Origin: Kineococcus mangrovi
GTDB lineage: Bacteria; Actinomycetota; Actinomycetes; Actinomycetales; Kineococcaceae
Reading direction: 5' to 3'
DNA length: 64,000 nt
NCBI RefSeq assembly: GCF_041320705.1
Contig: NZ_JBGGTQ010000007.1
Span: 186,001 to 250,000 of the forward strand
Numbering within the stretch: the first letter of the stretch is position 1; each line of letters starts with the position of its first letter. Position numbers and translations under genes: made by a program. The notes under the pieces are model-generated. The model ran no database searches and had not been told where the DNA came from. It was given only the letters and a program-made list of their open reading frames with translations. Of this stretch, positions 1-64,000 are shown one piece after another.

Positions 1-2
1 GT

Positions 3-812
3 GAGTCCCACGCGGGGGGCTACCGCGCCGCCGTCCTGCCGCCGATCACCGACCTCGAACCGGTGCTGCCGCTGGCGCTGCTGGTGCACGCCGAGCGCGC
101 GGCAGGACTGATCGCCCGCTTCGACGCGGAGAGCGAGGGGACCCCCGTGCCGTCCTCGGCGCTGCTGCGGTCGGAGTCCGCGTCCAGTTCGCAGGTCGAG
201 AACACCACCTCCGGTGCCCGGGCCCTGGCCGTGGCGGCCATCGACGCCCAGGAGGCGCCGCGCGACGCGGGCCTGGTGCTGGGGAACGTGCGGGCGACGG
301 AGCGGGCGATGCACCACGACCTGCTCGCCGAGTCCGCCCCCGACCGCGCCGGCCGGTGGCGTCAGGAGCAGGTCTGGATCGGGGGCAGCGGGTACGGACC
401 GCACCAGGCCGAGTTCGTCCCCCCGCACCACGAGGCGGTCCCGGCCGCGCTCGAGGACCTGGTGGCCTTCGCCGCCCGCCGGGACGTCCCGGTCCTGGTC
501 CACGCCGCGCTCGTCCACGCCCAGTTCGAGACCGCGCACCCCTTCGTCGACGGCAACGGCCGCACCGGCCGGGCCCTCGTCCACGTCCTGCTCCGCCGGC
601 GCGGTCTCGTGCGGCACACCGTCGTCCCGGTCTCGGCCGGGCTGCTGCGCGAGGCGGACCGGTACGTCGACGCGGCCAAGGCGCTGGCCACGCTCACCGA
701 CGCCGGGTCGTCGTGGAGTTTCTCCGGCCGCCGCCGGGGCCGTCGCTGGCAGGCGCCGGAGGTCATCAGCGCCCTCGACGAGTTCGCCCGCCGCGCGGGA
801 CGGCGCAGCTGA
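3..812 (+). CDS. Fic family protein (5' partial)
   Basis: The open frame enters from the left edge and 269 residues are visible. It carries the canonical Fic core HPFVDGNGRTGR near base 540, which binds the phosphates of the nucleotide donor and supplies the catalytic His. Fic enzymes usually transfer AMP to target hydroxyl side chains. Upstream, the stretch SSQVEN (about bases 185-202) fits the (S/T)xxxE(G/N) inhibitory-helix motif, which suggests a class II self-inhibited Fic protein. The true start lies outside the window. Fic domains can act as toxins, but the Uma2-type neighbours downstream are not a recognised antitoxin, so the role is open. Confidence 0.88.
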   Translation, partial: ESHAGGYRAAVLPPITDLEPVLPLALLVHAERAAGLIARFDAESEGTPVPSSALLRSESASSSQVENTTSGARALAVAAIDAQEAPRDAGLVLGNVRATERAMHHDLLAESAPDRAGRWRQEQVWIGGSGYGPHQAEFVPPHHEAVPAALEDLVAFAARRDVPVLVHAALVHAQFETAHPFVDGNGRTGRALVHVLLRRRGLVRHTVVPVSAGLLREADRYVDAAKALATLTDAGSSWSFSGRRRGRRWQAPEVISALDEFARRAGRRS

Positions 813-870
813 CCCTCTCGTGTACCGGGGCCGCACGGCTAGGCTGGCCCCGACCCGGAGGAGGTGTCCC

Positions 871-1437
871 GTGACCGAGCAGCCGACCACGCTGTCCACC
901 GTGGGGCGGTCCCTCACCTGGGAGGAGTACCAGAGCCTTCCGCAGGACCCGCGTGCGGAGTACATCGACGGGCGTCTCGTCGTGAGCCCGAGCCCCAGCG
1001 AGCAGCACCAGTTCATCGCCCTCGAGCTGGCATGGCTGATGAAGGGAGTCCTGCCGGTGACGCACCGGGTGAACACCGCATGGGCGTGGAAGCCGGGGCG
1101 GGACGAGTTCATCCCCGACGTCGTGGTCTACGACCTCGCCACCGCGAGCGCCGGCACCGGTGCCCGCTTCACGGGAACCCCGGAGCTGGTGGTGGAGATC
1201 TTGTCCTCCAACCGCGGCGACGACCTCGTCTGGAAGAGCGCGAAGTACGCCGCCGCCGGGCTGCCCCGGTACTGGATCGTCGACCCCCGCGACGAGCGGG
1301 TCACCGCCTACGCCCTCCTCGACGGGATCCTCACCCCGACCGCCGTGCTGGGTCGCGGCGAGGGCGCCGACCTCGACGTCGGTGTGGCGACGGTCCACGT
1401 CGACGTGGACACCCTGCTGGGCCCATCTGAGGCCTGA
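871..1437 (+). CDS. Uma2 family (DUF820) nuclease-fold protein, copy 1
   Basis: The protein has 188 residues. The PD-(D/E)xK-like pattern of the Uma2/DUF820 family is present: FIPDVVVYD, then ELVVEILSSN, then the conserved K...Y...GLPRYWIVDP block. The GTG start is chosen because a GGAGGAGG ribosome site sits just upstream at about 857-864. The family is annotated as putative restriction-endonuclease-like, but its biological role is not established. The next gene, 12 bases downstream, is a close paralogue, so the pair probably arose by tandem duplication. Confidence 0.85.
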   Translation: MTEQPTTLSTVGRSLTWEEYQSLPQDPRAEYIDGRLVVSPSPSEQHQFIALELAWLMKGVLPVTHRVNTAWAWKPGRDEFIPDVVVYDLATASAGTGARFTGTPELVVEILSSNRGDDLVWKSAKYAAAGLPRYWIVDPRDERVTAYALLDGILTPTAVLGRGEGADLDVGVATVHVDVDTLLGPSEA

Positions 1438-1449
1438 GGAGCTGGGCGC

Positions 1450-2007
1450 GTGGTGGAGGGGCCCGTCGAACCGCACGTCAGCGTGGGACCGAGGGTGACC
1501 TGGGAGCAGTTCGAGCAGCTTCCGGAGGACCCGCGTGCCGAGTACATCGACGGTCAGCTCATCGTGACCCCGAGTCCCACCGAGCAGCACCAGTACATCG
1601 CCTTCGAACTGGGGGTGGCCATCCGCTCCGTCGCGCCGCCCACCCACCGCGTCGTGCTGGGGTGGAGCTGGAAGCCCGGTGCGGATGAGTTCATCCCGGA
1701 CCTCATGGTCTGCGACAAGGCCACCATCGCCGCCGGTGGTCAGGCCCGCTTCACCGGCACTCCAGCGCTCGCGGTCGAAGTCCTGTCCTCCAATCGTGGC
1801 GACGACCTCATCCGGAAGATGGCCAAGTACGCCGAGGCCGGCCTGCCGCACTACTGGATCGTCGACCCGCGCGCGCAGACGCTGACGACGTACGCGATCG
1901 TCGAGGGGTTGTACGCCCCGACCGCCGTCCACGGCCGCGGCGCCGTGGCCGACCTGGACCTGGGCGTGGCGACGGTCCGCGTGGACGTGGCGGAACTGCT
2001 CGGCTGA
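1450..2007 (+). CDS. Uma2 family (DUF820) nuclease-fold protein, copy 2
   Basis: The protein has 185 residues and follows the same plan as its upstream neighbour: TWEQFEQLPEDPRAEYIDG, FIPDLMVCDKA, LAVEVLSSNRGDDLIRK and YAEAGLPHYWIVDP. Identity with copy 1 is high along the whole length. A second GTG in frame at 1453 is an alternative start. The two genes are probably co-transcribed. The putative active-site acidic residues and lysine are kept in both copies, so neither looks degenerate. Cellular function is unknown. Confidence 0.84.
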   Translation: MVEGPVEPHVSVGPRVTWEQFEQLPEDPRAEYIDGQLIVTPSPTEQHQYIAFELGVAIRSVAPPTHRVVLGWSWKPGADEFIPDLMVCDKATIAAGGQARFTGTPALAVEVLSSNRGDDLIRKMAKYAEAGLPHYWIVDPRAQTLTTYAIVEGLYAPTAVHGRGAVADLDLGVATVRVDVAELLG

Positions 2008-2011
2008 GACG

Positions 2012-2707
2012 TCAGTCCCCCGAGACGGAGAAGTGCTGGTAGTCCTTCAGGCTCGACCAGTCCCCGCCCCAGGAGAACCCCTGGTCGGCGAACGCCTGCA
2101 CGACGGGGTCGCCGGCCAGGACGACGCCGCGGCCGGGGTGGCGCTGGACGAACGCGCGGCCCGCGGCGGGCAGGACGGTCGTGCCCTTGACGTAGGGGTT
2201 CTCGATCGGGTTCAGGTCGATCGCGGTGCCGTAGGAGTGCTCGGAGAAACCGCCCCCGCCCGTCGTGGCGCGGCAGTTGAACGCCGAGGTGTTGTCGGCG
2301 GCCATCGAGGCGTCGTCGGAGCCGCCGAACGCCTCGACGGGTTCCATCCGCGCGATCGGGAACCGCTGGGCGTACAGCCGGTCGAACACCGCGACCACGG
2401 CGTCGGCGACGTCGGCGTGCACGACCAGCCGGCCCGTCGAGGGTGCTCCGGCGAAGTCGACGAAGGAGACCGTGACCGTGCGCAGCCGCTCGGGTGGGAC
2501 GGGGCACCCGGGGCGCCAGGAGGCGGACAGTTCCGCGGCCGTCACGGGCGCGACGGTCGAGGTGAACGCGGGGACCGGCGGGGTCCGCACCGCGCGCGGC
2601 TGCCGGGTGACCTCGGCCGCGCCCGCGGTGAGGGGGACGGCGCACCCGCTGAGCAGCGGGACGAACGCGACGGTGACGGCGAGAGCGGTGCGGAGGCGGC
2701 CCATCAC
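2012..2707 (-). CDS. M15 family metallopeptidase lipoprotein (D-Ala-D-Ala carboxypeptidase-like)
   Basis: This 231-residue protein starts with a lipoprotein signal peptide (hydrophobic stretch, then LSGC lipobox), so it should be anchored on the outer face of the membrane. The C-terminal half holds the M15 zinc site: SEHSYGTAIDLNP gives the HxxxxxxD pair, and DYQHFS near the end gives the last His. M15 enzymes cut peptidoglycan stem peptides. Start may be GTG (2707) or ATG (2704). It lies only 26 bases after the stop of the long cydDC frame on the same strand, so it may share that transcript. Confidence 0.83.
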   Translation of the reverse strand: MMGRLRTALAVTVAFVPLLSGCAVPLTAGAAEVTRQPRAVRTPPVPAFTSTVAPVTAAELSASWRPGCPVPPERLRTVTVSFVDFAGAPSTGRLVVHADVADAVVAVFDRLYAQRFPIARMEPVEAFGGSDDASMAADNTSAFNCRATTGGGGFSEHSYGTAIDLNPIENPYVKGTTVLPAAGRAFVQRHPGRGVVLAGDPVVQAFADQGFSWGGDWSSLKDYQHFSVSGD

Positions 2708-2733
2708 CGCACGTTACAACTCCGGCGGGGGAT

Positions 2734-3456
2734 TCAGGCGGACCGCACCCGCGGCGCGGCCGGGGCCGGCACGTCCACCCGGCGGGTCTGCCGGCTGATC
2801 CCCGCCACGACCGCCAGGAACAGCGCCGGGCCGGTCATCTCGCAGGCCTCCTCGACCGCCTGCATCGTCCCCAGCAGCAAGCCCTGCTCGTCGAACCCCA
2901 TGTCCGACAACGCGTTCGCGACCATCTCCAGGCCCACCGAACCCCCCACGTACAGGGCGCCGGCCAGCAGGACGAGGGCGGCGGTGCGCCGGGGCAGGGC
3001 CAGCAGGAACCGCACGTAGAACAGCGCCACGAGGAGCACCGCGGGCAGGGCGGCGGCGACCCAGGCGTACTTGAACACCCCCGAGTCCCCGACGACGGCC
3101 GTCATGGGCTCGACCAGTTTCTCGTGCAGGGCGACCAGCTCGTCCAGCGACAGGTAGCAGAACCCCGCACCCAGGACCATCCAGTGCCACCGCCACCGGC
3201 GGCCCTCGACGTACGCACGACGGCCGACCTCGAACGTCACCAGGCCGGTGACGGTGAGCAGGACGGCGGAGAACCAGGACGGCAGGTTCGTCTCGGCGTT
3301 GACGTCGAAGAACTTGCGGGCCGAGACGACGACGCCGGCGTCCACGCCGAACCCCACCGTCAGCAGCAGGAACGCGTAACTGATCCCGGACAGGGCGACG
3401 ATGACACCCAGCAGGACGAGGAGCAGCTGGCGTGGTCGGACGGTGACTTCGAGCAT
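2734..3456 (-). CDS. Multipass membrane protein, possible independent start inside the cydDC frame
   Basis: This segment from ATG 3456 codes for 240 residues with about six membrane helices. A conserved-looking CYLSLDELVALHEKL motif sits in a loop and EEACE near the last helix; the clustered acidic and His residues could bind metal, but this is a guess. I do not recognise the family. It is in the same frame as cydDC with no stop between. It also has its own ATG and a reasonable sigma-70-type promoter at 3513-3541, so it is probably expressed as a separate protein, and the fusion may be only nominal. Confidence 0.55.
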   Translation of the reverse strand: MLEVTVRPRQLLLVLLGVIVALSGISYAFLLLTVGFGVDAGVVVSARKFFDVNAETNLPSWFSAVLLTVTGLVTFEVGRRAYVEGRRWRWHWMVLGAGFCYLSLDELVALHEKLVEPMTAVVGDSGVFKYAWVAAALPAVLLVALFYVRFLLALPRRTAALVLLAGALYVGGSVGLEMVANALSDMGFDEQGLLLGTMQAVEEACEMTGPALFLAVVAGISRQTRRVDVPAPAAPRVRSA

Positions 3457-6400
3457 GGCGAGGACCCCCGGTCGAGCCCGGTGCCGCGGGCTCGGGCGGT
3501 GGGCGGGGTCACAGGTTAACCACGGATGAACCGGTGGTGAACCCGATCTCCTGAGCTGAACGGGTGACTCCGGGGCTCGGCACCAGTTTCCCCCGCTCAG
3601 GTCCAGCACCCGGTCGGCCCGGTCCACCCCCTCCTCCCGGTGGGCCAGCAGCAGCACCGCGCACCCCGACCGGGCCCCGAGCAGGTCGGTCACGAGCCGG
3701 CGTCCGGTCTCCTCGTCCAGTCCCTCGGAGGGTTCGTCGAGCACCAGGACCCGCACGTCGGCCAGCAGGGCCCGGGCCATGGCCAGGCGCCGCCGCTCCC
3801 CGCCGGACAGGGGCGCTCCGCCGTCGCCGACGTGGGTGTCCAGGCCGCGGGGCAGGGCGCGCAACCACTCGCCCAGGCGCACCCGGGCCAGCACGGCCAG
3901 CAGGTCCTCGTCGCCGGCCCCGGGGGCGGCCAGCAGCAGGTTCTGCCGCACCGAGGTCGCGAAGACGTGCTCGTCGTCACCGACCCGGCCCACGACCGAC
4001 CGCACGTCGTCACCGGCGAGGTCGCGCACGTCGACGCCCTCCAGCAGCACGTCCCCGGCGACCGGGTCCAGGAAGCGTTGCAGGACCGCGGCGAGGGTCG
4101 ACTTGCCCGATCCCGACGGCCCGCGGACGGCGACGACCTCCCCGGTGCGCAGGTCCAGGTCCACCCCGTCCAGGCACGGGGTCGCGTTCGTGCGGTCCCA
4201 GTCGGCCCGCAGCCCCCGCACGCGCAGGACCGTGGCCCGCGGAGCCGTCACCGGGGCCGGCAGCGGACGCGGGTCGGCGGGTTCGGCGGCGGGGACGGGG
4301 GTGGCGAGCAGGGCCGCCTCCCGCTCCCGCGCCCGCCGCGCGCGGACCGCGGCGCGAGCCGCGTCGGGCAGGGCGCGGGTCGCGTCCAGCAGGACCACCC
4401 CGGCCAGCACCGCCGCCGCCAGCCACGCCGCGGGAGCCTCGGGGCCGTCGAGCCGCGTCGCCGCGAGCGCGGTGCCGAGGGCGACGAGGCCCGCCCCGGC
4501 AGCGGTCAGCCCGGCCGTCGCGGCGGCCGCCCGGGCCCGGCGCCGCTCGGCCGCGGTGAGCGCGGACTGCCGCTGCCGCAGCGTGTCCAGCGCGTGAGCG
4601 GCGGGCAGCGTCTGCAGGTCCTCGACGGCGTCGAGCACCTCGACCGTCGCCGCGCTGAGCGCCCCCGTGCCGGCGCGGTGCGCCTCCCCCCGGCGTTCGG
4701 CGACCGCGGCGAGCGCCGGGGCGGCGAGCACCGCGACGAGCAGGCCGGGCACCGCGGCCAGGACCAGCAGCGGGTGCACGGCGGTGAGCGCGGCCAGGGC
4801 CAGCAGCACCGCGACGACGGTCACGGTCGCGGGGTGCCTGGCCCGCAGCACCCCGTCCACCCGGGCGTCGACGTCGTCGGCGAGCTGGACGAGCAGCTCC
4901 CCGGAGCGGCCGGCCCGCTTGCGCGACAACGGGCCCGGCAGGCGGGGGACGAGGGCGGCGACGACGTCGGAACGCCACCGGGCGAGCCGGGCGAAGGCCA
5001 GGTCGTGGCTCAGCAGGCGTTCGGCGTAGGCGAGCAGGGGCCGGGCGGTGGCACTGGCGCGCACGACGACGGCCGCGACCGACAGCGTCAGCACCGGGGG
5101 CCGGTCGGCGGCGCTCACCAGCAGCCAGGTGGCGGCGGCGGTCAGCGTCAGACCCGCCAGGACCGCCGCGACACCCGTCGCGACCGCGAGGACCCCGGCC
5201 CACCGGCCGCGGCGGGCCGGCTGCGTCGCAAGCGCGCGGTCCGCCCCCGCCGGCCGCTGCGGGGCAGGGGCGGCCGCCTCGTCCGCGCGGTCCGCGACGA
5301 CGGGCGGGGCGGGCCGGGTGAGCGTCGTCGTGCGGTCGGCGGCGGCCAGCAGGGCGGGGCGGTGCGCCACGACGAGGACGGCCAGGCCGTCCTCGTGCGC
5401 CAGGGCCCGCAGGGTCGCCACGACGGCGTCCTCGGCGGCGGGGTCGAGGTGGGCGGTCGGCTCGTCCAGCACGAGGACGCGGGCGCCCCGACGCGCCGAC
5501 AGGACCGTGCGGGCCAGCGCCACGCGCTGGCGCTGCCCGGCCGAGAGCCCGCCCGCGTGCTCCCCGAGCGCGGTCGCGGGGTCCAGGTCGCCCGCCGCGG
5601 CGGCGGCCAGGGCGCGCCGCACGTCCTCCTCGGTGGCCTCGCGCCCGGCGCGCACGGCGTCGGCGACCGTGACGGCGTGGGCGAACTCCGGCCGCTGCGG
5701 CAGGTGCGCCACGACCGCCGGGTCGTGCTGGAGGGAACCGGTGTCCGGGACGAGCACCCCCGCGGCCACCCGCGCCACCGTGGTCTTCCCGGCGCCGCTG
5801 GGCCCGGCCAGGGCGTGCAGCTCCCCGGGGGCCACGTCGAGGTCGACCCCGTCGACGACGGCGGTGCCGTCCTCGCGCCGCACGCCCACCCCGCGCAGCC
5901 GCAGCCCGGCGGTACCGGGACCGGGGGTGCGCTGCGGCAGCGGCGCGGTCAGCACGGCGTCCACGTCGTCGACGACGGCGGTCGCCTCGGCGGTGTCGTG
6001 GAAGCGGGCCCCCACCTCCCGCAGCGGCCGGTACGCCTCCGGGGCCAGCAGGATCACCAGCACGGCGGTGCGCAGGTCCAGCGACCCGCCGGCCAGCCGC
6101 ATCCCCGCGGTCACCGCCACCAGCCCGACCGACAGGGTCCCGACGAGGTCGAGGGCGGTGGAGGACAGGAACGCCACCCGCAGCACCGACAGCGTCGCGC
6201 GCCGGTGCGCGTCGGTGCTCACCGCGACGGCGGCCACCTGCCGCTGCGCCCGGCGGTGCGCGCGCAGCGTCGGCAGCCCGCGCACGGTGTCGAGGAAGTG
6301 CGCCGCCAGCGTCCGCTGCGTGCGCCACTGCCGGTCCGCGCGCGCCTGCGTCGCCTTGCCCAGCAGCACCGCGAACACCGGCACCAGCGGCAGGGTCAGC

Positions 6401-6903
6401 AGCACCGTCACCGCGGACTGGAGGTCGGTGAGGGCCAGCAGGACGAGCACGACCGGGGGGAGCAGCACCCCCGGCACGAGGGCGGGCAGGTAGCGGGTGA
6501 ACCAGCCGTCCAGGGACGGCAGCCCCTGTGCCAGCAGCGCCGTCAGCCGTCCGCGGCCGAAGCGCTCGGCCCACGCCGGGCCCAGCCGCAGGGTCGCCTC
6601 CAGCACCCGCAGGCGCAGGTCGTCGCGCACGGCGCTCGCGGTGCGCTGGGCCAGGCGAGTGGCCGCCCACGAGGTGAGGACCCGGGCGAGGACGGCCGCC
6701 ACCAGCAGCCGCAGGCCGGTGCCGGGGTCGGCGCGCTGCCACAGGGCCACCACGACGTCGGCGAGCGCCACGGCCTGCAGGACCAGGGCGCCGGCGCCGG
6801 CGGCCTCGACCAGGCCGGTGGCCGCGATCCCGGCCCGGGCGGGCCGGGCGTGCCGCAGCAGCCGGGGGTCGACCGGTCCGCGGGGCCGGGTGCTCGTGCT
6901 CAC
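2734..6903 (-). CDS. cydDC: CydDC fused ABC exporter reading through into a C-terminal membrane protein
   Basis: About the first 1,100 residues form a fused CydD-CydC exporter, which moves cysteine/glutathione to the outside of the membrane and is needed to assemble cytochrome bd. Each half has six membrane helices and an ATPase: GPSGAGKTT, LSAGQRQRVALAR and LVLDEPTAHLD in the first; GPSGSGKST, LSGGERRRLAMAR and LVLDEPSEGLD in the second. The GTG start overlaps the cydB stop as GTGA. The oddity is the 3' end: after VLDLSGG (near 3590) there is no in-frame stop. The frame crosses about 45 low-complexity codons and enters a separate membrane-protein sequence that ends at 2734. This is either a true fusion, translational read-through or a frameshift in the sequence. 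Confidence 0.85.
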   Translation of the reverse strand: MSTSTRPRGPVDPRLLRHARPARAGIAATGLVEAAGAGALVLQAVALADVVVALWQRADPGTGLRLLVAAVLARVLTSWAATRLAQRTASAVRDDLRLRVLEATLRLGPAWAERFGRGRLTALLAQGLPSLDGWFTRYLPALVPGVLLPPVVLVLLALTDLQSAVTVLLTLPLVPVFAVLLGKATQARADRQWRTQRTLAAHFLDTVRGLPTLRAHRRAQRQVAAVAVSTDAHRRATLSVLRVAFLSSTALDLVGTLSVGLVAVTAGMRLAGGSLDLRTAVLVILLAPEAYRPLREVGARFHDTAEATAVVDDVDAVLTAPLPQRTPGPGTAGLRLRGVGVRREDGTAVVDGVDLDVAPGELHALAGPSGAGKTTVARVAAGVLVPDTGSLQHDPAVVAHLPQRPEFAHAVTVADAVRAGREATEEDVRRALAAAAAGDLDPATALGEHAGGLSAGQRQRVALARTVLSARRGARVLVLDEPTAHLDPAAEDAVVATLRALAHEDGLAVLVVAHRPALLAAADRTTTLTRPAPPVVADRADEAAAPAPQRPAGADRALATQPARRGRWAGVLAVATGVAAVLAGLTLTAAATWLLVSAADRPPVLTLSVAAVVVRASATARPLLAYAERLLSHDLAFARLARWRSDVVAALVPRLPGPLSRKRAGRSGELLVQLADDVDARVDGVLRARHPATVTVVAVLLALAALTAVHPLLVLAAVPGLLVAVLAAPALAAVAERRGEAHRAGTGALSAATVEVLDAVEDLQTLPAAHALDTLRQRQSALTAAERRRARAAAATAGLTAAGAGLVALGTALAATRLDGPEAPAAWLAAAVLAGVVLLDATRALPDAARAAVRARRAREREAALLATPVPAAEPADPRPLPAPVTAPRATVLRVRGLRADWDRTNATPCLDGVDLDLRTGEVVAVRGPSGSGKSTLAAVLQRFLDPVAGDVLLEGVDVRDLAGDDVRSVVGRVGDDEHVFATSVRQNLLLAAPGAGDEDLLAVLARVRLGEWLRALPRGLDTHVGDGGAPLSGGERRRLAMARALLADVRVLVLDEPSEGLDEETGRRLVTDLLGARSGCAVLLLAHREEGVDRADRVLDLSGGNWCRAPESPVQLRRSGSPPVHPWLTCDPAHRPSPRHRARPGVLAMLEVTVRPRQLLLVLLGVIVALSGISYAFLLLTVGFGVDAGVVVSARKFFDVNAETNLPSWFSAVLLTVTGLVTFEVGRRAYVEGRRWRWHWMVLGAGFCYLSLDELVALHEKLVEPMTAVVGDSGVFKYAWVAAALPAVLLVALFYVRFLLALPRRTAALVLLAGALYVGGSVGLEMVANALSDMGFDEQGLLLGTMQAVEEACEMTGPALFLAVVAGISRQTRRVDVPAPAAPRVRSA
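3513..3541 (-). promoter_or_regulatory. Candidate housekeeping promoter for the membrane protein after cydDC
   Basis: On the minus strand TTCACC (3536-3541) and TAACCT (3513-3518) are separated by 17 bases, which fits a housekeeping sigma promoter. It lies about 57 bases upstream of the ATG at 3456. A GAACGGGTG motif lies just upstream of it (3558-3566). Confidence 0.45.
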
Positions 6904-7961
6904 CGGGCGGGGCGGCCCGCCGGGGCCGGTCGCCGGGCGGCGGGGCGGACCGGGCCGCTGGTGACGCGGCGGCGGAAGACCCAGTACGACCAGGCCTGGT
7001 AGGCGATCACCCCGGGCAGGACGACCACGCCGGCGACGGTGATGAGGTGCAGCGCACCGGGGGAGGCCGCGGCCGCGCCGAGGGTCACGTCGCCGGAGGC
7101 GCCCAGGGTGCTGCGCAGCAGGACCCAGGCGCCGGTCCCCGCGCCGAGGTCGAGGTGGGCGGTGAACACCGCGACGACGCTACCGGCCACGGCCAGCGTC
7201 GTCGCCGCGAACGCCACGACCTCGGCGCGGCGCCAGGCGGCGACGGCGGCCAGCGCCAGCAGCGCGGCGGCGGCCGCGACGACGGCGTGCCCGGCGGCGA
7301 TGAACAGGGCCAGGGCGATGACGAGCAGGGCCGGGGCGGTGGCCACGGTGAGCCGGCGCGCCCGCTGCCGCAGGACGCCGGTGGTGCGCAGGGCGAGGAA
7401 CGTCGCCCCGTGCACGGTGGTCAGGAGCACCCCGGCGAACCCGCCGAGGACGGCCCACGGCGCGAGCAGCGGGTCCAGGGACCGTCCCAGGCCGCCGAGC
7501 CAGCCGCCGGTCTGGACCTCCCCGCCGGGGGACAGGGCCAGGCCGGAGACGAGGACGCCGAGGACGGCGCCCCAGGTGCCGGCCAGCAGCAGGGAGCTGA
7601 GGGCCAGGGCGGCGTCGCACCGGTCGCGCCAGCGGGCGGTGTCGTGCTTGCCGCGGAACTCGATGGCCACGCCGCGCACGGCGAGCAGGAGCAGCAGCGC
7701 GATCATCGGCAGGTACAGCCCGGACAGCAGGGCCGCGTACCAGTCGGGGAAGGCGGCGAAGGTGACGCCGATCGCGGCCACCAGCCACACCTCGTTGCCG
7801 TCCCAGACGGGGCCGACGGTGCGGACGGCGGCGCCGCGCTCGGCCTCGGTCCGGCCCAGCAGGGGCCCGAGGAACCCGACGCCGAAGTCGAAACCCTCCA
7901 GGACGAAGAACAGCACCCAGGCCAGGACGGCGATCCCGAACCACAGGACGGGCAGGTCCAT
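6900..7961 (-). CDS. cydB: Cytochrome bd oxidase subunit II
   Basis: CydB, 353 residues, is the smaller membrane subunit of cytochrome bd quinol oxidase, the high-affinity terminal oxidase. The N terminus WFGIAVLAWVLFFVLEGFDFGVGFL is the typical CydB opening, and GNEVWLVAAIG follows. About eight or nine membrane helices are visible. ATG start at 7961. It lies 19 bases after cydA and overlaps cydDC by 4 bases, so cydA-cydB-cydDC is one operon. The last ~25 residues are Arg/Pro/Ala rich. Confidence 0.94.
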   Translation of the reverse strand: MDLPVLWFGIAVLAWVLFFVLEGFDFGVGFLGPLLGRTEAERGAAVRTVGPVWDGNEVWLVAAIGVTFAAFPDWYAALLSGLYLPMIALLLLLAVRGVAIEFRGKHDTARWRDRCDAALALSSLLLAGTWGAVLGVLVSGLALSPGGEVQTGGWLGGLGRSLDPLLAPWAVLGGFAGVLLTTVHGATFLALRTTGVLRQRARRLTVATAPALLVIALALFIAAGHAVVAAAAALLALAAVAAWRRAEVVAFAATTLAVAGSVVAVFTAHLDLGAGTGAWVLLRSTLGASGDVTLGAAAASPGALHLITVAGVVVLPGVIAYQAWSYWVFRRRVTSGPVRPAARRPAPAGRPAR

Positions 7962-7980
7962 CTCGTGTCCCCTCCGGACG

Positions 7981-9441
7981 TCAGTAGGTGGTGGCGAACC
8001 CGGCGTCGGACCCGGTGTCGGACCCGGCGTCGGCTTCGGTCGGGGCCGGCGGCGGCAGCTGCGGCAGCCCCTTGCGCACGAGGCGGAACGCGAGCTTGAC
8101 CCAGACGACGGCCAGGGCGCCGTAGACGAGGGTGAACGCGGCCAGGGAGGCGGCGACCTCGGCGAAGGTCAGGCCGGGGGAGACGCCGTCGGCGGTCCTG
8201 AACAACCCGAACACGAGCCACGGCTGGCGGGCGGTCTCGGTGAAGATCCACCCGAAGGAGTTCGCGGCCAGGGGCAGCAGCGGCAGCAGGCCGACCGACC
8301 ACAGCAGGCCCTGGGCCAGGCGGTGGTCCGGGCGCAGGACCCGGGACCTCCGGCTCACCCACAGGTGGGCGGCGGCGACGAGCACGGCGAACATGCCCAC
8401 CCCGATCATGAGCCGGAAGCTCCAGAACGCCACGGGGATCCAGGGCACGTAGTCGCCGGGGCCGAACTGCGCGGCGTAGGCGTCCTGCAGGTCCTTCAGC
8501 CCGAGCACCTGCGCCGTGAACGACCCCTTGGCCAGGAAGGACAGGAACCCGGGGACCTCCAGGGAGAAGGTCGGCCGGTCGCTGCCCAGGGGGGCGTAGG
8601 AGAAGATCGAGAACGGCGCGCCGGTCGTCGTGCGGTAGAGCGCCTCGGCGGCGGCCATCTTCATGGGCTGCACCTGGGTGATGACCTTGCCCAGCACGTC
8701 GCCGCTGACCGCGACGAGCCCGCCGCCGGCCAGGGTGGCCCAGGCGCCGAAGCGCGACAGGGTGCGGAAGGCGGCGAACTCGGCGGTGTCCTCGCCGTAC
8801 TGCCCGCGCAGCAGGTGCCAGACGCCGACGGCCATGACGAGGGCGCCGCCGGCCATGACGGCCCCGGCGTAGGTGTGCGGGAACGCGGCGAGGTTGACCT
8901 CGTTGAGCAGCAGTTCGCGGAAGCTGCCCAGGCGGGCCCGGCCGGTCTGCGCGTCGATCGTGTACGCGACGGGGTTCTGCATGAAGGAGTTCGCGGCGAG
9001 GATGACGAAGGCGCTGATGGCGGTGCCGACCGCGACGACCCAGATGGTCCCCAGGTGGACCAGGGCCGGCAGCCGGTCGCGGCCGAACCACCACAGCCCC
9101 AGGAAGGTGGCTTCGAGGAAGAAGGCGAGCATGCCCTCCACGGCGAGGGTGGGGCCGAAGACGTCGCCGTAGAAGCGGGCGAAGGAGCTCCAGGACAGGC
9201 CGAACTGGAACTCCTGGACCAGTCCGGTGACCACGCCGACGGCGAAGGTCGTCATGAGCAGCTTGCCGACGAGCAGGGACAGGCGCCCGTAGGTGTCGTC
9301 GCCCCCGCGTCGGGTCCGGCGCAGGTGCGCCGTCTGCAGCAGGGCGGTGAACAGCGCCAGGCTGATGGACAGCGGCACGAAGAGGTAGTGGTAGAGCGTC
9401 GTCACCGCGAACTGCAGCCGGGTGAGGTCCTCGATGGTCAC
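7981..9441 (-). CDS. cydA: Cytochrome bd oxidase subunit I
   Basis: CydA, 486 residues, carries the haems and the quinol site of cytochrome bd. The opening LTRLQFAVTTLYHYLFVPLSISLAL contains the His that ligates haem. The Q-loop region is short, so this is the short-Q-loop type, and the usual GRQPW signature appears as ARQPW. The GTG start at 9441 has GGAGG a few bases upstream. Its upstream region is filled with BlaI-type operator repeats shared with the divergent blaI gene, which suggests control by that repressor. Confidence 0.95.
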   Translation of the reverse strand: MTIEDLTRLQFAVTTLYHYLFVPLSISLALFTALLQTAHLRRTRRGGDDTYGRLSLLVGKLLMTTFAVGVVTGLVQEFQFGLSWSSFARFYGDVFGPTLAVEGMLAFFLEATFLGLWWFGRDRLPALVHLGTIWVVAVGTAISAFVILAANSFMQNPVAYTIDAQTGRARLGSFRELLLNEVNLAAFPHTYAGAVMAGGALVMAVGVWHLLRGQYGEDTAEFAAFRTLSRFGAWATLAGGGLVAVSGDVLGKVITQVQPMKMAAAEALYRTTTGAPFSIFSYAPLGSDRPTFSLEVPGFLSFLAKGSFTAQVLGLKDLQDAYAAQFGPGDYVPWIPVAFWSFRLMIGVGMFAVLVAAAHLWVSRRSRVLRPDHRLAQGLLWSVGLLPLLPLAANSFGWIFTETARQPWLVFGLFRTADGVSPGLTFAEVAASLAAFTLVYGALAVVWVKLAFRLVRKGLPQLPPPAPTEADAGSDTGSDAGFATTY

Positions 9442-9455
9442 GTCCTCCGCCTTCC

Positions 9456-9504
9456 TACGACATCCTGTCGTAATACGACCAACTGTAGTACTTGTGTCGG
9501 TAGT
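9456..9504. promoter_or_regulatory. Array of BlaI-type operator dyads between cydA and blaI
   Basis: TACGACATCCTGTCGTA (9456-9472) is a perfect 7+7 inverted repeat with a 3-base spacer. TACGACCAACTGTAGTA (9474-9490) has the same geometry with two changes. A looser third copy starts at 9488 (TACTTGTGTCGGTAGTA). BlaI/MecI/CopY repressors bind dyads built from TAC(A/G)nnTGTA-like halves, and a BlaI gene is adjacent, so autoregulation plus control of the cyd operon is likely. Confidence 0.7.
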
Positions 9505-9536
9505 ACGACGACTCGCGTTCGGCAGTGTGTTTGACG

Positions 9537-9542
9537 TAACAT
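9537..9542 (+). promoter_or_regulatory. -10 element for leaderless blaI
   Basis: TAACAT ends 6 bases before the GTG start of blaI, and no ribosome site is visible. This TANNNT plus 6-7 nt spacing is the usual arrangement of leaderless actinobacterial genes. The next gene shows the same pattern (TAGGTT at 9969-9974, then 7 nt, then GTG). No convincing -35 is seen. Confidence 0.5.
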
Positions 9543-9548
9543 CAACCC

Positions 9549-9938
9549 GTGGCCCTGGGAGAACTCGAACGCGACGTCATGGACCGCCTGTGGGCGGCCG
9601 GGGAGCCGCTGACCGTGCGCGAGGTCCACGAGCAGCTCGCCGAGCACCGCAAGATCGCGTACACGACCGTCATGACCGTCCTGGACCGGCTCGCCAAGAA
9701 GCACGTCGTGCGCCAGGAGCGCGAGGGGCGGGCCTTCCGCTACACCCCCGTCGCCTCCCGCGAGCAGATGGTCGCCGAGCTCATGCTCGACGCCCTCGGC
9801 GGGGTCCCGACGGTCGACGACCGGCAGGCCGCGCTCGTCCACTTCATCGGCGGCGTCTCGCCCGCCGAGGCCGCCGCGCTGCGCGAGGCCCTGGACGCCG
9901 TGGCCCCCGACCGGGGGCCCGCGACCCCCTCGGCCTGA
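9549..9938 (+). CDS. blaI: BlaI/MecI/CopY family repressor
   Basis: This 129-residue winged-helix repressor has the family pattern LGELERDVMDRLWAAGEPLTVREVHEQL then KIAYTTVMTVLDRLAKKHVVRQEREGRAFRYTPV, with a C-terminal dimerisation helix region. Family members are dimers that fall off DNA when cleaved by a paired membrane metallopeptidase. Such a peptidase (M56) follows 43 bases downstream. Here the divergent target is cytochrome bd rather than a beta-lactamase. Mycobacterium tuberculosis BlaI is a precedent for respiratory targets of this family. The gene is probably leaderless. Confidence 0.88.
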   Translation: MALGELERDVMDRLWAAGEPLTVREVHEQLAEHRKIAYTTVMTVLDRLAKKHVVRQEREGRAFRYTPVASREQMVAELMLDALGGVPTVDDRQAALVHFIGGVSPAEAAALREALDAVAPDRGPATPSA

Positions 9939-9981
9939 GTCGTGCCGACGTCCCGGCCCCGGACGCCGTAGGTTCGGACCC

Positions 9982-10911
9982 GTGACAGCCGTCTGGTTCG
10001 CAGCACTGGGGCTGCTCCTGGCGGGCCCCGTCCCGGCGCTCCTGGCGCGCGCGCGGTGGACCTGGCAGGTCCCGCGCGCCGCCCTCGTCCTGTGGCAGGC
10101 CATCGCCCTCGGCGCGGTCCTGGCCACCCTCGGCGCGGGTCTGGCCTCGCTGTCGCTGCTGTTCACCGAGGAGCCCGGGTTCCCCTTCCTGGAACGCCAC
10201 GGCGTCGTCCAGACGACCCTCATCGGCCTGGGCTCGACCCTCGTCGCCGTCGTCACCGTCCGGTTCTGGGTCGTCGCCACCCTCGTCGGCATCCGGACCC
10301 GGCGCCGTCGCAACCGGCACCGCGACCTGGTGGACCTGCTGCACCGCAACGAGTCCGTCTCCGAGGTCGACGCCGCGCTGCTGTCCGGCACCGGCGTGCG
10401 GGTCCTGGCCGGACCCGGCCGGGTCGCCTACTGCGTGCCCGGCGTCCGCTCCCGCGTCGTCGTCTCCGACGCCATGCTCGCCTCCTTGACCGCCGAGGAG
10501 GTGCGCGCCGTCCTGGCCCACGAACGGGCCCACCTGCGCGCCCGCCACGACCTGGTCCTGGAGGGGTTCACGGCCCTGCACGCCGCCTTCCCCCGCGTGG
10601 TGTCCAGCCAGGCCGCGCTGGACTCGGTGCGCCTGCTGGTGGAGATGCTCGCCGACGACGCCGCCCGCCGCCACGCCGGCTCCCAGCCGCTGGCCCGGGC
10701 CCTGGTGGCCCTCGCCGGGGCCCCCGACTCCGGGCAGGAGATGCCCGTCGGGTCGGCCGCCCTGGCCCGGGTGCGGCGCCTGGGCGCGCGCCCGCCGCGC
10801 CGGGGGCTGTCCGCCCTCACCTACGCGGCCGCCGCGGTCGTCCTGGGCGGGCCCACGCTGGCCATCGCCGTCCCCTGGCTGCAGGCCAGCTACCGCGCGC
10901 TGACCCGCTGA
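9982..10911 (+). CDS. M56 family (BlaR1-like) membrane metallopeptidase
   Basis: The 309-residue protein has membrane helices at both ends and a zinc protease motif HERAH (residues 180-184) within VLAHERAHLRARHD. The M56 family includes BlaR1/MecR1, which cleave or trigger cleavage of BlaI/MecI. Unlike BlaR1 it has no extracellular penicillin-binding domain; the protein ends soon after the last helix, so its signal is unlikely to be a beta-lactam. The GTG start has TAGGTT 7 nt upstream, indicating a leaderless message. Its 3' end overlaps the convergent acyltransferase gene by 22 bases. Confidence 0.86.
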   Translation: MTAVWFAALGLLLAGPVPALLARARWTWQVPRAALVLWQAIALGAVLATLGAGLASLSLLFTEEPGFPFLERHGVVQTTLIGLGSTLVAVVTVRFWVVATLVGIRTRRRRNRHRDLVDLLHRNESVSEVDAALLSGTGVRVLAGPGRVAYCVPGVRSRVVVSDAMLASLTAEEVRAVLAHERAHLRARHDLVLEGFTALHAAFPRVVSSQAALDSVRLLVEMLADDAARRHAGSQPLARALVALAGAPDSGQEMPVGSAALARVRRLGARPPRRGLSALTYAAAAVVLGGPTLAIAVPWLQASYRALTR

Positions 10912-12041
10912 GCGCGGTCCACGACGGTGACCGCGGGGCCCAGGAGGGCCGCAGCGGCCGCGGGACGGTGCACCACCACCCGCGGTTCGAAGCGGCTGAC
11001 GGTCAGCAGCGTCTCCGGTGCCACCCCCGTCATCCAGTCCACGACCTGCACGGCCGGGTCGGCGAACGCGTGCTGCAGGACGGTGTGCTCCAGCAGGCGG
11101 CCGGGGGAGTAGCGCGCCCACCGCGTCACGAAGCGGCCCTCGAAGACGCCGTAGCGCCCCCCCTCCGGCACCCCGACCACGTAGGCGGCCAGCTCCCCGT
11201 CCAGGTGCAGCGTCGCCAGCTCGCGCCGCCCCGCCTCCCCCAGCGCGGCCAGCCGGTCCAGCCAGGTGCGCCGGCCCGCGGGCGTGTCCAGGGGGCAGGC
11301 CAGCGCGTGCGCGGCGTCGCGGTCGCGGTAGGCGGCCTCGATCTCCGGCAGCGCCGCGGCGAAGGCGTCCGGGTCCCGGCTGAGGCGGACCTGCACCCCG
11401 ACCCCGTCCGTGGCGAGCCGGTTCGCCGTCTTGCGCAGGTTCTTGCGCATCCCGGCGCTGACCAGGTGCGTCCCCTCGGCGGGACGCTCGACCACCGGGA
11501 CGGGCAGCCCGGCGGCGAGGTCCGCCCCGGCCGCGGCCGCCAGGGCCCGCACGGCCGGGGTGTCCGGCAGGCCGGCCAGCTCCAGGGCGCTCCCGCGCGC
11601 GTCGGCACCGGCCGCCAGGGCGGTCCCCAGCGGGCCGGCCAGGGACAGGGCCGTGCGGGCGACGTCGCCGGACGCGCGCAGGCCCGGCGTGGTCAGCATG
11701 CCGCTGCGGTACCCCCCGCCCCCGCTGAGCAGACCGCTGCGCGCGCCCGCGTCGTCGACCCGGTCGGCCAGGACGGCCAGCCCCCACGCCGCGCCGTCGC
11801 GGACCAGCACGGCCCACACGGCGGCCGGTGCGGCGGCCGCCGCGGCGCGCCGCACCCACGCGGGTGAGGCGGTGACGGGGTCACCCGCCGCGGCCTGCGC
11901 GGGAACGGGGGAGTGCGCGCCCAGGAGGGACTCGAGCAGGGTCAGGACCGCGTCGCGGCCCTCGACGAGCTCACCCCGGGCCGGGGGCTCAGCCGGGACC
12001 AGGGGGAGGTGGGCGGGGCGGAACTGCTGGGGGATGCTCAC
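10890..12041 (-). CDS. BioF2/CelD-type GNAT acyltransferase
   Basis: The protein has 383 residues from the GTG at 12041, which forms a GTGA overlap with the stop of the GGDEF-EAL gene. A longer upstream frame exists but is arginine/proline junk. The C-terminal half has the pattern MRKNLRKTANRLATDGV, then IEAAYRDRDAAH, then LATLHLDGELAAYVVGV, typical of the GNAT_6/CelD group found in exopolysaccharide and cell-envelope operons. The exact acceptor is unknown. Being translationally coupled to a c-di-GMP enzyme suggests an envelope or matrix product under c-di-GMP control. Confidence 0.7.
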   Translation of the reverse strand: MSIPQQFRPAHLPLVPAEPPARGELVEGRDAVLTLLESLLGAHSPVPAQAAAGDPVTASPAWVRRAAAAAAPAAVWAVLVRDGAAWGLAVLADRVDDAGARSGLLSGGGGYRSGMLTTPGLRASGDVARTALSLAGPLGTALAAGADARGSALELAGLPDTPAVRALAAAAGADLAAGLPVPVVERPAEGTHLVSAGMRKNLRKTANRLATDGVGVQVRLSRDPDAFAAALPEIEAAYRDRDAAHALACPLDTPAGRRTWLDRLAALGEAGRRELATLHLDGELAAYVVGVPEGGRYGVFEGRFVTRWARYSPGRLLEHTVLQHAFADPAVQVVDWMTGVAPETLLTVSRFEPRVVVHRPAAAAALLGPAVTVVDRAQRVSAR

Positions 12042-14407
12042 GAGAACTCTCCGGCCGGGGCCTGGGCGGGAACGGTGACGGGGGTGCGGTCGGGGACGAG
12101 GGCGTCGGGGACGAGGGCGTCGGGGACGTCGGGGACCTCGGGGAGAGCGGCGTCGTGCCGGGCCAGCCACTCCTGCAGGTCCGCCGCGGGCAGCGCCTTG
12201 GCGTACAGCCAGCCCTGGACGACGTCGCACCCGGCGGCGGCGAGCTCGCGGCGGGTCTCCTCGTCCTCCACGCCCTCGGCGACCAGCCGCAGGCCCAGGG
12301 AGTGGGCCAGCCCGATCGTGGAGCGGACGATGGCCAGCGCCCGCGGGTCACCGGTGAGGTCGGTCAGGAACGACTTGTCGAGCTTGAGGTCGTCGATGGG
12401 CAGTTCCCGCAGGTACGCCAGGGAGGAGTACCCCGTGCCGTAGTCGTCGACGGCGACACGGATCCCCCTGCGCCGCAAGCCGTCCAAGATCCCCTGCACG
12501 CGCACGCGGTCGGCCATGAGGAAGTCCTCGGTGATCTCGATCTCCAGCAGCCGCGCCGGCAGCCCGCGCTCGGCGAGCATCGCGCACACGCGGTCCGGCA
12601 GCGTCGCGTCCCCCAGGGAGGAGGCCGACAGGTTCACCGCGACGGCCAGCGGACGCCCCGCCGCCGCCCACGCGACGGCCTGGTCCAGCGCCTGCTCCAG
12701 CACCGCCTGCGTCATGGCCTCCATGAGCCCGGCCGTCTCGACGACGGACAGGAACGCGTCGGGGAACAACAGCCCCCGGCGCGGGTGCCGCCAGCGCACG
12801 AGCGCCTCGACACCGTCCACCGCCCCCGAGGCCACGTCGACCTTCGGCTGGTAGTGCAGGACCATCCGGCGGGCGGCGATGTCGGCGCGCAACAGCTCGG
12901 CGGTCTCCAGCCGCTCCCCGGAGGCGAACTCGTCGACGTCGGCGACGTAGGCGAAGGTGCCCAGGTGCCGGGTCTTGGCGTGGTACATCGCCACGTCCGC
13001 CTGCCGCAGCAGCGTCGACAGCTCCGCGGCGCTCGCGGGCAGCACCGAGACGCCGATGCTGGCGCGCGCCCGCACCTGCACGCCCTCCAGGCCGTAGGCC
13101 CCGTGCAGCGCCTCGTGCACGTCGTCGGCCAGCGCCAGGGCCTGCGCCCGCGAGGCGCCGGCGCGCAGGACGGCGAACTCGTCCCCGCCCAGGCGCACCA
13201 CGACCGTGCGGGGGGTGGCGCAGACCCCCTGCACGCGCCGGGCGACGTCGGCCAGCAGCGAGTCCCCGGCCTGGTGCCCCAGGCTGTCGTTGACCTCCTT
13301 GAACCCGTCGAGGTCCAGCAGGAGCAGCGCGACGGTCTCCTCCGGTGCGCAGCCGGCGAGCAGGTCGGGGGTGCGCCGGTACAGGGCGCGCCGGTTGGCC
13401 AGGCCCGTCAGCTCGTCGGTCAGGGCGAGCTCGCGGTGCTCGGCGAGCCGGGTCACGTCGCGCAGCGTGATGACCAGCCGGGCCAGCGCGGTGACCACGG
13501 TGGCCGCGGCCACGGCGACGGCGGCGGGGTGCAGCGGGACGCGGTGGTCCACGACGAGGACGGCGAGGGCGACGGTGGTGGCCAGCACCGGGATGGACAG
13601 CAGCGCCCACGCCGGCAGCCGGGGCCCGGTGGGCGCGGGCGTCCAGCCGGGGGTGAAGCCCATGAGCACGACGCCGAGGACCCAGACCCCGTCGGTGGGG
13701 CCGCCGGGGACGTAGGTGCCCTGCGCGGTGGCGAACAGGTAGACGACGTCGGCGACGACGAAGACGACCAGCCCGGCGGCCAGCAGCCACAGGCCCCGCG
13801 GCGGGCGCCAGCCGAACAGGGACAGGACCGCCGCCAGGACCGCGAGCAGGACCAGGTCCAGGGCGGGGTAGGCCGACGTGGTGGCCACGGCGGCCCAGCT
13901 GCCCTCGGCCGAGACGATGGGACCGATGACGGCGGCGGCGGCCACGGACCCGACGGCCAGGGCGCCGACCACGCCGTCCAGCCACAGGCTGCGGACGTGG
14001 CGGCTGTCGCGGTACCTGGCCAGCAGGATGAGGGCGACGAAGACCAGCGGGTAGAACAGCAGGAAGCCCGCGTCGGCACCGGAGGGGTACGGCGGGTCGG
14101 TCAGGGGCCGCACGAGGATCGTCCAGAACACGTTGCCCGAGCCGTAGGCCGCCAGGGCCGCGCTCAGCAGGTAGCCGCCGCGGCGGGGGCCCTGGGTCGA
14201 CAGCGTGCGCACCAGGCACAGCGCGGCCGCTGACTCGTAGGCCAGGTTGTTCAGGACGCCGTCCAGCAGCAGCGAGTAGCCCGGCGCGGGGCGCACCCCG
14301 GGGACCGTGGAGACGACGAAGGCGGCCGGCACGAGCAGCAGCAGCACGTGCAGCGCCCGCTGCCAGCGCAGCGGCAGCACCGGGTGGTGCCCGTCGGTAG
14401 AGCTCAC
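12038..14407 (-). CDS. Membrane GGDEF-EAL cyclic-di-GMP protein
   Basis: This 789-residue protein has an N-terminal block of about nine membrane helices (residues 15-310). A GGDEF domain follows with an intact RLGGDEF motif (about residue 407), then an EAL domain with GVEALVRWRHP (about 532), DDYGTGYSSL and KLDKSFL. Both active sites look complete, so it could both make and degrade c-di-GMP. The C terminus holds a short repeat PDALVPDALVPD. The GTG start has AGGAGG 6-7 bases upstream. A weak sigma-28-like element lies upstream, and it is translationally coupled to the acyltransferase gene. Confidence 0.9.
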   Translation of the reverse strand: MSSTDGHHPVLPLRWQRALHVLLLLVPAAFVVSTVPGVRPAPGYSLLLDGVLNNLAYESAAALCLVRTLSTQGPRRGGYLLSAALAAYGSGNVFWTILVRPLTDPPYPSGADAGFLLFYPLVFVALILLARYRDSRHVRSLWLDGVVGALAVGSVAAAAVIGPIVSAEGSWAAVATTSAYPALDLVLLAVLAAVLSLFGWRPPRGLWLLAAGLVVFVVADVVYLFATAQGTYVPGGPTDGVWVLGVVLMGFTPGWTPAPTGPRLPAWALLSIPVLATTVALAVLVVDHRVPLHPAAVAVAAATVVTALARLVITLRDVTRLAEHRELALTDELTGLANRRALYRRTPDLLAGCAPEETVALLLLDLDGFKEVNDSLGHQAGDSLLADVARRVQGVCATPRTVVVRLGGDEFAVLRAGASRAQALALADDVHEALHGAYGLEGVQVRARASIGVSVLPASAAELSTLLRQADVAMYHAKTRHLGTFAYVADVDEFASGERLETAELLRADIAARRMVLHYQPKVDVASGAVDGVEALVRWRHPRRGLLFPDAFLSVVETAGLMEAMTQAVLEQALDQAVAWAAAGRPLAVAVNLSASSLGDATLPDRVCAMLAERGLPARLLEIEITEDFLMADRVRVQGILDGLRRRGIRVAVDDYGTGYSSLAYLRELPIDDLKLDKSFLTDLTGDPRALAIVRSTIGLAHSLGLRLVAEGVEDEETRRELAAAGCDVVQGWLYAKALPAADLQEWLARHDAALPEVPDVPDALVPDALVPDRTPVTVPAQAPAGEFS

Positions 14408-14432
14408 GACATCCTCCTGGGGTCACAGGAGT

Positions 14433-14460
14433 TCTCGGTTGCCCCCGTGCACGACTCGAC
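14433..14460 (-). promoter_or_regulatory. Sigma-28-like promoter of the GGDEF-EAL operon
   Basis: On the minus strand GTCGAG (14455-14460) is followed after 16 bases by CCGAGA (14433-14438). It matches the local CTCAAG-N16-CCGANN pattern at four of six -35 bases and at the fixed -10 core. A CGAACGGGTG motif lies upstream at 14465-14474. Confidence 0.45.
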
Positions 14461-14545
14461 CCGCCGAACGGGTGTCGGTGCCCGATCCGGCACCCGGCCC
14501 CGGGCTCGATCCCGGGCCCGATCCCGGTCTCGGCCGGTCGCCCGC

Positions 14546-15388
14546 TCAGCCCAGGGCGCAGAGCACGGCGCCGAGCAGCACGAGGACGACCGCGCCCTTC
14601 TGGACCCCGCTGAGCCGTTCGCCGTGGACCTGCCGGGCCAGCAGGATCGTCACCGCCGGGTACAGGGAGGCCAGCACCGCCACGACGCTGACCAGCCCGG
14701 AGGTCGAGGCCAGCGCGAACGCCGCGGTCGCGCCCAGGTCCAGGACGCCCAGGGCCAGCAGCACCGGCAGGTCGCGGCCGGCGACCGCGGGCGCGCTGCG
14801 CGCGGTCGCGGCCGCGGCCACGACGACCACGACGAGGGAGGACAGCCGCATCCCCAGCAGCGCACCGGCCACGGAGGTCTCGCTGGCCCGGGCCAGCGCG
14901 TACACCTCCACGCCGAACAGCAGCGCGGCCAGCGCCGCGAGCCCCACAGCCGCCACCGGGGTGCGCCCGCTGCCGGACAGCTCCGGGCCCGCGGCGCCCA
15001 CGACGCCGACGAGGGCCAGCGCGGCCCCGGCCAGGGCCACGGCCCCGGGGCGCTCACCGGTCAGGACGGCCGCCGCGACCGGCACGAGCATCCCGCAGGA
15101 GGCGACGGGGGCGACGACGCCCATCGTGCCGCGGGCCAGGGCCGTGTAGAGGGCACCCATCGCCCCCGCCCACGTGAGGCCGGCCAGCACCGACCAGCCC
15201 AGCCACGCCCCGGCACCCACGTGCGCGAGCCGGCCGGTGGCCAGCAGGAAGGCCAGCAGCACGAGCGCGGACAGGACCTGGGACACGGCCAGGACCTGCA
15301 CGGCGCGCAGCCGGCGGCTGACGCTGCCGCCCAGGAAGTCCGAGCTGCCCCACAGGACGCTGGCCAGCAGGGCCAGACCGGCGCTCAC
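14546..15388 (-). CDS. EamA/DMT family permease
   Basis: The protein has 280 residues and about ten membrane helices arranged as two EamA repeats, the drug/metabolite transporter fold. The first helix is ALLASVLWGSSDFLGG, the common DMT opening. The GTG at 15388 is chosen because the frame upstream is Arg/Pro-rich and has no hydrophobic start. No clear ribosome site is visible. The substrate cannot be told from sequence. A poor sigma-28-like element lies about 75 bases upstream. Confidence 0.82.
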   Translation of the reverse strand: MSAGLALLASVLWGSSDFLGGSVSRRLRAVQVLAVSQVLSALVLLAFLLATGRLAHVGAGAWLGWSVLAGLTWAGAMGALYTALARGTMGVVAPVASCGMLVPVAAAVLTGERPGAVALAGAALALVGVVGAAGPELSGSGRTPVAAVGLAALAALLFGVEVYALARASETSVAGALLGMRLSSLVVVVVAAAATARSAPAVAGRDLPVLLALGVLDLGATAAFALASTSGLVSVVAVLASLYPAVTILLARQVHGERLSGVQKGAVVLVLLGAVLCALG

Positions 15389-15463
15389 GGCTGCGGGCGG
15401 GAGGGACGGGGGACCGGGTGAGGGGCCGGGCGGGGGGACGGGCAGGGGGCGCGCACGGGGTCT

Positions 15464-15491
15464 CCTCGACCACCGCGCACGCCCCCTTGAG
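15464..15491 (-). promoter_or_regulatory. Weak sigma-28-like element upstream of the DMT permease
   Basis: On the minus strand a perfect CTCAAG (15486-15491) is followed 16 bases later by TCGAGG (15464-15469), which deviates from the CCGANN core at its first base. Confidence 0.3.
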
Positions 15492-15524
15492 CGTCCGCGC
15501 CCCGCTGTGGCGGGACTCACCCCC

Positions 15525-15570
15525 CGCGTCACTCACCTCCCGCGTCGCTCACCTCCGCGTCGGTGACGGG
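15525..15570. repeat. Three degenerate 15-16 bp tandem repeats
   Basis: Units CGCGTCACTCACCTCC, CGCGTCGCTCACCTC and CGCGTCGGTGACGGG run head to tail between the DMT gene and the stop of the small membrane-protein gene. The third copy is the most divergent. They could be an operator array or a slippage product. Confidence 0.5.
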
Positions 15571-15588
15571 TCGGCGCCGGTGCGGGTC

Positions 15589-16173
15589 TCACGACTGGAT
15601 CAGGTACAGCTCCAGCTGGACGACCCCGGCGCGGGGGGACTGGGCGTTGACGGCCCGCCAGAAGTCGCGCTTGGCGGACCCGGCGAACACCTCGGGCGCG
15701 GCGGCGTCGAGCTGGGCGTTGACCCGCCGGGCCAGCGCCGTGCCGGCGGCGGGGTCACCGGCCGTCCCGAAGGTCAGGACGAAGGCGGCGCGCCGGCCCT
15801 GGGCGGCCAGGTCCCCCACGGCGGCCGCGACCGAGGCGCGGACCTCGTCGTCGTTCGAGCCGTCGACGAGCACCTCCAGGACGACCGGGGCCTGCGCCAC
15901 CCCGGCCGGCATCGACGGCACGGGCTCGGGGGCCGGGGCGGTCACCGTCACCGTCGGGGCGGGCGTGGCCGTGGGGGCCGCGGTGGCGACCGCGGCGGCG
16001 GCCGCGGGGGCCTCGACACCGGCGTGCACGGCCCCGCCGGCAGCCAGGCCGATGATCGTCAGCGCCAGGAGGGCGTCGGCGAAGACCCAGCCGGCCAGGC
16101 CGACGGTGCCGTTCTCACCGCGCTGCGAGCGCAGCGCGGGACGCAGCGGGACCCGCGGGCCCGGGCGCCTCAC
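15589..16173 (-). CDS. Small single-TM protein with MotB-like (F/Y)AD helix; partner of the coiled-coil protein
   Basis: The protein has 194 residues. A short basic N terminus leads into GWVFADALLALTIIGLAAGG, one membrane helix with an acidic residue (D33) at its start. MotB in this same window has SYADMLTVLMALF with D29 in the same place. A Pro/Thr/Ala linker and a compact ~100-residue extracellular domain ending in QLELYLIQS follow. The domain is not recognisably OmpA-like. It overlaps the large upstream gene as GTGA, so the two are made together. I do not recognise the family; a stator-like or TolR-like role is inference from the helix only. Confidence 0.6.
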   Translation of the reverse strand: MRRPGPRVPLRPALRSQRGENGTVGLAGWVFADALLALTIIGLAAGGAVHAGVEAPAAAAAVATAAPTATPAPTVTVTAPAPEPVPSMPAGVAQAPVVLEVLVDGSNDDEVRASVAAAVGDLAAQGRRAAFVLTFGTAGDPAAGTALARRVNAQLDAAAPEVFAGSAKRDFWRAVNAQSPRAGVVQLELYLIQS

Positions 16174-18233
16174 TGACCCACCCGCGCGTAGCGCCGGGCG
16201 GCGAGGTCCTGCAGCGTGCGCGGGGCGACGGCGACGAACTGCTCCTCGACCTCCGGTTCGGGGCGCGCCGCGCGGCGCACGACCGGTTCGGGCTGGGGCG
16301 CACGGGGTTCGGGCCGGGGTTCGGGCCGGGGTTCGGGCCGCAGCTCCGGTCGCAGCTCGGGCCGTGGCTCCGGCCGGCGGGCCGGCACGACCGGCCGCTG
16401 CTGGTGCTGCTGCTGCTGGTGGTGCTGCTGGCGGGCCGAGGCGAGGGCGATCCGCTCGGGCAGGGCCTCGACCTGGTGGGTCAGCTGGTCCATCACCGAG
16501 TCCACGACCGAGCCCAGGTCGGAGTTCAGCGACTGGCTCAGGGTCTGGGTGAGGTCCTGGGTCAGGGTGCGGCTGGCGTCGCGGTAGGCGCGGTTGACCT
16601 GCCGGACGTGGTCCTCCCCGGCCATGGCCAGGGTCTGCGTCACGGCCGCCGAGACGTCCTCGCGCAGGGTCGAGCCGATGCTGCGCAGCGCGCGGCCGGT
16701 GGCGTCGGCGTGCTCGTGCTGGACCTTCTCCAGCCAGCGCGGCACCGAGCGCATGTCGTGCGCGGCCTCCACGAGGCGGTTCTCGATGCCCCGCCAGGAG
16801 TCCAGGACCTCGTTCTGCGTGGTCAGCAGGTCGGCCAGGCGCTCCTCGTGGCGGGTGCGGCGGTCGGCGGCCTCGGCGGCGGTGGCCAGGACCCGCGTCG
16901 CGGTGCCCAGGGCGGCCTCGGCGGCCTCCGAGGTGCGCTCGACGTCGCGGCGCAGCGTCTCCATCGTGGTGGCGGCGTGCTCGGCGGAGGCGGCGACGTG
17001 CTCGCTGAACGCCTCCCCGGTCATGCGGGTGACCTGCTGGACGCTCTCGACGACCGTGGCGTGCATCGTCTCGACCGACTCCCGGGCCGTGCCCGACAGC
17101 GCCGCGACGTGACCGGTGACGGCCTCGCCGAAGTTGGCGCTGTGCCTGCTCATCGCCTGCGCCGACGTCGACAGCTCGGTGATGGACTCCCGGGTCTGGG
17201 TGCTGAGGGCCGCCACGGCGGCCGAGACGCCCTCGACGGCCGACAGCACCCGGTCCCGGCCCTGCAGCCCCTCCCGCAGCGCCTCGGCCGTGCCGGCGCG
17301 GACCTGCTCGAGGTGCTCGGCCAGGGTGCGGGTCGACTCGGCCAGGGTGGCGGTGTGCTGGTCGCGGTCGGCGGCGATGAGCTCACCGTGGGTGGCCACG
17401 GCCCGCGTGACCGTCGAGCCCAGCTCGGTGGCGGCCCGGGCGACGTCGGCGCCACCGGCGTTGGCGGCCTCGGCCGCGGTGATCGCGTGCTGGGCCGAGG
17501 AGCGCACGGTCGCGACGAGCTCGCTGGTGTCGGCGTGCAGGCGGATGGTCTCGGCCACCAGCCGGCCCAGCTCGGTCAGGCCGCGCTCGAAGTGCGCACC
17601 GAGCTGCTCGGCGGCGTTGCTGCGGTGCGGGGCCAGCACCAGGGTGGCGCGTGCGGCGAAACCGCGCAGGAGCCGGCGGTGGGACTCGTCGGCGCGCGCG
17701 GCGCTCAGCTCGTCGGCGCGTTGGCGGCGGTCGGTGGCCACGGCCACCGCGATCGCGGCGGCGATGAGGACGACGGCGAACTCCGCCACGCGGTCCAGGG
17801 AGAAGAAGGTGCGCCCGCCGAACCCGTCGAGCCACAGCTGCAGGAACGACTCCCCGTCGCCGGCCTGGCCGGCCGCGGACATCTGCCCGTAGGCGCGCCC
17901 CGCGAACAGCAGACCGACCCACGTCACCATGACAGGGGCGAAGACGAGGATCGTGCGCAGCGACCCCGAGCGCAGCACGCTGCGGCGCAGCTCCAGGGGC
18001 GCGACCGCGGCGTCGACGTCCAGGACGTCGAACAGGTCCGCGTCGGCCCAGCGGCCCAGCCGGCCGTCACCGCCGTCGGCCTCGGTGCGCACGGCGCGCG
18101 CGAGCTGCTCCAGCACCTGCGCGCGGTGCTCGGAGGGCTCGGCGGCGGTGAGCTGCTCGGCCTCCTCGGCCAGGAGGGCCAGTTCCGCCGGACCCGCGGC
18201 GGGCGCGTCGGTGGGACGTTCTGCGCTGTCCAT
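16170..18233 (-). CDS. Large two-TM coiled-coil membrane protein of unknown function
   Basis: The protein has 687 residues. Residues 1-90 are cytoplasmic-looking and acidic. TM1 lies near 93-115 (LVFAPVMVTWVGLLF) and TM2 near 149-167. A predicted coiled coil of more than 400 residues follows, rich in Ala, Glu, Thr and Gln, resembling the low-complexity helices of chemoreceptors and long-tailed MotA/ZorA proteins but without the conserved methyl-accepting hairpin. A QQHHQQQQHQQ run and PEPRPE repeats then precede a short conserved-looking tail. ATG start at 18233. A good sigma-28-like promoter lies about 75 bases upstream, placing it in the motility regulon. Not a recognised family. Confidence 0.6.
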   Translation of the reverse strand: MDSAERPTDAPAAGPAELALLAEEAEQLTAAEPSEHRAQVLEQLARAVRTEADGGDGRLGRWADADLFDVLDVDAAVAPLELRRSVLRSGSLRTILVFAPVMVTWVGLLFAGRAYGQMSAAGQAGDGESFLQLWLDGFGGRTFFSLDRVAEFAVVLIAAAIAVAVATDRRQRADELSAARADESHRRLLRGFAARATLVLAPHRSNAAEQLGAHFERGLTELGRLVAETIRLHADTSELVATVRSSAQHAITAAEAANAGGADVARAATELGSTVTRAVATHGELIAADRDQHTATLAESTRTLAEHLEQVRAGTAEALREGLQGRDRVLSAVEGVSAAVAALSTQTRESITELSTSAQAMSRHSANFGEAVTGHVAALSGTARESVETMHATVVESVQQVTRMTGEAFSEHVAASAEHAATTMETLRRDVERTSEAAEAALGTATRVLATAAEAADRRTRHEERLADLLTTQNEVLDSWRGIENRLVEAAHDMRSVPRWLEKVQHEHADATGRALRSIGSTLREDVSAAVTQTLAMAGEDHVRQVNRAYRDASRTLTQDLTQTLSQSLNSDLGSVVDSVMDQLTHQVEALPERIALASARQQHHQQQQHQQRPVVPARRPEPRPELRPELRPEPRPEPRPEPRAPQPEPVVRRAARPEPEVEEQFVAVAPRTLQDLAARRYARVGQ

Positions 18234-18308
18234 GGCGTGGGGGTTCCTGTCCTCGAAGGTGGTGCCGGGGTGGTGAGGGGGTGGGGTCGGGGGATCGGCT
18301 GGCCTCTT

Positions 18309-18336
18309 CCTCGGCGCGGGCCGCGGGGAACTTGAG
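18309..18336 (-). promoter_or_regulatory. Sigma-28-like promoter of the coiled-coil/MotB-like pair
   Basis: On the minus strand CTCAAG (18331-18336), 16 bases, then CCGAGG (18309-18314). It matches the local consensus at every fixed position and lies 76 bases before the ATG. Confidence 0.65.
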
Positions 18337-18363
18337 CGGCTGGATCGCCTGGACGTGCGTCAC

Positions 18364-18604
18364 CCGTCCGGCTCAGCCCGCGCACCCACCGTGGTCACCG
18401 GGCGGGGGAGGTGGCGTCCCGGGGCCGGGCCGGGCGCGGACGTGCCGCGCCGGTGGGGTGCAGGTGCGCAGGCGTCGCGATGCTCCCTGCAGGTCCGTGG
18501 GCGTCACCGACGGTGCTGCCCGCAGCGGTGGTACCGCCGTCCGGGTGGTCTTCGCCGGACCGCTCGGCGCAGCCGGGTGGACCCGCCGCGCAGGTGTGGA
18601 GGAC
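18364..18604. other. Intergenic stretch with nothing identified
   Basis: Between the divergent sigma-28-like promoters of the coiled-coil operon and flgB lie about 290 bases. Apart from the palindrome at 18605-18620 and the elements next to flgB, I see no gene, tRNA or convincing hairpin in this part. Open frames across it are Arg/Gly-rich and lack ribosome sites. Confidence 0.4.
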
Positions 18605-18620
18605 GGCACCGATCGGTGCC
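18605..18620. promoter_or_regulatory. Perfect palindrome upstream of the flgB promoter
   Basis: GGCACCGATCGGTGCC is a perfect 16-bp palindrome ending 9 bases before the -35 of the flgB promoter. GGAC on the left and GTCC on the right (after 2 extra bases) extend the symmetry. Position and symmetry suit an activator site. Confidence 0.45.
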
Positions 18621-18629
18621 CCGTCCGGG

Positions 18630-18657
18630 CTCAAGACGCACGGCCGCAGGGCCGAAG
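18630..18657 (+). promoter_or_regulatory. Sigma-28-like promoter of the flgB operon
   Basis: CTCAAG (18630-18635), 16 bases, CCGAAG (18652-18657). It gives a leader of about 95 nt before flgB, which contains three 12-bp repeats. Confidence 0.68.
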
Positions 18658-18693
18658 GAGTGTCTGAGCCTCCAGAACCCCGAACCCAGCGCT

Positions 18694-18729
18694 CAGCTCG
18701 ATCCCCAGCTCGATCCCCAGCTCGATCCC
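18694..18729 (+). repeat. Three perfect 12-bp tandem repeats in the flgB leader
   Basis: The unit CAGCTCGATCCC occurs three times head to tail without mismatch (18694-18705, 18706-18717, 18718-18729), followed by a broken fourth (CAGTCC). The array ends 15 bases before the flgB ribosome site and lies in the predicted 5' leader. Confidence 0.85.
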
Positions 18730-18758
18730 CAGTCCGCGAAACCCGGAGGGTGGCCCCC

Positions 18759-19109
18759 GTGTCCGATCTGACCAGCGTCGCACTGCACACCGCGTTGAAC
18801 GGTCTGCAGGCGCGGCAGCGGGCCATCGCCGACAACATCTCCAACATCAACACCAAGGGCTACCTGGCCAACAAGGTGCGGTTCGAGGACGCGCTGGCCG
18901 GCGCGGTCGCCGCCGGGGACCCCGCCGCGGCCCTGAGCGCGGACATCACGACGCGCAAGTCGCTGGAGCCGACCCGCGAGGACGGCAACAACGTGAACCT
19001 CGACGAGGAGTCGATCTCGAACATCTCGACGAACCTCAGCTACCAGACGGTCCTGAGCGCGCTGAACTCGAAGTACTCGTTGCTGCGCACCGCGATGAGC
19101 AGCCAATGA
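18759..19109 (+). CDS. flgB: Flagellar basal-body rod protein FlgB
   Basis: FlgB, 116 residues, is a proximal rod subunit exported by the flagellar type III system. The N-terminal signature ALNGLQARQRAIADNISNINTKGYLANKVRFEDAL is the rod/hook family motif. It is shorter than the usual 130-140 residues because the middle loop is small. GTG at 18759 is chosen over GTG 18750 because the GGAGG site at 18745-18749 gives proper spacing. First gene of the long flgB-to-flgE cluster. Confidence 0.93.
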   Translation: MSDLTSVALHTALNGLQARQRAIADNISNINTKGYLANKVRFEDALAGAVAAGDPAAALSADITTRKSLEPTREDGNNVNLDEESISNISTNLSYQTVLSALNSKYSLLRTAMSSQ

Positions 19110-19172
19110 CGACGGATCACCTGGTCCCGTCCACCGGTCCCCGTCCCCTGACCTGACATCCGGAGCGAACCC

Positions 19173-19568
19173 ATGAGCATCTTCGACGCGATCGGCATCG
19201 CCGGTACCGGCGTCACCGTGAACCGCAAGTGGATGGATGCCGTCAGCGACAACCTGGCGAACATCAACACGGCCGTCCGGACGGCGGACCCGGCCTACGA
19301 GGCCAAGTACGTCGTGGCCGCCGAGGCCGCCGACGGCAAGGGCACCCAGGTCGCCGGCATCGTCACCGGCGGCCCCGAGGGCCGGCTGGTCTACGACCCC
19401 GCGCACCCGCTGGCCGACGCCCAGGGGTACGTGAAGTACCCCGACATCGACATGAGCACGCAGATGACCAGCCTGATCATGGCCCAGCGCGCCTACCAGG
19501 CGAACCTGTCGGTCATCGACCGGTCCAAGGAGGCCTACCAGGCCGCCCTGCAGCTCGGGAAGGCGTGA
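19173..19568 (+). CDS. flgC: Flagellar basal-body rod protein FlgC
   Basis: FlgC, 131 residues, is the second proximal rod protein. N terminus FDAIGIAGTGVTVNRKWMDAVSDNLANINT and C terminus MTSLIMAQRAYQANLSVIDRSKEAYQAALQLGKA are the two family signatures that coil together in the rod. ATG start, 63 bases after flgB. It ends at the fliE start region. Confidence 0.94.
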   Translation: MSIFDAIGIAGTGVTVNRKWMDAVSDNLANINTAVRTADPAYEAKYVVAAEAADGKGTQVAGIVTGGPEGRLVYDPAHPLADAQGYVKYPDIDMSTQMTSLIMAQRAYQANLSVIDRSKEAYQAALQLGKA

Positions 19569-19573
19569 GCGGC

Positions 19574-20032
19574 GTGAGCATCGAATCGATCGGTTCCCTC
19601 GGCCGCGTCGGGGACGTCGCCGGAACGCTCGGCACGCTGGCCACCGGGTACGGGCAGGGCATCGCCGACACCGACAACCTGCAGATGACCAGCGGGGTCG
19701 GCGGGGGCAGCGGCACCACCTACGCCGGGATCGTGAACCCCGCGGCGGTGGCCGGGATCGCCGGCACCGGGCCCTCCACCTCGGTGGACGGAACCTCCGG
19801 GACCGAGTTCGCCTCCCTGCTGGCCCAGGGCCTGGGCGGGGGGGTGGACAAGCTGCAGGGTCTGCAGTCCACCTCCGACGACCTGGCGGTCAAGGCCGCC
19901 ACCGGTGACCTGACCAACGTCCACGACTACATGATCGCCAGCAACGAGGCCCAGCTGGCCACCCAGCTCACCGTCGCCATCCGCAACAAGGCCGTCGAAG
20001 CCTTCAACGAGATCATGAGGATGCAGGTCTGA
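19574..20032 (+). CDS. fliE: Flagellar hook-basal body complex protein FliE
   Basis: FliE joins the MS ring to the rod. The C-terminal third, DLTNVHDYMIASNEAQLATQLTVAIRNKAVEAFNEIMRMQV, is the diagnostic FliE block. The N-terminal ~75 residues are Gly/Thr/Ser-rich, making the protein about 50 residues longer than enteric FliE. Start: GTG at 19574 sits 10 bases after GGAAGG; GTG at 19565 would overlap the flgC stop but has no usable ribosome site. The stop overlaps the fliF ATG (TGATG). Confidence 0.92.
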   Translation: MSIESIGSLGRVGDVAGTLGTLATGYGQGIADTDNLQMTSGVGGGSGTTYAGIVNPAAVAGIAGTGPSTSVDGTSGTEFASLLAQGLGGGVDKLQGLQSTSDDLAVKAATGDLTNVHDYMIASNEAQLATQLTVAIRNKAVEAFNEIMRMQV

Positions 20033-21648
20033 TGGCCAAGGCCAAGGGAAGCGCGGCGATCGTCGAGAACGCCAAGAACTTCGTCTCCGGTTTCCGGACG
20101 TTTTCGACCGGCCAGAAGGCCGTCGTCATCGCCGTCGTCGCGGCGCTGCTGGGCGGGGCGGTCCTGTTCTCGCAGTGGGCGTCCACGCCGTCGTACGCGC
20201 CGCTGTTCTCCAACCTCTCCGGGACCGACGCGAGTGCGATCTCCGAGAAGCTGAAGGCCGACGGGACGCCCTACGAGCTCTCCGACGGCGGCGCCACCAT
20301 CTCGGTGCCCGCCGACAAGGTCGACGCCGAGCGCCTGGCGATGGCCGGTGCGGGGCTGCCGGCCGAGACCGGCAGCGGCTCGGGCACGCTCATGAGCACC
20401 GTGGGTGTCACCGCCTCGGAGTTCGTGCAGCAGCAGGCCTACCAGCAGGACCTGAAGAAGGAGCTGGCCACCACGATCGAGGCCCTGGCCGGTGTCGAGT
20501 CGGCGGTGGTGAACCTCGCCATCCCCGAGAAGGACGTCTTCCTCGACGAGCAGGACCCGGTCACCGCCTCGGTGCTGGTCAAGCTCAAGCCGGGCGCGAA
20601 GCTGTCCAACGACAACGTCACCGCGATCGTCAACCTCGTCGCCGGCGGCGTGCCGGGCATGGACCCCAAGAACGTCTCCGTCGTCGACGACAAGGGCAAC
20701 ACCCTGTCCACCGACGGGTCCGGTTCCAGCGCGCAGAACGAGAAGACGAGCGACTACAACGCCGCCGCCTCCTCGGAGCTGCAGGACTACCTGGAGAGCA
20801 TCTACGGCAAGGGCAACGTCAAGGCCACGGTCAAGGCGACGCTGGACTTCGACGACCGCACCGAGACCTCGCGGACGTACACCCAGACCGAGGGCATCAA
20901 CCCCTCGGCGCAGGCCACGACGACCGAGAAGTACAACGGGACCGGCGGCGGGGCCGCGGCCGGCGTGCTCGGCCCGGACAACATCGCGGTGCCGGCCAAC
21001 GGCGCCGCGGGTCAGGGCGGGTACGACAAGGACACCGTCCAGAACAACATCCCGACCAACCAGACCGACGTCGTCACCAAGCAGGCCCCCGGCAAGATCA
21101 CCCGGCAGGCCGTCTCGGTCGTGCTGAACGCCGGCGCCAAGGGGGCCGCGTCCGCCGCCGACGTCAACCAGGTCACCCAGATCGTCAACCAGGCCGCCGG
21201 GATCGACCCCACCCGCAACGACACCGTCTCGGTCATCAAGACCGCCTTCGACGACACCGCCGCAGCCGACGCGGCCGCCCAGCTCGCCGAGGCCGACAAG
21301 GCCCAGCAGCAGGACACCCTCATCGGCTACGCCAAGACCGCCGCCCTGGCCCTGCTCGTGCTGATCATGCTCATCGTGATCCTCGTGGCCTTCCGCCGCC
21401 GCAAGGTGGAGACCGTCGACGTCCTGGACGTCGACCCCCTCCAGCTCGGTGACATCACCGCGCCGGCCGAGGGGCTCAAGGAGATCGCCCCGGCGGTCGA
21501 GAAGCACGTGGCGATCGAAGCAGCACCGGTCGACCCGGCCCTGGAGGCCGCGGCCGCCCGGCGCACCGAGGTCGTCGAACTCGTCTCCCGCCAGCCCGAG
21601 GAAGTCGCGGAACTGCTCCGCGGCTGGCTCGCCGATCGGAGGTCCTGA
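20032..21648 (+). CDS. fliF: Flagellar MS-ring protein FliF
   Basis: FliF, 538 residues, builds the MS ring in the membrane on which the motor assembles. TM1 lies near residues 24-45 and TM2 near 440-460 (LALLVLIMLIVILVAF). The N-terminal YscJ-like domains include FSNLSGTDASAISEKLKADGTPYELSDGGATISVP. The C terminus EVVELVSRQPEEVAELLRGWL is the FliG-binding helix. It follows fliE by a 1-base overlap and precedes fliG by 3 bases. Confidence 0.96.
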   Translation: MAKAKGSAAIVENAKNFVSGFRTFSTGQKAVVIAVVAALLGGAVLFSQWASTPSYAPLFSNLSGTDASAISEKLKADGTPYELSDGGATISVPADKVDAERLAMAGAGLPAETGSGSGTLMSTVGVTASEFVQQQAYQQDLKKELATTIEALAGVESAVVNLAIPEKDVFLDEQDPVTASVLVKLKPGAKLSNDNVTAIVNLVAGGVPGMDPKNVSVVDDKGNTLSTDGSGSSAQNEKTSDYNAAASSELQDYLESIYGKGNVKATVKATLDFDDRTETSRTYTQTEGINPSAQATTTEKYNGTGGGAAAGVLGPDNIAVPANGAAGQGGYDKDTVQNNIPTNQTDVVTKQAPGKITRQAVSVVLNAGAKGAASAADVNQVTQIVNQAAGIDPTRNDTVSVIKTAFDDTAAADAAAQLAEADKAQQQDTLIGYAKTAALALLVLIMLIVILVAFRRRKVETVDVLDVDPLQLGDITAPAEGLKEIAPAVEKHVAIEAAPVDPALEAAAARRTEVVELVSRQPEEVAELLRGWLADRRS

Positions 21649-21651
21649 GCC

Positions 21652-22677
21652 GTGCCGTCCACCGAGCTCGAGGTCGCGCCCCTGACAGGGGCGCAGAAGG
21701 CCGCCGTCCTGCTGCTGCAGGTCGGTCAGGAGAACGCCGCGAAGGTGCTGGGGCACCTGCGGCCTGCGGAGATCGAGGAGCTGACCGCGGAGATCCTGCG
21801 GCTGCGCGCGGTCAGCCCCGAGGTGGCCGGCGTCGTCCTGGAGGAGTTCCACGGGATGATCGCCTCGCCGCTGCGCGGCGGGCTCGGTGGCCTGGACTAC
21901 GCCCAGTCCCTCCTGGAGGGCGCCCTGGGCGCCGACGGCGCCGCGGAGGTCCTGGGCCGGGTGGCCGAGGCCGCGATCGTGCAGCCCTTCCAGTTCCTGC
22001 ACCAGGCCGACCCGCAGCAGATCCTCACGTTCCTCACCGGTGAGCACCCCCAGACCATCGCCCTGGTCGTGGCGCACCTGCGCCCGGACCAGGCCTCGAT
22101 GATCCTCGGCGGGCTCAGCGCCGACGTGCAGGCCGACATCGCGCTGCGCATCGCCACGATGGAGGCCACCAGCTCCGAGTACGTCCGCCTCGTCGAGGAC
22201 GTCGTCCAGCGCCGCACCTCCACGGTGCTGCAGGCCAAGACGAACACCGCCGTCGGTGGCGTCCAGCCCCTGGTCGACATCATCAACCGCGCCGACCGCG
22301 GCACCGAACGCTCCATCCTGGAGGGCCTGGCGGCCAAGAACGCCGCGCTGGCCGAGGAGATCCGCGGGCTCATGTTCGTCTTCGAGGACATCACCACCCT
22401 CGACGACCGCGCGATCCAGCTCGTCCTGCGCGGGGTCGAGACGGCCGACCTGGCCACGGCCCTCAAGGGCGTCACCGAGACGGTCCGGGACAAGATCCTC
22501 AAGAACGTCTCCGAACGTGCCCGCGAGAACCTGCTCGACGAGATCGAGCTCATGGGCCCGGTCCGCACGTCCGCGGTCGAGGAGTCCCAGCAGAAGGTCG
22601 TCGCGATCATCCGCCAGCTGGAGGAGTCCGGCCAGATCGTGCTGACCCGCGGTGGTGACGATGACTTCGTCTCGTGA
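21652..22677 (+). CDS. fliG: Flagellar motor switch protein FliG
   Basis: FliG, 341 residues, is the torque-bearing rotor protein bound to FliF. N-terminal LTGAQKAAVLLLQVGQENAAKVLGHLRPAEIEELTAEI, the middle HPQTIALVVAHLRPDQASMIL (EHPQT motif), and a C-terminal domain with the charged helix LLDEIELMGPVRTSAVEESQQKVV are all present. GTG start 3 bases after fliF. Length is normal. Confidence 0.96.
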   Translation: MPSTELEVAPLTGAQKAAVLLLQVGQENAAKVLGHLRPAEIEELTAEILRLRAVSPEVAGVVLEEFHGMIASPLRGGLGGLDYAQSLLEGALGADGAAEVLGRVAEAAIVQPFQFLHQADPQQILTFLTGEHPQTIALVVAHLRPDQASMILGGLSADVQADIALRIATMEATSSEYVRLVEDVVQRRTSTVLQAKTNTAVGGVQPLVDIINRADRGTERSILEGLAAKNAALAEEIRGLMFVFEDITTLDDRAIQLVLRGVETADLATALKGVTETVRDKILKNVSERARENLLDEIELMGPVRTSAVEESQQKVVAIIRQLEESGQIVLTRGGDDDFVS

Positions 22678-23413
22678 CCGGTTCCAGCCCGCCGACACCC
22701 GACCCGGCACCACCCGCGAACCGCGCGTGTTCCTCGCCGTCCCGGCGGCGGCGAGCACGTCGCCGCGGGGGTTCGTCGGCCTCGACCTGACCCGGCGCGA
22801 GGACACCGCCGACCTGGTGCAGCTGCGCGAGCGGGCCCGCACCGAGGGCTACGCCGCCGGCTGGGCCGCCGGCATGCGCCAGGCCGCGGTCAGGGCCGAG
22901 GCCGAGGCCGAGGCCCAGCGCGAGGCCGCGCTCGTCGCGGCCCGCACCGACCGCGACGAGCGCCGCGCCGCCCGCGCACGGGCCGAGGAGGCGCTGCTGG
23001 CCGCCGGCGACGCGCTGCGCGCCGAACGCGAACCGGCCATCGGCGCGCTGGCCGACACCGTCCTGGAACTGGCCCTGGAGCTGGCCGGCGCCGTCCTGGA
23101 CCGCGAGGTGCAGCTCATGGACTCCCCCGTGGGGGAGGCCGTGCGCCGGGCCCTGGCGCCCCTGGACGCCGAGAAACCCGTCACCGTGCGCGTGAACCCG
23201 GCCGACTTGAGCGCCCTGACGGGTGACGCCCTCAAGGGTCGGCACGCGTCGTCCGATGCAGAACTCGTGAGCTTCCTCCCCGACCCGGCCGTGCAACCGG
23301 GTGACGCCGTCGCCCGCCAGGGGGACACCGAGGTGGACGCCGGCCTGCGCGCCAGCGTCTCCCGGGCCCTGGCTGCCCTCGTCGGAGAGGGCGAGACCGG
23401 AGCGCTCGCGTGA
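22661..23413 (+). CDS. fliH: Flagellar export apparatus protein FliH
   Basis: FliH, about 250 residues, is the regulator/stator of the FliI ATPase on the cytoplasmic side. The centre is a long helix rich in Ala, Arg and Glu (RAEAEAEAQREAALVAARTDRDERRAARARAEEAL). The C-terminal half LADTVLELALELAGAVLDREVQ resembles the V-ATPase E-subunit-like domain. The start overlaps the end of fliG; ATG 22661 is used, but GTG 22652 and 22655 are in frame. Overlaps fliI by 4 bases. Confidence 0.85.
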   Translation: MTSSRDRFQPADTRPGTTREPRVFLAVPAAASTSPRGFVGLDLTRREDTADLVQLRERARTEGYAAGWAAGMRQAAVRAEAEAEAQREAALVAARTDRDERRAARARAEEALLAAGDALRAEREPAIGALADTVLELALELAGAVLDREVQLMDSPVGEAVRRALAPLDAEKPVTVRVNPADLSALTGDALKGRHASSDAELVSFLPDPAVQPGDAVARQGDTEVDAGLRASVSRALAALVGEGETGALA

Positions 23414-24774
23414 GCGCGCTGGTCTCGACCCGCCTCGCAGCGCAGGTGCGGGAGGTCCTGGCCCCCCAGGTCGCCCGCGCCACCGTCGCGGCCCGCCCGC
23501 GCCTGAGCGGGCGGGTCAGCGCCATCGTCGGGTTGTCCGTCGAGGTCACCGGCCTGCCGGCCGCGGTGGGGGAGACCGTCCTGCTGGGCGAGCCCGGCTC
23601 GCCCGCCTCCCTGCCCGCCGAGGTCGTCGCCGCTGAGGGGTCCCGGCTGCGCTGCCTGCCGCTGGGCCACCTCACCGGCCTGGCCGCCGGCGCCCCCGCC
23701 GTGGCCACCGGCCGCCCCTCCGACGTCCCCGTCGGACCGGCCCTGCTCGGGCGCGTCGTGGACGCGATGGGCAACCCCCTCGACGGCGGCGCCCCCCTCG
23801 CGGCGGCCCCCCGCGCCCCCCTGCACGCCACCCCGCCGCCGGCGTTGTCCCGCGGCCGGGTCGAGGCCCCCCTCGGCCTGGGCGTGCGCGCCCTGGACAC
23901 CCTCGTCCCGGCCGGGCGCGGCCAGCGCTTCGGCATCTTCGCCGGCTCCGGCGTCGGGAAGTCCTCGCTGCTGTCGATGATCGCCCGCGGCACCGCCGCC
24001 GACGTGTCCGTGCTCGCCCTCATCGGCGAACGTGGCCGCGAGGTCCGCGAGTTCCTCGAGGACGACCTGGGCCCGGAGGGCCTGGCCCGTTCCGTCGTCG
24101 TCGTCGCCACCTCCGACGAGGCCCCCGTGCTGCGCCTGCGCGCCGCCCTGACCGCCACCGCCATCGCCGAGTCCTTCCGCGACCTGGGCGCCGACGCGGT
24201 CCTCATGATGGACTCCCTGACCCGCGTGTCCATGGCCCAGCGCGAGATCGGCCTGTCCGTCGGTGAACCCCCCGCCACCCGCGGCTACCCGCCGAGCGTC
24301 TTCGCCCTCATGCCCCGCCTGCTCGAACGCGCCGGACCCGGGGTGACCGGCTCCATCACCGGCATCTACACGGTGCTGGTCGACGGCGACGACCACAACG
24401 AGCCCATCGCCGACGCCGCCCGCTCCATCCTCGACGGCCACGTCGTCCTGGACCGGCGCCTGGCCACGGCCGGGCACTTCCCGACCATCGACGTCCTCGA
24501 CTCCGTCTCCCGCGTCGCCGGCCGCGTCACCGGCCCGGACCAGAAGGCCGCCGCCACCGCCCTGCGCCGCGTCCTGGCCGCCCACCGCGACGCCAAGGAG
24601 CTCATCGACGTCGGCGCCTACCAGCCCGGCGCCAACCCCGAGGTCGACGCGGCCGTGGCCCACCTGCCGGCCATCAACGCCTTCCTGCGCCAGGACATCC
24701 ACGACATCACCCCGCCCGCCCAGGCGTGGGCCCAGCTGCAGCAGCTGGTCACGAGCTTCGGAGGTCACCGGTGA
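23410..24774 (+). CDS. fliI: Flagellum-specific ATPase FliI
   Basis: FliI, 454 residues, energises unloading of export substrates at the flagellar type III gate. It is an F1-beta-like ATPase: Walker A GIFAGSGVGKSSLLS, ALIGERGREVREF, Walker B DAVLMMDSLTRVSMAQREIGLSVGEPPATRGYPPSVF. The N-terminal beta-barrel domain is present. GTG start forms a GTGA overlap with fliH. Confidence 0.96.
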   Translation: MSALVSTRLAAQVREVLAPQVARATVAARPRLSGRVSAIVGLSVEVTGLPAAVGETVLLGEPGSPASLPAEVVAAEGSRLRCLPLGHLTGLAAGAPAVATGRPSDVPVGPALLGRVVDAMGNPLDGGAPLAAAPRAPLHATPPPALSRGRVEAPLGLGVRALDTLVPAGRGQRFGIFAGSGVGKSSLLSMIARGTAADVSVLALIGERGREVREFLEDDLGPEGLARSVVVVATSDEAPVLRLRAALTATAIAESFRDLGADAVLMMDSLTRVSMAQREIGLSVGEPPATRGYPPSVFALMPRLLERAGPGVTGSITGIYTVLVDGDDHNEPIADAARSILDGHVVLDRRLATAGHFPTIDVLDSVSRVAGRVTGPDQKAAATALRRVLAAHRDAKELIDVGAYQPGANPEVDAAVAHLPAINAFLRQDIHDITPPAQAWAQLQQLVTSFGGHR

Positions 24775-25223
24775 GCGCCACCAAGGCCATCATGGCGCTG
24801 CTGAAGCTGCGCAAGGTCCAGGCCGACCAGATCAAGGTCGACGTCGCCGCCGCGAACGCGGTCCTGCGCAACGAGCAGAAGCGCGCCGCCCGCGTGCGCC
24901 GCGAACTCGGCGAGGCCCACCTGAGCGACGAGACGATGGCCGCCTGGACCGCGGCCGTCGCCCGCCGCTCCGCCCTCGTCGCCGACCTCGACAGCGCCCG
25001 CGCCCTCGTCGCGCGCGCCGAGGTCGACCTGGGGGAGAAGCAGGCCGCCTGGGCCCGCGCCCGCCGCGCCGAACGCTCCCTCGAACGCGTCGTCGAACGC
25101 CACGAACGCGCCCAGGAGGAGGCCGCCCTGCGCGCCGACCAGAAGGCCCTCGACGACCGCACCGTCGCCGAGTTCGCCGCCCGCGCCCGCCGCCGGGCCC
25201 AGCTCGAAGGAGGCGACGCGTGA
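24771..25223 (+). CDS. fliJ: Flagellar export chaperone FliJ
   Basis: The 150-residue protein is almost entirely an alpha-helical coiled coil (KLRKVQADQIKVDVAAANAVLRNEQKRAARVRREL and onward), the FliJ form, which inserts into the FliI hexamer ring. Sequence identity in this family is low, so the call rests on shape and position directly after fliI. GTG at 24771 has GGAGG upstream and overlaps the fliI stop; the next gene overlaps by 4 bases. Confidence 0.82.
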   Translation: MSATKAIMALLKLRKVQADQIKVDVAAANAVLRNEQKRAARVRRELGEAHLSDETMAAWTAAVARRSALVADLDSARALVARAEVDLGEKQAAWARARRAERSLERVVERHERAQEEAALRADQKALDDRTVAEFAARARRRAQLEGGDA

Positions 25224-26302
25224 GCGGCATCGCCGAGGTCCAGGCCCGCATCGCCGACATCGAGGCCCGCATCGCCCAGTTCGCCGGCACCACCGCCCGG
25301 CCGCTGACCACGACCGCGGCGAGGGTCGCCGCCACCCCCTCGCAGGCGTCGGGGGGGTTCGCCGACGTCCTGGCCGGCACCGGTCCGGCGGCCTCGGGCG
25401 TCCTCAGCCGCGGGGTGCGGGCCCTCAGCGAGTCCGTCCTGGGCGAGACCGGCACCGGCCGGCGGCTCCTGGCCGTCGCCGAGCAGTTCAAGGGCGTGCC
25501 CTACCGGTGGGGCGGCACCACCCCCGACGGCTTCGACTGCTCCGGGCTCATCCAGTACGCCGGCAAGCAGCTCGGGCTGTCCCTGCCCCGCACCGCGGCC
25601 CAGCAGGCCACCGTCGGCACCGCCGTGCCCTCCCTGGACAAGGCCCGCCCCGGCGACCTCGTCGTCCTGGAGAACGGCCACCACATCGGCATCTACGTCG
25701 GCGACGGGCAGATGCTGCACGCGCCGAAGACGGGCGACGTCGTGAAGATCTCCAAGGTCTGGGAGACCCCGATGACCATCCGCCGCCTCGGCGCGGGCGC
25801 CGCGGCCACCGCGGCCGGCGTCGGCGTCGCCGCCACCCTGCTGTCCGGCCTGGGTGGCGCCCCGGCCACCGACGCCTCCTCCTACGTGCGCCCCGCGTCC
25901 CTCTCGGCCGGGGTCAGCGCGAAGTCCGCCCCCTACGAGAGCGCCTTCACCGCCGCCGAGACCACGTACGGCCTGCCCGCGGGTCTGCTGCGCGCCGTCG
26001 CCAAGCAGGAGTCCGGCTTCGACCCCACCGCCCGCAGCCGCGCCGGCGCCACCGGGCTCATGCAGTTCATGCCCGCCACGGCCCGCGGCCTCGGCATCGA
26101 CCCCACCGACCCGTTCGCCTCCATCGACGCCGCCGGCCGCTACCTGGCCGGGCACCTGAAGACCTTCGGGTCGGTCTCCCTGGCCCTGGCCGCCTACAAC
26201 GCCGGCGCCGGGAACGTGAAGAAGTACGGCGGCATCCCGCCCTTCGCCGAGACCCAGAACTACGTCAAGAAGATCACCGCCGACCTCGGGAGCCCCGCGT
26301 GA
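25220..26302 (+). CDS. NlpC/P60 endopeptidase fused to SLT lytic transglycosylase, FlgJ-like position
   Basis: The 360-residue protein has a short N-terminal helix (IAEVQARIADIEARIAQ). An NlpC/P60 domain follows (residues 85-190; Cys107 in FDCSGL, His155 in HHIGIYV, His167 in MLHAPK), then a soluble lytic transglycosylase domain (235-350; Glu264 in AKQESGFDP, then GATGLMQFMPATA and ALAAYNAGAGNVKKYGG). It can therefore cut both stem peptide and glycan. There is no Sec signal peptide. Placed between fliJ and fliK and coupled to both by 4-base overlaps, it probably replaces FlgJ, opening the wall for the rod, and may itself leave through the flagellar export gate. Confidence 0.88.
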   Translation: MSGIAEVQARIADIEARIAQFAGTTARPLTTTAARVAATPSQASGGFADVLAGTGPAASGVLSRGVRALSESVLGETGTGRRLLAVAEQFKGVPYRWGGTTPDGFDCSGLIQYAGKQLGLSLPRTAAQQATVGTAVPSLDKARPGDLVVLENGHHIGIYVGDGQMLHAPKTGDVVKISKVWETPMTIRRLGAGAAATAAGVGVAATLLSGLGGAPATDASSYVRPASLSAGVSAKSAPYESAFTAAETTYGLPAGLLRAVAKQESGFDPTARSRAGATGLMQFMPATARGLGIDPTDPFASIDAAGRYLAGHLKTFGSVSLALAAYNAGAGNVKKYGGIPPFAETQNYVKKITADLGSPA

Positions 26303-28257
26303 GCGCCAACCTGTCCGTCACGACGCTGCCGTTCACCGCGACCCCCCGCGAGGGCTCGCGGCCGGCCGCCGGCTCCGACGGGTCCGGTTTCGCCGACTCC
26401 CTCGGGCAGGCCGTGCAGGACCTGCGCACCCCCGCCCGCGACACGGGCCGGGACGGGCGAGCGGTCCGCGAGGACCGTCCCGAGGCCGCCGCGGCGACCG
26501 AGCGCGCCGCCGCCAAGAACGTGGACCGGCGCGAGGACCGTCCCGCCGAGCGCCCCGACCGTCCCCAGGGGCGACAGACCAAGAGCGCCGAGCGCACCGA
26601 GAAGGCCCAGGAACCGGCCCGCCCCGGCACGACCCGCGCCTCCCGGGAGGAGACCGCGGTCGAGGACCACGCCGATGCCGAGGGCGAGACCGCCGTGGAC
26701 GCCGCCGCGGTGCCGACCGTCCCCGTCGACCCCGCCCTGCTCGGCCTGCCCGCCGCCCTGCGCGCCGTGCTCACCCCCAAGACCGCCCCGGGCCTGTCCG
26801 ACCAGAGCGGTCAGACCCCCGGGACGCCCGGGACGGGTGCGGCCGGTGCGACGGGGGTGCCGACGACGCAGCCGCTCGTGGACGCCGCCCCCACCGCGAC
26901 CGGGGGGACCACCGTCCCCGCCGCGGTCACCACCGCTGCCCCCCTCGCCGCTCCCACCACCACCGCCACCGGGACCGCTGGGACGACCGAGGCGGCCGGG
27001 GCAGCCGTGACCGGCACCAGCACCGGCACCAGCACCGCGACGGCCCCCACCGGTCGGCCCACCCCGACCCCCGCGGCCGAAGGTGCCGATGCCGTCGCCA
27101 CGGCGCTCGCGGGGGCCACCGTCACCTCCACCTCCGTGCCGGCTCCCGGCGCGGGTGCCGCCGCACCGGTGCAGACGGTGACCACGGGCCTGCCGCAGCA
27201 CGTCCGTCCCGCCGACGCCGAGCAGGTGCAGACCGCCGCGGGGACCGCTCCCACGAGCCTTCCCGCCGCCGCCACGACCACCCCCGCGGCGCCCGTGGTG
27301 GCCCAGGCCGCCGTCGGCACACCCGCAGCTCCCCCCCAGGTCGCGGCCCCGACCGCCGAGGGCGTCCCCACCGCGACCGTCCCGGTCGCACCGGTCGCGG
27401 GCCAGGCCGGTCAGGGCCCTGGTGCCGGTGCCGGTGACGGTGCCGGGCAGCAGCAGGGCCAGGGCGGTCAGCAGCCCGGCGCACAGCCGGCTGCGGCGAC
27501 GGCGGTGCCGACCGCGCCGCGCGCCGCCGCCGGGGAGGTGCCCGTGCAGGCCCCGCCCGTCGTCCTGGCCGGCAGCCCCGCCGTCACCCAGCCCATCGCC
27601 GCGCCCGTGACCGGTGCGGCGCCGCCGGTCCCGGGTGCGGTGACCGCCGACACGGACGTGCCCGCCGGGCTGCTGCCGACGGCCGTACCATCGGTCACCG
27701 GGACCGGCACGGTCACCGCGCCCGCCGCCGCGGTGGCCTCCACGCCGCCGGCCCCGCTGCCGCTGGCCAACCCGGCCGCGTTCGCCCACGGGGTCGCCGG
27801 CCGCCTGGAGGACCTGCCCGCGGCCGACGCCGTGCACCGGATGTCGGTGGAGGTGAACCCGCAGGGCCTGGGCCCGGTGAAGGTGACCGCGGAGGTCAGC
27901 GGGGGAGCGCTGCACGTCTCCCTGGCCGGGGCCTCCGAGGCCGCCCGGCACGCGCTCAAGGCCGCCGTGGGCGACCTGCAGCGCGAGCTGTCCGGCGGCG
28001 CCTGGACCCAGACGACCGTCGACGTCCGCGCCGACTCCGGCTCCTCCCAGCAGGGCCGGTCCGCCGACGCCCAGTTCGGCGGCCGGGACGGGTCCTCCTC
28101 CGGGCAGCAGGGCTCGGGACAGGGCGCGGGGCAGCGCTCGGCCGCCGCCGAGGCCGGTGCGAGCGCCCGGTCGGCCTTCTCGGCCGCCGCCGCGGAACGC
28201 CGCACCCTGCGCGAGGCCGCCGCGGTGGCCGCCGGCCGCGTCGACCTGAGCGTCTGA
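26299..28257 (+). CDS. fliK: Flagellar hook-length control protein FliK
   Basis: FliK, 652 residues, is a secreted ruler that sets hook length and switches export specificity. Residues 1-500 are disordered and rich in Thr, Ala, Pro and Gly, with charged ED/RP patches. The C-terminal Flg_hook domain is clear: VHRMSVEVNPQGLGPVKVTAEVSGGALHVSLAGASEAARHALKAAVGDLQREL. A Gly/Gln/Ser tail follows. It is longer than enteric FliK (about 405). GTG start overlaps the hydrolase gene; flgD follows after 89 bases. Confidence 0.92.
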   Translation: MSANLSVTTLPFTATPREGSRPAAGSDGSGFADSLGQAVQDLRTPARDTGRDGRAVREDRPEAAAATERAAAKNVDRREDRPAERPDRPQGRQTKSAERTEKAQEPARPGTTRASREETAVEDHADAEGETAVDAAAVPTVPVDPALLGLPAALRAVLTPKTAPGLSDQSGQTPGTPGTGAAGATGVPTTQPLVDAAPTATGGTTVPAAVTTAAPLAAPTTTATGTAGTTEAAGAAVTGTSTGTSTATAPTGRPTPTPAAEGADAVATALAGATVTSTSVPAPGAGAAAPVQTVTTGLPQHVRPADAEQVQTAAGTAPTSLPAAATTTPAAPVVAQAAVGTPAAPPQVAAPTAEGVPTATVPVAPVAGQAGQGPGAGAGDGAGQQQGQGGQQPGAQPAAATAVPTAPRAAAGEVPVQAPPVVLAGSPAVTQPIAAPVTGAAPPVPGAVTADTDVPAGLLPTAVPSVTGTGTVTAPAAAVASTPPAPLPLANPAAFAHGVAGRLEDLPAADAVHRMSVEVNPQGLGPVKVTAEVSGGALHVSLAGASEAARHALKAAVGDLQRELSGGAWTQTTVDVRADSGSSQQGRSADAQFGGRDGSSSGQQGSGQGAGQRSAAAEAGASARSAFSAAAAERRTLREAAAVAAGRVDLSV

Positions 28258-28274
28258 ACCGTTCCAGGCGCCGA

Positions 28275-28291
28275 GCACCCCGAACGGGTGC
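28275..28291. promoter_or_regulatory. CGAACGGGTG motif upstream of flgD
   Basis: GCACCC-CGAAC-GGGTGC is a 6+6 inverted repeat. It contains the CGAACGGGTG core that recurs upstream of other motility genes. A reverse copy (CACCCGTTCG, 28322-28331) lies inside the promoter spacer nearby. Confidence 0.5.
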
Positions 28292-28310
28292 GCGCAACGC
28301 CCCGCCCGGG

Positions 28311-28338
28311 CTACAGACCTTCACCCGTTCGTCCGAAG
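28311..28338 (+). promoter_or_regulatory. Sigma-28-like promoter of flgD
   Basis: CTACAG (28311-28316), 16 bases, CCGAAG (28333-28338), and the ATG begins after 8 more bases. The -10 overlaps a GAAGGAG ribosome site, so the same bases may serve either transcription or translation of a longer message. Confidence 0.5.
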
Positions 28339-28346
28339 GAGTAGGC

Positions 28347-28919
28347 ATGACCATCGACGCGGCCAGCGGGTCCAACCCGTACGCCGGCCTGATCGCGAAC
28401 TCGGACCTGCTCACGCAGACGAACGCGGCGAAGAACGCGGGCAAGACCGACACCTCCGCGATCGCGCAGCAGAAGACCAAGGACGACAAGGACATGTTCC
28501 TCAAGCTCCTGGTCGCCCAGCTGCGCTACCAGGACCCGTCCAAGCCGGCCGACACGACGCAGTTCATGGCCCAGACCGCGCAGTTCTCCGCCCTGGAGGC
28601 CATGCAGGACGTCGCCAAGCAGTCGACGTCCATGGTCGCGGCGCAGAACAAGCTGCAGGCCAGCACGCTGGTCGGGCAGACGGTGTCCTACACCGGTGAG
28701 GACGGGACGGCCAAGACCGGCGAGGTCCGCTCGGTCTCCTTCGTCCAGGGGTCGGCCGGCGGCACCGGCGGCGAGCCCGTCCTGAACGTCGACGGCGTCA
28801 GCGTCGTCCTGTCCAAGATCGCCGGGGTCGGCGTCGCCGGCGCCGGCACCGCTCCGGCCCCCAAGCCCGCGGCCTCGAACTCCACGGAGCCGTCGTCGGG
28901 TCCCTCCCCGTCCGCCTGA
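28347..28919 (+). CDS. flgD: Flagellar hook capping protein FlgD
   Basis: FlgD, 190 residues, is the scaffold cap for hook assembly. The core signature DMFLKLLVAQLRYQDPSKPADTTQFMAQTAQFSALE is complete. The C-terminal half is shortened relative to enteric FlgD (about 230) and lacks a full Ig-like domain. It ends in a Pro/Ser-rich tail. ATG start with GAAGGAG just upstream. flgE follows after 40 bases. Confidence 0.93.
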   Translation: MTIDAASGSNPYAGLIANSDLLTQTNAAKNAGKTDTSAIAQQKTKDDKDMFLKLLVAQLRYQDPSKPADTTQFMAQTAQFSALEAMQDVAKQSTSMVAAQNKLQASTLVGQTVSYTGEDGTAKTGEVRSVSFVQGSAGGTGGEPVLNVDGVSVVLSKIAGVGVAGAGTAPAPKPAASNSTEPSSGPSPSA

Positions 28920-28959
28920 TCCCCTCGTCCCCCGTCAGCCCCCTCGAAAGGTCTGCAGC

Positions 28960-30228
28960 ATGCTCCGCTCCATGTTCTCCGGCGTCAGCGGTCTCCGTTC
29001 GCACCAGACGATGATGGACGTCGTCGGCAACAACATCGCCAACGTCAACACCGCCGGCTTCAAGAGCTCCGGCGTCGTGTTCGCCGACACGCTGTCCCAG
29101 CTCACCAAGGCCGCCGGCGCCCCCACCGACGCCAACGGCGGGACGAACCCCTCCCAGGTCGGCCTCGGCGTCCGCGTCCAGGCGATCACGCAGAACATGA
29201 CGCAGGGTTCGGCGCAGGCCACGGGCAAGTCCACCGACCTCATGCTGCAGGGCGACGGCATGTTCGCCGTCCAGCAGGGCGACGGGGTCTTCTACACCCG
29301 CAACGGGTCCTTCACCCTGGACGCCAACGGTTCGATCGTCACCAACGACGGTGCCTACGTCATGGGGTGGAAGCCCGCGCCGGACGGCAGCGTCAACACG
29401 AACGGCGCGATCGAGAAGCTCGTCATCCCCTCCGACACCGTCATGGGGGCGGTGGAGACCAAGGGCGCCAAGGTGTCGGGGAACCTGGACAAGACCACGC
29501 CCACCGCCCAGGACCCGGACGTCGGCATCGTGACGTCGTTCACCGCGTACGACGAGCAGGGCACGGCCACCACCATGTACCTGCGCTTCGTCAACGCGAC
29601 CGGCACGGACAACTGGACGGTCACCGCGTCCGACGACGCCGCTGCCGCGACAGCCTCCTGGCGGCCCGTCGGGACGTTCAACTTCGACGCCGACAACGCG
29701 GCTACTCCGCCGACCGCCAAGGGTGAGAAGGCCTCCGTCGCCACGCTCACGCTGCCCGGTGCCAGCAGCCCCACCGGTGACGACGTCACCATCGACCTGA
29801 AGGGTCTCAGCGGTTTCGTCGGAACCACCAAGAGCAGCAGCGTGAAGACGACCGGTGACGGCGCACCCATCGGTACCCTCACCAGCTACTCCTTCGGCAC
29901 CGACGGTGTCATCACCGGTTCGTACTCCAACGGCTACAAGCAGACCCTCGGCCAGGTGGCGATCGCCTCCTTCAACAACTCCGCCGGTCTGCGCAAGGAG
30001 GGCAACTCCCTCTACAGCGTGTCGACGAACTCCGGCAACCCCGTCTACGGCATCGCCGGCCAGGCCGGCCGCGGCGGGCTGCTCGCCGGTTCGCTGGAGA
30101 TGTCCAACGTGGACCTCTCGGCGGAGTTCACCAACCTGATCCTCGCCCAGCGCGGGTTCCAGGCGAACTCGAAGGTCATCACGGCCTCCGACGAGCTGCT
30201 GCAAGACCTGGTCAACCTCAAGCGCTGA
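28960..30228 (+). CDS. flgE: Flagellar hook protein FlgE
   Basis: FlgE, 422 residues, polymerises into the hook. N terminus MLRSMFSGVSGLRSHQTMMDVVGNNIANVNTAGFKSSGVVFAD and C terminus LSAEFTNLILAQRGFQANSKVITASDELLQDLVNLKR are the paired rod/hook signatures. The middle is a Thr/Asp/Gly-rich variable domain. ATG start with GAAAGG upstream. A strong hairpin directly follows, closing the flgB-flgE cluster. Confidence 0.95.
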   Translation: MLRSMFSGVSGLRSHQTMMDVVGNNIANVNTAGFKSSGVVFADTLSQLTKAAGAPTDANGGTNPSQVGLGVRVQAITQNMTQGSAQATGKSTDLMLQGDGMFAVQQGDGVFYTRNGSFTLDANGSIVTNDGAYVMGWKPAPDGSVNTNGAIEKLVIPSDTVMGAVETKGAKVSGNLDKTTPTAQDPDVGIVTSFTAYDEQGTATTMYLRFVNATGTDNWTVTASDDAAAATASWRPVGTFNFDADNAATPPTAKGEKASVATLTLPGASSPTGDDVTIDLKGLSGFVGTTKSSSVKTTGDGAPIGTLTSYSFGTDGVITGSYSNGYKQTLGQVAIASFNNSAGLRKEGNSLYSVSTNSGNPVYGIAGQAGRGGLLAGSLEMSNVDLSAEFTNLILAQRGFQANSKVITASDELLQDLVNLKR

Positions 30229-30240
30229 CCCTGACCGCCC

Positions 30241-30276
30241 GAACACCCTCCCGGAACCCGTTCCGGGAGGGTGTTC
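30241..30276 (+). terminator. Terminator after flgE
   Basis: A perfect 16-bp stem, GAACACCCTCCCGGAA (30241-30256) with TTCCGGGAGGGTGTTC (30261-30276), and a 4-base loop, 12 bases after the flgE stop. No U-tract follows, as is common in high-GC actinobacteria. Confidence 0.8.
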
Positions 30277-30335
30277 GGCTATCCGGCGCCCACCGCCGGT
30301 CACCACCGAGAGTGACTGCGGTAGTGGCATTAGCA

Positions 30336-30345
30336 CGAACGGGTG
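30336..30345. promoter_or_regulatory. CGAACGGGTG motif upstream of flbD
   Basis: Copy of the recurrent motif, 17 bases before a weak sigma-28-like element in the flgE-flbD gap. Confidence 0.45.
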
Positions 30346-30361
30346 CACCGTGCAAGCCCCT

Positions 30362-30388
30362 CTCAGGTCCGAACAGCGCACGCCGATG
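30362..30388 (+). promoter_or_regulatory. Possible sigma-28-like promoter of flbD-motA-motB-fliL
   Basis: CTCAGG (30362-30367), 15 bases, CCGATG (30383-30388). The -35 has one mismatch and the spacer is one base short. It leaves a leader of about 60 nt. Confidence 0.4.
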
Positions 30389-30455
30389 GACAGGGTGGAA
30401 CCACCCAGCCCACGGACGGGCGCACCCCGCCTCCACCGCCAAGGACGGACCCCAC

Positions 30456-30782
30456 GTGATCCTCGTGACTCGCCTCAACGGGTCGGTGTTCGCCGTGAAC
30501 CCCGATCTGATCCAGCGCGTCGACTCGACCCCCGACACGGTCATCACCCTCGTCGACGGCGCCAAGTTCGTCGTCACCGAGCCCCTGGCCGAGATCGTCG
30601 AGCGCGTCATGGCCTTCCGCGCGCGGGTCGTCGCGACGGCGCACTCCCTGGAGGAGACGGGGACGGCTTCCGTCCTCGAGCTGCCGGCCCACCCGGGTCA
30701 GGCCGACCAGACCACAGACCACCCCAGCGGTGCGGACGGCGAGCTGCCGGCCCCGGTCCCGCTGCACCGCAGGAGGCCGTGA
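30456..30782 (+). CDS. flbD: FlbD/SwrD family flagellar protein
   Basis: The first ~65 residues, VILVTRLNGSVFAVNPDLIQRVDSTPDTVITLVDGAKFVVTEPLAEIVERVMAFRARV, match the small FlbD family that in Bacillus (SwrD) is needed for full motor power. The remaining ~40 residues are a Pro/Ala/Asp tail not found in most homologues. GTG start with AAGGA upstream. Ends 3 bases before motA, the usual order in Gram-positive flagellar loci. Confidence 0.9.
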   Translation: MILVTRLNGSVFAVNPDLIQRVDSTPDTVITLVDGAKFVVTEPLAEIVERVMAFRARVVATAHSLEETGTASVLELPAHPGQADQTTDHPSGADGELPAPVPLHRRRP

Positions 30783-30785
30783 GCC

Positions 30786-31559
30786 ATGGACTTCGCAACC
30801 CTCGGCGGCCTCATCGTCGCCGTTGCCGCCGTTCTGTGGATGCAGAACCACGAGGGCGGTGCCATCACCGACATCCTGCTGCCCGGTCCGCTCGTCCTGG
30901 TGTTCCTCGGGACCCTCGGCGTCGGGTTCATGGGCGGGACGCTCAAGGACGGCCTGGGGCTGATCCAGACGGCGAAGAAGGCGTTCCTGGGCAAGCCGAA
31001 GAACTCCGGTGAGACCGTCGGCGTCATCGTCAAGATGGCCGAGCGCGCCCGCCGCGAGGGCCTGCTGGCCCTGGAGGACGCCATCAAGGAGGTCGACGAC
31101 GAGTTCCTGCGCGACGGCCTGCAGACCGCCATCGACGGGACCGACCCCGACGAGCTGTACGAGATCCTCACCGCCCAGATCCAGGCCAAGAAAGCCGCGG
31201 ACAAGCAGTCCGCCAAGATCTGGGGCGACATGGGTGGGTACGCGCCCACGGTCGGCATCTGCGGGACGGTCGTCTCCCTCACCGTCGTCCTGGCGAACCT
31301 GTCCAACGCCGCCGCCCTGGGCCCGATGATCGCCGGTGCGTTCGTCGCGACCCTGTGGGGCGTGGCCAGCGCGAACTTCTTCTTCCTGCCCGTCCAGAGC
31401 CGCCTCATGCGCCTGTCCGGCATGGAGACCGCGCAGATGGAGCTCGTCGTCGAGGGCATCCTCGCCATCCAGGCCGGTTCCAACCCGCGCTCGGTCGCGA
31501 AGAAGCTGGAGAGCCTGCTGCCCCCGGGCACCGCGGTCCCGGACAAGAAGGCGGCCTGA
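30786..31559 (+). CDS. motA: Flagellar stator protein MotA
   Basis: MotA, 257 residues, forms the stator ion channel with MotB. Four membrane helices are visible, with the cytoplasmic loop between helices 2 and 3 carrying VIVKMAERARREGLLALEDAIKEVDDEFLRDGLQTAIDG, which holds the charged residues that touch FliG. The helix GPMIAGAFVATLWGVASANFFFLPV contains the conserved channel segment. Its stop overlaps the motB ATG by one base. Confidence 0.95.
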   Translation: MDFATLGGLIVAVAAVLWMQNHEGGAITDILLPGPLVLVFLGTLGVGFMGGTLKDGLGLIQTAKKAFLGKPKNSGETVGVIVKMAERARREGLLALEDAIKEVDDEFLRDGLQTAIDGTDPDELYEILTAQIQAKKAADKQSAKIWGDMGGYAPTVGICGTVVSLTVVLANLSNAAALGPMIAGAFVATLWGVASANFFFLPVQSRLMRLSGMETAQMELVVEGILAIQAGSNPRSVAKKLESLLPPGTAVPDKKAA

Positions 31560-32575
31560 TGTCCGCGGCGCACAAGCGACGTCACAAGCACGAGGAGCAC
31601 GAGGAGCACGTCAACCACGAACGGTGGCTGGTCTCCTACGCCGACATGCTGACGGTGCTCATGGCGCTGTTCATCGTCCTGTTCGCCCTCAGCCAGATCG
31701 ACCAGCTGAAGTTCGCCCAGTTCAAGGACGGCCTCACCAAGGGCACCGCGAACTCCAACCAGGCCGTGTCCGGCAGCGCCGGCATCCTGGAGGCCACCAA
31801 CGGCGACATGCCCATCGACATCAGTCCCAACTCCACCGGGCAGCCGCTGCAGCAGAGCATCTCCAGCCAGGACCGCGAGGTCCTGCAGCGGGCGCAGACG
31901 GCCCAGCAGCAGCAGGACCTCAACGCCGCCCGCGAGGAGGTCCAGGACTACCGCGCGATCGCCAAGCAGCTCAACGACGCCCTGACGGCCAAGGACGACC
32001 AGGACCAGGTCACCTACCGGATCACCTCCGACGGGCTCGTCGTGGGCCTGGTGGCCGACAACGTGTTCTTCGCCAACGCCAGCGCGGACGTCGAGGCCAA
32101 GGGCCGGGAGGTCCTGGACGTCATCGCCCCGATCCTGGGGCAGCTGCCCAACGCCGTCGCGGTGCAGGGCCACACCAACTCCCTGCCCCTGACCGGCAGC
32201 AGCCGCTACCGGGACAACTGGGACCTGTCCGCGGCCCGCGCCATGACCGTCGTGCAGCGCTTCGCCGCCGGCGGGATGGCCCCGGTCCGCCTGTCCGGCA
32301 CCGGGTACGCCGACTCCCGCCCGCTGTACCCCGAGGCCGACCCGCGGGCCGTGACCGGCAACCGCCGGGTCGACCTGGTCGTGGCCTCACCCAGCAGCGA
32401 CGCCGTGAAGGCCCTGCTGCCGACGGTCGCGCAGCAGACCCCCACCGGTGACGGCCCGGCCGAGTTGACCGACACCGCCGACACCGCCACCACCACCCCG
32501 GCCACCACCGGTCAGGCGGTGGGGGACCTGTCCGCCGGCATCGCGCCGAACCTGTCCGCTCCCGTCGCGGGCTGA
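31559..32575 (+). CDS. motB: Flagellar stator protein MotB
   Basis: MotB, 338 residues, has a His/Glu-rich cytoplasmic tail, then the single helix SYADMLTVLMALFIVLFALS with the ion-binding Asp29. A linker and a C-terminal OmpA-like peptidoglycan-binding domain follow (VAVQGHTNSLPLTGSSRYRDNWDLSAARAMTVVQRF). The Thr/Pro-rich tail is extra. Coupling ion cannot be told with certainty; the helix resembles proton-type MotB. Confidence 0.95.
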   Translation: MSAAHKRRHKHEEHEEHVNHERWLVSYADMLTVLMALFIVLFALSQIDQLKFAQFKDGLTKGTANSNQAVSGSAGILEATNGDMPIDISPNSTGQPLQQSISSQDREVLQRAQTAQQQQDLNAAREEVQDYRAIAKQLNDALTAKDDQDQVTYRITSDGLVVGLVADNVFFANASADVEAKGREVLDVIAPILGQLPNAVAVQGHTNSLPLTGSSRYRDNWDLSAARAMTVVQRFAAGGMAPVRLSGTGYADSRPLYPEADPRAVTGNRRVDLVVASPSSDAVKALLPTVAQQTPTGDGPAELTDTADTATTTPATTGQAVGDLSAGIAPNLSAPVAG

Positions 32576-32626
32576 CCGACCCACCACCCCAGCACACCCA
32601 GACCTGCAGACCCGAAGGAGGCCGAC

Positions 32627-33130
32627 GTGGCCAAGAAGGACAAGGGCGACGGCGAGGCCAAGCCCGGCGGCGCGAAGAAGCTCATCGTCATCGGGGCGGC
32701 CGCGGCCGTCCTGCTCGCCGGCGGCACCGGCGCGGGCGTGTTCTTCCTCACCAAGGGCGACTCCGCGGCGGCCGCGGGGACGACCCAGGAGGAGCACCTC
32801 GAACCCGGTGAGGTCACGGCCCTGGACCCGATCAGCGTCAACCTCGCCGACGGGCACTACCTCAAGATCGGCGTCGCGCTGCAGCAGGTGGCCGCCGAGT
32901 CCAGCGGTCACGGGGGCGCGGAGGGCCTGGACGGCTCCAAGGCGTACGACCTCATCATCGACGAGTACTCCAACCTGTCGATGACGGACCTGGAGAACGC
33001 CGAGCAGCGCAACCACCTCAAGGACGAGCTGCAGGAGAAGATCATCACGGCCTACGAGACCGAGGACGAGAAGAAGGTGAAGACCAAGCAGGTCATGGGC
33101 ATCTACCTGACCTCCTTCGTCATGCAGTGA
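32627..33130 (+). CDS. fliL: Flagellar basal-body associated protein FliL
   Basis: FliL, 167 residues, is a single-pass membrane protein that surrounds and stabilises the stator. A basic N terminus leads to one helix (LIVIGAAAAVLLAGGTGAGVFFL), then the periplasmic domain with SVNLADGHYLKIGVALQQV and a conserved-looking C terminus KTKQVMGIYLTSFVMQ. GTG start with AAGGAGG upstream. A strong hairpin follows. Confidence 0.93.
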   Translation: MAKKDKGDGEAKPGGAKKLIVIGAAAAVLLAGGTGAGVFFLTKGDSAAAAGTTQEEHLEPGEVTALDPISVNLADGHYLKIGVALQQVAAESSGHGGAEGLDGSKAYDLIIDEYSNLSMTDLENAEQRNHLKDELQEKIITAYETEDEKKVKTKQVMGIYLTSFVMQ

Positions 33131-33155
33131 CGCGACCCCGCACGCAGCACGGCCC

Positions 33156-33190
33156 GGCAGGACCCCGGACGCCCCGTCCGGGGTCCTGCC
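33156..33190 (+). terminator. Terminator after fliL
   Basis: Perfect 15-bp stem, GGCAGGACCCCGGAC (33156-33170) with GTCCGGGGTCCTGCC (33176-33190), and a 5-base loop; no U-tract. Confidence 0.8.
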
Positions 33191-33215
33191 GCGTTCCCGG
33201 CCCCACCGGCCCCGG

Positions 33216-33243
33216 GTCAAGCGAGGGCGCCCCGGTGCCGACC
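33216..33243 (+). promoter_or_regulatory. Sigma-28-like promoter of the mprF-like gene
   Basis: GTCAAG (33216-33221), 16 bases, CCGACC (33238-33243). The GTG at 33252 follows after 8 nt, the same distance as at flgD, fliM and the histidine kinase. Confidence 0.5.
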
Positions 33244-33251
33244 TTGTGCAG

Positions 33252-35855
33252 GTGAGTTCCCCCACGACCCACGCAGCCCCCGCCACCGTGCCCGCCCCCC
33301 GTCCCGCGCCGCCCGCGCCCGGGGACGGGCCGGCCCCCGCACGGGCCCGGCGCCGCCACCGGCGCCTGCTGGGGGCGGTGGCCGTGCCGGCCCTGCTCGC
33401 CTTGGCCGCCGTCCTGCTGCACCGCACCTTCGGGCGGCTCTCGGCCGCGGAGTTCGGTGCCGCGCTGGGCGACCTGGGGCCCGGGGCGCTGCTGCCGGCC
33501 CTGGCGCTGACGGCCCTGTCGCTGCTGCTCATGACCGGCTACGACGCCCTGGCGCTGCGGCACGTGGGCCGCTCCCTGCCCTACCGGCGGTACGGCCTGG
33601 CCGCCTTCACCGCCACCGCCCTGGGCAACGGCCTGGGCGCCTCGGCCCTCGTGGGCGCGGCCGTGCGGGTCCGGCTCTACACCCGCTGGGGCGTGCCGGC
33701 CGCCGACGTCGCGCGCGTCGTCGGCGTCAACCTCGTGACCCTGGTGCTGGGTGCCGCGGTGCTCGCCGGCGGGGGCGCGCTCGTCGCCCCGCACGCGGTG
33801 GCCGCCGCCGTGGGCGCCCCGGTGCCCGCCGTCCTGACCGTGGCCGGGGTGCTCGCCGGCCTCGTCGTGGCCCACCTGGCGTTCGCGCTCGCCGGGCCCC
33901 GCGAGGTCCGCCTGGGCCGCCTCGTCCTGCACCGCCCGAGGCTGCCGGTGGCCGCCGGCCAGGTCGTCCTGTCCACGCTGGAGTGGTTGGCCATGGCCTC
34001 GGTCCTGCACGTCCTGCTGCCCGCCGAGGCCCGCCCGGCGTTCTGGCCGTTCGCGGTCGCCTTCGCCACCGCCACCGTCGCGGGGCTGCTGAGCAGCGCC
34101 CCGGGCGGGGTGGGGGTGTTCGAGTCCTGCCTGCTGCTGCTGACCGGCCCGATGGGCTCCCCGGCGCAGGTCGCGGCGGCGCTCGTCGTCTACCGGGTCT
34201 GCTACTTCCTGCTGCCGGTGCTGCCGGCGGCGGTCCTGCTCGCGGTGCACGAGGCGCGCCGGGGACGTTGGCTGCACCTGCTGCGCCCGCGCCGCGGCGA
34301 GCGCACCCGGCCCCGCCCCCTGGCCCCGCCCCTGCTGGCGCTGGCCGTGGCGGCCGTCGGCGTGGGCACCCTCGCAGCCGGTGACCTGCCCGCCGGACTG
34401 CCGCAGGACCTGTCCCGGGCCACGACCGCCCTGGGCGGGCTGGCCGCGGTCCTGCTGGGCGTGGGCCTGCACCGTCGCCTGCGCAGCGCCTGGGCGGCCG
34501 CCCTCGTCCTGTCCGCGGCCGCGGCGGCCTCCGCCCTGGCCCACGCCGACGCGGGCTGCGCCCTCGCGGCGGCCGCCCTGACCGTGCTGCTGACCCGGAC
34601 CCGGGCCGCCTTCCACCGCGGCCGGCTCCTGCCCACCGGGCGCCGCGGCACCCTCTGGGCCCCGCTGGCCGCGACCGCCCTGGTCGCCGGCGCGGTGGGC
34701 TGGCACGAGGCCCTCGCCGGCACCCCCGCCGCGGACGCGGCCCCGGACCCGCTGTGGGGCCGGCTGCTGCTGGTCGCCGGCGCGGTCGGGATGCTGCTGG
34801 GCGGGCGCTGGCTGGCCCGCACCACCACCGCCGGCCCGCACCACGACCCCGCGGGCGGGCAGTGCCCCGTGGAGCTGGCCCGCGTCGACGACCTCGTCGC
34901 CCGCTTCGGGCGCTGCCTGTCGCACCTGGCCTTCACCGGGGACAAGCGCTTCCACTTCAGCCCCACCGGCGCCGCGTTCCTCATGTACCAGGTGCGCGGG
35001 CGCAGCTGGGTCGTCATGGGCGACCCCGTCGGGCAGGACGAGCAGGTGCGCGACCTCGTCGCCGACTTCGTCGCCCTCGTCGACCGCCACGACGGCCGCC
35101 CCGTGTTCTACAACGTCACCCCCGAGCACGCGCAGCTGTACCGCGCGTGCGGACTGACGCTGGCCAAGCTGGGGGAGGAGGCCGTCCTCGACCTGCCCGA
35201 CTTCACCCTGGCCGGCAAGGCGCGCGTGGGACTGCGCAACTGCCGCAACAAGTCCCAGCGCCTGGGCATGAGCGTGGAGTTCGTGCCCGCCGCCGACGTC
35301 GACCCCCTGCTGCCGCAGCTGCGGGAGGTCTCCCAGGCGTGGCTGAGCCACCGCAACGGCCGGGAGAAGCGCTTCTCCCTCGGCGCCTTCGACGAGGACT
35401 ACGTGCGCCGCTTCCCCCTGGCCCTCGTCCGCCAGGACGGGCGCATCACCGCCTTCGCCACCCTGTGGACCAGCGCCGACGGCCGCGACGTGCAGGTCGA
35501 CCTCATGCGCCGCCTGCCCGAGGGGCCCCGCACCGTCATGACGTACCTGTTCGTCGAGTGCATCCTGTGGGCCAAGGAGCAGGGGTGCGCGACCTTCAAC
35601 CTCGGGATGGCCCCGCTGGCGGGGTTGCAGGGCCAGGAGGGCCCGGCCTCGGTGTGGGACGCCTTCGGGCACCTCGTGTGGACCCACGGGGAGCGCTTCT
35701 ACAACTTCCAGGGCCTGCGCACCTTCAAGCAGGGCTTCGCGCCCCGCTGGGAGCCCTGCTACGTCGCCTCCCCGGGCGGGCCGGCGCTGACCGGCGCCGT
35801 GGTCGACGTCGTCACCCTCGTCGGCGGCGGGGTGCGCGGGGTCCTCAAGGGCTGA
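33252..35855 (+). CDS. mprF: MprF/LysX-like lipid aminoacyl-transferase with flippase-type membrane domain
   Basis: The 867-residue protein has an N-terminal multipass domain (about 13 helices) like the flippase half of MprF. A C-terminal DUF2156 dupli-GNAT domain follows (RFHFSPTGAAFLMYQVRGRSWVVMGDPVG; LRNCRNKSQRLGMSVEFVP; TVMTYLFVECILWAKEQGCATFNLGMAPLAG). MprF proteins move lysine or alanine from tRNA to phosphatidylglycerol and expose the cationic lipid outside, lowering sensitivity to cationic peptides. No lysyl-tRNA synthetase domain is fused. Start GTG 33252 is preferred because of the promoter spacing; GTG 33246 is in frame. It sits between fliL and fliM, in the motility cluster. Confidence 0.85.
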   Translation: MSSPTTHAAPATVPAPRPAPPAPGDGPAPARARRRHRRLLGAVAVPALLALAAVLLHRTFGRLSAAEFGAALGDLGPGALLPALALTALSLLLMTGYDALALRHVGRSLPYRRYGLAAFTATALGNGLGASALVGAAVRVRLYTRWGVPAADVARVVGVNLVTLVLGAAVLAGGGALVAPHAVAAAVGAPVPAVLTVAGVLAGLVVAHLAFALAGPREVRLGRLVLHRPRLPVAAGQVVLSTLEWLAMASVLHVLLPAEARPAFWPFAVAFATATVAGLLSSAPGGVGVFESCLLLLTGPMGSPAQVAAALVVYRVCYFLLPVLPAAVLLAVHEARRGRWLHLLRPRRGERTRPRPLAPPLLALAVAAVGVGTLAAGDLPAGLPQDLSRATTALGGLAAVLLGVGLHRRLRSAWAAALVLSAAAAASALAHADAGCALAAAALTVLLTRTRAAFHRGRLLPTGRRGTLWAPLAATALVAGAVGWHEALAGTPAADAAPDPLWGRLLLVAGAVGMLLGGRWLARTTTAGPHHDPAGGQCPVELARVDDLVARFGRCLSHLAFTGDKRFHFSPTGAAFLMYQVRGRSWVVMGDPVGQDEQVRDLVADFVALVDRHDGRPVFYNVTPEHAQLYRACGLTLAKLGEEAVLDLPDFTLAGKARVGLRNCRNKSQRLGMSVEFVPAADVDPLLPQLREVSQAWLSHRNGREKRFSLGAFDEDYVRRFPLALVRQDGRITAFATLWTSADGRDVQVDLMRRLPEGPRTVMTYLFVECILWAKEQGCATFNLGMAPLAGLQGQEGPASVWDAFGHLVWTHGERFYNFQGLRTFKQGFAPRWEPCYVASPGGPALTGAVVDVVTLVGGGVRGVLKG

Positions 35856-35977
35856 GCACCGCCACGCCCGGCGCGTCCCGGCTCCCGCGCCCCGGCTCCC
35901 GCGCCGCTCGTCGGCGGGGGAGCCCTCGCGCGCCCCCCGGCCGACCCCGCGCGGACTTGAGCGCACGGGCCCGGGAC

Positions 35978-35987
35978 CACCCGTTCG
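35978..35987. promoter_or_regulatory. CACCCGTTCG motif upstream of fliM
   Basis: Reverse-strand copy of the recurrent CGAACGGGTG motif, extended here to the dyad CCCG-TT-CGGG, 8 bases upstream of the fliM -35. Confidence 0.45.
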
Positions 35988-35995
35988 GGCTCGCG

Positions 35996-36024
35996 CTAAA
36001 GGGTGAGAGCCGTTCGTGCCGATA
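35996..36024 (+). promoter_or_regulatory. Sigma-28-like promoter of the fliM operon
   Basis: CTAAAG (35996-36001), 17 bases, CCGATA (36019-36024). It is closest to the classical FliA/WhiG consensus. The fliM GTG begins 8 bases after the -10, with an in-frame TAG just before, so the message should be leaderless. Confidence 0.7.
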
Positions 36025-36032
36025 GGTAGCGC

Positions 36033-36977
36033 GTGGCAGCCGAGACCCCCAGCACCGCAGAGCGGACCGGCGCCCGTCGCTCCCGGCGACGCGGTGTCCC
36101 CGTCCCGTACGACTTCCGACGGCCCACCAAGCTGTCGCGTCAGCACGCCCGCGTGCTCGAGATCACCTACGAGGGCTTCTGCCGTCAGTGGGCCACCCTG
36201 CTGTCCTCCACCCTGCGCACCACCGTGCAGGTCGAGCTCGACGGCATCCAGCAGTACAGCTACGACGAGTACGCCGCCTCGCTGCCGATGCCGACCGTGA
36301 TGGCCGTCTTCGACCCCGAGCCGATGGTCGGGGCGGCGGTGCTGCACCTGGACATCGCCTTCGTGCTCTCCTGCATCGAGCGGATGCTCGGCGGGACCGG
36401 CGCCAACGAGCAGCCGGCGCGCCAGCTCACCGACATCGAGGCCGTCCTGGCCCGCGGGATGGTCGAGCGGACCCTGGTGGAGCTGGCCTCCTCGCTGGTC
36501 ACGGTCACCGACCTGAGGCCGAAGCTGACGGCCATCGACCAGAACCCCGCCTTCGCCCAGGCCGCCGCCGCCACCGACGTCATGATCGTCTCCTCCTTCC
36601 ACCTGCAGGTCGAGGGCGCCGCGGGCACCGCGACCCTGGCCATGCCGCTGGACCCGCTCTCGGCGGCGCTGACCGCGGCCGAGCTGCGCGTGGCCAGCCC
36701 CGAGGAGCTGCGGCTGCGGCGCCTCATGCGCGACCGCCTCGACGACCACCTGGAGAACATCCCGGTGGAGGTCTCGGTGCGGATGCAGGCGGCGCAGATG
36801 CGCCCCGACGAGATCCTCTCCCTCATCCCCGGCGACGTGCTGCGCCTGCCGCACCGCGCCGAGGAGCCCCTGGAGGTGGTGGCCTCCGGGGCCCGCGTCG
36901 CCTCCGCCGTGGCCGGTAGCCGCGGCACCAGACTCGCCTGCCTGATCGTCCCGACCCCCGAGGAGAACGCCCGATGA
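36033..36977 (+). CDS. fliM: Flagellar motor switch protein FliM lacking the CheY-binding N terminus
   Basis: FliM, 314 residues, links CheY signalling to the C ring. The core begins at [39 protein letters not shown] and runs through the middle CheC-like domain ([38 protein letters not shown]) to the C-terminal SpoA domain ([31 protein letters not shown]). The usual LSQxEIDALL peptide that binds CheY-P is missing; the N terminus is only a basic Ala/Arg stretch. The start is fixed by a TAG two codons upstream. Overlaps fliN by 4 bases. Confidence 0.93.
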
Positions 36978-37717
36978 GCGCCATGACCACCACCGACCTG
37001 ACCGCGACCCTGCGTGAGGCCGCCCAGGCTGCGCTCGCCGTCCTCCCGCTGTCCGCGCCCGGCACCATCACCGACGTCGTGCCCGTGGCCGCGGCCCCCG
37101 ACCTCGGCGACGAGGGCACCGCCGTCTCGGCGAACTTCGCCGGCGCCGCCAACGGCCGCGTCACCGTCGTGGTGGGGGAGGAGACCCTCACCACGCTCCT
37201 CATGAGCCCCGAGGGGGCCCTGGACCCGGTCGACGCGCTGCGCCCGGCGCTGGAGACCGTCGTGCACGCCCTGGGCCAGTGCGTCCTGGAGGCCGGCGTC
37301 GAGGGCGACCCCGCCCAGGCGCTGGCCCAGCTCGACGGCGGGGCCGTCGCGATCGTCGGCGCCGGCGGGCAGACCCTGGCCCTCGTCGGCCTGACGCTCA
37401 CCGCCCAGCAGGACGCGCCCGTGCCCACCGCGACCGCCACCGCCCCGGCCGCCTCCGCCGGCGGCCCCCGCCGCACGATGGACCTGCTGCGCGACGTGCA
37501 GATGGACGTCACCGTCGAGCTCGGCCGCACCCACATGACGGTGCAGGACCTGCTGGCCCTGACGCCGGGTTCGGTCGTGGAGCTGGACCGCGCGGCCGGC
37601 TCGCCCGCCGACATCCTCGTCAACGGCCAGCTCATCGCCCGCGGCGAGGTCGTCGTCGTCGACGAGGACTACGCCATCCGCATCACCGAGATCGTCACCC
37701 CGGAGGCCGGCGCCTGA
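36974..37717 (+). CDS. fliN: Flagellar motor switch protein FliN with extra N-terminal domain
   Basis: The C-terminal ~75 residues ([71 protein letters not shown]) are a clear FliN/SpoA domain of the C ring. About 150 residues precede it, with a helix-rich body ([27 protein letters not shown]) and an Ala/Thr linker. This recalls the two-domain FliY/FliN of Gram-positive bacteria, whose N-terminal part is CheC-like, but the phosphatase motif is not evident. Overlaps fliM and fliO. Confidence 0.92.
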
Positions 37718-38301
37718 TGGACGCCGTCGCCGCGATCGCGCGCACGAGCGTCTCGCTCGTGGCGGTCCTCGGACTGCTCTACCTGATCTCCCGCTGGCTG
37801 CGCCGCCGTCAGGGCGGCGTGGCCGCCGGGGCGGACTTCACCGTCCTGGCCAAGCAGAGCCTGGGTGCGAAGGCCGCCGTCGCGCTGGTCAAGGTCGGCG
37901 ACAAGGCCCTGGTCGTCGGGATCTCCGACGGCGGGGTCAACCTCCTCGGCGAGACCGACGTCGCCGCCGTCCTGCCCGTCACCGACGGTGAGGGCCAGCA
38001 CCCCCAGGGCGCCCTCAAGGACTCGGCCGGACGTGTCGAGGAGGTGGGCAGCACCACCACCACCACCAACACCACCTCCGCCACGGACTCGGCGGACGCG
38101 CTCACCGGCACGGACGCCGTCGCGGCGCCGACCCGCACCGAACCGGTGACGGGGGAGCGCTACCTCCGCAAGGCCGGCGAGACGATCGTCGTGAAGGCCC
38201 CCGCCCGCCACACCGCCACCGGTGTGCAGGGTTCGGCGCTCTCCCCGGCCACCTGGTCCAAGGCAGTCGACGTGCTGCGTGAGAGGACGACCCGCAGGTG
38301 A
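37717..38301 (+). CDS. fliO: Flagellar biosynthesis protein FliO
   Basis: FliO, 194 residues, helps assemble the FliP-FliQ-FliR export gate. One N-terminal helix (SVSLVAVLGLLYLISRWL) is followed by the cytoplasmic domain FTVLAKQSLGAKAAVALVKVGDKALVVGISDGGVNLLGE, the typical FliO block. A Thr/Asn run (STTTTTNTTS) and a basic C terminus make it longer than enteric FliO. ATG overlaps the fliN stop by one base. Confidence 0.88.
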   Translation: MDAVAAIARTSVSLVAVLGLLYLISRWLRRRQGGVAAGADFTVLAKQSLGAKAAVALVKVGDKALVVGISDGGVNLLGETDVAAVLPVTDGEGQHPQGALKDSAGRVEEVGSTTTTTNTTSATDSADALTGTDAVAAPTRTEPVTGERYLRKAGETIVVKAPARHTATGVQGSALSPATWSKAVDVLRERTTRR

Positions 38302-39227
38302 GGAACTCCCGAGTCCGCCCCCGCACCGCCGGCAGGGCGGCCCGCCGCCTGGCCGCGGCCCTGGCGCTCACCGGCGGCCTGGTCGTGGGCGGCGCCCTCG
38401 GCGCCCAGGCGGCCACCCCCGCCCTCGCTCCCGCCACCGCCCCCGCGGCGATCGCGAGCACCCACGTCGCGAGCACCTACGTCGCGGCCGCTCCCGCCGC
38501 GTTCACGACCGGTGTGCAGGCCCCCCAGGCCCCCCAGGCCCCGGACGCGCCCGCCGGCACCGGGTCGGTCTCGGTCGACATCAACGGCGTCGACGGCAAA
38601 CCCAGCCAGTCGATCACCATCATCATCGCCCTGACGATCCTGTCGGTGGCGCCCGCGCTGCTGCTGCTCACCACCAGCTTCACCAAGATCCTCATCGTGC
38701 TGGGCCTGACCCGCAACGCCCTGGGCCTGCAGGGCACCCCGCCCAACCAGGTCCTGGCCGGTCTGGCGCTGTTCCTGACGATGTTCGTCATGGCCCCCAC
38801 CTTCAGCCAGATCAACGACGTCGCCGTCCAGCCCTACCTGAACCAGGGCATGACGGCGACGCAGGCCTTCGACGCGGGGTCCGCGCCGCTGAAGGAGTTC
38901 ATGCTCAAGCAGACGCGGCCCGAGGAACTGGCCCTCATGACCAAGGCCGCCAAGCGCGACCTGCCCGCCACCCGCGAGGAGACCCCGCTGACGACGCTGG
39001 TGCCCGCGTTCGCCCTCTCGGAGCTGCGCAGCGCCTTCATCATCGGGTTCGTCATCTTCATCCCGTTCCTGGTGATCGACATCGTCGTCTCCGGGGCCCT
39101 GATGAGCCTGGGGATGATGATGCTGCCGCCGGTGACGGTGTCGCTGCCCTTCAAGCTGCTGCTGTTCGTGATGGTCGACGGCTGGGGACTCATCATCAAG
39201 TCCCTCGTCTCCTCCTACGCCGGCTGA
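38298..39227 (+). CDS. fliP: Flagellar export gate protein FliP
   Basis: FliP, 309 residues, is a core subunit of the type III export gate. It starts with a cleavable signal peptide (AARRLAAALALTGGLVVGGALGAQA), as FliP usually does. An unusual ~55-residue Ala/Pro segment including APQAPQAPDAP follows, then the family core TSFTKILIVLGLTRNALGLQGTPPNQVLAGLALFLTMFVMAPTF and IGFVIFIPFLVIDIVVSGALMSLGMMMLPPVTVSLPFKLLLFVMVDGWGLI. GTG start overlaps fliO. Confidence 0.95.
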   Translation: MRNSRVRPRTAGRAARRLAAALALTGGLVVGGALGAQAATPALAPATAPAAIASTHVASTYVAAAPAAFTTGVQAPQAPQAPDAPAGTGSVSVDINGVDGKPSQSITIIIALTILSVAPALLLLTTSFTKILIVLGLTRNALGLQGTPPNQVLAGLALFLTMFVMAPTFSQINDVAVQPYLNQGMTATQAFDAGSAPLKEFMLKQTRPEELALMTKAAKRDLPATREETPLTTLVPAFALSELRSAFIIGFVIFIPFLVIDIVVSGALMSLGMMMLPPVTVSLPFKLLLFVMVDGWGLIIKSLVSSYAG

Positions 39228-39265
39228 CCCCGGCCCCCTCCAGCCCCCGGCCCCTTCCAGCCCCC

Positions 39266-39296
39266 TGCCCGGGCACCCCTCGCGGGTGCCCGGGCA
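39266..39296 (+). terminator. Terminator after fliP
   Basis: Perfect 13-bp stem TGCCCGGGCACCC (39266-39278) and GGGTGCCCGGGCA (39284-39296) with a 5-base loop, between fliP and the fliQ promoter. Confidence 0.72.
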
Positions 39297-39338
39297 CGCG
39301 CGCACCCGGGCACCCCTGAGCGCGTGGACCCCCTCCGG

Positions 39339-39366
39339 CTCAAGGGATTCACCCGAACAGCCGATG
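39339..39366 (+). promoter_or_regulatory. Sigma-28-like promoter of fliQ-fliR-flhB
   Basis: CTCAAG (39339-39344), 16 bases, CCGATG (39361-39366), about 50 bases before the fliQ ATG. The spacer carries CACCCGAACAG, a half copy of the recurrent motif. Confidence 0.68.
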
Positions 39367-39415
39367 CAGTCACCGGAACACCCCCGAACACCTCCGCGAA
39401 CAGGAAGGCGACCAG

Positions 39416-39694
39416 ATGACCGACGTGACCGTCATCCACCTCGGGATGACCGCTCTCGTCCTCGCCGCCAAGCTCTGCGCCCCCATGCTCCTGACGGCCC
39501 TGACGGTCGGCTTCGGCATCTCCCTGTTCCAGAGCGTCACCCAGCTGCAGGAGCAGACGATCTCCTTCGTCCCCAAGGCCGTCGCCGTCGGCGTCGCCAT
39601 CGTCTTCTGCGGCAAGTGGATGCTGCACGAGATGACGAGCTTCACCACGGCCCTGTACGAGCAGATCCCCACCCTGCTGACCCACGGCGGCTGA
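39416..39694 (+). CDS. fliQ: Flagellar export gate protein FliQ
   Basis: FliQ, 92 residues with two membrane helices, is a gate subunit. The sequence LTALTVGFGISLFQSVTQLQEQTISFVPKAVAVGVAIVFCGKWML is the conserved centre. ATG start; AGGAAGG lies 8-14 bases upstream. fliR begins 3 bases after its stop. Confidence 0.95.
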   Translation: MTDVTVIHLGMTALVLAAKLCAPMLLTALTVGFGISLFQSVTQLQEQTISFVPKAVAVGVAIVFCGKWMLHEMTSFTTALYEQIPTLLTHGG

Positions 39695-39696
39695 GG

Positions 39697-40491
39697 GTGC
39701 AGGGGGTCCCCGCGGTCGGCCTGGACCTGCTCGTGGCGCTGCTGCTGGCCGGCATCCGCGCCGCGACGTTCCTGCTGCTGGCCCCGCCGTTCGCCAACCG
39801 GGCCGTCAACGGCCGCACCAAGGCCATGCTGTCGGTCGCCATCGCCCTGCCCGTGGCGACCCGCCTGCGCGAGTCCGTCCCGCCCGTCGAACCGGCCGCG
39901 ATCATCACCGCCGCGCTGCAGCAGGCCCTCGTCGGCGCCGTGATGGGCGCCTTCGTCGCGCTGCTGTTCGCCGCCGTCCAGGCCGCCGGCGACATGCTCG
40001 ACCTGTTCGGCGGTTTCCAGCTCGCCGCCGCCTACGACCCCCTCATGCAGTCCCAGACGGCGATCTTCGGCAAGCTCTACACCTGGACCACCACCGCGCT
40101 GCTCGTCGTCTCCGGCGGGCACCTGCTGATCCTGCAGGGGTTCCTGCGCTCCTACGACGTCCTGCCCCTGAACGCCGGGATCGACACCGGGACCATCGCG
40201 CGCGTCTTCACCTCCGGCATCACCGAACTCATGCTGTCGGCCCTGCAGATCGCCGCGCCCCTCATCGCCGTGCTGTTCCTCACCGACATCGGCCTGGGCC
40301 TGCTGTCCCGGGTGGCCCCGGCGCTGAACGTCTTCGCCATGAGCTTCCCCGTGAAGATCCTCATCACCCTCACCCTGGCCGGGTTCACCTTCTCCCTGCT
40401 GCCCGGCGTCGTCGGCGACCTCGCCGACACCGCCCGCGAGACCGTCGTGCGCATGGTCACGCCCGCGCCGGACGGGGGTGGGGACGGGTGA
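39697..40491 (+). CDS. fliR: Flagellar export gate protein FliR
   Basis: FliR, 264 residues, has six membrane helices and completes the export gate. Recognisable parts are RAATFLLLAPPFANRAVNGRTKAMLSVAIAL near the start and GLLSRVAPALNVFAMSFPVKILITLTLAGFTFSLLP near the end. GTG 39697, three bases after fliQ, is the first start in frame that keeps the first helix; it lacks a good ribosome site and is probably translationally coupled. Overlaps flhB by 4 bases. Confidence 0.93.
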   Translation: MQGVPAVGLDLLVALLLAGIRAATFLLLAPPFANRAVNGRTKAMLSVAIALPVATRLRESVPPVEPAAIITAALQQALVGAVMGAFVALLFAAVQAAGDMLDLFGGFQLAAAYDPLMQSQTAIFGKLYTWTTTALLVVSGGHLLILQGFLRSYDVLPLNAGIDTGTIARVFTSGITELMLSALQIAAPLIAVLFLTDIGLGLLSRVAPALNVFAMSFPVKILITLTLAGFTFSLLPGVVGDLADTARETVVRMVTPAPDGGGDG

Positions 40492-41570
40492 GCGGGGAGA
40501 AGACCGAGAAGCCGACCCCGAAGAAGCTCAAGGAAGCCCGCGACGAGGGCAACGTCCCCTTCTCCCGCGACGTGGCCGCCTGGCTGTCCACCGGCGCCGG
40601 CGCCGCGACCGTCCCGCACACCATCGACGCCGGCCGCACCCTGCTCGAACGCACCCTGGGCCGCGTCGCCGACGTCGCCGCCGACCCCGAACCCGCCCGC
40701 GCCCTGTCCGTCCTCACCGACACCTTCTCCGGCGTCCCCGCCGTCCTGGGCCCCCTCGCCATCGCCACCGTCCTGTCCGTCGTCGTGGCCGGCGCCGTCC
40801 AGGGCACCCTCTACTTCGCGCCCAAGAAGCTCAAACCGAAGTTCACCAACCTCAACCCCGTCAACGGGCTCAAGCAGCACTGGGGCCCGCAGGCGCTGTG
40901 GGAGGGGACGAAGTCCCTGCTGAAGACCGTCGTCATCGGCGCCGCCGTCTGGTTCGTGGCCAAGGACCTGGCCCCCCGCCTCGTCGCCCAGGGCGCCATG
41001 CCCACCTCCTCCGTGCTCTCCCTCACCGGTTCCGCCGTCGTCCGCATGCTGCTCGTCACGATCGTCGTCGGCCTCCTCATCGCCGTCGCCGACTACGCCA
41101 TGAGCCGGCGCCGCATCATGAAGAAGCTGCGCATGAGCAAGCAGGACATCAAGATGGAGCACAAGAACGCCGAGGGCGACCCCCTGCTCAAGGGCGCCAT
41201 CCGCTCCAAGCAGATGGCCATGTCCCGCAACCGCATGATGGCCGACGTCGCCAACGCCGACGTCGTCCTGGTCAACCCCACCCACATCGCCGTGGCCCTG
41301 CGCTACGAACCCGGCAGCGGCGCCCCCAAGGTCGTCGCCAAGGGCGCCGGCGCCATCGCCACGAAGATCCGCGAGAAGGCCAAGGAGAACGACGTCCCCC
41401 TCGTCAAGGACATCGAGCTGGCCCGCGCCATGTACAAGAGCGTCAAGGTCGGCCAGGAGATCCCCCCGGAGTTCTTCGCCACCGTCGCCAAGGTCCTCGC
41501 CTTCGTCATGAGCCTGCGCACCCGCGGCTCCCTGACGACCTTCGGCGAAGCCCACACCGTCCCGGCCTGA
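40488..41570 (+). CDS. flhB: Flagellar export switch protein FlhB
   Basis: FlhB, 360 residues, switches export from hook to filament substrates by self-cleavage. N-terminal KTEKPTPKKLKEARDEGNVPFSRDV is typical, followed by four membrane helices. The self-cleavage site NPTH is intact at residues 263-266 within VVLVNPTHIAVALRYEPG. The C-terminal part ends normally. Last gene of fliQ-fliR-flhB. Confidence 0.96.
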   Translation: MSGEKTEKPTPKKLKEARDEGNVPFSRDVAAWLSTGAGAATVPHTIDAGRTLLERTLGRVADVAADPEPARALSVLTDTFSGVPAVLGPLAIATVLSVVVAGAVQGTLYFAPKKLKPKFTNLNPVNGLKQHWGPQALWEGTKSLLKTVVIGAAVWFVAKDLAPRLVAQGAMPTSSVLSLTGSAVVRMLLVTIVVGLLIAVADYAMSRRRIMKKLRMSKQDIKMEHKNAEGDPLLKGAIRSKQMAMSRNRMMADVANADVVLVNPTHIAVALRYEPGSGAPKVVAKGAGAIATKIREKAKENDVPLVKDIELARAMYKSVKVGQEIPPEFFATVAKVLAFVMSLRTRGSLTTFGEAHTVPA

Positions 41571-41573
41571 CGC

Positions 41574-41640
41574 GGCGACCTCGACCCCGGGTCCACCGGG
41601 GTCCACCGCGGTCCCCGGGGTCCCCGGGGTCAAGGTCGCC
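41574..41640 (+). terminator. Large imperfect hairpin after flhB
   Basis: The 18-base arm at 41574-41591 pairs with 41623-41640 with a single mismatch; the 31-base loop holds GGTCC direct repeats. The right arm contains the -35 (GTCAAG) of the next promoter, and the mismatched base is the one that creates CAAG. Confidence 0.55.
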
Positions 41641-41656
41641 GCCGGGACGGCCGATG
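41629..41656 (+). promoter_or_regulatory. Sigma-28-like promoter of the histidine kinase
   Basis: GTCAAG (41629-41634), 16 bases, CCGATG (41651-41656). The GTG at 41665 follows after 8 nt, so the transcript should be leaderless. Confidence 0.58.
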
Positions 41657-41664
41657 CCCAGGAC

Positions 41665-43908
41665 GTGGGCCGAGACGGGCAGGCAGCGGGCACCGGACCG
41701 GGCCGCCCCCGCCAGCACCCGCCCACCGCCGGCACCTCGGTCGGGGCCCGCCTCACCCGCGCCCTCGGCCTCGTCGTCGCCCTGCTCCTGCTCGTCGCCG
41801 CCTCCGGCGCCGCCGGCCTGCTCGTCACCGGCTCCTCCGGCGCCCGCGAGACCCGGCTGCGCACGCTCGAAGCCGCCAACGCCGCCCTCCTGCTCACCCT
41901 CACCGACGCCGACACCGCCGTCCGCGACCACCAGGACACCCACCAACCCCAGACCCTGCAGACCTACCGGCGCGCCGTGCAGACCCTGCCCGCCCAACGC
42001 GCCCGCGTGGAACAGTCCCTCACCGACCCCCTGCAGCGCAGCCTGTTCGCCGAGCAGTCCCGGCTCACCGACACCTGGCTGCGAGCCACCGACCCCGACC
42101 GCGGCGCCGCCGACCTCACCGGCGCCACCACCCAGGCGCGCGCCTTCACCGACCTGCGCGGGGCCAGCGACCGCCTGGACACCCTCGTGCGCCACCAGCG
42201 CCACGCAGCCGCCCGCACCCAGACCCGGGTCCGCCACGGCGCCCTGGCCCTCACCGCCCTCACCCTGGCCGCGGCGCTCGCCGTCCTCGCCGGCACCGGT
42301 GCGCGCACCCGCCGCGCGCTCGTGGACCCCCTGCGCGCCCTCGTCGAGGTCCTGGACGCCCACGGCCGCGGGGACCGCAGCGCCCACGCCGACCCCGCGG
42401 CCGGACCGGCCGAGGTGCGCAGCGTCGCCCTGGCCGTCAACGACCTGGCCCGCGAGAACGCCCGCCTCCTGGCGGCCGCCGAGCGCTCGGCCCGGTTGCA
42501 CCGCCTCGCCGGCGACATCGGCCGCCAGGTCCGCGACCAGCTCCGCGCCGAGGACGCCGTGCGGGTCGCCGCGACGCGGCTGGGGCAGGAGCTGCGGGTG
42601 GGCCGGGTGTGGGTGCGGATGCTGCACGACGCGTCCACCCCCGCACGCGCCCCCGAGGGTGCGGGCCAGCGCCCCGGCCTCGGGGCCGTCGCCGGGCAGT
42701 GGGCCGCCCCCGGCCTGCAGCCCCTGGCCCCCGACGGCGGCGTGCTGCGTGCCGTCGACGGCGCCGACGGCTGGCTGCGCGAGCTGCACGCCTCCGGGGA
42801 GGTCCACGCCGTCCCCGACACCCGCACCCCGCGCGGGCGCCCGGCCCCGCCGGAGGGGTTCGCGCGCGAGACCGGCGCCCGGGCCCTGCTGCTCGTGCCC
42901 ATCGGCGTCGGCGACGCCCCCCGGGGCCTGCTGTCCGTGGCGTGCGGGGACGGCCCGCGCGAGTGGACCGTGGAGGAGGTCGAGCTGGCCCGCTCCGTCG
43001 CCGGCGACCTGTCCCGCGCCCTCGTCCTGGCCGACCTCTACCGGGCCCAGGAACGGCTGCTGGGGGAGCTGCGCGACGTGGAGGCGGTCAAGTCCGACCT
43101 GCTGGCCACCGTCTCGCACGAGCTGCGCACCCCGCTGACGAGCATCTCCGGCTACCTGGAACTCCTGCGCGACGGGGCCCTCGGCGAGGTCGGGGAGGAC
43201 GTCGCCGCGGTCCTGGGCATCCTCGACCGCAACACCGAACGCCTGCGCTCGCTCATCGAGGACCTCCTGCTGCTGTCCCGGGTGGAGTCCGCGCCCGCCA
43301 CCGAGGTCCGCGGGGCCAGCGCCGTCGCCGACCTGCTCACCGGCGCCCTGGCCGCGCTCCAGCCCGGCCCGGGCCGGGCCACCGTCCGCTGCACCACCGA
43401 CCCCGACGAGCTCGCCGGGCTGCGCGTGCCGGGCGAGGGTGAGCACCTGCGCCGCGCGCTGCTGGCCGTCCTCGACAACGCCGTGAAGTTCTCACCGGCC
43501 GGCTCCCTCGTCCGCGTCCACGTCGAGCACGACCCCCGGGAGGTGCGCGTCGTCGTGCAGGACGAGGGGATGGGCATCCCCGCGGCGGACCTGGCCGGCG
43601 TCTTCACCCGCTTCACCCGCGGGTCCAACGCCGCCGTCGCGCAGGTCCCCGGGACCGGCCTGGGGCTCACCATCGCCCGCGACCTGCTGCGCCTGCACGG
43701 CGGCGGCGTCGACCTGGACTCCGTCGAGGGCCGGGGCACCACCGCTACCGTGCGGTTGCCGCTGCTCACCGGCGCGACCCCCGCCCCCGCGACGGCGTCC
43801 GGGCCGAGGGCCGGCGCCTCGCCCCGACCGGGGCGCCTCGAGCCGATCGGGTCCGGCACACCCGCACCCCTCAGGACCGGCACCGCACCGGCCGATGGGG
43901 CCCGGTAG
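41665..43908 (+). CDS. Membrane sensor histidine kinase with GAF domain
   Basis: The 747-residue kinase has TM1 near 35-55 and an extracellular four-helix-type domain with two Asp/His-rich stretches (DADTAVRDHQDTHQ). TM2 lies near 195-215, followed by a HAMP-like segment, a GAF-like region, a HisKA domain (KSDLLATVSHELRTPLTSISGYLELL, phospho-acceptor His485) and a HATPase domain (NAVKFSP, DEGMGIP, GTGLGLTIARDLL). All catalytic boxes are intact. It lies between flhB and a single-domain receiver gene 34 bases downstream. A flagellar-class promoter puts a sensor kinase in the motility regulon. Confidence 0.92.
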   Translation: MGRDGQAAGTGPGRPRQHPPTAGTSVGARLTRALGLVVALLLLVAASGAAGLLVTGSSGARETRLRTLEAANAALLLTLTDADTAVRDHQDTHQPQTLQTYRRAVQTLPAQRARVEQSLTDPLQRSLFAEQSRLTDTWLRATDPDRGAADLTGATTQARAFTDLRGASDRLDTLVRHQRHAAARTQTRVRHGALALTALTLAAALAVLAGTGARTRRALVDPLRALVEVLDAHGRGDRSAHADPAAGPAEVRSVALAVNDLARENARLLAAAERSARLHRLAGDIGRQVRDQLRAEDAVRVAATRLGQELRVGRVWVRMLHDASTPARAPEGAGQRPGLGAVAGQWAAPGLQPLAPDGGVLRAVDGADGWLRELHASGEVHAVPDTRTPRGRPAPPEGFARETGARALLLVPIGVGDAPRGLLSVACGDGPREWTVEEVELARSVAGDLSRALVLADLYRAQERLLGELRDVEAVKSDLLATVSHELRTPLTSISGYLELLRDGALGEVGEDVAAVLGILDRNTERLRSLIEDLLLLSRVESAPATEVRGASAVADLLTGALAALQPGPGRATVRCTTDPDELAGLRVPGEGEHLRRALLAVLDNAVKFSPAGSLVRVHVEHDPREVRVVVQDEGMGIPAADLAGVFTRFTRGSNAAVAQVPGTGLGLTIARDLLRLHGGGVDLDSVEGRGTTATVRLPLLTGATPAPATASGPRAGASPRPGRLEPIGSGTPAPLRTGTAPADGAR

Positions 43909-43942
43909 ACCCCCCGCTCCTTCGAGGTCCAGGAGGACCCCC

Positions 43943-44332
43943 GTGGCACGAGTGCTCGTCGTCGAGGACGACCCGGACATCCGCCAGCTCGTCGAGCTGC
44001 GCCTGCGCGGCCTCGGCCACCGCGTCGTGTCCGCCCCCTCCGGCGCGCAGGCGCTCGAGGTCATCGCCGAGCGAGGTGCCCCCGAGGTCGTCGTGCTCGA
44101 CGTGGCCATGCCCGGCATGACCGGGCTGGAGGTCCTGCGGACCCTGCGCGCCCAGCCCGAGCACGCCGACCTGCCGGCGATCTTCCTGTCGGCCCGGGTG
44201 CGCCCGGAGGACATCGCCGCGGGGGAGGAGCTCGGCGCCGTCTACCTCACCAAGCCCTTCGTGGTCAGCGCCCTGGCCGGGGCCATCGAGAAGGTCCTGC
44301 GGACCAGCGCCCAGACCACCGGGGGCTGGTGA
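43943..44332 (+). CDS. Single-domain response regulator
   Basis: The 129-residue receiver has no output domain. The acidic pocket is VVEDDPD, the phosphorylation site is Asp53 (VVVLDVAMPGM), with Ser in IFLSAR and Lys104 in YLTKPF, so it should be active. GTG start with AGGAGG upstream. It follows the hybrid-free kinase and is its likely partner. It could act like CheY or SpoIIAA-type relays, but FliM in this window lacks the usual CheY-binding peptide. Confidence 0.88.
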   Translation: MARVLVVEDDPDIRQLVELRLRGLGHRVVSAPSGAQALEVIAERGAPEVVVLDVAMPGMTGLEVLRTLRAQPEHADLPAIFLSARVRPEDIAAGEELGAVYLTKPFVVSALAGAIEKVLRTSAQTTGGW

Positions 44333-44354
44333 CCCCCGCCCGCACCCGCCCCCG

Positions 44355-44389
44355 CGAACCCCGCCCGCCGTCCCGGCAGGCGGGGTTCG
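44355..44389 (+). terminator. Terminator after the response regulator
   Basis: Stem CGAACCCCGCC (44355-44365) and GGCGGGGTTCG (44379-44389), 11 bp perfect, with a 13-base loop, 22 bases after the stop. Confidence 0.65.
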
Positions 44390-44499
44390 TCGCGTCCACC
44401 CCCACCTCGTCCAGCGACCTCGTCCAGCCACCTCGTCCCGCCACCCCGTCCACCCGGTCCGTCCCCGCGCGCCGCGGGCAGGTGCCCCCGGGCGGGTGG

Positions 44500-44527
44500 C
44501 TCAAGCCCTCGCCCCGGTCTGCCGAAG
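44500..44527 (+). promoter_or_regulatory. Sigma-28-like promoter of the flhA operon
   Basis: CTCAAG (44500-44505), 16 bases, CCGAAG (44522-44527). The predicted leader to the flhA GTG is about 85 nt and carries the perfect dyad at 44583-44596. Confidence 0.68.
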
Positions 44528-44582
44528 GAGGCAGTGGCCAGGACGGCCGCAGCAGGCCACGGACCGGCCGCTGGACGAGGGA

Positions 44583-44596
44583 CACCCGAACGGGTG
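44583..44596. promoter_or_regulatory. CACCCGAACGGGTG dyad in the flhA leader
   Basis: A 6+6 perfect inverted repeat with an AA centre, 22 bases before the flhA start. It is the most symmetric copy of the recurrent motif. Lying in the leader, it could be a repressor site or form a small RNA hairpin. Confidence 0.5.
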
Positions 44597-44618
44597 CCCG
44601 CGCGAGACAGGCGGTGCA

Positions 44619-46673
44619 GTGCGACTTCGCAACCTTCCCCAGTTGGCGGTGCCCACGGGCGTCGTCGGGATCGTCCTGCTGCTCGTCGTGCCCATGCCGG
44701 CGGCGCTGCTGGACTTCCTCATCGCGCTCAACATCACGCTCTCGGTCGTCGCGCTGCTGGTGACGATGTTCGTCAAGCGACCGCTGGACTTCTCCGTCTT
44801 CCCCTCGCTCATCCTGGTGCTGACGCTGTTCCGCCTCGGCCTGAACGTCGCCTCGACCCGCCTGGTGCTGTCCAACGGCTACGCGGGCAAGGTCATCGAG
44901 GCCTTCGGGCACTTCGTCATCGCCGGTTCGCTGGTCATCGGCATGGTGATCTTCCTGATCCTGGTCGTCATCCAGTTCGTCGTCATCACCAAGGGCGCCG
45001 AGCGCGTCGCCGAGGTCGGCGCCCGCTTCACCCTGGACGCGATGCCCGGCAAGCAGATGGCGATCGACGCCGACCTGAACGCCGGTCTCATCGACGAGGA
45101 CGAGGCCCGGCGTCGCCGCGCCGACGTCACCGCCGAGGCCGACTTCTACGGCGCCATGGACGGTGGCTCGAAGTTCGTCAAGGGCGACGCCATCGCCGGC
45201 ATCGTCATCGTGCTGATCAACCTCATCGGCGGGTTCGCCATCGGGATGGTCCAGCACGGCCTCGGCCCGGGCGAGTCGATCAACAAGTACGCGTTGCTGA
45301 GCATCGGTGACGGTCTCGTCTCCCAGGTGCCCGCGCTGCTGCTGAGCGTCGCCACCGGCCTCATCGTCACCCGCTCCACCGGGACCGGGGACATGGGCGG
45401 GGAGGCGATCAAGCAGCTCGGCCAGCAGAAGATGGCGTTCCAGATCGCCGGGGGCGCCATGCTCGTCCTGGCGCTGATCCCCAGCATGCCCAAGCTGCCG
45501 TTCCTGACCATCGGCGCCCTGGCGATCTTCGCCTCCACCCGGATCGCCAAGCGGGACAAGCAGGCCGCGCGCGAGAGCGCCCTGGCCGAGCTGGCGCCCG
45601 CGCCGGTCAACCCCAACGAGGCCGCCGAGAACCTGCTCGAGGAGATGCGCGTCGACCCCCTCGAGGTCGTCCTGGCCCCCGACCTCGTCGACCTCGTCGA
45701 CACCTCCGGCGGCGGCGACCTGCTCGAGCGCGTGCGCGCGCTGCGCCGCAAGATCGCCCTGGAGCTGGGTCTGGTCGTCCCGCCGGTGCGCACCCGCGAC
45801 TCCCTGGACCTGCCGATGTCGACGTACGCGGTCCGCATCTCCGGGGTCGAGGTCGCCCGCGGCACCGCCCCGCCCGGGCAGGTCCTGGCCCTGGGGGACA
45901 ACCTCGACGGCCTGCCGGGCCGGGCGACGGTCGAGCCGGTCTTCGGGCTGGCCGGCAAGTGGATCCCCGCCGAGCTGCGCCACCAGGCCCAGCTCACGGG
46001 CGCCACCGTCGTCGACCGCGCCAGCGTGCTCATCACCCACCTGGGCGAGCTGGTGCGCAGCCACGCCCCGCGCCTGCTCTCGCGCGAGGACGTCCGCTCG
46101 CTGGTGGAGGCGCTCAAGCGCACCCACCCCGCGGTCGTCGACGAGCTCACCCCCGCGGTCCTCACCCTCGGGGAGGTCCAGCGCGTCCTGCAGGCGATGC
46201 TCGACGAGACCGTCCCCATCCGCGACCTCGCCCGCATCTTCGAGGCGCTCTCGCTGCGCGCCAAGGCCGGCAGCGACCTCGACGGGCTCGTGGAGGCCTC
46301 CCGGCGCGCCCTGGGCCCGGCCGTGGCGGCCGTGCACGAGCAGGACGGGACCCTGCACGTCATCACGCTGGACCCGGTCCTGGAGCAGCAGCTGGCCGAG
46401 TCGCTGCGCCCGGGGGAGCACGGCGCGAGCCTGGCCCTGGACGCCCGCACCGCCGAGCACCTGGTGACGGCCTCAAGTTCGTGCCTGGAACGTGCCGAAG
46501 GGCAGGGCATCAGCGCGGTCCTGGTCTGCGCACCCCCGCTGCGCGCCCCCCTGCGGCGCCTGCTGAAGGTGGCGGTCGGCCGCCTGCACGTCCTGTCCTA
46601 CGACGACGTGAGCAACCACCCCCGGATCGAGACGGTTGGATCGGTGAGCGGTGTCCATGCACTTGCTTCTTGA
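44619..46673 (+). CDS. flhA: Flagellar export apparatus protein FlhA
   Basis: FlhA, 684 residues, is the large export-gate component. The N-terminal half has about eight helices: VPMPAALLDFLIALNITLSVVALLVTMFVKRPLDFSVFPSLILVLTLFRLGLNVASTRLVL is the FHIPEP-family signature. The cytoplasmic half ends with LLSREDVRSLVEALKRTHPAVVDELTPAVLTLGEVQRVLQAMLDETVPIRDL, also conserved. GTG 44619 is chosen because it is the first in-frame start after the promoter and leaves about 10 residues before the conserved opening. Overlaps the next gene by 17-23 bases. Confidence 0.95.
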   Translation: MRLRNLPQLAVPTGVVGIVLLLVVPMPAALLDFLIALNITLSVVALLVTMFVKRPLDFSVFPSLILVLTLFRLGLNVASTRLVLSNGYAGKVIEAFGHFVIAGSLVIGMVIFLILVVIQFVVITKGAERVAEVGARFTLDAMPGKQMAIDADLNAGLIDEDEARRRRADVTAEADFYGAMDGGSKFVKGDAIAGIVIVLINLIGGFAIGMVQHGLGPGESINKYALLSIGDGLVSQVPALLLSVATGLIVTRSTGTGDMGGEAIKQLGQQKMAFQIAGGAMLVLALIPSMPKLPFLTIGALAIFASTRIAKRDKQAARESALAELAPAPVNPNEAAENLLEEMRVDPLEVVLAPDLVDLVDTSGGGDLLERVRALRRKIALELGLVVPPVRTRDSLDLPMSTYAVRISGVEVARGTAPPGQVLALGDNLDGLPGRATVEPVFGLAGKWIPAELRHQAQLTGATVVDRASVLITHLGELVRSHAPRLLSREDVRSLVEALKRTHPAVVDELTPAVLTLGEVQRVLQAMLDETVPIRDLARIFEALSLRAKAGSDLDGLVEASRRALGPAVAAVHEQDGTLHVITLDPVLEQQLAESLRPGEHGASLALDARTAEHLVTASSSCLERAEGQGISAVLVCAPPLRAPLRRLLKVAVGRLHVLSYDDVSNHPRIETVGSVSGVHALAS

Positions 46674-49206
46674 CGGCTCCGACCTGGGCGAGCTCCTCGC
46701 CCAGGTCCGCACCCAGCACGGACCGGCGGCGCGCGTCGTGCGCGCCGAGCGCATCCGTTCCGGCGGCGTGGCCGGTTTCTTCAGCAAGGAACGCTACGAG
46801 GTGACCGTCGAGGTGGACGGCGCCGGAGGGGACGACGTGACCCACGCCGAGGACCGGAGCGAGGACCAGACCGAGGACCGGGTCGAGGAGCGGACCGGCA
46901 GCGCGGGACCGGACCGGTCCGCGCAGGCTCCGGAGGTCGAGGAGCGCGAAGCCCTCGACTTCGAGGCGCTGCTCGCCGCGGCCGACGCCGCCGAGACGGC
47001 GGCCGGCACCCCCGCCACCCCTCCCGTCGCGGTGAGCGCCGCGGCACCCGTGGACCCTGCCGGCGACGAGTTCGAGTCCGCCCGGGCCGGGCTGCTGGAG
47101 GTGCTGCGCGCCTCGCACCAGGGGCCCGCGGAGCCCACCCCCGAGGCCGGGCTCAAGGTGCGCGCCGCGGATGCCGAGGACCGGGGTGTGATCGCGCGAA
47201 CGGGTGAGGACCAGCACGCTGCGTCGAACGACCTCGCCCACCTGGGTGAGCTCACGGCCGACGTGACCGACGTGGCCGACGTCGCCGACGTCGCCGACGT
47301 GGCCCACGTGGCGTCGGTGCAGGACGACCGCGCCGGTCAGCACTCCGAGGACCGCGCGGATGGACCGGCCGACGAGTCCGGTCCGGAGGCCTTCGAGGCC
47401 GAGCTGCTGGAGCAGGCCCGGTCCGAGATCGAGCGGGCCGAGCTGGCCCGCGCCGACGCCGAGCGGGCCGACGCCGAGCGGGCCGCCCGGGCGCGTGCGG
47501 ACGCCGCACGTGCCGCCGCCGAACGAGCCCTGGAAGAGGAGCGGATGCAGCAGGTGGACAGGGAGCGCCGGGAGACCGAGCGCGCCGAGCAGGCCCGTCG
47601 GGAGGCGGCCCGCGCCCAGGAGGTGCGCCGGGAGGCCGCCCGTGCCGACGTCCGTCGCCGGCAAGCCGAGCGCCTCGGCGGCCCGCGGCCCCAGAGCGCC
47701 ACCCGGGGCACCCCCCAGGTGCCCGGCAGGTCCCTCGGTGACGTGCTCGCCGCCGCGGACGCCGCGGACGGCACCGACCGTCTGGGGGCGATGTTCGCCG
47801 CCGGTCAGACGGGGCAGCGCCACCCCGGTCCGGGTGTCGAGCGGGGTGTCGAGCGGGGGGCCGGGGGCCCGGTCGCCGAGCGCGTGGCCCGCCCGCACCG
47901 GCCGATCTCGACCGAGAGCGACTCCTTCGCCCGCACCATGGCCGCGATGCGCTCGGGCGCCACGCGAACCCCTGCGACGGGAGTAACGGCTGATGTACGC
48001 TCCGTGACCACGCCGGTGCGTCCCGTTCGTCCCCGTCCGGGGCACCCCGGCGCTCGACCCGCTCGCACCCCGGAGGAACGCGTGTCCGATCAGTTCGGGA
48101 CCACGAACGGCGCCACCCGCGAGGGACGCGGCCCGGCCCGCCGTCCGGAGCTGCGCCGTCCCGCTGCCGTCGAGGACCAGTTCGGTGACCAGTTCGCCGA
48201 TCAGTTCGCCGATCAGTTCGGTGACCAGTTCGGTGACCGCTTCGAGGTGGAGCGTCACACCGGCCGGGCCGCGGACCGCCGGGGCGAGTGGGCGCACGAC
48301 TACGACCAGCTCGAGCAGCAGGTCCTCCCGCAGGACTCCTACGGGCAGTCCTCCTACCCGCAGGACCCCTACCCGCAGGAGTCCCGCGAGGAGGGGTACG
48401 ACACCGGCTACGAGCGCCAGGACGAGCGTCCGGCCCGCAGCTACCCGCCCGCCGCCCGCGCCACCGAGCGCGTCGCGGACCGGGCCCTCGATCGCGGCAG
48501 TGATCGAACCAGTGACCGAGCGGTGAACCGCGATGGGGACGACAACGAGGCGATGACCATGGATCTGACTTACCGTGAACCCGTGACCACCTACAGTGAC
48601 CGTCCTGGTGCGTCCCGCATGGCCTACCGCGAGCCGCAGGACACCGGCGACGTGCTGCGCCTGGCCCGTGACATCGACGTGCCCACCCCGCTGCGCGTGG
48701 GGGCCGGTGAACTCGTCGTCGTCATCGGCGAGGCCGACGCCGTCGTGGCCGCCGCGCTGCTGGTCGCCGACGAGGTCGGCTCCGAGGCGCCCCTCGTCCT
48801 GGGCCGTGCCGACGTGCAGAACACCGTGACCGCCGACGAGCTGCCGGCCCGCCAGGACCAGGCCCGCCGGTGGAGCGCCCCGCTGACGGTGGCCGTCCCG
48901 GCCCGCCCGACCGGCGCCGACGCCGAGCGCGCGGCCCGCATGGCCGCCGAGATCGGCGCCGCCTCGGTCGTCGTCTGCGTCGACGCCACCCGCCGCAGCC
49001 ACGCCGTCGCCAGCCTCCTGCGCGCCCTGGAGAGCGTCGGGCTGCCGGCGCGCCGCCTGGCCGTGCACCGCGCCGCCGAGAGCCCGGACCCGCTGGACGT
49101 CCTGTCCCTGGACGTGCCCGTCGGCTTCCTCGACGGCCGTCCCGCCACCTCCGGTGCGTGGGCGGGCCTGCTGCTGGACGCCGCCGGCGATCCCGGCCTG
49201 CGCTGA
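46651..49206 (+). CDS. FlhF-like protein with long insertion and no P-loop
   Basis: The protein has 851 residues (ATG 46657 is an alternative start). The first ~55 residues, LLLDGSDLGELLAQVRTQHGPAARVVRAERIRSGGVAGFFSKERYEVTVEVDGA, match the N-terminal domain of FlhF, the SRP-type GTPase that places flagella. About 600 residues of charged, repetitive sequence follow: DVADVADVADVAHVA, a long ERAELARADAERADAER coiled coil, and QFGDQFADQFADQFGDQF repeats. The C-terminal ~180 residues fit the FlhF fold in length and strand pattern, but VVVIGEADAVVAAALL stands where GxxGxGKT should be, and no DTAGR or TKxD is present. It follows flhA, as flhF does. Probably a non-GTPase scaffold form. Confidence 0.7.
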   Translation: MSMHLLLDGSDLGELLAQVRTQHGPAARVVRAERIRSGGVAGFFSKERYEVTVEVDGAGGDDVTHAEDRSEDQTEDRVEERTGSAGPDRSAQAPEVEEREALDFEALLAAADAAETAAGTPATPPVAVSAAAPVDPAGDEFESARAGLLEVLRASHQGPAEPTPEAGLKVRAADAEDRGVIARTGEDQHAASNDLAHLGELTADVTDVADVADVADVAHVASVQDDRAGQHSEDRADGPADESGPEAFEAELLEQARSEIERAELARADAERADAERAARARADAARAAAERALEEERMQQVDRERRETERAEQARREAARAQEVRREAARADVRRRQAERLGGPRPQSATRGTPQVPGRSLGDVLAAADAADGTDRLGAMFAAGQTGQRHPGPGVERGVERGAGGPVAERVARPHRPISTESDSFARTMAAMRSGATRTPATGVTADVRSVTTPVRPVRPRPGHPGARPARTPEERVSDQFGTTNGATREGRGPARRPELRRPAAVEDQFGDQFADQFADQFGDQFGDRFEVERHTGRAADRRGEWAHDYDQLEQQVLPQDSYGQSSYPQDPYPQESREEGYDTGYERQDERPARSYPPAARATERVADRALDRGSDRTSDRAVNRDGDDNEAMTMDLTYREPVTTYSDRPGASRMAYREPQDTGDVLRLARDIDVPTPLRVGAGELVVVIGEADAVVAAALLVADEVGSEAPLVLGRADVQNTVTADELPARQDQARRWSAPLTVAVPARPTGADAERAARMAAEIGAASVVVCVDATRRSHAVASLLRALESVGLPARRLAVHRAAESPDPLDVLSLDVPVGFLDGRPATSGAWAGLLLDAAGDPGLR

Positions 49207-49220
49207 CGGCCCGTCCGACG

Positions 49221-49952
49221 ATGGCCCGACGCACCCCGGCAGGGGCCGAGCTGACCCGCCCGGCCCCTGCGCACTGGCCCGGTCTGAACGAGCGGGTGTG
49301 GGTCGAGGTGCAGATGCCGGACGCCTTCGGCGGGGAGGTCGTGCGCATCCCCACCCGCATCGAGGACGCGCACGAGGGCAGCCTCGTCGTGGCCGCCCCC
49401 AGCTTCCGCGGTGACCTGCACGTAGTCGCCCCCGGGCTGGCGGTGGCGGTGTGCTGGGCCGGCCGGCGCGGTCAGTCCCGCCAGGAGTTCCTGCTCGCCG
49501 AGGTCGTCCGGCGCCGCGTCCCGGCCTGGGACCTGGCCCCGTGCAGCGACGTCGTGGTCGAGCAGCGACGCCGGTACGCCCGGGTCCCGGCCTCCGGGGG
49601 CGTGCACCTCACCTGCGTCCACGGCGACCCGCTGGCCGCCGAGACCGATCCGGACGACCCGCTCGAGGAGCCGGCCGTGCAGGCCCGGCTCCTCGACCTG
49701 TCCGAGGGCGGCTCGGCCCTGTCCGTGCCCGTGGGCACCTGGGTGCGGCTGGGCCGGCTGGTGCGGCTCTCCTTCGACCTCGAGGGCTTCGGGGTGGACC
49801 AGGAGGGCCAGGTCGTGCGGACGCTGGACTCCCTGGAGACCGACCGGTTGGAGGTCGTGGTGGCCTTCGCCGAACCCGTCGCCGCCGCCGACCGGCTGCG
49901 CCGGTACGTCATGCAGACCCAGATCAGGCAACGTCGAGGAGGAGACCGATGA
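49221..49952 (+). CDS. PilZ-domain c-di-GMP effector (YcgR-like)
   Basis: The 243-residue protein has an N-terminal YcgR-type beta domain (LNERVWVEVQMPDAFGGEVVRIPTRIEDAHEGSLVVAAPSF). A C-terminal PilZ domain follows with both c-di-GMP-binding parts: EQRRRYARVPA (RxxxR) and LDLSEGGSALSVP (D/NxSxxG). Proteins of this layout act as a brake on the flagellar motor when c-di-GMP is high. ATG start 14 bases after the FlhF-like gene. Its stop overlaps the next gene by 4 bases. Confidence 0.9.
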   Translation: MARRTPAGAELTRPAPAHWPGLNERVWVEVQMPDAFGGEVVRIPTRIEDAHEGSLVVAAPSFRGDLHVVAPGLAVAVCWAGRRGQSRQEFLLAEVVRRRVPAWDLAPCSDVVVEQRRRYARVPASGGVHLTCVHGDPLAAETDPDDPLEEPAVQARLLDLSEGGSALSVPVGTWVRLGRLVRLSFDLEGFGVDQEGQVVRTLDSLETDRLEVVVAFAEPVAAADRLRRYVMQTQIRQRRGGDR

Positions 49953-50191
49953 CCGCGATCGTGCTGGCCCTGAGCCTGCTGCTGGCCGGGCCCTCGATCC
50001 TGGCCGTGGCCGAGGGCACCGGGGACGTGGACGCGGCGCTGCTGCACCTCGTGCTCGCCCTGGTGGTGTGCTCGGTGGGGGCCCAGGTGGTGCGCACGGT
50101 CGTGCGCGGCTACCAGGACCAGAGCGCCGGCACCCCCGACGGGCAGCCGGAGGCCGAGCCGAACCCCGGCCGTCGCCGCGAGGACCTCTGA
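49949..50191 (+). CDS. Small two-TM membrane protein
   Basis: The protein has 80 residues: a signal-like first helix (IVLALSLLLAGPSILAV), a short loop, a second helix (LLHLVLALVVCSVGAQVV) and a charged C-terminal tail. I do not recognise it. The 4-base overlap with the PilZ gene and AGGAGG before the ATG make it a real coupled gene, perhaps a membrane partner of the PilZ protein. Confidence 0.72.
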   Translation: MTAIVLALSLLLAGPSILAVAEGTGDVDAALLHLVLALVVCSVGAQVVRTVVRGYQDQSAGTPDGQPEAEPNPGRRREDL

Positions 50192-50210
50192 CCCACCCCG
50201 GGCGCCCTCG

Positions 50211-50270
50211 TCCGGCACCGTCCGGCACCGACCGGCACCGTTCGGCACCGTCCGGCACCGTCCGGCGCAG
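50211..50270 (+). repeat. Six 10-bp tandem repeats upstream of csrA
   Basis: The unit TCCGGCACCG is repeated six times from 50211 to 50270; copies 1, 2 and 5 are perfect and the others differ at one to three bases. The period is near one DNA helical turn. It lies between the small membrane gene and the csrA promoter. Confidence 0.8.
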
Positions 50271-50362
50271 CGGCGACCACCGCCCGTCCCCGTCCCGGGG
50301 GCGGGCGGTGTCGTCGTTCCCGGATGTAACGCGAACGACATAGCCGACCACGTGTCGTCACC

Positions 50363-50368
50363 TACACT
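50363..50368 (+). promoter_or_regulatory. -10 element of csrA (leaderless)
   Basis: TACACT ends 6 bases before the csrA ATG, and there is no ribosome site, so csrA is likely transcribed from its own start codon. Confidence 0.5.
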
Positions 50369-50374
50369 GGCCCC

Positions 50375-50626
50375 ATGCTGGTCCTGACCCGCAAGGCCGG
50401 GGAATCCGTCGTCATCGGCGACGAGGTCGTCGTGCGCGTCCTGGAGGTCCGCGGGGACGTCGTCCGGGTCGGGATCGACGCCCCGCGCGACGTCCAGGTG
50501 CACCGGCAGGAGGTCTACGAGGCCGTGCGGGAGGCGAACATCGCCGCCTCCACCGCCTCGGAGGAGGCCATCACCGCCTTGCAGGGCATCGTGCGCCGGG
50601 CCGGTGCGGTCGGCCCGTCCCAGTAG
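50375..50626 (+). CDS. csrA: Carbon storage regulator CsrA
   Basis: CsrA, 83 residues, is an RNA-binding dimer that represses translation at GGA-containing leaders; in Gram-positive bacteria it controls flagellin with FliW. The core [51 protein letters not shown] is complete, including the L4 and R-rich binding strands. The last ~25 residues are an extra Ala/Ser-rich tail. No fliW or flagellin gene is in the window. The gene itself lacks a leader, so it is unlikely to be self-regulated through its own 5' UTR. Confidence 0.95.
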
Positions 50627-50701
50627 GGGTCCGTCCCGGCCCGGTCGCCGGGGCGAGGCGGTGAGCCCGGTCGCGGGACCCGCCTGAACGAGTGAGCACC
50701 C

Positions 50702-50729
50702 CTCAAGACCGCCCCCGGCGCGTCCGACA
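50702..50729 (+). promoter_or_regulatory. Sigma-28-like promoter of the PAS-GGDEF gene
   Basis: CTCAAG (50702-50707), 16 bases, CCGACA (50724-50729), about 34 bases before the GTG, leaving room for a proper ribosome site. Confidence 0.6.
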
Positions 50730-50763
50730 CCTCAGGTGAGGACCGTGGAGCAGGAGGTGGAGG

Positions 50764-52494
50764 GTGAGGACGAGCACGAGCGCGTACCCCGCGGCGCCCG
50801 CCGTGACGGTGCCGTGGGACGAGGCGCTGGAACGGGCCGGTGTCGCCCTGGCCCTCCTGCACCCCGCCGGTCACGTCGCCGCGGCCACCGGCGCCTACTG
50901 CCGGCTGACCGGTGAGGACCCCGCCGCGGTGGTGGGGACCCCCGTCCTGAGCTGGTGGGGCGCGCTCCGCGACCGCGCGCCGGGTGGTGCGCTCGACGGG
51001 CTCGGCCCGGCGCCGACCGTGGCCGCCGTGCTCGCCGTCCTCACCGCGGTCGACGTCGAGCTGGACGTCGAGCTGCACGAGGGGCCGGGCGGGGACCGCG
51101 CCGGCCGGGGTGTCGTGCGGGTCCAGCTCACCGCGGCCGAGGACGGCGGCGCCGTCGTGCTGCTGCGCGAGGTCAGCGCCGAGCACGCCGAGCGCGCCGC
51201 CCTGCGGGCGCGGCTGGCCCAGCAGGAGGCGGTGATCGCGGCCTCACCGGACACGATCTACCGGTTGGACCTGGGGGTCGGTCACGTCGAGTGGTCCAGC
51301 ACCGGTGGCGCCTGCCTGCTCGGCCTGCCCGCCGCCGACGACCCGTTCCCGGCCGACCTCGTGCACCCCGAGGACCTGCCCGGTGTCCGGCGTGCGGTCG
51401 AGGCGCTGCACGCGGCGGCCCCCGGGGAGATCGTGGAGTGCACGTACCGCGTGGTGGACGGCCAGGGGCAGGAGCGGTGGGTGCACACCCGCTCCACCGT
51501 CACCGACCGCGACGGTGCAGGTCGCGCCCTGCGCGCGGTCGGCATCGCCCAGGACCTGACCGAGACCATCACCACGATGGACGCCCTGGCCGGCTCCGAG
51601 CGGCGCTTCCACGAGGTGTTCGCCCGCGGCCCGGTCGGGATGGTGCTGTTCGGGCTGGAGGGCTGGATCAGCGAGGTGAACGACGCCCTGGGTGCGCTGC
51701 TGGAGCGGGACACCGCCGACCTGGTCGGCACCCCCGCCGCCGAGCTGCTGGACCCGCCCGCGGAGCAGGGCCCGAGCGCCCAGGAGCGCGAGGAGCGCGC
51801 CGGGGCCCAGGCCCAGCTGCAGCGCCTGCTGGACGGCACCGACGAGGTCGCCCACCGCGAACGGCGCTTCGACCTGCCCAGCGGGCGGACCGTGTGGGCG
51901 CAGGTGACGTTGTCGTTGACCTCCTCCAGCACGGGTGAACCGGCGTTCCTGGCCTTCGTGGAGGACGTCACGGCCCGCAAGCGCGAGGCCGAGCAGCTCG
52001 AGCACGCCGCGCTGCACGACCCCCTCACGGGCCTGCCCAACCGGGCCAAGGCCGAGGACCGGCTGGGCACGGCCCTGGCGCGCACCCGGCGCCGCGGTGG
52101 CGGCTGCGCCGTCCTGTTCGTCGACCTCGACCACTTCAAGGACGTCAACGACAGCTTGGGGCACGCCGCGGGGGACGACCTGCTGCGCGAGGTGGCCGAC
52201 CGGCTGCGCGGCCTCCTGCGCACCGGGGACGTGGCCGCGCGCATCGGCGGGGACGAGTTCGTCCTCGTGTGCGAGGACGTCGTCGACGCCCGGGCCCTGA
52301 CGGCCATCGCCGAGCGGGTCTGCGAGCGCATCACCATCCCCGTGGACCTGGGCACCCGCACGGTCACCGTCACCGCCAGCGTCGGGGCCGCCCGCACCGA
52401 CGGCGCCCTGGGCCCGGAGGAGCTGCTGCGCGCGGCCGACCGCGCCATGTACCGGGCCAAGGCGGCCGGGCGGGCCTGCTGGCGGGCCGCCTGA
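50764..52494 (+). CDS. PAS-domain diguanylate cyclase
   Basis: The 576-residue protein has no membrane helices. Three PAS-like sensor regions follow one another (about 10-125, 140-275 with HPEDLPGVRRAVEAL, and 280-410 with FARGPVGMVLFGLEGWISEVNDALGALL). A GGDEF domain comes last with ARIGGDEF near residue 495 intact, which makes c-di-GMP. There is no EAL domain and no clear RxxD inhibitory site is asserted. GTG start with AGGAGG upstream. It completes a c-di-GMP set with the GGDEF-EAL and PilZ genes. Confidence 0.9.
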   Translation: MRTSTSAYPAAPAVTVPWDEALERAGVALALLHPAGHVAAATGAYCRLTGEDPAAVVGTPVLSWWGALRDRAPGGALDGLGPAPTVAAVLAVLTAVDVELDVELHEGPGGDRAGRGVVRVQLTAAEDGGAVVLLREVSAEHAERAALRARLAQQEAVIAASPDTIYRLDLGVGHVEWSSTGGACLLGLPAADDPFPADLVHPEDLPGVRRAVEALHAAAPGEIVECTYRVVDGQGQERWVHTRSTVTDRDGAGRALRAVGIAQDLTETITTMDALAGSERRFHEVFARGPVGMVLFGLEGWISEVNDALGALLERDTADLVGTPAAELLDPPAEQGPSAQEREERAGAQAQLQRLLDGTDEVAHRERRFDLPSGRTVWAQVTLSLTSSSTGEPAFLAFVEDVTARKREAEQLEHAALHDPLTGLPNRAKAEDRLGTALARTRRRGGGCAVLFVDLDHFKDVNDSLGHAAGDDLLREVADRLRGLLRTGDVAARIGGDEFVLVCEDVVDARALTAIAERVCERITIPVDLGTRTVTVTASVGAARTDGALGPEELLRAADRAMYRAKAAGRACWRAA

Positions 52495-52542
52495 GCGGTG
52501 GCGCGCGGGCGACCGGGCGCCGCCGGGGTGACGAAGCTCACG

Positions 52543-52554
52543 GCCCGAACGGGC
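52543..52554. promoter_or_regulatory. GCCCGAACGGGC dyad upstream of the 29-codon ORF
   Basis: A 5+5 inverted repeat around AA, a variant of the motility-region motif, after the PAS-GGDEF gene and about 125 bases before the small ORF. Confidence 0.4.
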
Positions 52555-52678
52555 TCACCGGACCTGCCGTGCGCGCGCGTCGCTGGCTAACCTGGCTGGG
52601 ACCCGCCACCGACTGGTGAGGACGACGGCGTCCGCGGTTCGAAGGACAGGTTCGGTCCACACCCCCTGGAGGTACGCC

Positions 52679-52768
52679 ATGGACGACAAGAGCACCGACA
52701 CCCGCGTCATCGACCTGCGCGAGGTGGAGCTGACGACGGTCGCGAACCCGCGACGCACCCAGCTCTGA
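52679..52768 (+). CDS. 29-residue hypothetical peptide
   Basis: A short ORF, ATG to TGA, coding 29 residues that begin MDDKSTDTRVIDLREVEL and end NPRRTQL. GGAGG sits 7 bases before the ATG and a strong hairpin lies 16 bases after the stop, so the unit has its own translation and termination signals. It is acidic in the first half and basic at the end, with no hydrophobic stretch. I do not recognise it. Confidence 0.55.
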   Translation: MDDKSTDTRVIDLREVELTTVANPRRTQL

Positions 52769-52783
52769 CGCGCTGAACGCTGC

Positions 52784-52814
52784 GGAGGCCGGCCCCCCCA
52801 GGGGGCCGGCCTCC
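52784..52814. terminator. Terminator between the small ORF and the App1 gene
   Basis: Perfect 14-bp stem GGAGGCCGGCCCCC (52784-52797) and GGGGGCCGGCCTCC (52801-52814), 3-base loop, then TGTCGTT. It can serve both the plus-strand ORF and the convergent minus-strand gene ending at 52821. Confidence 0.8.
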
Positions 52815-52820
52815 TGTCGT

Positions 52821-54056
52821 TCACGGGTCCTGCAGGATGCCCGCGCGGGACCAGTGGTGCCAGATCTCGTACCCGCTGTCGCCGGTCACCCACGGCACGC
52901 CGGAGTCCTCGGGGGTGGCGGCCGAGGCCAGGGGGCGTCCACCGGCCAGCAGCTGCTCGGCCGGGGTCAGCCGGCGGATGCCGACACCGGCGACCCGTTC
53001 GGGGGCGGCGGAGAGGAACTCGGCGTAGATCGCCGGGTCGTGCTGGCCGTCGTCACCGACCAGCAGCCACCGCACCTGCGGCAGTTCGCGGGCCAGCCGC
53101 GCCAGCGACCCGCGCTTGTGGGCGCTGCCGTCGCGGAACCAGCCGGTGTTGGTCGGGCCCCAGTCCGTCAGCAGCATCGGCCCGGCCGGGTAGCCGAACC
53201 GGCGCAGGAAGCGCCCCAGGGTGGGGGCCACGTTCCACGCCCCCGTCGACAGGTACACCACGGGCCCGGCGGGGTTCTCCTGCACGACCTGCCGGTACAG
53301 CTCGGCCATCCCGTTGACCGGGACCCGCGCCCGCTCGTCCAGGACGAAGGAGTTCCACGCCGCGACCAGGGGGCGGGGCAGGCGGGTCACGACGACGGTG
53401 TCGTCGATGTCGGACAGCAACCCCACGACCGGGTCCGGCCCCACGACGACGACCTCGGCGGTCCCGCTGTGCCGCACCGCGTTCTGCGGCAACTGCCCCG
53501 CGCCGCCCTCGGTGTCGTCCTCGGCCAGCTCCGCGTCGGGCCCGGGCTGGCCGGCCTCGACCACGTCGGGCCCGACGGTCAGGACGACCTCGTGCCGCCC
53601 CGGGGGCAGGTCCACCTCGACGCGTTCGTCGACGTAGCCCTCGCGGTTGGTGCGCACGACCCGTTCGTGACCGCCGATGCGGACGGTCACCTGGGCCCCG
53701 GCGATGGGGACGGTGAGGAAGTTGCGCCAGCCCCGGACGCTGCGCGCGTCGTCGCGCTGGGTCTGCTCGGCGGTGTCCTCCCGCCCCAGCAGGACCCGCC
53801 CGAACACGCGCACCCAGCCCGGCCCGCCGTACCCGGGGTAGGCCAGGGCCCGCGCGTGGTACCCGCGCCGCCGCAGCCGCGAACCCACGAGCCCCTTGAC
53901 GGCGTCCTCCACGCGCGCGGCCCGGTGCAGGGAGTGCTCCCCGGGGCGCGGGGTCAGGTCCCCGCGCAGGTCCTCGAAGTCGCGGCGGGCCTCCTCGACA
54001 CGTCGTGCGGTCCGGGCACGTCGCTGCCCGGGGGTCAGAGCCGGCCCTTTGATCAC
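52821..54056 (-). CDS. App1 family (DUF2183) phosphatase
   Basis: The 411-residue protein resembles yeast App1, a HAD-type phosphatidate phosphatase. The catalytic motif is GLLSDIDDTVVVTRLPRP (DxDxT, about residue 213). YLSTGAWNVAPTLGRFLRRFGYP, TGWFRDGSAHKRGSLARL and LLVGDDGQHDPAIYAEF follow, the rest of the HAD site. The N-terminal part has an Ig-like beta domain (TVPIAGAQVTVRIGG). GTG start with TAGGGT 7 nt upstream, so probably leaderless. Bacterial substrates are unproven. Confidence 0.84.
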   Translation of the reverse strand: MIKGPALTPGQRRARTARRVEEARRDFEDLRGDLTPRPGEHSLHRAARVEDAVKGLVGSRLRRRGYHARALAYPGYGGPGWVRVFGRVLLGREDTAEQTQRDDARSVRGWRNFLTVPIAGAQVTVRIGGHERVVRTNREGYVDERVEVDLPPGRHEVVLTVGPDVVEAGQPGPDAELAEDDTEGGAGQLPQNAVRHSGTAEVVVVGPDPVVGLLSDIDDTVVVTRLPRPLVAAWNSFVLDERARVPVNGMAELYRQVVQENPAGPVVYLSTGAWNVAPTLGRFLRRFGYPAGPMLLTDWGPTNTGWFRDGSAHKRGSLARLARELPQVRWLLVGDDGQHDPAIYAEFLSAAPERVAGVGIRRLTPAEQLLAGGRPLASAATPEDSGVPWVTGDSGYEIWHHWSRAGILQDP

Positions 54057-54066
54057 CCGGACGACC

Positions 54067-55041
54067 CTAACGGGACTCGAACCCCCCGGCGAGGCGGCCG
54101 AAACCCTCGTCGAGGGGGACCCGCGGCGTCCAGCCGAGGCGCTCGCGGGTGCGGGCGATGTCGAACCAGTGGGCCGTGGACAGCTGCTCGGCCAGGAACC
54201 GCGTCATGGGCGGCTCGTCGGGCAGCCCGAACCGCGTCCAGACCCGTTCCACGACGCTGCCGGCCGCCTTGGCGAGCACCGAGGGCACCCGCCGCGTCGG
54301 TGCGGGAACCCCCGCGGCGGCGCAGATGCGGGCGAAGACCTCGCTCACCGTGCGGGGTTCGCCGTTGGTGACGACGAACGCCTGCCCGTGCACGCCGTCG
54401 TCGGGGCAGCGGTCCAGCGCGGCGAGCAGGGCGTCCACCGCGTTGTCGACGTAGGTGGTGTCGATGAGCGCGGTGCCGTCGTCCAGCAGCGGCAGCCGCC
54501 CGGCGCGGGCGCGGTCGGCGATGCGCTGCACGAGCTGGGTGTCCCCGGGGCCGAGCACGATGTGCGGGCGGACCGCGCACACGGCGAACGCGGGGGAGTC
54601 GGCGGCCAGCGCCAGCAGCTCGGCCTGCGCCTTGGTCTGCGCGTAGGAGCCGTGCGCGGCGGCGGGGTCGGCGGGTGTCGTGCCCACCCCGACGAGGGCG
54701 GACCCGGCGTGGGCGACCGAGGGGGAGGAGACCATGACGAACCGGGACACCCCCGCCGCGCGGGCCGCGAGGAGCAGGTTCGCGGTCCCCTCGACGTTGG
54801 TGGCGACGTACTCCGGGTGCGGGCCGGTGACCGACACCTTCGCGGCGAGGTGGACGACGGCCTGGACCCCCTCGACGGCCCGCGCGCACGCGGCCGGGTC
54901 GGTGACCGAGCCGAGGACCTCCGCGAAACCCCCGCCGGCGGTGCGGCGCTGCAGGACGCGCACGTCGTCGCCGCGGGCGGCCAGCGCCCGCGCGGTCTCA
55001 CGGCCCAGCATCCCGCTGGCACCCGTCACGAGGACCTTCAC
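54067..55041 (-). CDS. oleD: OleD-type NAD(P)-dependent 2-alkyl-3-ketoalkanoate reductase
   Basis: The 324-residue short-chain dehydrogenase/epimerase-fold protein has a Rossmann motif KVLVTGASGMLGRETA and catalytic YxxxK in GSYAQTKAQAE. In olefin biosynthesis OleD reduces the 2-alkyl-3-keto acid made by OleA to the 3-hydroxy acid. The GTG at 55041 overlaps the oleBC stop as GTGA. The same frame is open far upstream, but that part is antisense to oleBC. Context with oleBC and oleA supports the name. Confidence 0.85.
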   Translation of the reverse strand: MKVLVTGASGMLGRETARALAARGDDVRVLQRRTAGGGFAEVLGSVTDPAACARAVEGVQAVVHLAAKVSVTGPHPEYVATNVEGTANLLLAARAAGVSRFVMVSSPSVAHAGSALVGVGTTPADPAAAHGSYAQTKAQAELLALAADSPAFAVCAVRPHIVLGPGDTQLVQRIADRARAGRLPLLDDGTALIDTTYVDNAVDALLAALDRCPDDGVHGQAFVVTNGEPRTVSEVFARICAAAGVPAPTRRVPSVLAKAAGSVVERVWTRFGLPDEPPMTRFLAEQLSTAHWFDIARTRERLGWTPRVPLDEGFGRLAGGFESR

Positions 55042-57743
55042 GCCAGTGCTCCCGCCCGCTCGCCCGCCAGGACCCGCCCGGCCCACGACGAGACCCGCAC
55101 CCGGTCGATCTTGGAGTTGTGCCGCACGTCCGTCGGCAGCGCCGGGACCAGCAGCACGGCGACCAGGTTGCGGCCCGTCGCCTCCCGGACCGCCTGCGCC
55201 AGGACCGGGTCGGCGACCGTCGTGCGCCTCAGGCCCGCGACCACGGCCGGGTCGGGTTCGGCGACGAGGACGAGCTGGCGCGCCGCGCGCGGCCCGACGC
55301 CGACGAGGGCGGCCCGCGCGATCCCCGCGACGGTCTCGGCGCGCTGCTCCACCCCGACGGGGGTGACGACCTCCTCGGCGGTGGTGACCACGTGCGCCAG
55401 GCGGCCCTCGATCCACACCCGGCCGCGCTCGTCGAGGTGCCCGACGTCGCCGGTGCGGTGCCAGCGCCCGGCCCGCACCGCCCCCAGCAACGTCGGGGAG
55501 GGTCGCACGTCGACGCTCGCGGCCTGCGTGGCCCACAGCTGGTCGTAGTGGTCCTTGACGTGCTCGCCACCCACGACGACCTCCCCGAGGAGGCCGGGGG
55601 TGGTCACCAGGTCGGTGCCGGCGCGGCCCTCGGCGTCCAGCGGCGCGACCGCCACGGTGACGCCCTCCACGGGCAGGCCCACGCAGATGCCTTCTCCGGC
55701 ACCGGCTTCCAGGATGTCCGACAGGCCCACGTCGGTGGCCGGCAGCACCTCGGTGGCCCCGTACGGAGTGCGCGGGTCGGCCAGCGGCATGAGCTCGCGC
55801 ACCCGCTGCAGCAGCGGTGTCGGCACCGGCGCCCCGGCCGAGAGCAGCGTGCGCACCCGCGCCAGCGCCGCGCGCCGGGCCGGGGTGAGGTCACCGGCGG
55901 TGGCCAGCACGTTGACGACGGCGGCGGGGGACAGGAACGCCGACGTCGCCCCGGCCGCCTCGACCGCCTCGGCCAGGGCCGTCGCGGTCAGCGTCGCCGG
56001 TTTCGTGACGTCCATCGCCGGCACCACGCACGTGGCGCCCAGGGCGGGCCCGAACAGCGCGAACGGAGCGAACGCCGACACCAGCGGCTGCCCCGGCCCG
56101 ATCCGGACGACCGCCCCCATCGCCCGCGCCAGCTGCCACAGCTGCCCGTGCGTGTAGACGACGCCCTTCGCCGGACCGGTGGACCCGGAGGTGAACAGCA
56201 CCGCGGCCTCGGACTCGGCCCGCGGTTCGGCGGGCAGCTCGAACCCTGCGGCCAGGCGCGCGGCCCCGGCCCGGGCCACGTCGGTCAGGTCCGCGACCGA
56301 CACCCGCCGGCCCGGCCAGCGCAGCACCCGCGCCGCCAGCAGCGCCTTGGGCACCCCCACGACCCAGTCGACGCCGGCACCGGTCACCGCCCGCGACAGG
56401 CCCCGCACGCCCAGACCGGCGTCGGCGACGACGGCGACCGCACCGATCCGCAGCAGCGCGTACAGCGCGGCCGTCAGGTCCGCCCCGGGCGGGACCAGCA
56501 GGGAGACCCGCTGCCCCGGCTGCACGCCCCGCAGCACGAACCCCGCCGCGAGCTCACGGGTGCGGCGGTCCAGCTCGGCCCACGACGTCGTCCGCGGCGC
56601 GCGGGAGGAGGACCCGCCGGCACGCACGGCCGGCATCTGCACCACGGCGGGCGTGCCCGCGACCTGCGGGTCACCCGCGCGCTCACCCAGCGCGGCCCAC
56701 AACCGCGGCGACCGCGCGGCCGGTGCGGGCCGGGCGTCTCCGGGCGGGGGCGTCGGGCGCAGCACCCGCTCGTCCAGCCACCGCAGCACCACACCGGCGA
56801 ACGCGGGGTCCTCCGGCGTCAGGTGCGAGGCCCCCTCGAAGCGGTGCACGTCCGCGTGCGGCACCCGGGTGCGCCAGTCCCGCAGGAACCACTCGCCGAA
56901 CACCGGGTCCCGCGGTCCCCACGCCACCAGCGTGGGGACCCTCGCGGCCGCGATCGCGCCCACCCCGGCGCTGACCCCGTCCAGGGCCGCGCGGCTCGGG
57001 TGCCCGGCCCCGACCGGCACGTCCGCGACGAACGCGTCGATCCCGGCGCGCTCGCCCGCGCTGCGGTACGGCGAGCGGTAGGCCGCCTTCACCGCCGCCG
57101 GCAGCGCCGGGCGCGGCAACGCCAGCGTCGTGCGCAGGAAGGCCTGCGAGCGGGACGTCACGAGGGGACGCACCCCCGGGGCGAGCACCGCCGACAGCAC
57201 CCCCGGCGCGCCCGCGTCCACCGGCCAGCTCGCCGCGGTGTTCGCCACGACCAGCCCGGCCAGCCGGACCCGCGACCGGCCCCCGTGCCGGCCCTCGTGC
57301 CGCGCCAGCTCGGCCGCGGCCCACCCCGAGACGACGACCCCGCCCCAGTCGTGACCGACCGCCACCACCGGACCGGACAGCTGCAGGGCGTCCACCAACC
57401 CCCTCAGGTCCTGCACCCGTTCACCCAGGCGCCGCACCGTGCCGGTGCGCTCGGAGAAACCCATCTCCAGCTGGTCGACCGCCACCACGCGCCAGCCCAG
57501 CTGCACCGCCGAGGCCGCCGAGGCCAGGCCCCGCCACAGGTACGACCACGTCGGGTTGCCGTGCACGCACAGCAACGTCCCGATCGCGTCGCCGCCCTCG
57601 GGCGCGGTGTCCAGCACGTGCCACGTCCGGACGGCGCCGTCGTGGTCGACCGCCTCCACCAACCGCGACCACCGCCGGTCCCACCCGGGCAGGTCCGGAG
57701 CCGGCGTCACCGCCGGCAGGACTGCGAGACGACCTCCGCTCAC
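55038..57743 (-). CDS. oleBC: OleBC fusion: beta-lactone decarboxylase plus beta-lactone synthetase
   Basis: The 901-residue protein fuses two enzymes. Residues 1-350 are an alpha/beta hydrolase of the haloalkane-dehalogenase type (VGHDWGGVVVSGW with nucleophile Asp), the OleB part that decarboxylates the beta-lactone to an alkene. Residues 390-900 are an AMP-dependent ligase-fold domain (VLFTSGSTGPAKGVVYTHGQ; PYGATEVLP; WHRTGDVGHLDERGRVWIEGR), the OleC part that forms the beta-lactone. Such fusions are known in Micrococcus and relatives. GTG 57743 overlaps the oleA stop. Confidence 0.9.
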   Translation of the reverse strand: MSGGRLAVLPAVTPAPDLPGWDRRWSRLVEAVDHDGAVRTWHVLDTAPEGGDAIGTLLCVHGNPTWSYLWRGLASAASAVQLGWRVVAVDQLEMGFSERTGTVRRLGERVQDLRGLVDALQLSGPVVAVGHDWGGVVVSGWAAAELARHEGRHGGRSRVRLAGLVVANTAASWPVDAGAPGVLSAVLAPGVRPLVTSRSQAFLRTTLALPRPALPAAVKAAYRSPYRSAGERAGIDAFVADVPVGAGHPSRAALDGVSAGVGAIAAARVPTLVAWGPRDPVFGEWFLRDWRTRVPHADVHRFEGASHLTPEDPAFAGVVLRWLDERVLRPTPPPGDARPAPAARSPRLWAALGERAGDPQVAGTPAVVQMPAVRAGGSSSRAPRTTSWAELDRRTRELAAGFVLRGVQPGQRVSLLVPPGADLTAALYALLRIGAVAVVADAGLGVRGLSRAVTGAGVDWVVGVPKALLAARVLRWPGRRVSVADLTDVARAGAARLAAGFELPAEPRAESEAAVLFTSGSTGPAKGVVYTHGQLWQLARAMGAVVRIGPGQPLVSAFAPFALFGPALGATCVVPAMDVTKPATLTATALAEAVEAAGATSAFLSPAAVVNVLATAGDLTPARRAALARVRTLLSAGAPVPTPLLQRVRELMPLADPRTPYGATEVLPATDVGLSDILEAGAGEGICVGLPVEGVTVAVAPLDAEGRAGTDLVTTPGLLGEVVVGGEHVKDHYDQLWATQAASVDVRPSPTLLGAVRAGRWHRTGDVGHLDERGRVWIEGRLAHVVTTAEEVVTPVGVEQRAETVAGIARAALVGVGPRAARQLVLVAEPDPAVVAGLRRTTVADPVLAQAVREATGRNLVAVLLVPALPTDVRHNSKIDRVRVSSWAGRVLAGERAGALA

Positions 57744-58816
57744 CACGCCAGCTCGAGCATCGCCGTGTTCAGCCCCGACCCCACGCCCATCGCGATGACC
57801 TTGTCCCCGGCCGAGAAATCCGGCGCCGAGGCGGCCAGCGTCATCGGCAGCGAGATCGGCCCCACGTTCCCCCACGTCGGGAACGTCATCGGCACCTTCG
57901 CCGGGTCCACCCCGATCCGGTCCACCAGCGTCTCGGTGTGCACGCGCGAGATCTGGTGGATGACGAACTTCTTCGCCTCCCGCCACCCCCACAGCGCGTC
58001 ACCGGCCTCGAAGGCGTCCGAGACGATCTCGATGCCCTCGGTCAGCATCAGCTTGGCGTCGGTGCGCATGTGGTTCATGTCCCCGATGCACAGCTCGTGG
58101 TGGGCCGTGCCGGCCCGCGAGACGCCCCCCACGATCCGGTGCCCCTCGGGGTGCTCGTCGGCGCGGCCGATGACCGCCGCCGCCGCCCCGCAGCCCAGCG
58201 TCATCGTCGCGAACTCGTTGAGGAAGTCCTTGCGCGTGATGCCCTCGCGCTGCAACCGGGAGATCGTGCCCTCGTGCATCGAGCGCACGTCCTCGGCGCC
58301 CAGCACCACCGCGTACCGGATCATGCCCGCGTCGATCATCGCCGACGCCACCTGCACCCCGTTCACCCACGCCAGGCACGCGTTGGCGATGTCGAAGTTC
58401 AACGCCGACGTCGGCAGGTCCATCCCGTGGTGCACGCTCGTCGCCACCGCCGGCTCCAGGTGCGGGCGCGTCACCGTCGTGGAGATGACCATCCCGACCT
58501 CCGAGGCGTCCACCCCGGCCTCCGACAGCGCCTTCGCCCCGCACTCCGCGGCGACGTCCGAGGCCCGCTGACCCGGCGCCCACCAGCGCCGCTCCTGCAC
58601 CCCGGCGACCTTCTCCAGCAGGCCCGGGCGCAGCCGCAGGCGCTCCAGCGTCGGCGCCAGGACCTCGTCGAAGTACGACGAGGGCACCACCGTCGGCGCC
58701 TCCACGTGCGAGATCGACAGCAACGCCGCGTTCGCCGGCGCGAACGTCGAGTTCCCCTGGAAGGGAGACCCCACGCGGTGCGCGGGGGCGGCCTCGGTGC
58801 TGGAAGGGTCGAACAA
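57740..58816 (-). CDS. oleA: OleA-type acyl-CoA head-to-head condensing enzyme
   Basis: OleA is a thiolase-fold enzyme that joins two fatty acyl-CoAs to start long-chain olefin synthesis. The active-site Cys is in FDIANACLAWVNG, the His in FVIHQISRVH and the Asn in TWGNVGPISLP. The long glutamate-containing loop LQREGITRKDFLNEFATMTLGCGAAA matches OleA rather than FabH. Start: TTG 58816 has GGGGAAG upstream (358 residues); GTG 58774 (344 residues) lacks a ribosome site. First gene of oleA-oleBC-oleD. Confidence 0.88.
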   Translation of the reverse strand: MFDPSSTEAAPAHRVGSPFQGNSTFAPANAALLSISHVEAPTVVPSSYFDEVLAPTLERLRLRPGLLEKVAGVQERRWWAPGQRASDVAAECGAKALSEAGVDASEVGMVISTTVTRPHLEPAVATSVHHGMDLPTSALNFDIANACLAWVNGVQVASAMIDAGMIRYAVVLGAEDVRSMHEGTISRLQREGITRKDFLNEFATMTLGCGAAAAVIGRADEHPEGHRIVGGVSRAGTAHHELCIGDMNHMRTDAKLMLTEGIEIVSDAFEAGDALWGWREAKKFVIHQISRVHTETLVDRIGVDPAKVPMTFPTWGNVGPISLPMTLAASAPDFSAGDKVIAMGVGSGLNTAMLELAW

Positions 58817-58857
58817 GGGCTTCCCCGATCTGGTCGTCGGCCGCGCGGCGGTGGCTC

Positions 58858-58886
58858 ACCGTACGAGGTCCGTCATGATCCACCAA
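58858..58886 (-). promoter_or_regulatory. Candidate housekeeping promoter of oleA-oleBC-oleD
   Basis: On the minus strand TTGGTG (58881-58886), 17 bases, TACGGT (58858-58863), about 42 bases before the TTG start of oleA. Confidence 0.5.
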
Positions 58887-58955
58887 AGGAGCGGCAGGAC
58901 CACCCGCGTGGCGGGAACTCAGGTTAACCGCCGGCGAACGCCCCGCTCGCCCAGG

Positions 58956-61118
58956 TCACCCGCCCGAGCGCACCGCCGACCCGCGCTGCCGCGCCAGCAG
59001 GACCGAGGAGGCCCCCTCCAACGCCCCGCACGCGCCCAGCAGCTCCCCCCGCCCCGGCAGCACCCGCCCGAAGCACGCCCGCTCCACCACCTCCAGCGCC
59101 GCCACCGCCGCGGCCACCGCGTCCGCCCCCGCGTCCCCCGCCGCCTCCGTCGAGGCGTGCGGCCCGCACACCTGCACAGCCCCCACTAACCGCCCCCGCC
59201 AGTCCGACACGCCCTCCGCAGCCCCCCGCCGCCACCGCGGCGGCAACGCCCCGTCGAACCGGGCCACCGCCACCAGCAACGCCCCCACCGCCGGGTCCTG
59301 CCGACGACCCGCCGGGCCCACCACCACCGCAGGCGCCCCCCGCCGGGACCACCTGCGGGACCACCACCGCACGACCACCACGGCCGCCACCAGCAGCACC
59401 ACCAGCACGACCGCCACCAGCGCCCGCGCCCCCGCATCGGCCAGCACCCGCTCCACCAGCCGCTGCACCTGCGCCCACGCCCCTCGCCACCACCCCCGAG
59501 CACCCGCGCCGTCCCCCACCAGGGGCGCCCCCGCCGTCGGGTCCGAGGACACCCACCCCGCCCCCGGCACCCACACCTCCACCCACGCGTGCGCGTCCGC
59601 CGACCGGAACACCCGAGCACCCCCCGAGGACTCACCCCCCGCGAAACCCGTCACCAGCCGCGCCGGGAACCCCGCCGAGCGCAGCAGCACCACCTCCGCG
59701 GTCGCGAACTGCTCGCAGAACCCCACCCGGTCCTGGAACACGAACGCGTCCACCGCGTCCTGCCCGGCCGCCGGCACCGGCGCCTCCAACGAGTACCGCG
59801 CCACCGACCGCAGGTGCGCCGAGACCGCCCGCGCCGCCGCCACCGGGTCCCGGCCACCCGCCAACCGCACCCCCAGCTCCCGCACCCGCCGCGGCACCCC
59901 GGCAGGCAGCTGCGTCCACCGGGCCACGTCCTGCGGCACCGCCGCCACCCCCGGCACCGACGGCACCGACCCGTCCTGCGGCCCGTCCACCGACGGCACC
60001 ACCCGCGACACCACCCGGTAGGACGACCCCTCCTGCGCCAGCACCAGCCCCGACGCCCCGTCGAACAGCTCCGACGACGTCCGCACCCCCACCGGCGACC
60101 CCGCGCTCACCACCGCCGGGTAGGACCCCAACGGCTCGACGTCGTCGACCCGCTCCACGTCCGAGGCCCCCGGCTCCGGGACCGCCACGTACCCCGCCGC
60201 CGCCGACGCCCAACGCACCGGGTTCCCCGAGGACACCCACGTCCGCCCGTCGTAGACGTCCAGGACCCCCGACCGCCACAACGACGGCGACCCCGCCGGC
60301 ACCCGCAGCAGCTCCGTCGCCGGTAACCCACCGCGCGCCGACAGGTCCAACGTGCCCCCCGCGTACGCCTGCACCGAACGCACCGGCGCCCCCACCGGCC
60401 CGCCCCCGCCGGCCCCGCCGCCCAGACCACCCAGACCACCCAGCGCACCACCACCCGACGACGGCACCGGCACCAGCAGGAACAGCACCAGCGCCACCGT
60501 CGAGGCCACCACCGACCCCGCCGCGGCCCGCCGCACCACCCGCCCGTCCACCGGCCGGTGCGGCACCGCGCACGCCAACCCCGCCAGCACCGACCCCCAC
60601 ACCAGCACCACCGGCCCCACCAGCGCCGCCGACGGAGCCGTCCCCGCCGCCGCCACCGTCACCAGCACCGACAACCCCAGCACCGACCGCACCGCACGCA
60701 CCGACCGCGCCACCGCGAACTGCCGCACCGCCAGCGCCAGCGCCAGCACCGGCGACACCGCCGCCACCACCGACACCCCACCCCCCGCCACCAGCCCCGG
60801 CACCGCCACGGCGCTCGCCAGCACGCCGCAGGCCCCCAGCACCTGGTCCAGGACGGGGCTGCGCCCGCGCAGGACCAGCGCCACGGCGACCACACCCGAG
60901 ACGCCCACCAGCGCCGCCGCGGGCAGAGCGCCCGAGACCGTCAGCGCGAGCGCCGCCGCGACCACGGCGAACCCGGCGCAGCGCACCGCGGCCCGCGCGG
61001 GCACGTGGGTGCCCAGCAGGTCCGGCAGCGGGGGAGCGGCAGCCGCGGCGACGGGGGCGACGGGGGCGACCCGCGAGAGCGCGGCAGCCGACGTGAGGGG
61101 CCTCACCGGCGTCGCCAC
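58956..61118 (-). CDS. TgpA-like transmembrane transglutaminase
   Basis: The 720-residue protein has about seven N-terminal membrane helices (to about residue 225), a Gly-rich loop and an extracellular transglutaminase-like core. The triad is visible: Cys in RVGFCEQFATAEVVLLRSAGFPARLVTGF (about 468), His in DAHAWVEVWVPGAGW (about 511) and Asp in SSDPTAG. A last helix (ALVAVVLVVLLVAAVVVV) and a cytoplasmic tail follow. It belongs to the widespread MoxR-DUF58-transglutaminase operon, whose exact function is not settled. The GTG start overlaps the DUF58 gene by 16 bases. Confidence 0.88.
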   Translation of the reverse strand: MATPVRPLTSAAALSRVAPVAPVAAAAAPPLPDLLGTHVPARAAVRCAGFAVVAAALALTVSGALPAAALVGVSGVVAVALVLRGRSPVLDQVLGACGVLASAVAVPGLVAGGGVSVVAAVSPVLALALAVRQFAVARSVRAVRSVLGLSVLVTVAAAGTAPSAALVGPVVLVWGSVLAGLACAVPHRPVDGRVVRRAAAGSVVASTVALVLFLLVPVPSSGGGALGGLGGLGGGAGGGGPVGAPVRSVQAYAGGTLDLSARGGLPATELLRVPAGSPSLWRSGVLDVYDGRTWVSSGNPVRWASAAAGYVAVPEPGASDVERVDDVEPLGSYPAVVSAGSPVGVRTSSELFDGASGLVLAQEGSSYRVVSRVVPSVDGPQDGSVPSVPGVAAVPQDVARWTQLPAGVPRRVRELGVRLAGGRDPVAAARAVSAHLRSVARYSLEAPVPAAGQDAVDAFVFQDRVGFCEQFATAEVVLLRSAGFPARLVTGFAGGESSGGARVFRSADAHAWVEVWVPGAGWVSSDPTAGAPLVGDGAGARGWWRGAWAQVQRLVERVLADAGARALVAVVLVVLLVAAVVVVRWWSRRWSRRGAPAVVVGPAGRRQDPAVGALLVAVARFDGALPPRWRRGAAEGVSDWRGRLVGAVQVCGPHASTEAAGDAGADAVAAAVAALEVVERACFGRVLPGRGELLGACGALEGASSVLLARQRGSAVRSGG

Positions 61119-62101
61119 CCCCCGGCACGGGCCAGCACCACCTCACCGTCGGGACCGGCCGCCTCCACCGCCGCCCCGAGCGAGCGGGCGCACGGACGGG
61201 CCACGGCCAGCACGTCGAGCGCGGCCAGACCCTCACGGACGGCCCCGTCCGCGCCCAGGACCCCCACGCGCCGACCCGCGGCCACGTCGGCCAGGACCAC
61301 CGCCGCGGCCTGACCGAGAACGGCCTCGAACTCCGCACCCGTCGTCTCCCCGGGCGCGGGCAGGACCACGACGCGCAGCCCCACGGGCAGAGCCTCACGC
61401 TCGACGACGACGAGCGCCGGACCGCCCGGACCGGACCCCCGGCGCGCCGAGGCCCGCCAGTGCACGGCCCCACCCGCATCGCCCCGGCGGAACGGCCGCA
61501 CCCCCGCGACGTCGTCGGCCCCGGCACGCGCAGCCGGTCCGGGCAGGACCGGCACGGCCGCCGGAGCCGGGTGCACGTGGACCGGTGCGGGCACCACGGC
61601 CCGCCGCCGCTGCAGGACGACCCCCAACGCATCGGCCCACTCCAGGACCACCTCGGTACCCCCACCCGCACCGCGCACCGGCGCGGACCGCGGCACGCGC
61701 AGCACCACGACCTGCCCCGGCTCCAGCCCGGGCACCCCGGCGTGCGCCGGCGACAGGACGTCCCCGCCCAGGTGCAGCACCAGCGGCGGCGAGGTCCGGC
61801 TCCCCGTGTTCCGCACCCGCACGACGTGCTCGACGACGTCACCGACCCCGACCCGCGCGGGCCGCTGGACGGCGACCGTCAACGCACCCACCACCGGCGC
61901 CGTCAGCGACGCCAACCCGACCGCGGCCAGCAGCAGGCACCCGACCAGGGTGAGCCACCGGTTGCCGACCCCCACCGACAGCACCAGCAGCGCCGGACCC
62001 GCCGTCACCAGCGCGACCCGCCGCCAACGGACCCCGGCCGGCGACACCGCCTCCGTCACGGCCGACTCACCGGCCGGCAGGTGGGGCACAGCGGCGCTCA
62101 C
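61103..62101 (-). CDS. DUF58 domain protein
   Basis: The 332-residue protein has two N-terminal membrane helices, a beta-rich region, and the DUF58 signature FRRGDAGGAVHWRASARRG. DUF58 proteins resemble von Willebrand factor A domains and pair with MoxR ATPases. GTG 62101 overlaps the moxR stop as GTGA. The longer open frame upstream is antisense-like Gly/Arg sequence and is not used. Confidence 0.87.
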   Translation of the reverse strand: MSAAVPHLPAGESAVTEAVSPAGVRWRRVALVTAGPALLVLSVGVGNRWLTLVGCLLLAAVGLASLTAPVVGALTVAVQRPARVGVGDVVEHVVRVRNTGSRTSPPLVLHLGGDVLSPAHAGVPGLEPGQVVVLRVPRSAPVRGAGGGTEVVLEWADALGVVLQRRRAVVPAPVHVHPAPAAVPVLPGPAARAGADDVAGVRPFRRGDAGGAVHWRASARRGSGPGGPALVVVEREALPVGLRVVVLPAPGETTGAEFEAVLGQAAAVVLADVAAGRRVGVLGADGAVREGLAALDVLAVARPCARSLGAAVEAAGPDGEVVLARAGGWRRR

Positions 62102-63102
62102 CGGCGCAGGTCCACCGGCACGTGCTGCGCGATGCCCGCCGCCAACCGCTCCTGGGACAGCGACCGGGCCGCCGCCCCCTCCCCGACCACCCCCTGGGCC
62201 ACCCCCTGGACCTCGGCCGGGACGAGACGGTGGGCCAGCACCGGCACCACCAGCGCCTGCACGTCCTCGGGCAGGACGTGCTCGCGCCCGGCCAGCAACG
62301 CCCGGCCCTGCGCGCACCGCACCAGCGTCAACGCCGCCCGCGTCCCGGCCCCCAACCGCACCCGCGCATCGGTGCGCGTGGCCCGGCACAACCGCACCGC
62401 CAGGTCCAGCACCGCGTCCCCCACGTGGACGGCCGCCGTCGCCTCCTGCAACCGCAGCAGGTCCGCCAGGTCCAGCACCGGCGCCAACCCCTCAGGACGG
62501 TTGCCCGCCAACTGCTCACGCAGCACCTGCCGCTCCACCTCCTCGGCGACCGGACCCAGCACCAGACGCACCGCGAAACGGTCCAGCTGCCCCTCCGGCA
62601 ACGGGTACGTCCCGTGCTGCTCCACCGGGTTCTGCGTCGCCACCACCACGAACGGGTCCGGCAACCGGTGACGGACCCCGTCGACCGTCACCGCCCGCTC
62701 CTCCATCGCCTCCAGGAACGCCGACTGCGTCCGCGGCGACGTGCGGTTCAGCTCGTCGACCAGGACCACCGGCGCGAACACCGGACCCGGCACGAACCGG
62801 AACCCCCCGGCCGCCGGGTCCCACACACCCGACCCCGTCACGTCCGCCGGCAGCAGGTCCGCCGTCGCCTGCACCCGCCCGAACGCAGCACCCACGCTCG
62901 CCGCGAACGCCGTCGCCAACGTCGTCTTGCCACTGCCCGGCACGTCCTCCACGAGCACGTGCCCACGCGCCAGCACCGCCGTCACCAGCAGCTCGACCGC
63001 CGCGCGCCGACCACGGACCACCCGCTCCACCCCCTCCACCAGGGCGCTCGCGAGCACCGCGGGCTCCGGGCGCGGGCGGGGTTCGAGGAGGACGTGGCTC
63101 AC
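62098..63102 (-). CDS. MoxR family AAA+ ATPase
   Basis: The 334-residue AAA+ chaperone has Walker A VEDVPGSGKTTLA, Walker B PVVLVDELNRTSPRTQSAFLEAMEE, sensor 1 VVATQNPVEQHGTYPLPEGQLDRF and a C-terminal lid with REHVLPEDVQALVVPVLAHRL. All motifs are intact. First gene of a three-gene operon with DUF58 and the transglutaminase; by analogy MoxR helps mature or assemble its partners. GTG start. Confidence 0.92.
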   Translation of the reverse strand: MSHVLLEPRPRPEPAVLASALVEGVERVVRGRRAAVELLVTAVLARGHVLVEDVPGSGKTTLATAFAASVGAAFGRVQATADLLPADVTGSGVWDPAAGGFRFVPGPVFAPVVLVDELNRTSPRTQSAFLEAMEERAVTVDGVRHRLPDPFVVVATQNPVEQHGTYPLPEGQLDRFAVRLVLGPVAEEVERQVLREQLAGNRPEGLAPVLDLADLLRLQEATAAVHVGDAVLDLAVRLCRATRTDARVRLGAGTRAALTLVRCAQGRALLAGREHVLPEDVQALVVPVLAHRLVPAEVQGVAQGVVGEGAAARSLSQERLAAGIAQHVPVDLRR

Positions 63103-63199
63103 CCCCCGGTGATCGGCACCGCGCCCCGCCGACCGCAGACCCGGTCGCCCGACCGGCGCAGCGGGGCGACGGGTGGCGTGGGGGACCCCCCTGGCGTGC

Positions 63200-63205
63200 T
63201 ACGGT
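63200..63205 (+). promoter_or_regulatory. Probable -10 of the tRNA-Leu gene
   Basis: TGC-TACGGT-TTTCC looks like an extended -10 about 43 bases before the tRNA; the -35 is not clear. Confidence 0.4.
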
Positions 63206-63248
63206 TTTCCTCGTTCGCACGGGCTCACGGGCCGGTGCGGGACCACTC

Positions 63249-63333
63249 GTCCGGGTGGCGGAATAGGCAGACGCGCTAGCTTGAGGTGCTAGTCCACGCA
63301 TAGTGGGTGGGGGTTCAAGTCCCCCCTCGGACA
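63249..63333 (+). tRNA. tRNA-Leu (anticodon GAG)
   Basis: A class II tRNA of 85 bases. The acceptor stem is GTCCGGG with CTCGGAC (one G-T pair), the anticodon stem CTAGC/GCTAG encloses loop TTGAGGT giving anticodon GAG, a long variable arm follows, and the T arm is GGGGG-TTCAAGT-CCCCC. CCA is not encoded. Confidence 0.95.
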
Positions 63334-63341
63334 CACAGGTG

Positions 63342-63367
63342 AGGCCCCGACCAGCAGGTCGGGGCCT
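63342..63367 (+). terminator. Terminator after tRNA-Leu
   Basis: Perfect 11-bp stem AGGCCCCGACC (63342-63352) and GGTCGGGGCCT (63357-63367) with a 4-base loop, then TCGTCGTT. Confidence 0.8.
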
Positions 63368-63586
63368 TCGTCGTTCCAGCACCGGGCGCTCCGCCGCAGG
63401 GGGATCGGCTCCCCGTCGCCGGACCGGCACCGGCCCGGGGCGAGGCCCCGGGCCCTCGGTCTCCCGCGCGCGTCGGTGGCGAGGACCGCCGCCCGCGGCC
63501 CCCGGGGGAGTTGCCGGCGAGCAAGCGGCCCCCCGGCCACGTGCCCGCTGCGCGGGCCGGCTGCACCACGGTCGTGGACGACGTCC

Positions 63587-64000
63587 TCAGGCGGCCACGA
63601 ACTCCCAGTGCCACGGCTCGAACGGCCCGGGCGACCCCTGGGCCCAGGCCGGGTTGACGAACCCGAACAACGCCGCGTTCCGGTCCATCCACTGGTGCTG
63701 CACCGAAACGGCGTCCTGCACCCCGCCGCCGAGGTCGACGGCCAGGCCCAGTCCGTGGCGGGACGTCCCCGGTGCGGCGGCCAGTCCGGGTTTGCGGGCC
63801 TTGACGTCGATCTGCTCACCCAGCGAGCGGTAGGAGTCGGTCACGACCAGCGGCGTGCCGAAGTCGGCCTGGAACGCCTGCGACAGCGCCTCGAAGGCGT
63901 GGGCGGCGTCGGCCCGCAGCTGCTGACCCGGCGCGGCGTACAACCCGCACAGCGCCTCCACGGGCAGCAGGCCGTTGGCGTACCCGGTAAGGACCCCGCC
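63587..64000 (-). CDS. VanY-like M15B D-Ala-D-Ala carboxypeptidase (5' partial)
   Basis: About 137 residues are visible up to the right edge. The zinc site is SRHGLGLAVDLGGG (HxxxxxxD) with EPWHWEF near the C terminus; VTDSYRSLGEQIDVKARKPGLAAAPGTS is the M15B substrate loop. The frame stays open past the GTG at 63961 (YANGLLPVEALCGLY reads on), and that segment is usual in the family, so the start and any signal peptide lie outside. It trims peptidoglycan stem peptides. About 220 bases before it (63368-63586) hold nothing I can identify. Confidence 0.83.
   Translation of the reverse strand, partial: GGVLTGYANGLLPVEALCGLYAAPGQQLRADAAHAFEALSQAFQADFGTPLVVTDSYRSLGEQIDVKARKPGLAAAPGTSRHGLGLAVDLGGGVQDAVSVQHQWMDRNAALFGFVNPAWAQGSPGPFEPWHWEFVAA

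Follow-up and report, generated by a model that had tools for sequence, protein, structure and literature searches.

The locus raises the question of what two overlapping membrane-protein genes do beside the flagellar cluster of Kineococcus mangrovi, and whether their products could form an ion-driven, stator-like complex. Within the window, the whole 64,000-nucleotide stretch of DNA that was analyzed, both open reading frames of the initial annotation were recovered: a large gene of 687 aa with an ATG start (16170-18233) and a small gene of 194 aa with a GTG start (15589-16173), which overlap by 4 bases. Both genes, and all features placed within them below, are on the reverse strand. To the right, and divergent from the pair, lie flgB (read by eye), flgC, fliF, fliG and the remaining flagellar cluster, and the window also carries motA, fliQ, flhB and flhA; motA is followed by motB, which encodes a YAD motif and, by reading, an OmpA-type domain. 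The left flank holds genes for an EamA-type transporter and a GGDEF-EAL protein (each identified by reading), as well as a blaI-like regulator gene with an M56-type peptidase gene (the peptidase by reading). The neighbors at the Kineococcus locus are flagellar, blaI-like/M56-type and cytochrome genes, identified partly by reading. In one genome (G005, L018:12027-13004), an extra gene, 41% like the window gene at 50764-52494, separates the pair from the EamA-type gene. Both pair genes are real, as judged from sequence comparison: they are kept in 9 of 11 Kineococcus genomes (the small gene in nine, the large gene in the same nine), and their dN/dS values relative to genome G006 (0.115 for the large gene and 0.208 for the small gene) are well under 1, indicating purifying selection.

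At eight of the nine carrier loci, the window included, the pair is the divergent neighbor of flgC-fliF-fliG; at the ninth, that of Kineococcus indalonis T90 (G004), these three genes are on another contig. The latter genome was counted as a carrier, and its small protein is present only as the C-terminal part, in frame with the large protein. Because the large gene reads directly into that part (L024:2962-5599, also L032), the membrane helix of the small protein is missing, and the joined gene is either a true fusion or an artifact of collapsed assembly, the genome having 1060 contigs. In another carrier (G003), no usual start codon was present near the expected start of the small gene, and the open stretch was used. 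Two further genomes, G002 and G009, keep the same neighbors and still match FliG, with the pair absent. A tree built from four proteins of the flagellar cluster, with G011 as the root, places these two genomes as sister to the nine carriers, a topology compatible with either one gain of the pair in Kineococcus or its loss outside the carriers.

A promoter of flagellar type had been proposed for the pair as CTCAAG-N16-CCGAGG, which is the same site as CTCAAG-N15-GCCGAGG. The promoter-like site, CTCAAG-N15-GCCGA (18311-18336, reverse strand), was conserved at all nine pair-bearing Kineococcus loci, reading TTCAAG in one of them (L022), and a divergent twin, CTCAAG-N15-GCCGAAGGAGT (18630-18655, forward strand), was present before flgB at the same nine. 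Both sites were found by scanning, and alignment of the nine upstream regions gave TCAAG-N15-GCCGAG towards the pair and CTCAAG-N15-GCCGA, on the other strand, towards flgB. In three genomes that lack the pair (G002, G009 and G011), the intergenic stretch carried only the flgB-side site, and the pair-side site was absent from all three. Within the window, CTCAAG-N14..18-GCCGA was matched six times, compared to 0.14 expected from shuffles, and among spacers of 8 to 25 bases, five matches had N15, one had N16 and none had any other length. The FliA promoter consensus of Actinoplanes is reportedly CTCA-N15..17-GCCGAA. CTCAAG-N15-GCCGA also occurs at 39339-39364 of the window, ahead of fliQ, and at 44500-44525, where the flhA frame starts, which suggests internal promoters of the flagellar cluster.

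A genome-wide promoter regulon was considered and dropped. The whole genome contained 50 sites of the promoter pattern, compared to 35 of a control pattern, and 17 N15-class sites inspected outside the window (among 30 loci taken) gave no clear motility set. Some of the N15 and N18 class sites may be in-frame codon pairs; the gene after one N15 site (L077) reads like a PAS/aerotaxis-type receptor gene. The evidence for sigma-28 is therefore the conservation of the site at this locus rather than the pattern itself, and from this conservation we infer that the pair is under sigma-28 control.

The small protein contains, in order, one membrane helix with an FAD motif, a Pro/Thr-rich linker and a C-terminal domain, and it matched no Pfam or NCBIfam model over its cut-off. 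Its membrane helix (residues 30-47; 16033-16086), delimited in a low-confidence model, was ExbD/TolR/MotB-like in profile searches. As first proposed, F31-A32-D33 stands at the head of this sole membrane helix, and D33 (codon at 16075-16077) was invariant in the 20 small proteins aligned; G-W..A-D..L were among the invariant residues, both in the 17 proteins aligned at first and in the later 20. When the small-protein profile was searched against 177,635 PDB sequences, the six best of seven matches were two ExbD, three TolR and one MotB, all of them weak (E 0.046-0.69; 0.046-0.47 for ExbD and TolR). Profile-profile comparison with an ExbD/TolR family of eight gave a probability of 67.8% (51-70% across hhalign runs). 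This value was reached by none of 60 block-shuffled versions of the profile, the best of which gave 20.7%, and the reversed profile gave 0.3%; the single controls TolA, Pal, YbgE, YqhA and FliL gave at most 0.7%. The helix thus bears a weak likeness to those of ExbD, TolR and MotB. The C-terminal domain (residues 94-194; 15592-15894) was modeled, with low confidence, as strand-helix-strand-helix-strand, resembling OmpA/MotB domains; the model points weakly to an OmpA-like fold, and the earlier statement that no OmpA domain is present is probably wrong for these C-terminal ~100 residues. Six further matches to the small protein (E 1e-4 to 7e-4), in five order- or family-level genomes and at a second place in G007, were unconfirmed on inspection.

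The large protein consists of an N-terminal helical part, two membrane helices, a long helical tail, a Pro-rich stretch and a conserved C-terminal tail. The first membrane helix (about residues 92-114; 17892-17960) and the second (about residues 149-167; 17733-17789) were located by alignment, with their limits read from the sequence. Residues P100, T104 and W105 of the first helix (Pro-x3-Thr-Trp) were invariant, and the invariant residues of the 17, later 21, aligned large proteins also include F130, W134, A150 and R204 (window numbering). G-W-x-[FY]-A-D in the small protein and P/T/W in the first helix of the large one did not vary across very divergent pairs. The initial annotation described more than 400 residues of coiled coil behind the membrane helices. 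A long helical tail is real (residues 191-612; 16398-17663), with 3 prolines in 422 residues and hydrophobic residues that recur every 3.5-3.75 residues, most strongly at 3.6, and its power at 3.5 was reached by none of 300 shuffles. These properties agree with long amphipathic helices, and a coiled coil is likely. The predicted structure of the first 260 residues was all helical, with a mean pLDDT of 48.9.

No relation of the large protein to known stator rings was detected. It matched no Pfam or NCBIfam family over its cut-off, and its profile matched coiled coils and TRPC channels in the PDB. Comparison with ExbB, TolQ and MotA by hhalign gave 0.1-0.6%, and comparison with 12 ExbB/TolQ-type sequences gave 0.4%, a value reached by 2 of 60 shuffles; as a check, TolQ alone gave 100% against the ExbB family, in which TolQ is itself a row. 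Based on these PDB and hhalign results, homology of the large protein to MotA/ExbB was rejected, and an alignment that set Thr over Thr in helix 2 of TolQ/ExbB was set aside at a probability of 0.3%. PF01618 (MotA_ExbB) was matched in the window's own genome by motA only and not by the large protein, nor did any of the 17 aligned large proteins match it. Other candidates were likewise discarded. A match to Pfam fvmX2 (E 5e-4, under the cut-off) was judged compositional; a full-length fvmX2 protein (L086) adjoins a MoxR-type ATPase and is without such membrane helices (both by reading). NCBIfam matches to TonB and LegC were judged to be noise from the helical tail or the Pro-rich stretch. The resemblance to ZorA proposed initially gained no support from sequence: five of six PADLOC ZorA matches begin at residue 262 or later and the sixth at residue 176, which places them in the helical tail, and in a control search the ZorA2 model matched 23 of 394 genomes within model positions 204-415, the window's own genome not among them. 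These ZorA matches were rejected as unspecific noise from the tail.

The stator-like reading of the initial annotation is partly supported, by the invariant Asp and the weak ExbD/TolR/MotB matches, but not by any demonstrable relation of the large protein to MotA/ExbB. That missing relation, the long helical tail and the flagellar-type promoter site would fit a different, fairly unlikely explanation, that the pair is a structural or signaling scaffold in which a membrane-anchored coiled coil places or orients the flagellum and the Asp is a helix-packing residue with no ion flow. A scaffold, however, accounts poorly for an invariant acidic residue that starts a membrane helix in 20 aligned small proteins, for ExbD, TolR and MotB as the best PDB matches, for the OmpA-like outer domain (in a poor model), and for relatives in genomes with no FliG match.

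These relatives were found with profiles of the large protein. A first profile, built from its membrane part at eight of the nine Kineococcus loci (G004 left out), matched 15 of 394 class genomes at E up to 0.01, the window's own included; G272 and G289 (E 0.008-0.010) were dropped. A broader profile, built from five Kineococcus loci and 12 others, matched 17 of the 394 sampled class genomes at E up to 0.001, its own included, which leaves 16 outside Kineococcus. In all 16, a small partner with [AS]GWx[FY]AD adjoins the large gene, indicating that the large and small proteins work together. In contrast to the window's own genome, none of these 16 carriers matched FliG. This is unremarkable, since flagellar genes occur in no more than 6% of Actinomycetia species, according to the part of the source consulted (PMC10746217). 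The distribution shows that the family is not bound to the flagellum, without implying that it avoids flagella. Among plasmids in PLSDB, two large-protein queries gave zero matches at E 1e-5.

Two groups of relatives differ in gene content. In four loci of family f44 (L118, L120, L121 and L122), from genomes of 1.3-1.5 Mb, the large protein is short (237-387 residues) and no kinase or defense-type neighbors were noticed beside the pair; a streamlined minimal form is suggested. In two f45 genomes (L116:3622-4806 and L123:7275-8342), the pair is directly followed by a third gene, perhaps a further component, whose product has an N-terminal membrane helix by reading; the L116 copy had no Pfam match.

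The absence of a FliG match in the 16 carriers, together with the two FliG-bearing Kineococcus genomes that lack the pair, indicates that the pair is not a general part of the flagellum. Of the link to motility first proposed, the conserved flagellar-type site is supported. The pair occurs mainly in non-flagellated actinobacteria, a distribution that the initial annotation had set against its own proposal, whereas within Kineococcus the apparent link to sigma-28 persists. Nor is the pair the main stator, since the cluster itself contains motA, with motB behind it. A true extra flagellar stator acting on FliG would agree with the position beside flagellar genes, the promoter site and the stator-like small protein. 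It is nonetheless very improbable, given 16 other carriers in which FliG is unmatched, a genome whose PF01618 match is motA only, and a tail that reads unlike the MotA cytoplasmic loop; direct action of the pair on FliG is accordingly unlikely.

The neighbors of the relatives point elsewhere in some genomes. Three same-strand runs are headed by the pair: in L113, it is followed by genes for a kinase-like protein (by reading; without a Pfam match), BrxD and a helicase of BrxHI type (PADLOC E 9.5e-181 and 1.3e-302 for the latter two); in L114, by a vWA-like frame (by reading), PP2C, a kinase-like gene (by reading) and BrxD (PADLOC E 1.7e-183); and in L117, by vWA, PP2C and a kinase-like gene (by reading). 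In L112, PP2C and kinase genes are located about 2 kb from the pair and convergent with it; in L119, a gene for an SNF2-type helicase matching HmaA lies about 1.1 kb downstream; and L123 carries a type I restriction R-like gene on the opposite strand. Kinase-type genes are found near the pair in L166 (Pfam) and L167 (by reading), the frame upstream of the pair in L167 and L168 has a P-loop, and a UvrD-like frame in L115 (by reading) lies at a distance of nearly 4 kb on the opposite strand. In L169, where the pair is very divergent, an Hsp70-type gene is close by (L169:42-1859). By reading, nothing of defense type was seen among the neighbors in L118, L120, L121 and L122, and a family search with the gene after the pair in L116 gave no match. 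From these gene orders, a defense-type link appears clear in 3 of the 16 relatives and weaker in some others.

Such neighborhoods raise the unlikely alternative that the pair is a ZorAB-like module of defense or stress, a membrane sensor of phage entry with a long cytoplasmic tail, whose expression in the motile stage is incidental, with the flagellum not its target. Its basis is the three runs with BrxD, the BrxHI-type helicase, PP2C and vWA, the pair before the HmaA-type helicase gene in L119, and the linkage of TerY-P triads (vWA, PP2C and kinase) to restriction and antiphage systems, as given in the portion of the source seen (PMC11090510). On the other hand, no such gene stands beside the Kineococcus pair, either by reading or among the neighbors compared, inheritance of the pair is confined to a single clade and a single position rather than patchy, and the plasmid search returned nothing. 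In the portions consulted, the sources on these systems do not name the pair as a TerY-P, BREX or Shango component (PMC11090510, PMC12839542).

The explanation we prefer, at about an even chance of being correct, is that the pair forms a stator-like, probably ion-driven complex of an unnamed actinobacterial family that was placed under a flagellar promoter in Kineococcus. The small protein would be a MotB/ExbD-like axle, with its Asp-bearing membrane helix, flexible linker and OmpA-like domain outside the membrane, and the large protein would be the ring or wheel, with two membrane helices and a very long cytoplasmic helical tail. From the Asp helix, linker and outer domain on one side and the partner's hairpin and tail on the other, we infer that the tails move when an ion binds at D33. 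If the pair works like MotAB, ExbBD, GldLM and ZorAB, the ring would turn or tilt upon protonation of D33, and the moving tails would pass the movement on to a cytoplasmic target; ion flow, ring stoichiometry and work output are predicted features of such a complex. The target would be non-flagellar in the other carriers and, in some of them, probably encoded by the neighboring vWA/phosphatase/kinase-like and BREX-type genes. In Kineococcus, the flagellar-type promoter would set the timing, and the presence of the copy in one clade, beside flgB and under that promoter, suggests an accessory of the motile stage. A broader and more tentative reading, which we consider possible rather than probable, is that unnamed ion-driven two-gene motors of Gram-positive actinobacteria serve signaling or anti-phage systems in hosts without flagella, and that one was recruited once, in an ancestor of most Kineococcus, into the flagellar program; in motors of this class, the ring subunit would cross the membrane just twice and its tail could reach several hundred residues.

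Few motors of this kind are known (MotAB, ExbBD, TolQR, GldLM and ZorAB). If the preferred explanation is true, a thinly spread actinobacterial family would use the same Asp logic with an unrelated-looking ring protein. It would offer a test case for the origins of such motors and for their movement between defense and motility, and a candidate motor tied to TerY-P/BREX-type operons in actinobacterial hosts. No description of an actinobacterial pair of this kind was found by title or the start of the abstract in the literature searched, and one may nevertheless have been published. The part of the K. radiotolerans genome report consulted gives no motility gene between Krad1628 (fliS) and Krad1647 (flgB) (PMC2587704), and the portion seen of a study of MotAB homologues lists ZorAB and GldLM among remote homologues that await placement (PMC12505986).

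Compared with known systems, the small-protein helix is closest in sequence, though weakly so, to ExbD/TolR, and the gene order, large then small, is that of ExbBD and TolQR. The large protein differs from ExbB/TolQ in having two membrane helices and a long tail, with no detectable likeness, and hosts of this type are not known to have Ton or Tol systems. With MotB, the small protein shares one helix with an [FY]AD Asp and a linker, and, in the low-confidence model, it may also have an OmpA-like domain; the peptidoglycan-site residues of MotB are not conserved among the small proteins, as read from the alignment. The Kineococcus pair also has a flagellar-type promoter site in common with MotAB, but the carriers outside the genus have no FliG match, and the large protein lacks a MotA domain and, by reading, has a tail unlike the MotA cytoplasmic loop. 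ZorAB combines an Asp helix and an OmpA-type domain with a partner that has a very long cytoplasmic tail, a plan similar to that of the pair, and some relatives of the pair likewise have helicase genes nearby. In contrast to ZorA, a MotA-type membrane domain was not matched in the large protein, and the PADLOC matches cover its tail only; the initial annotation also saw neither zorC nor zorD. TerY-P triads and BREX/Shango-type genes, which were not seen at the Kineococcus locus, are same-strand neighbors of the pair in L113, L114 and L117. In the part of a source on these motors that was consulted, MotAB, ExbBD and GldLM are 5:2 rotary motors whose outer pentamer surrounds an inner dimer, a mid-membrane Asp is found in both MotB and TolR, no sequence relation of GldLM to MotAB is obvious, and the long cytoplasmic tail of GldL is a proposed anchor (PMC9389320). 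GldLM belongs to another phylum, and its likeness to the pair is one of description: each is a two-gene unit without obvious sequence relation to MotAB, and each has a long cytoplasmic tail on one partner.
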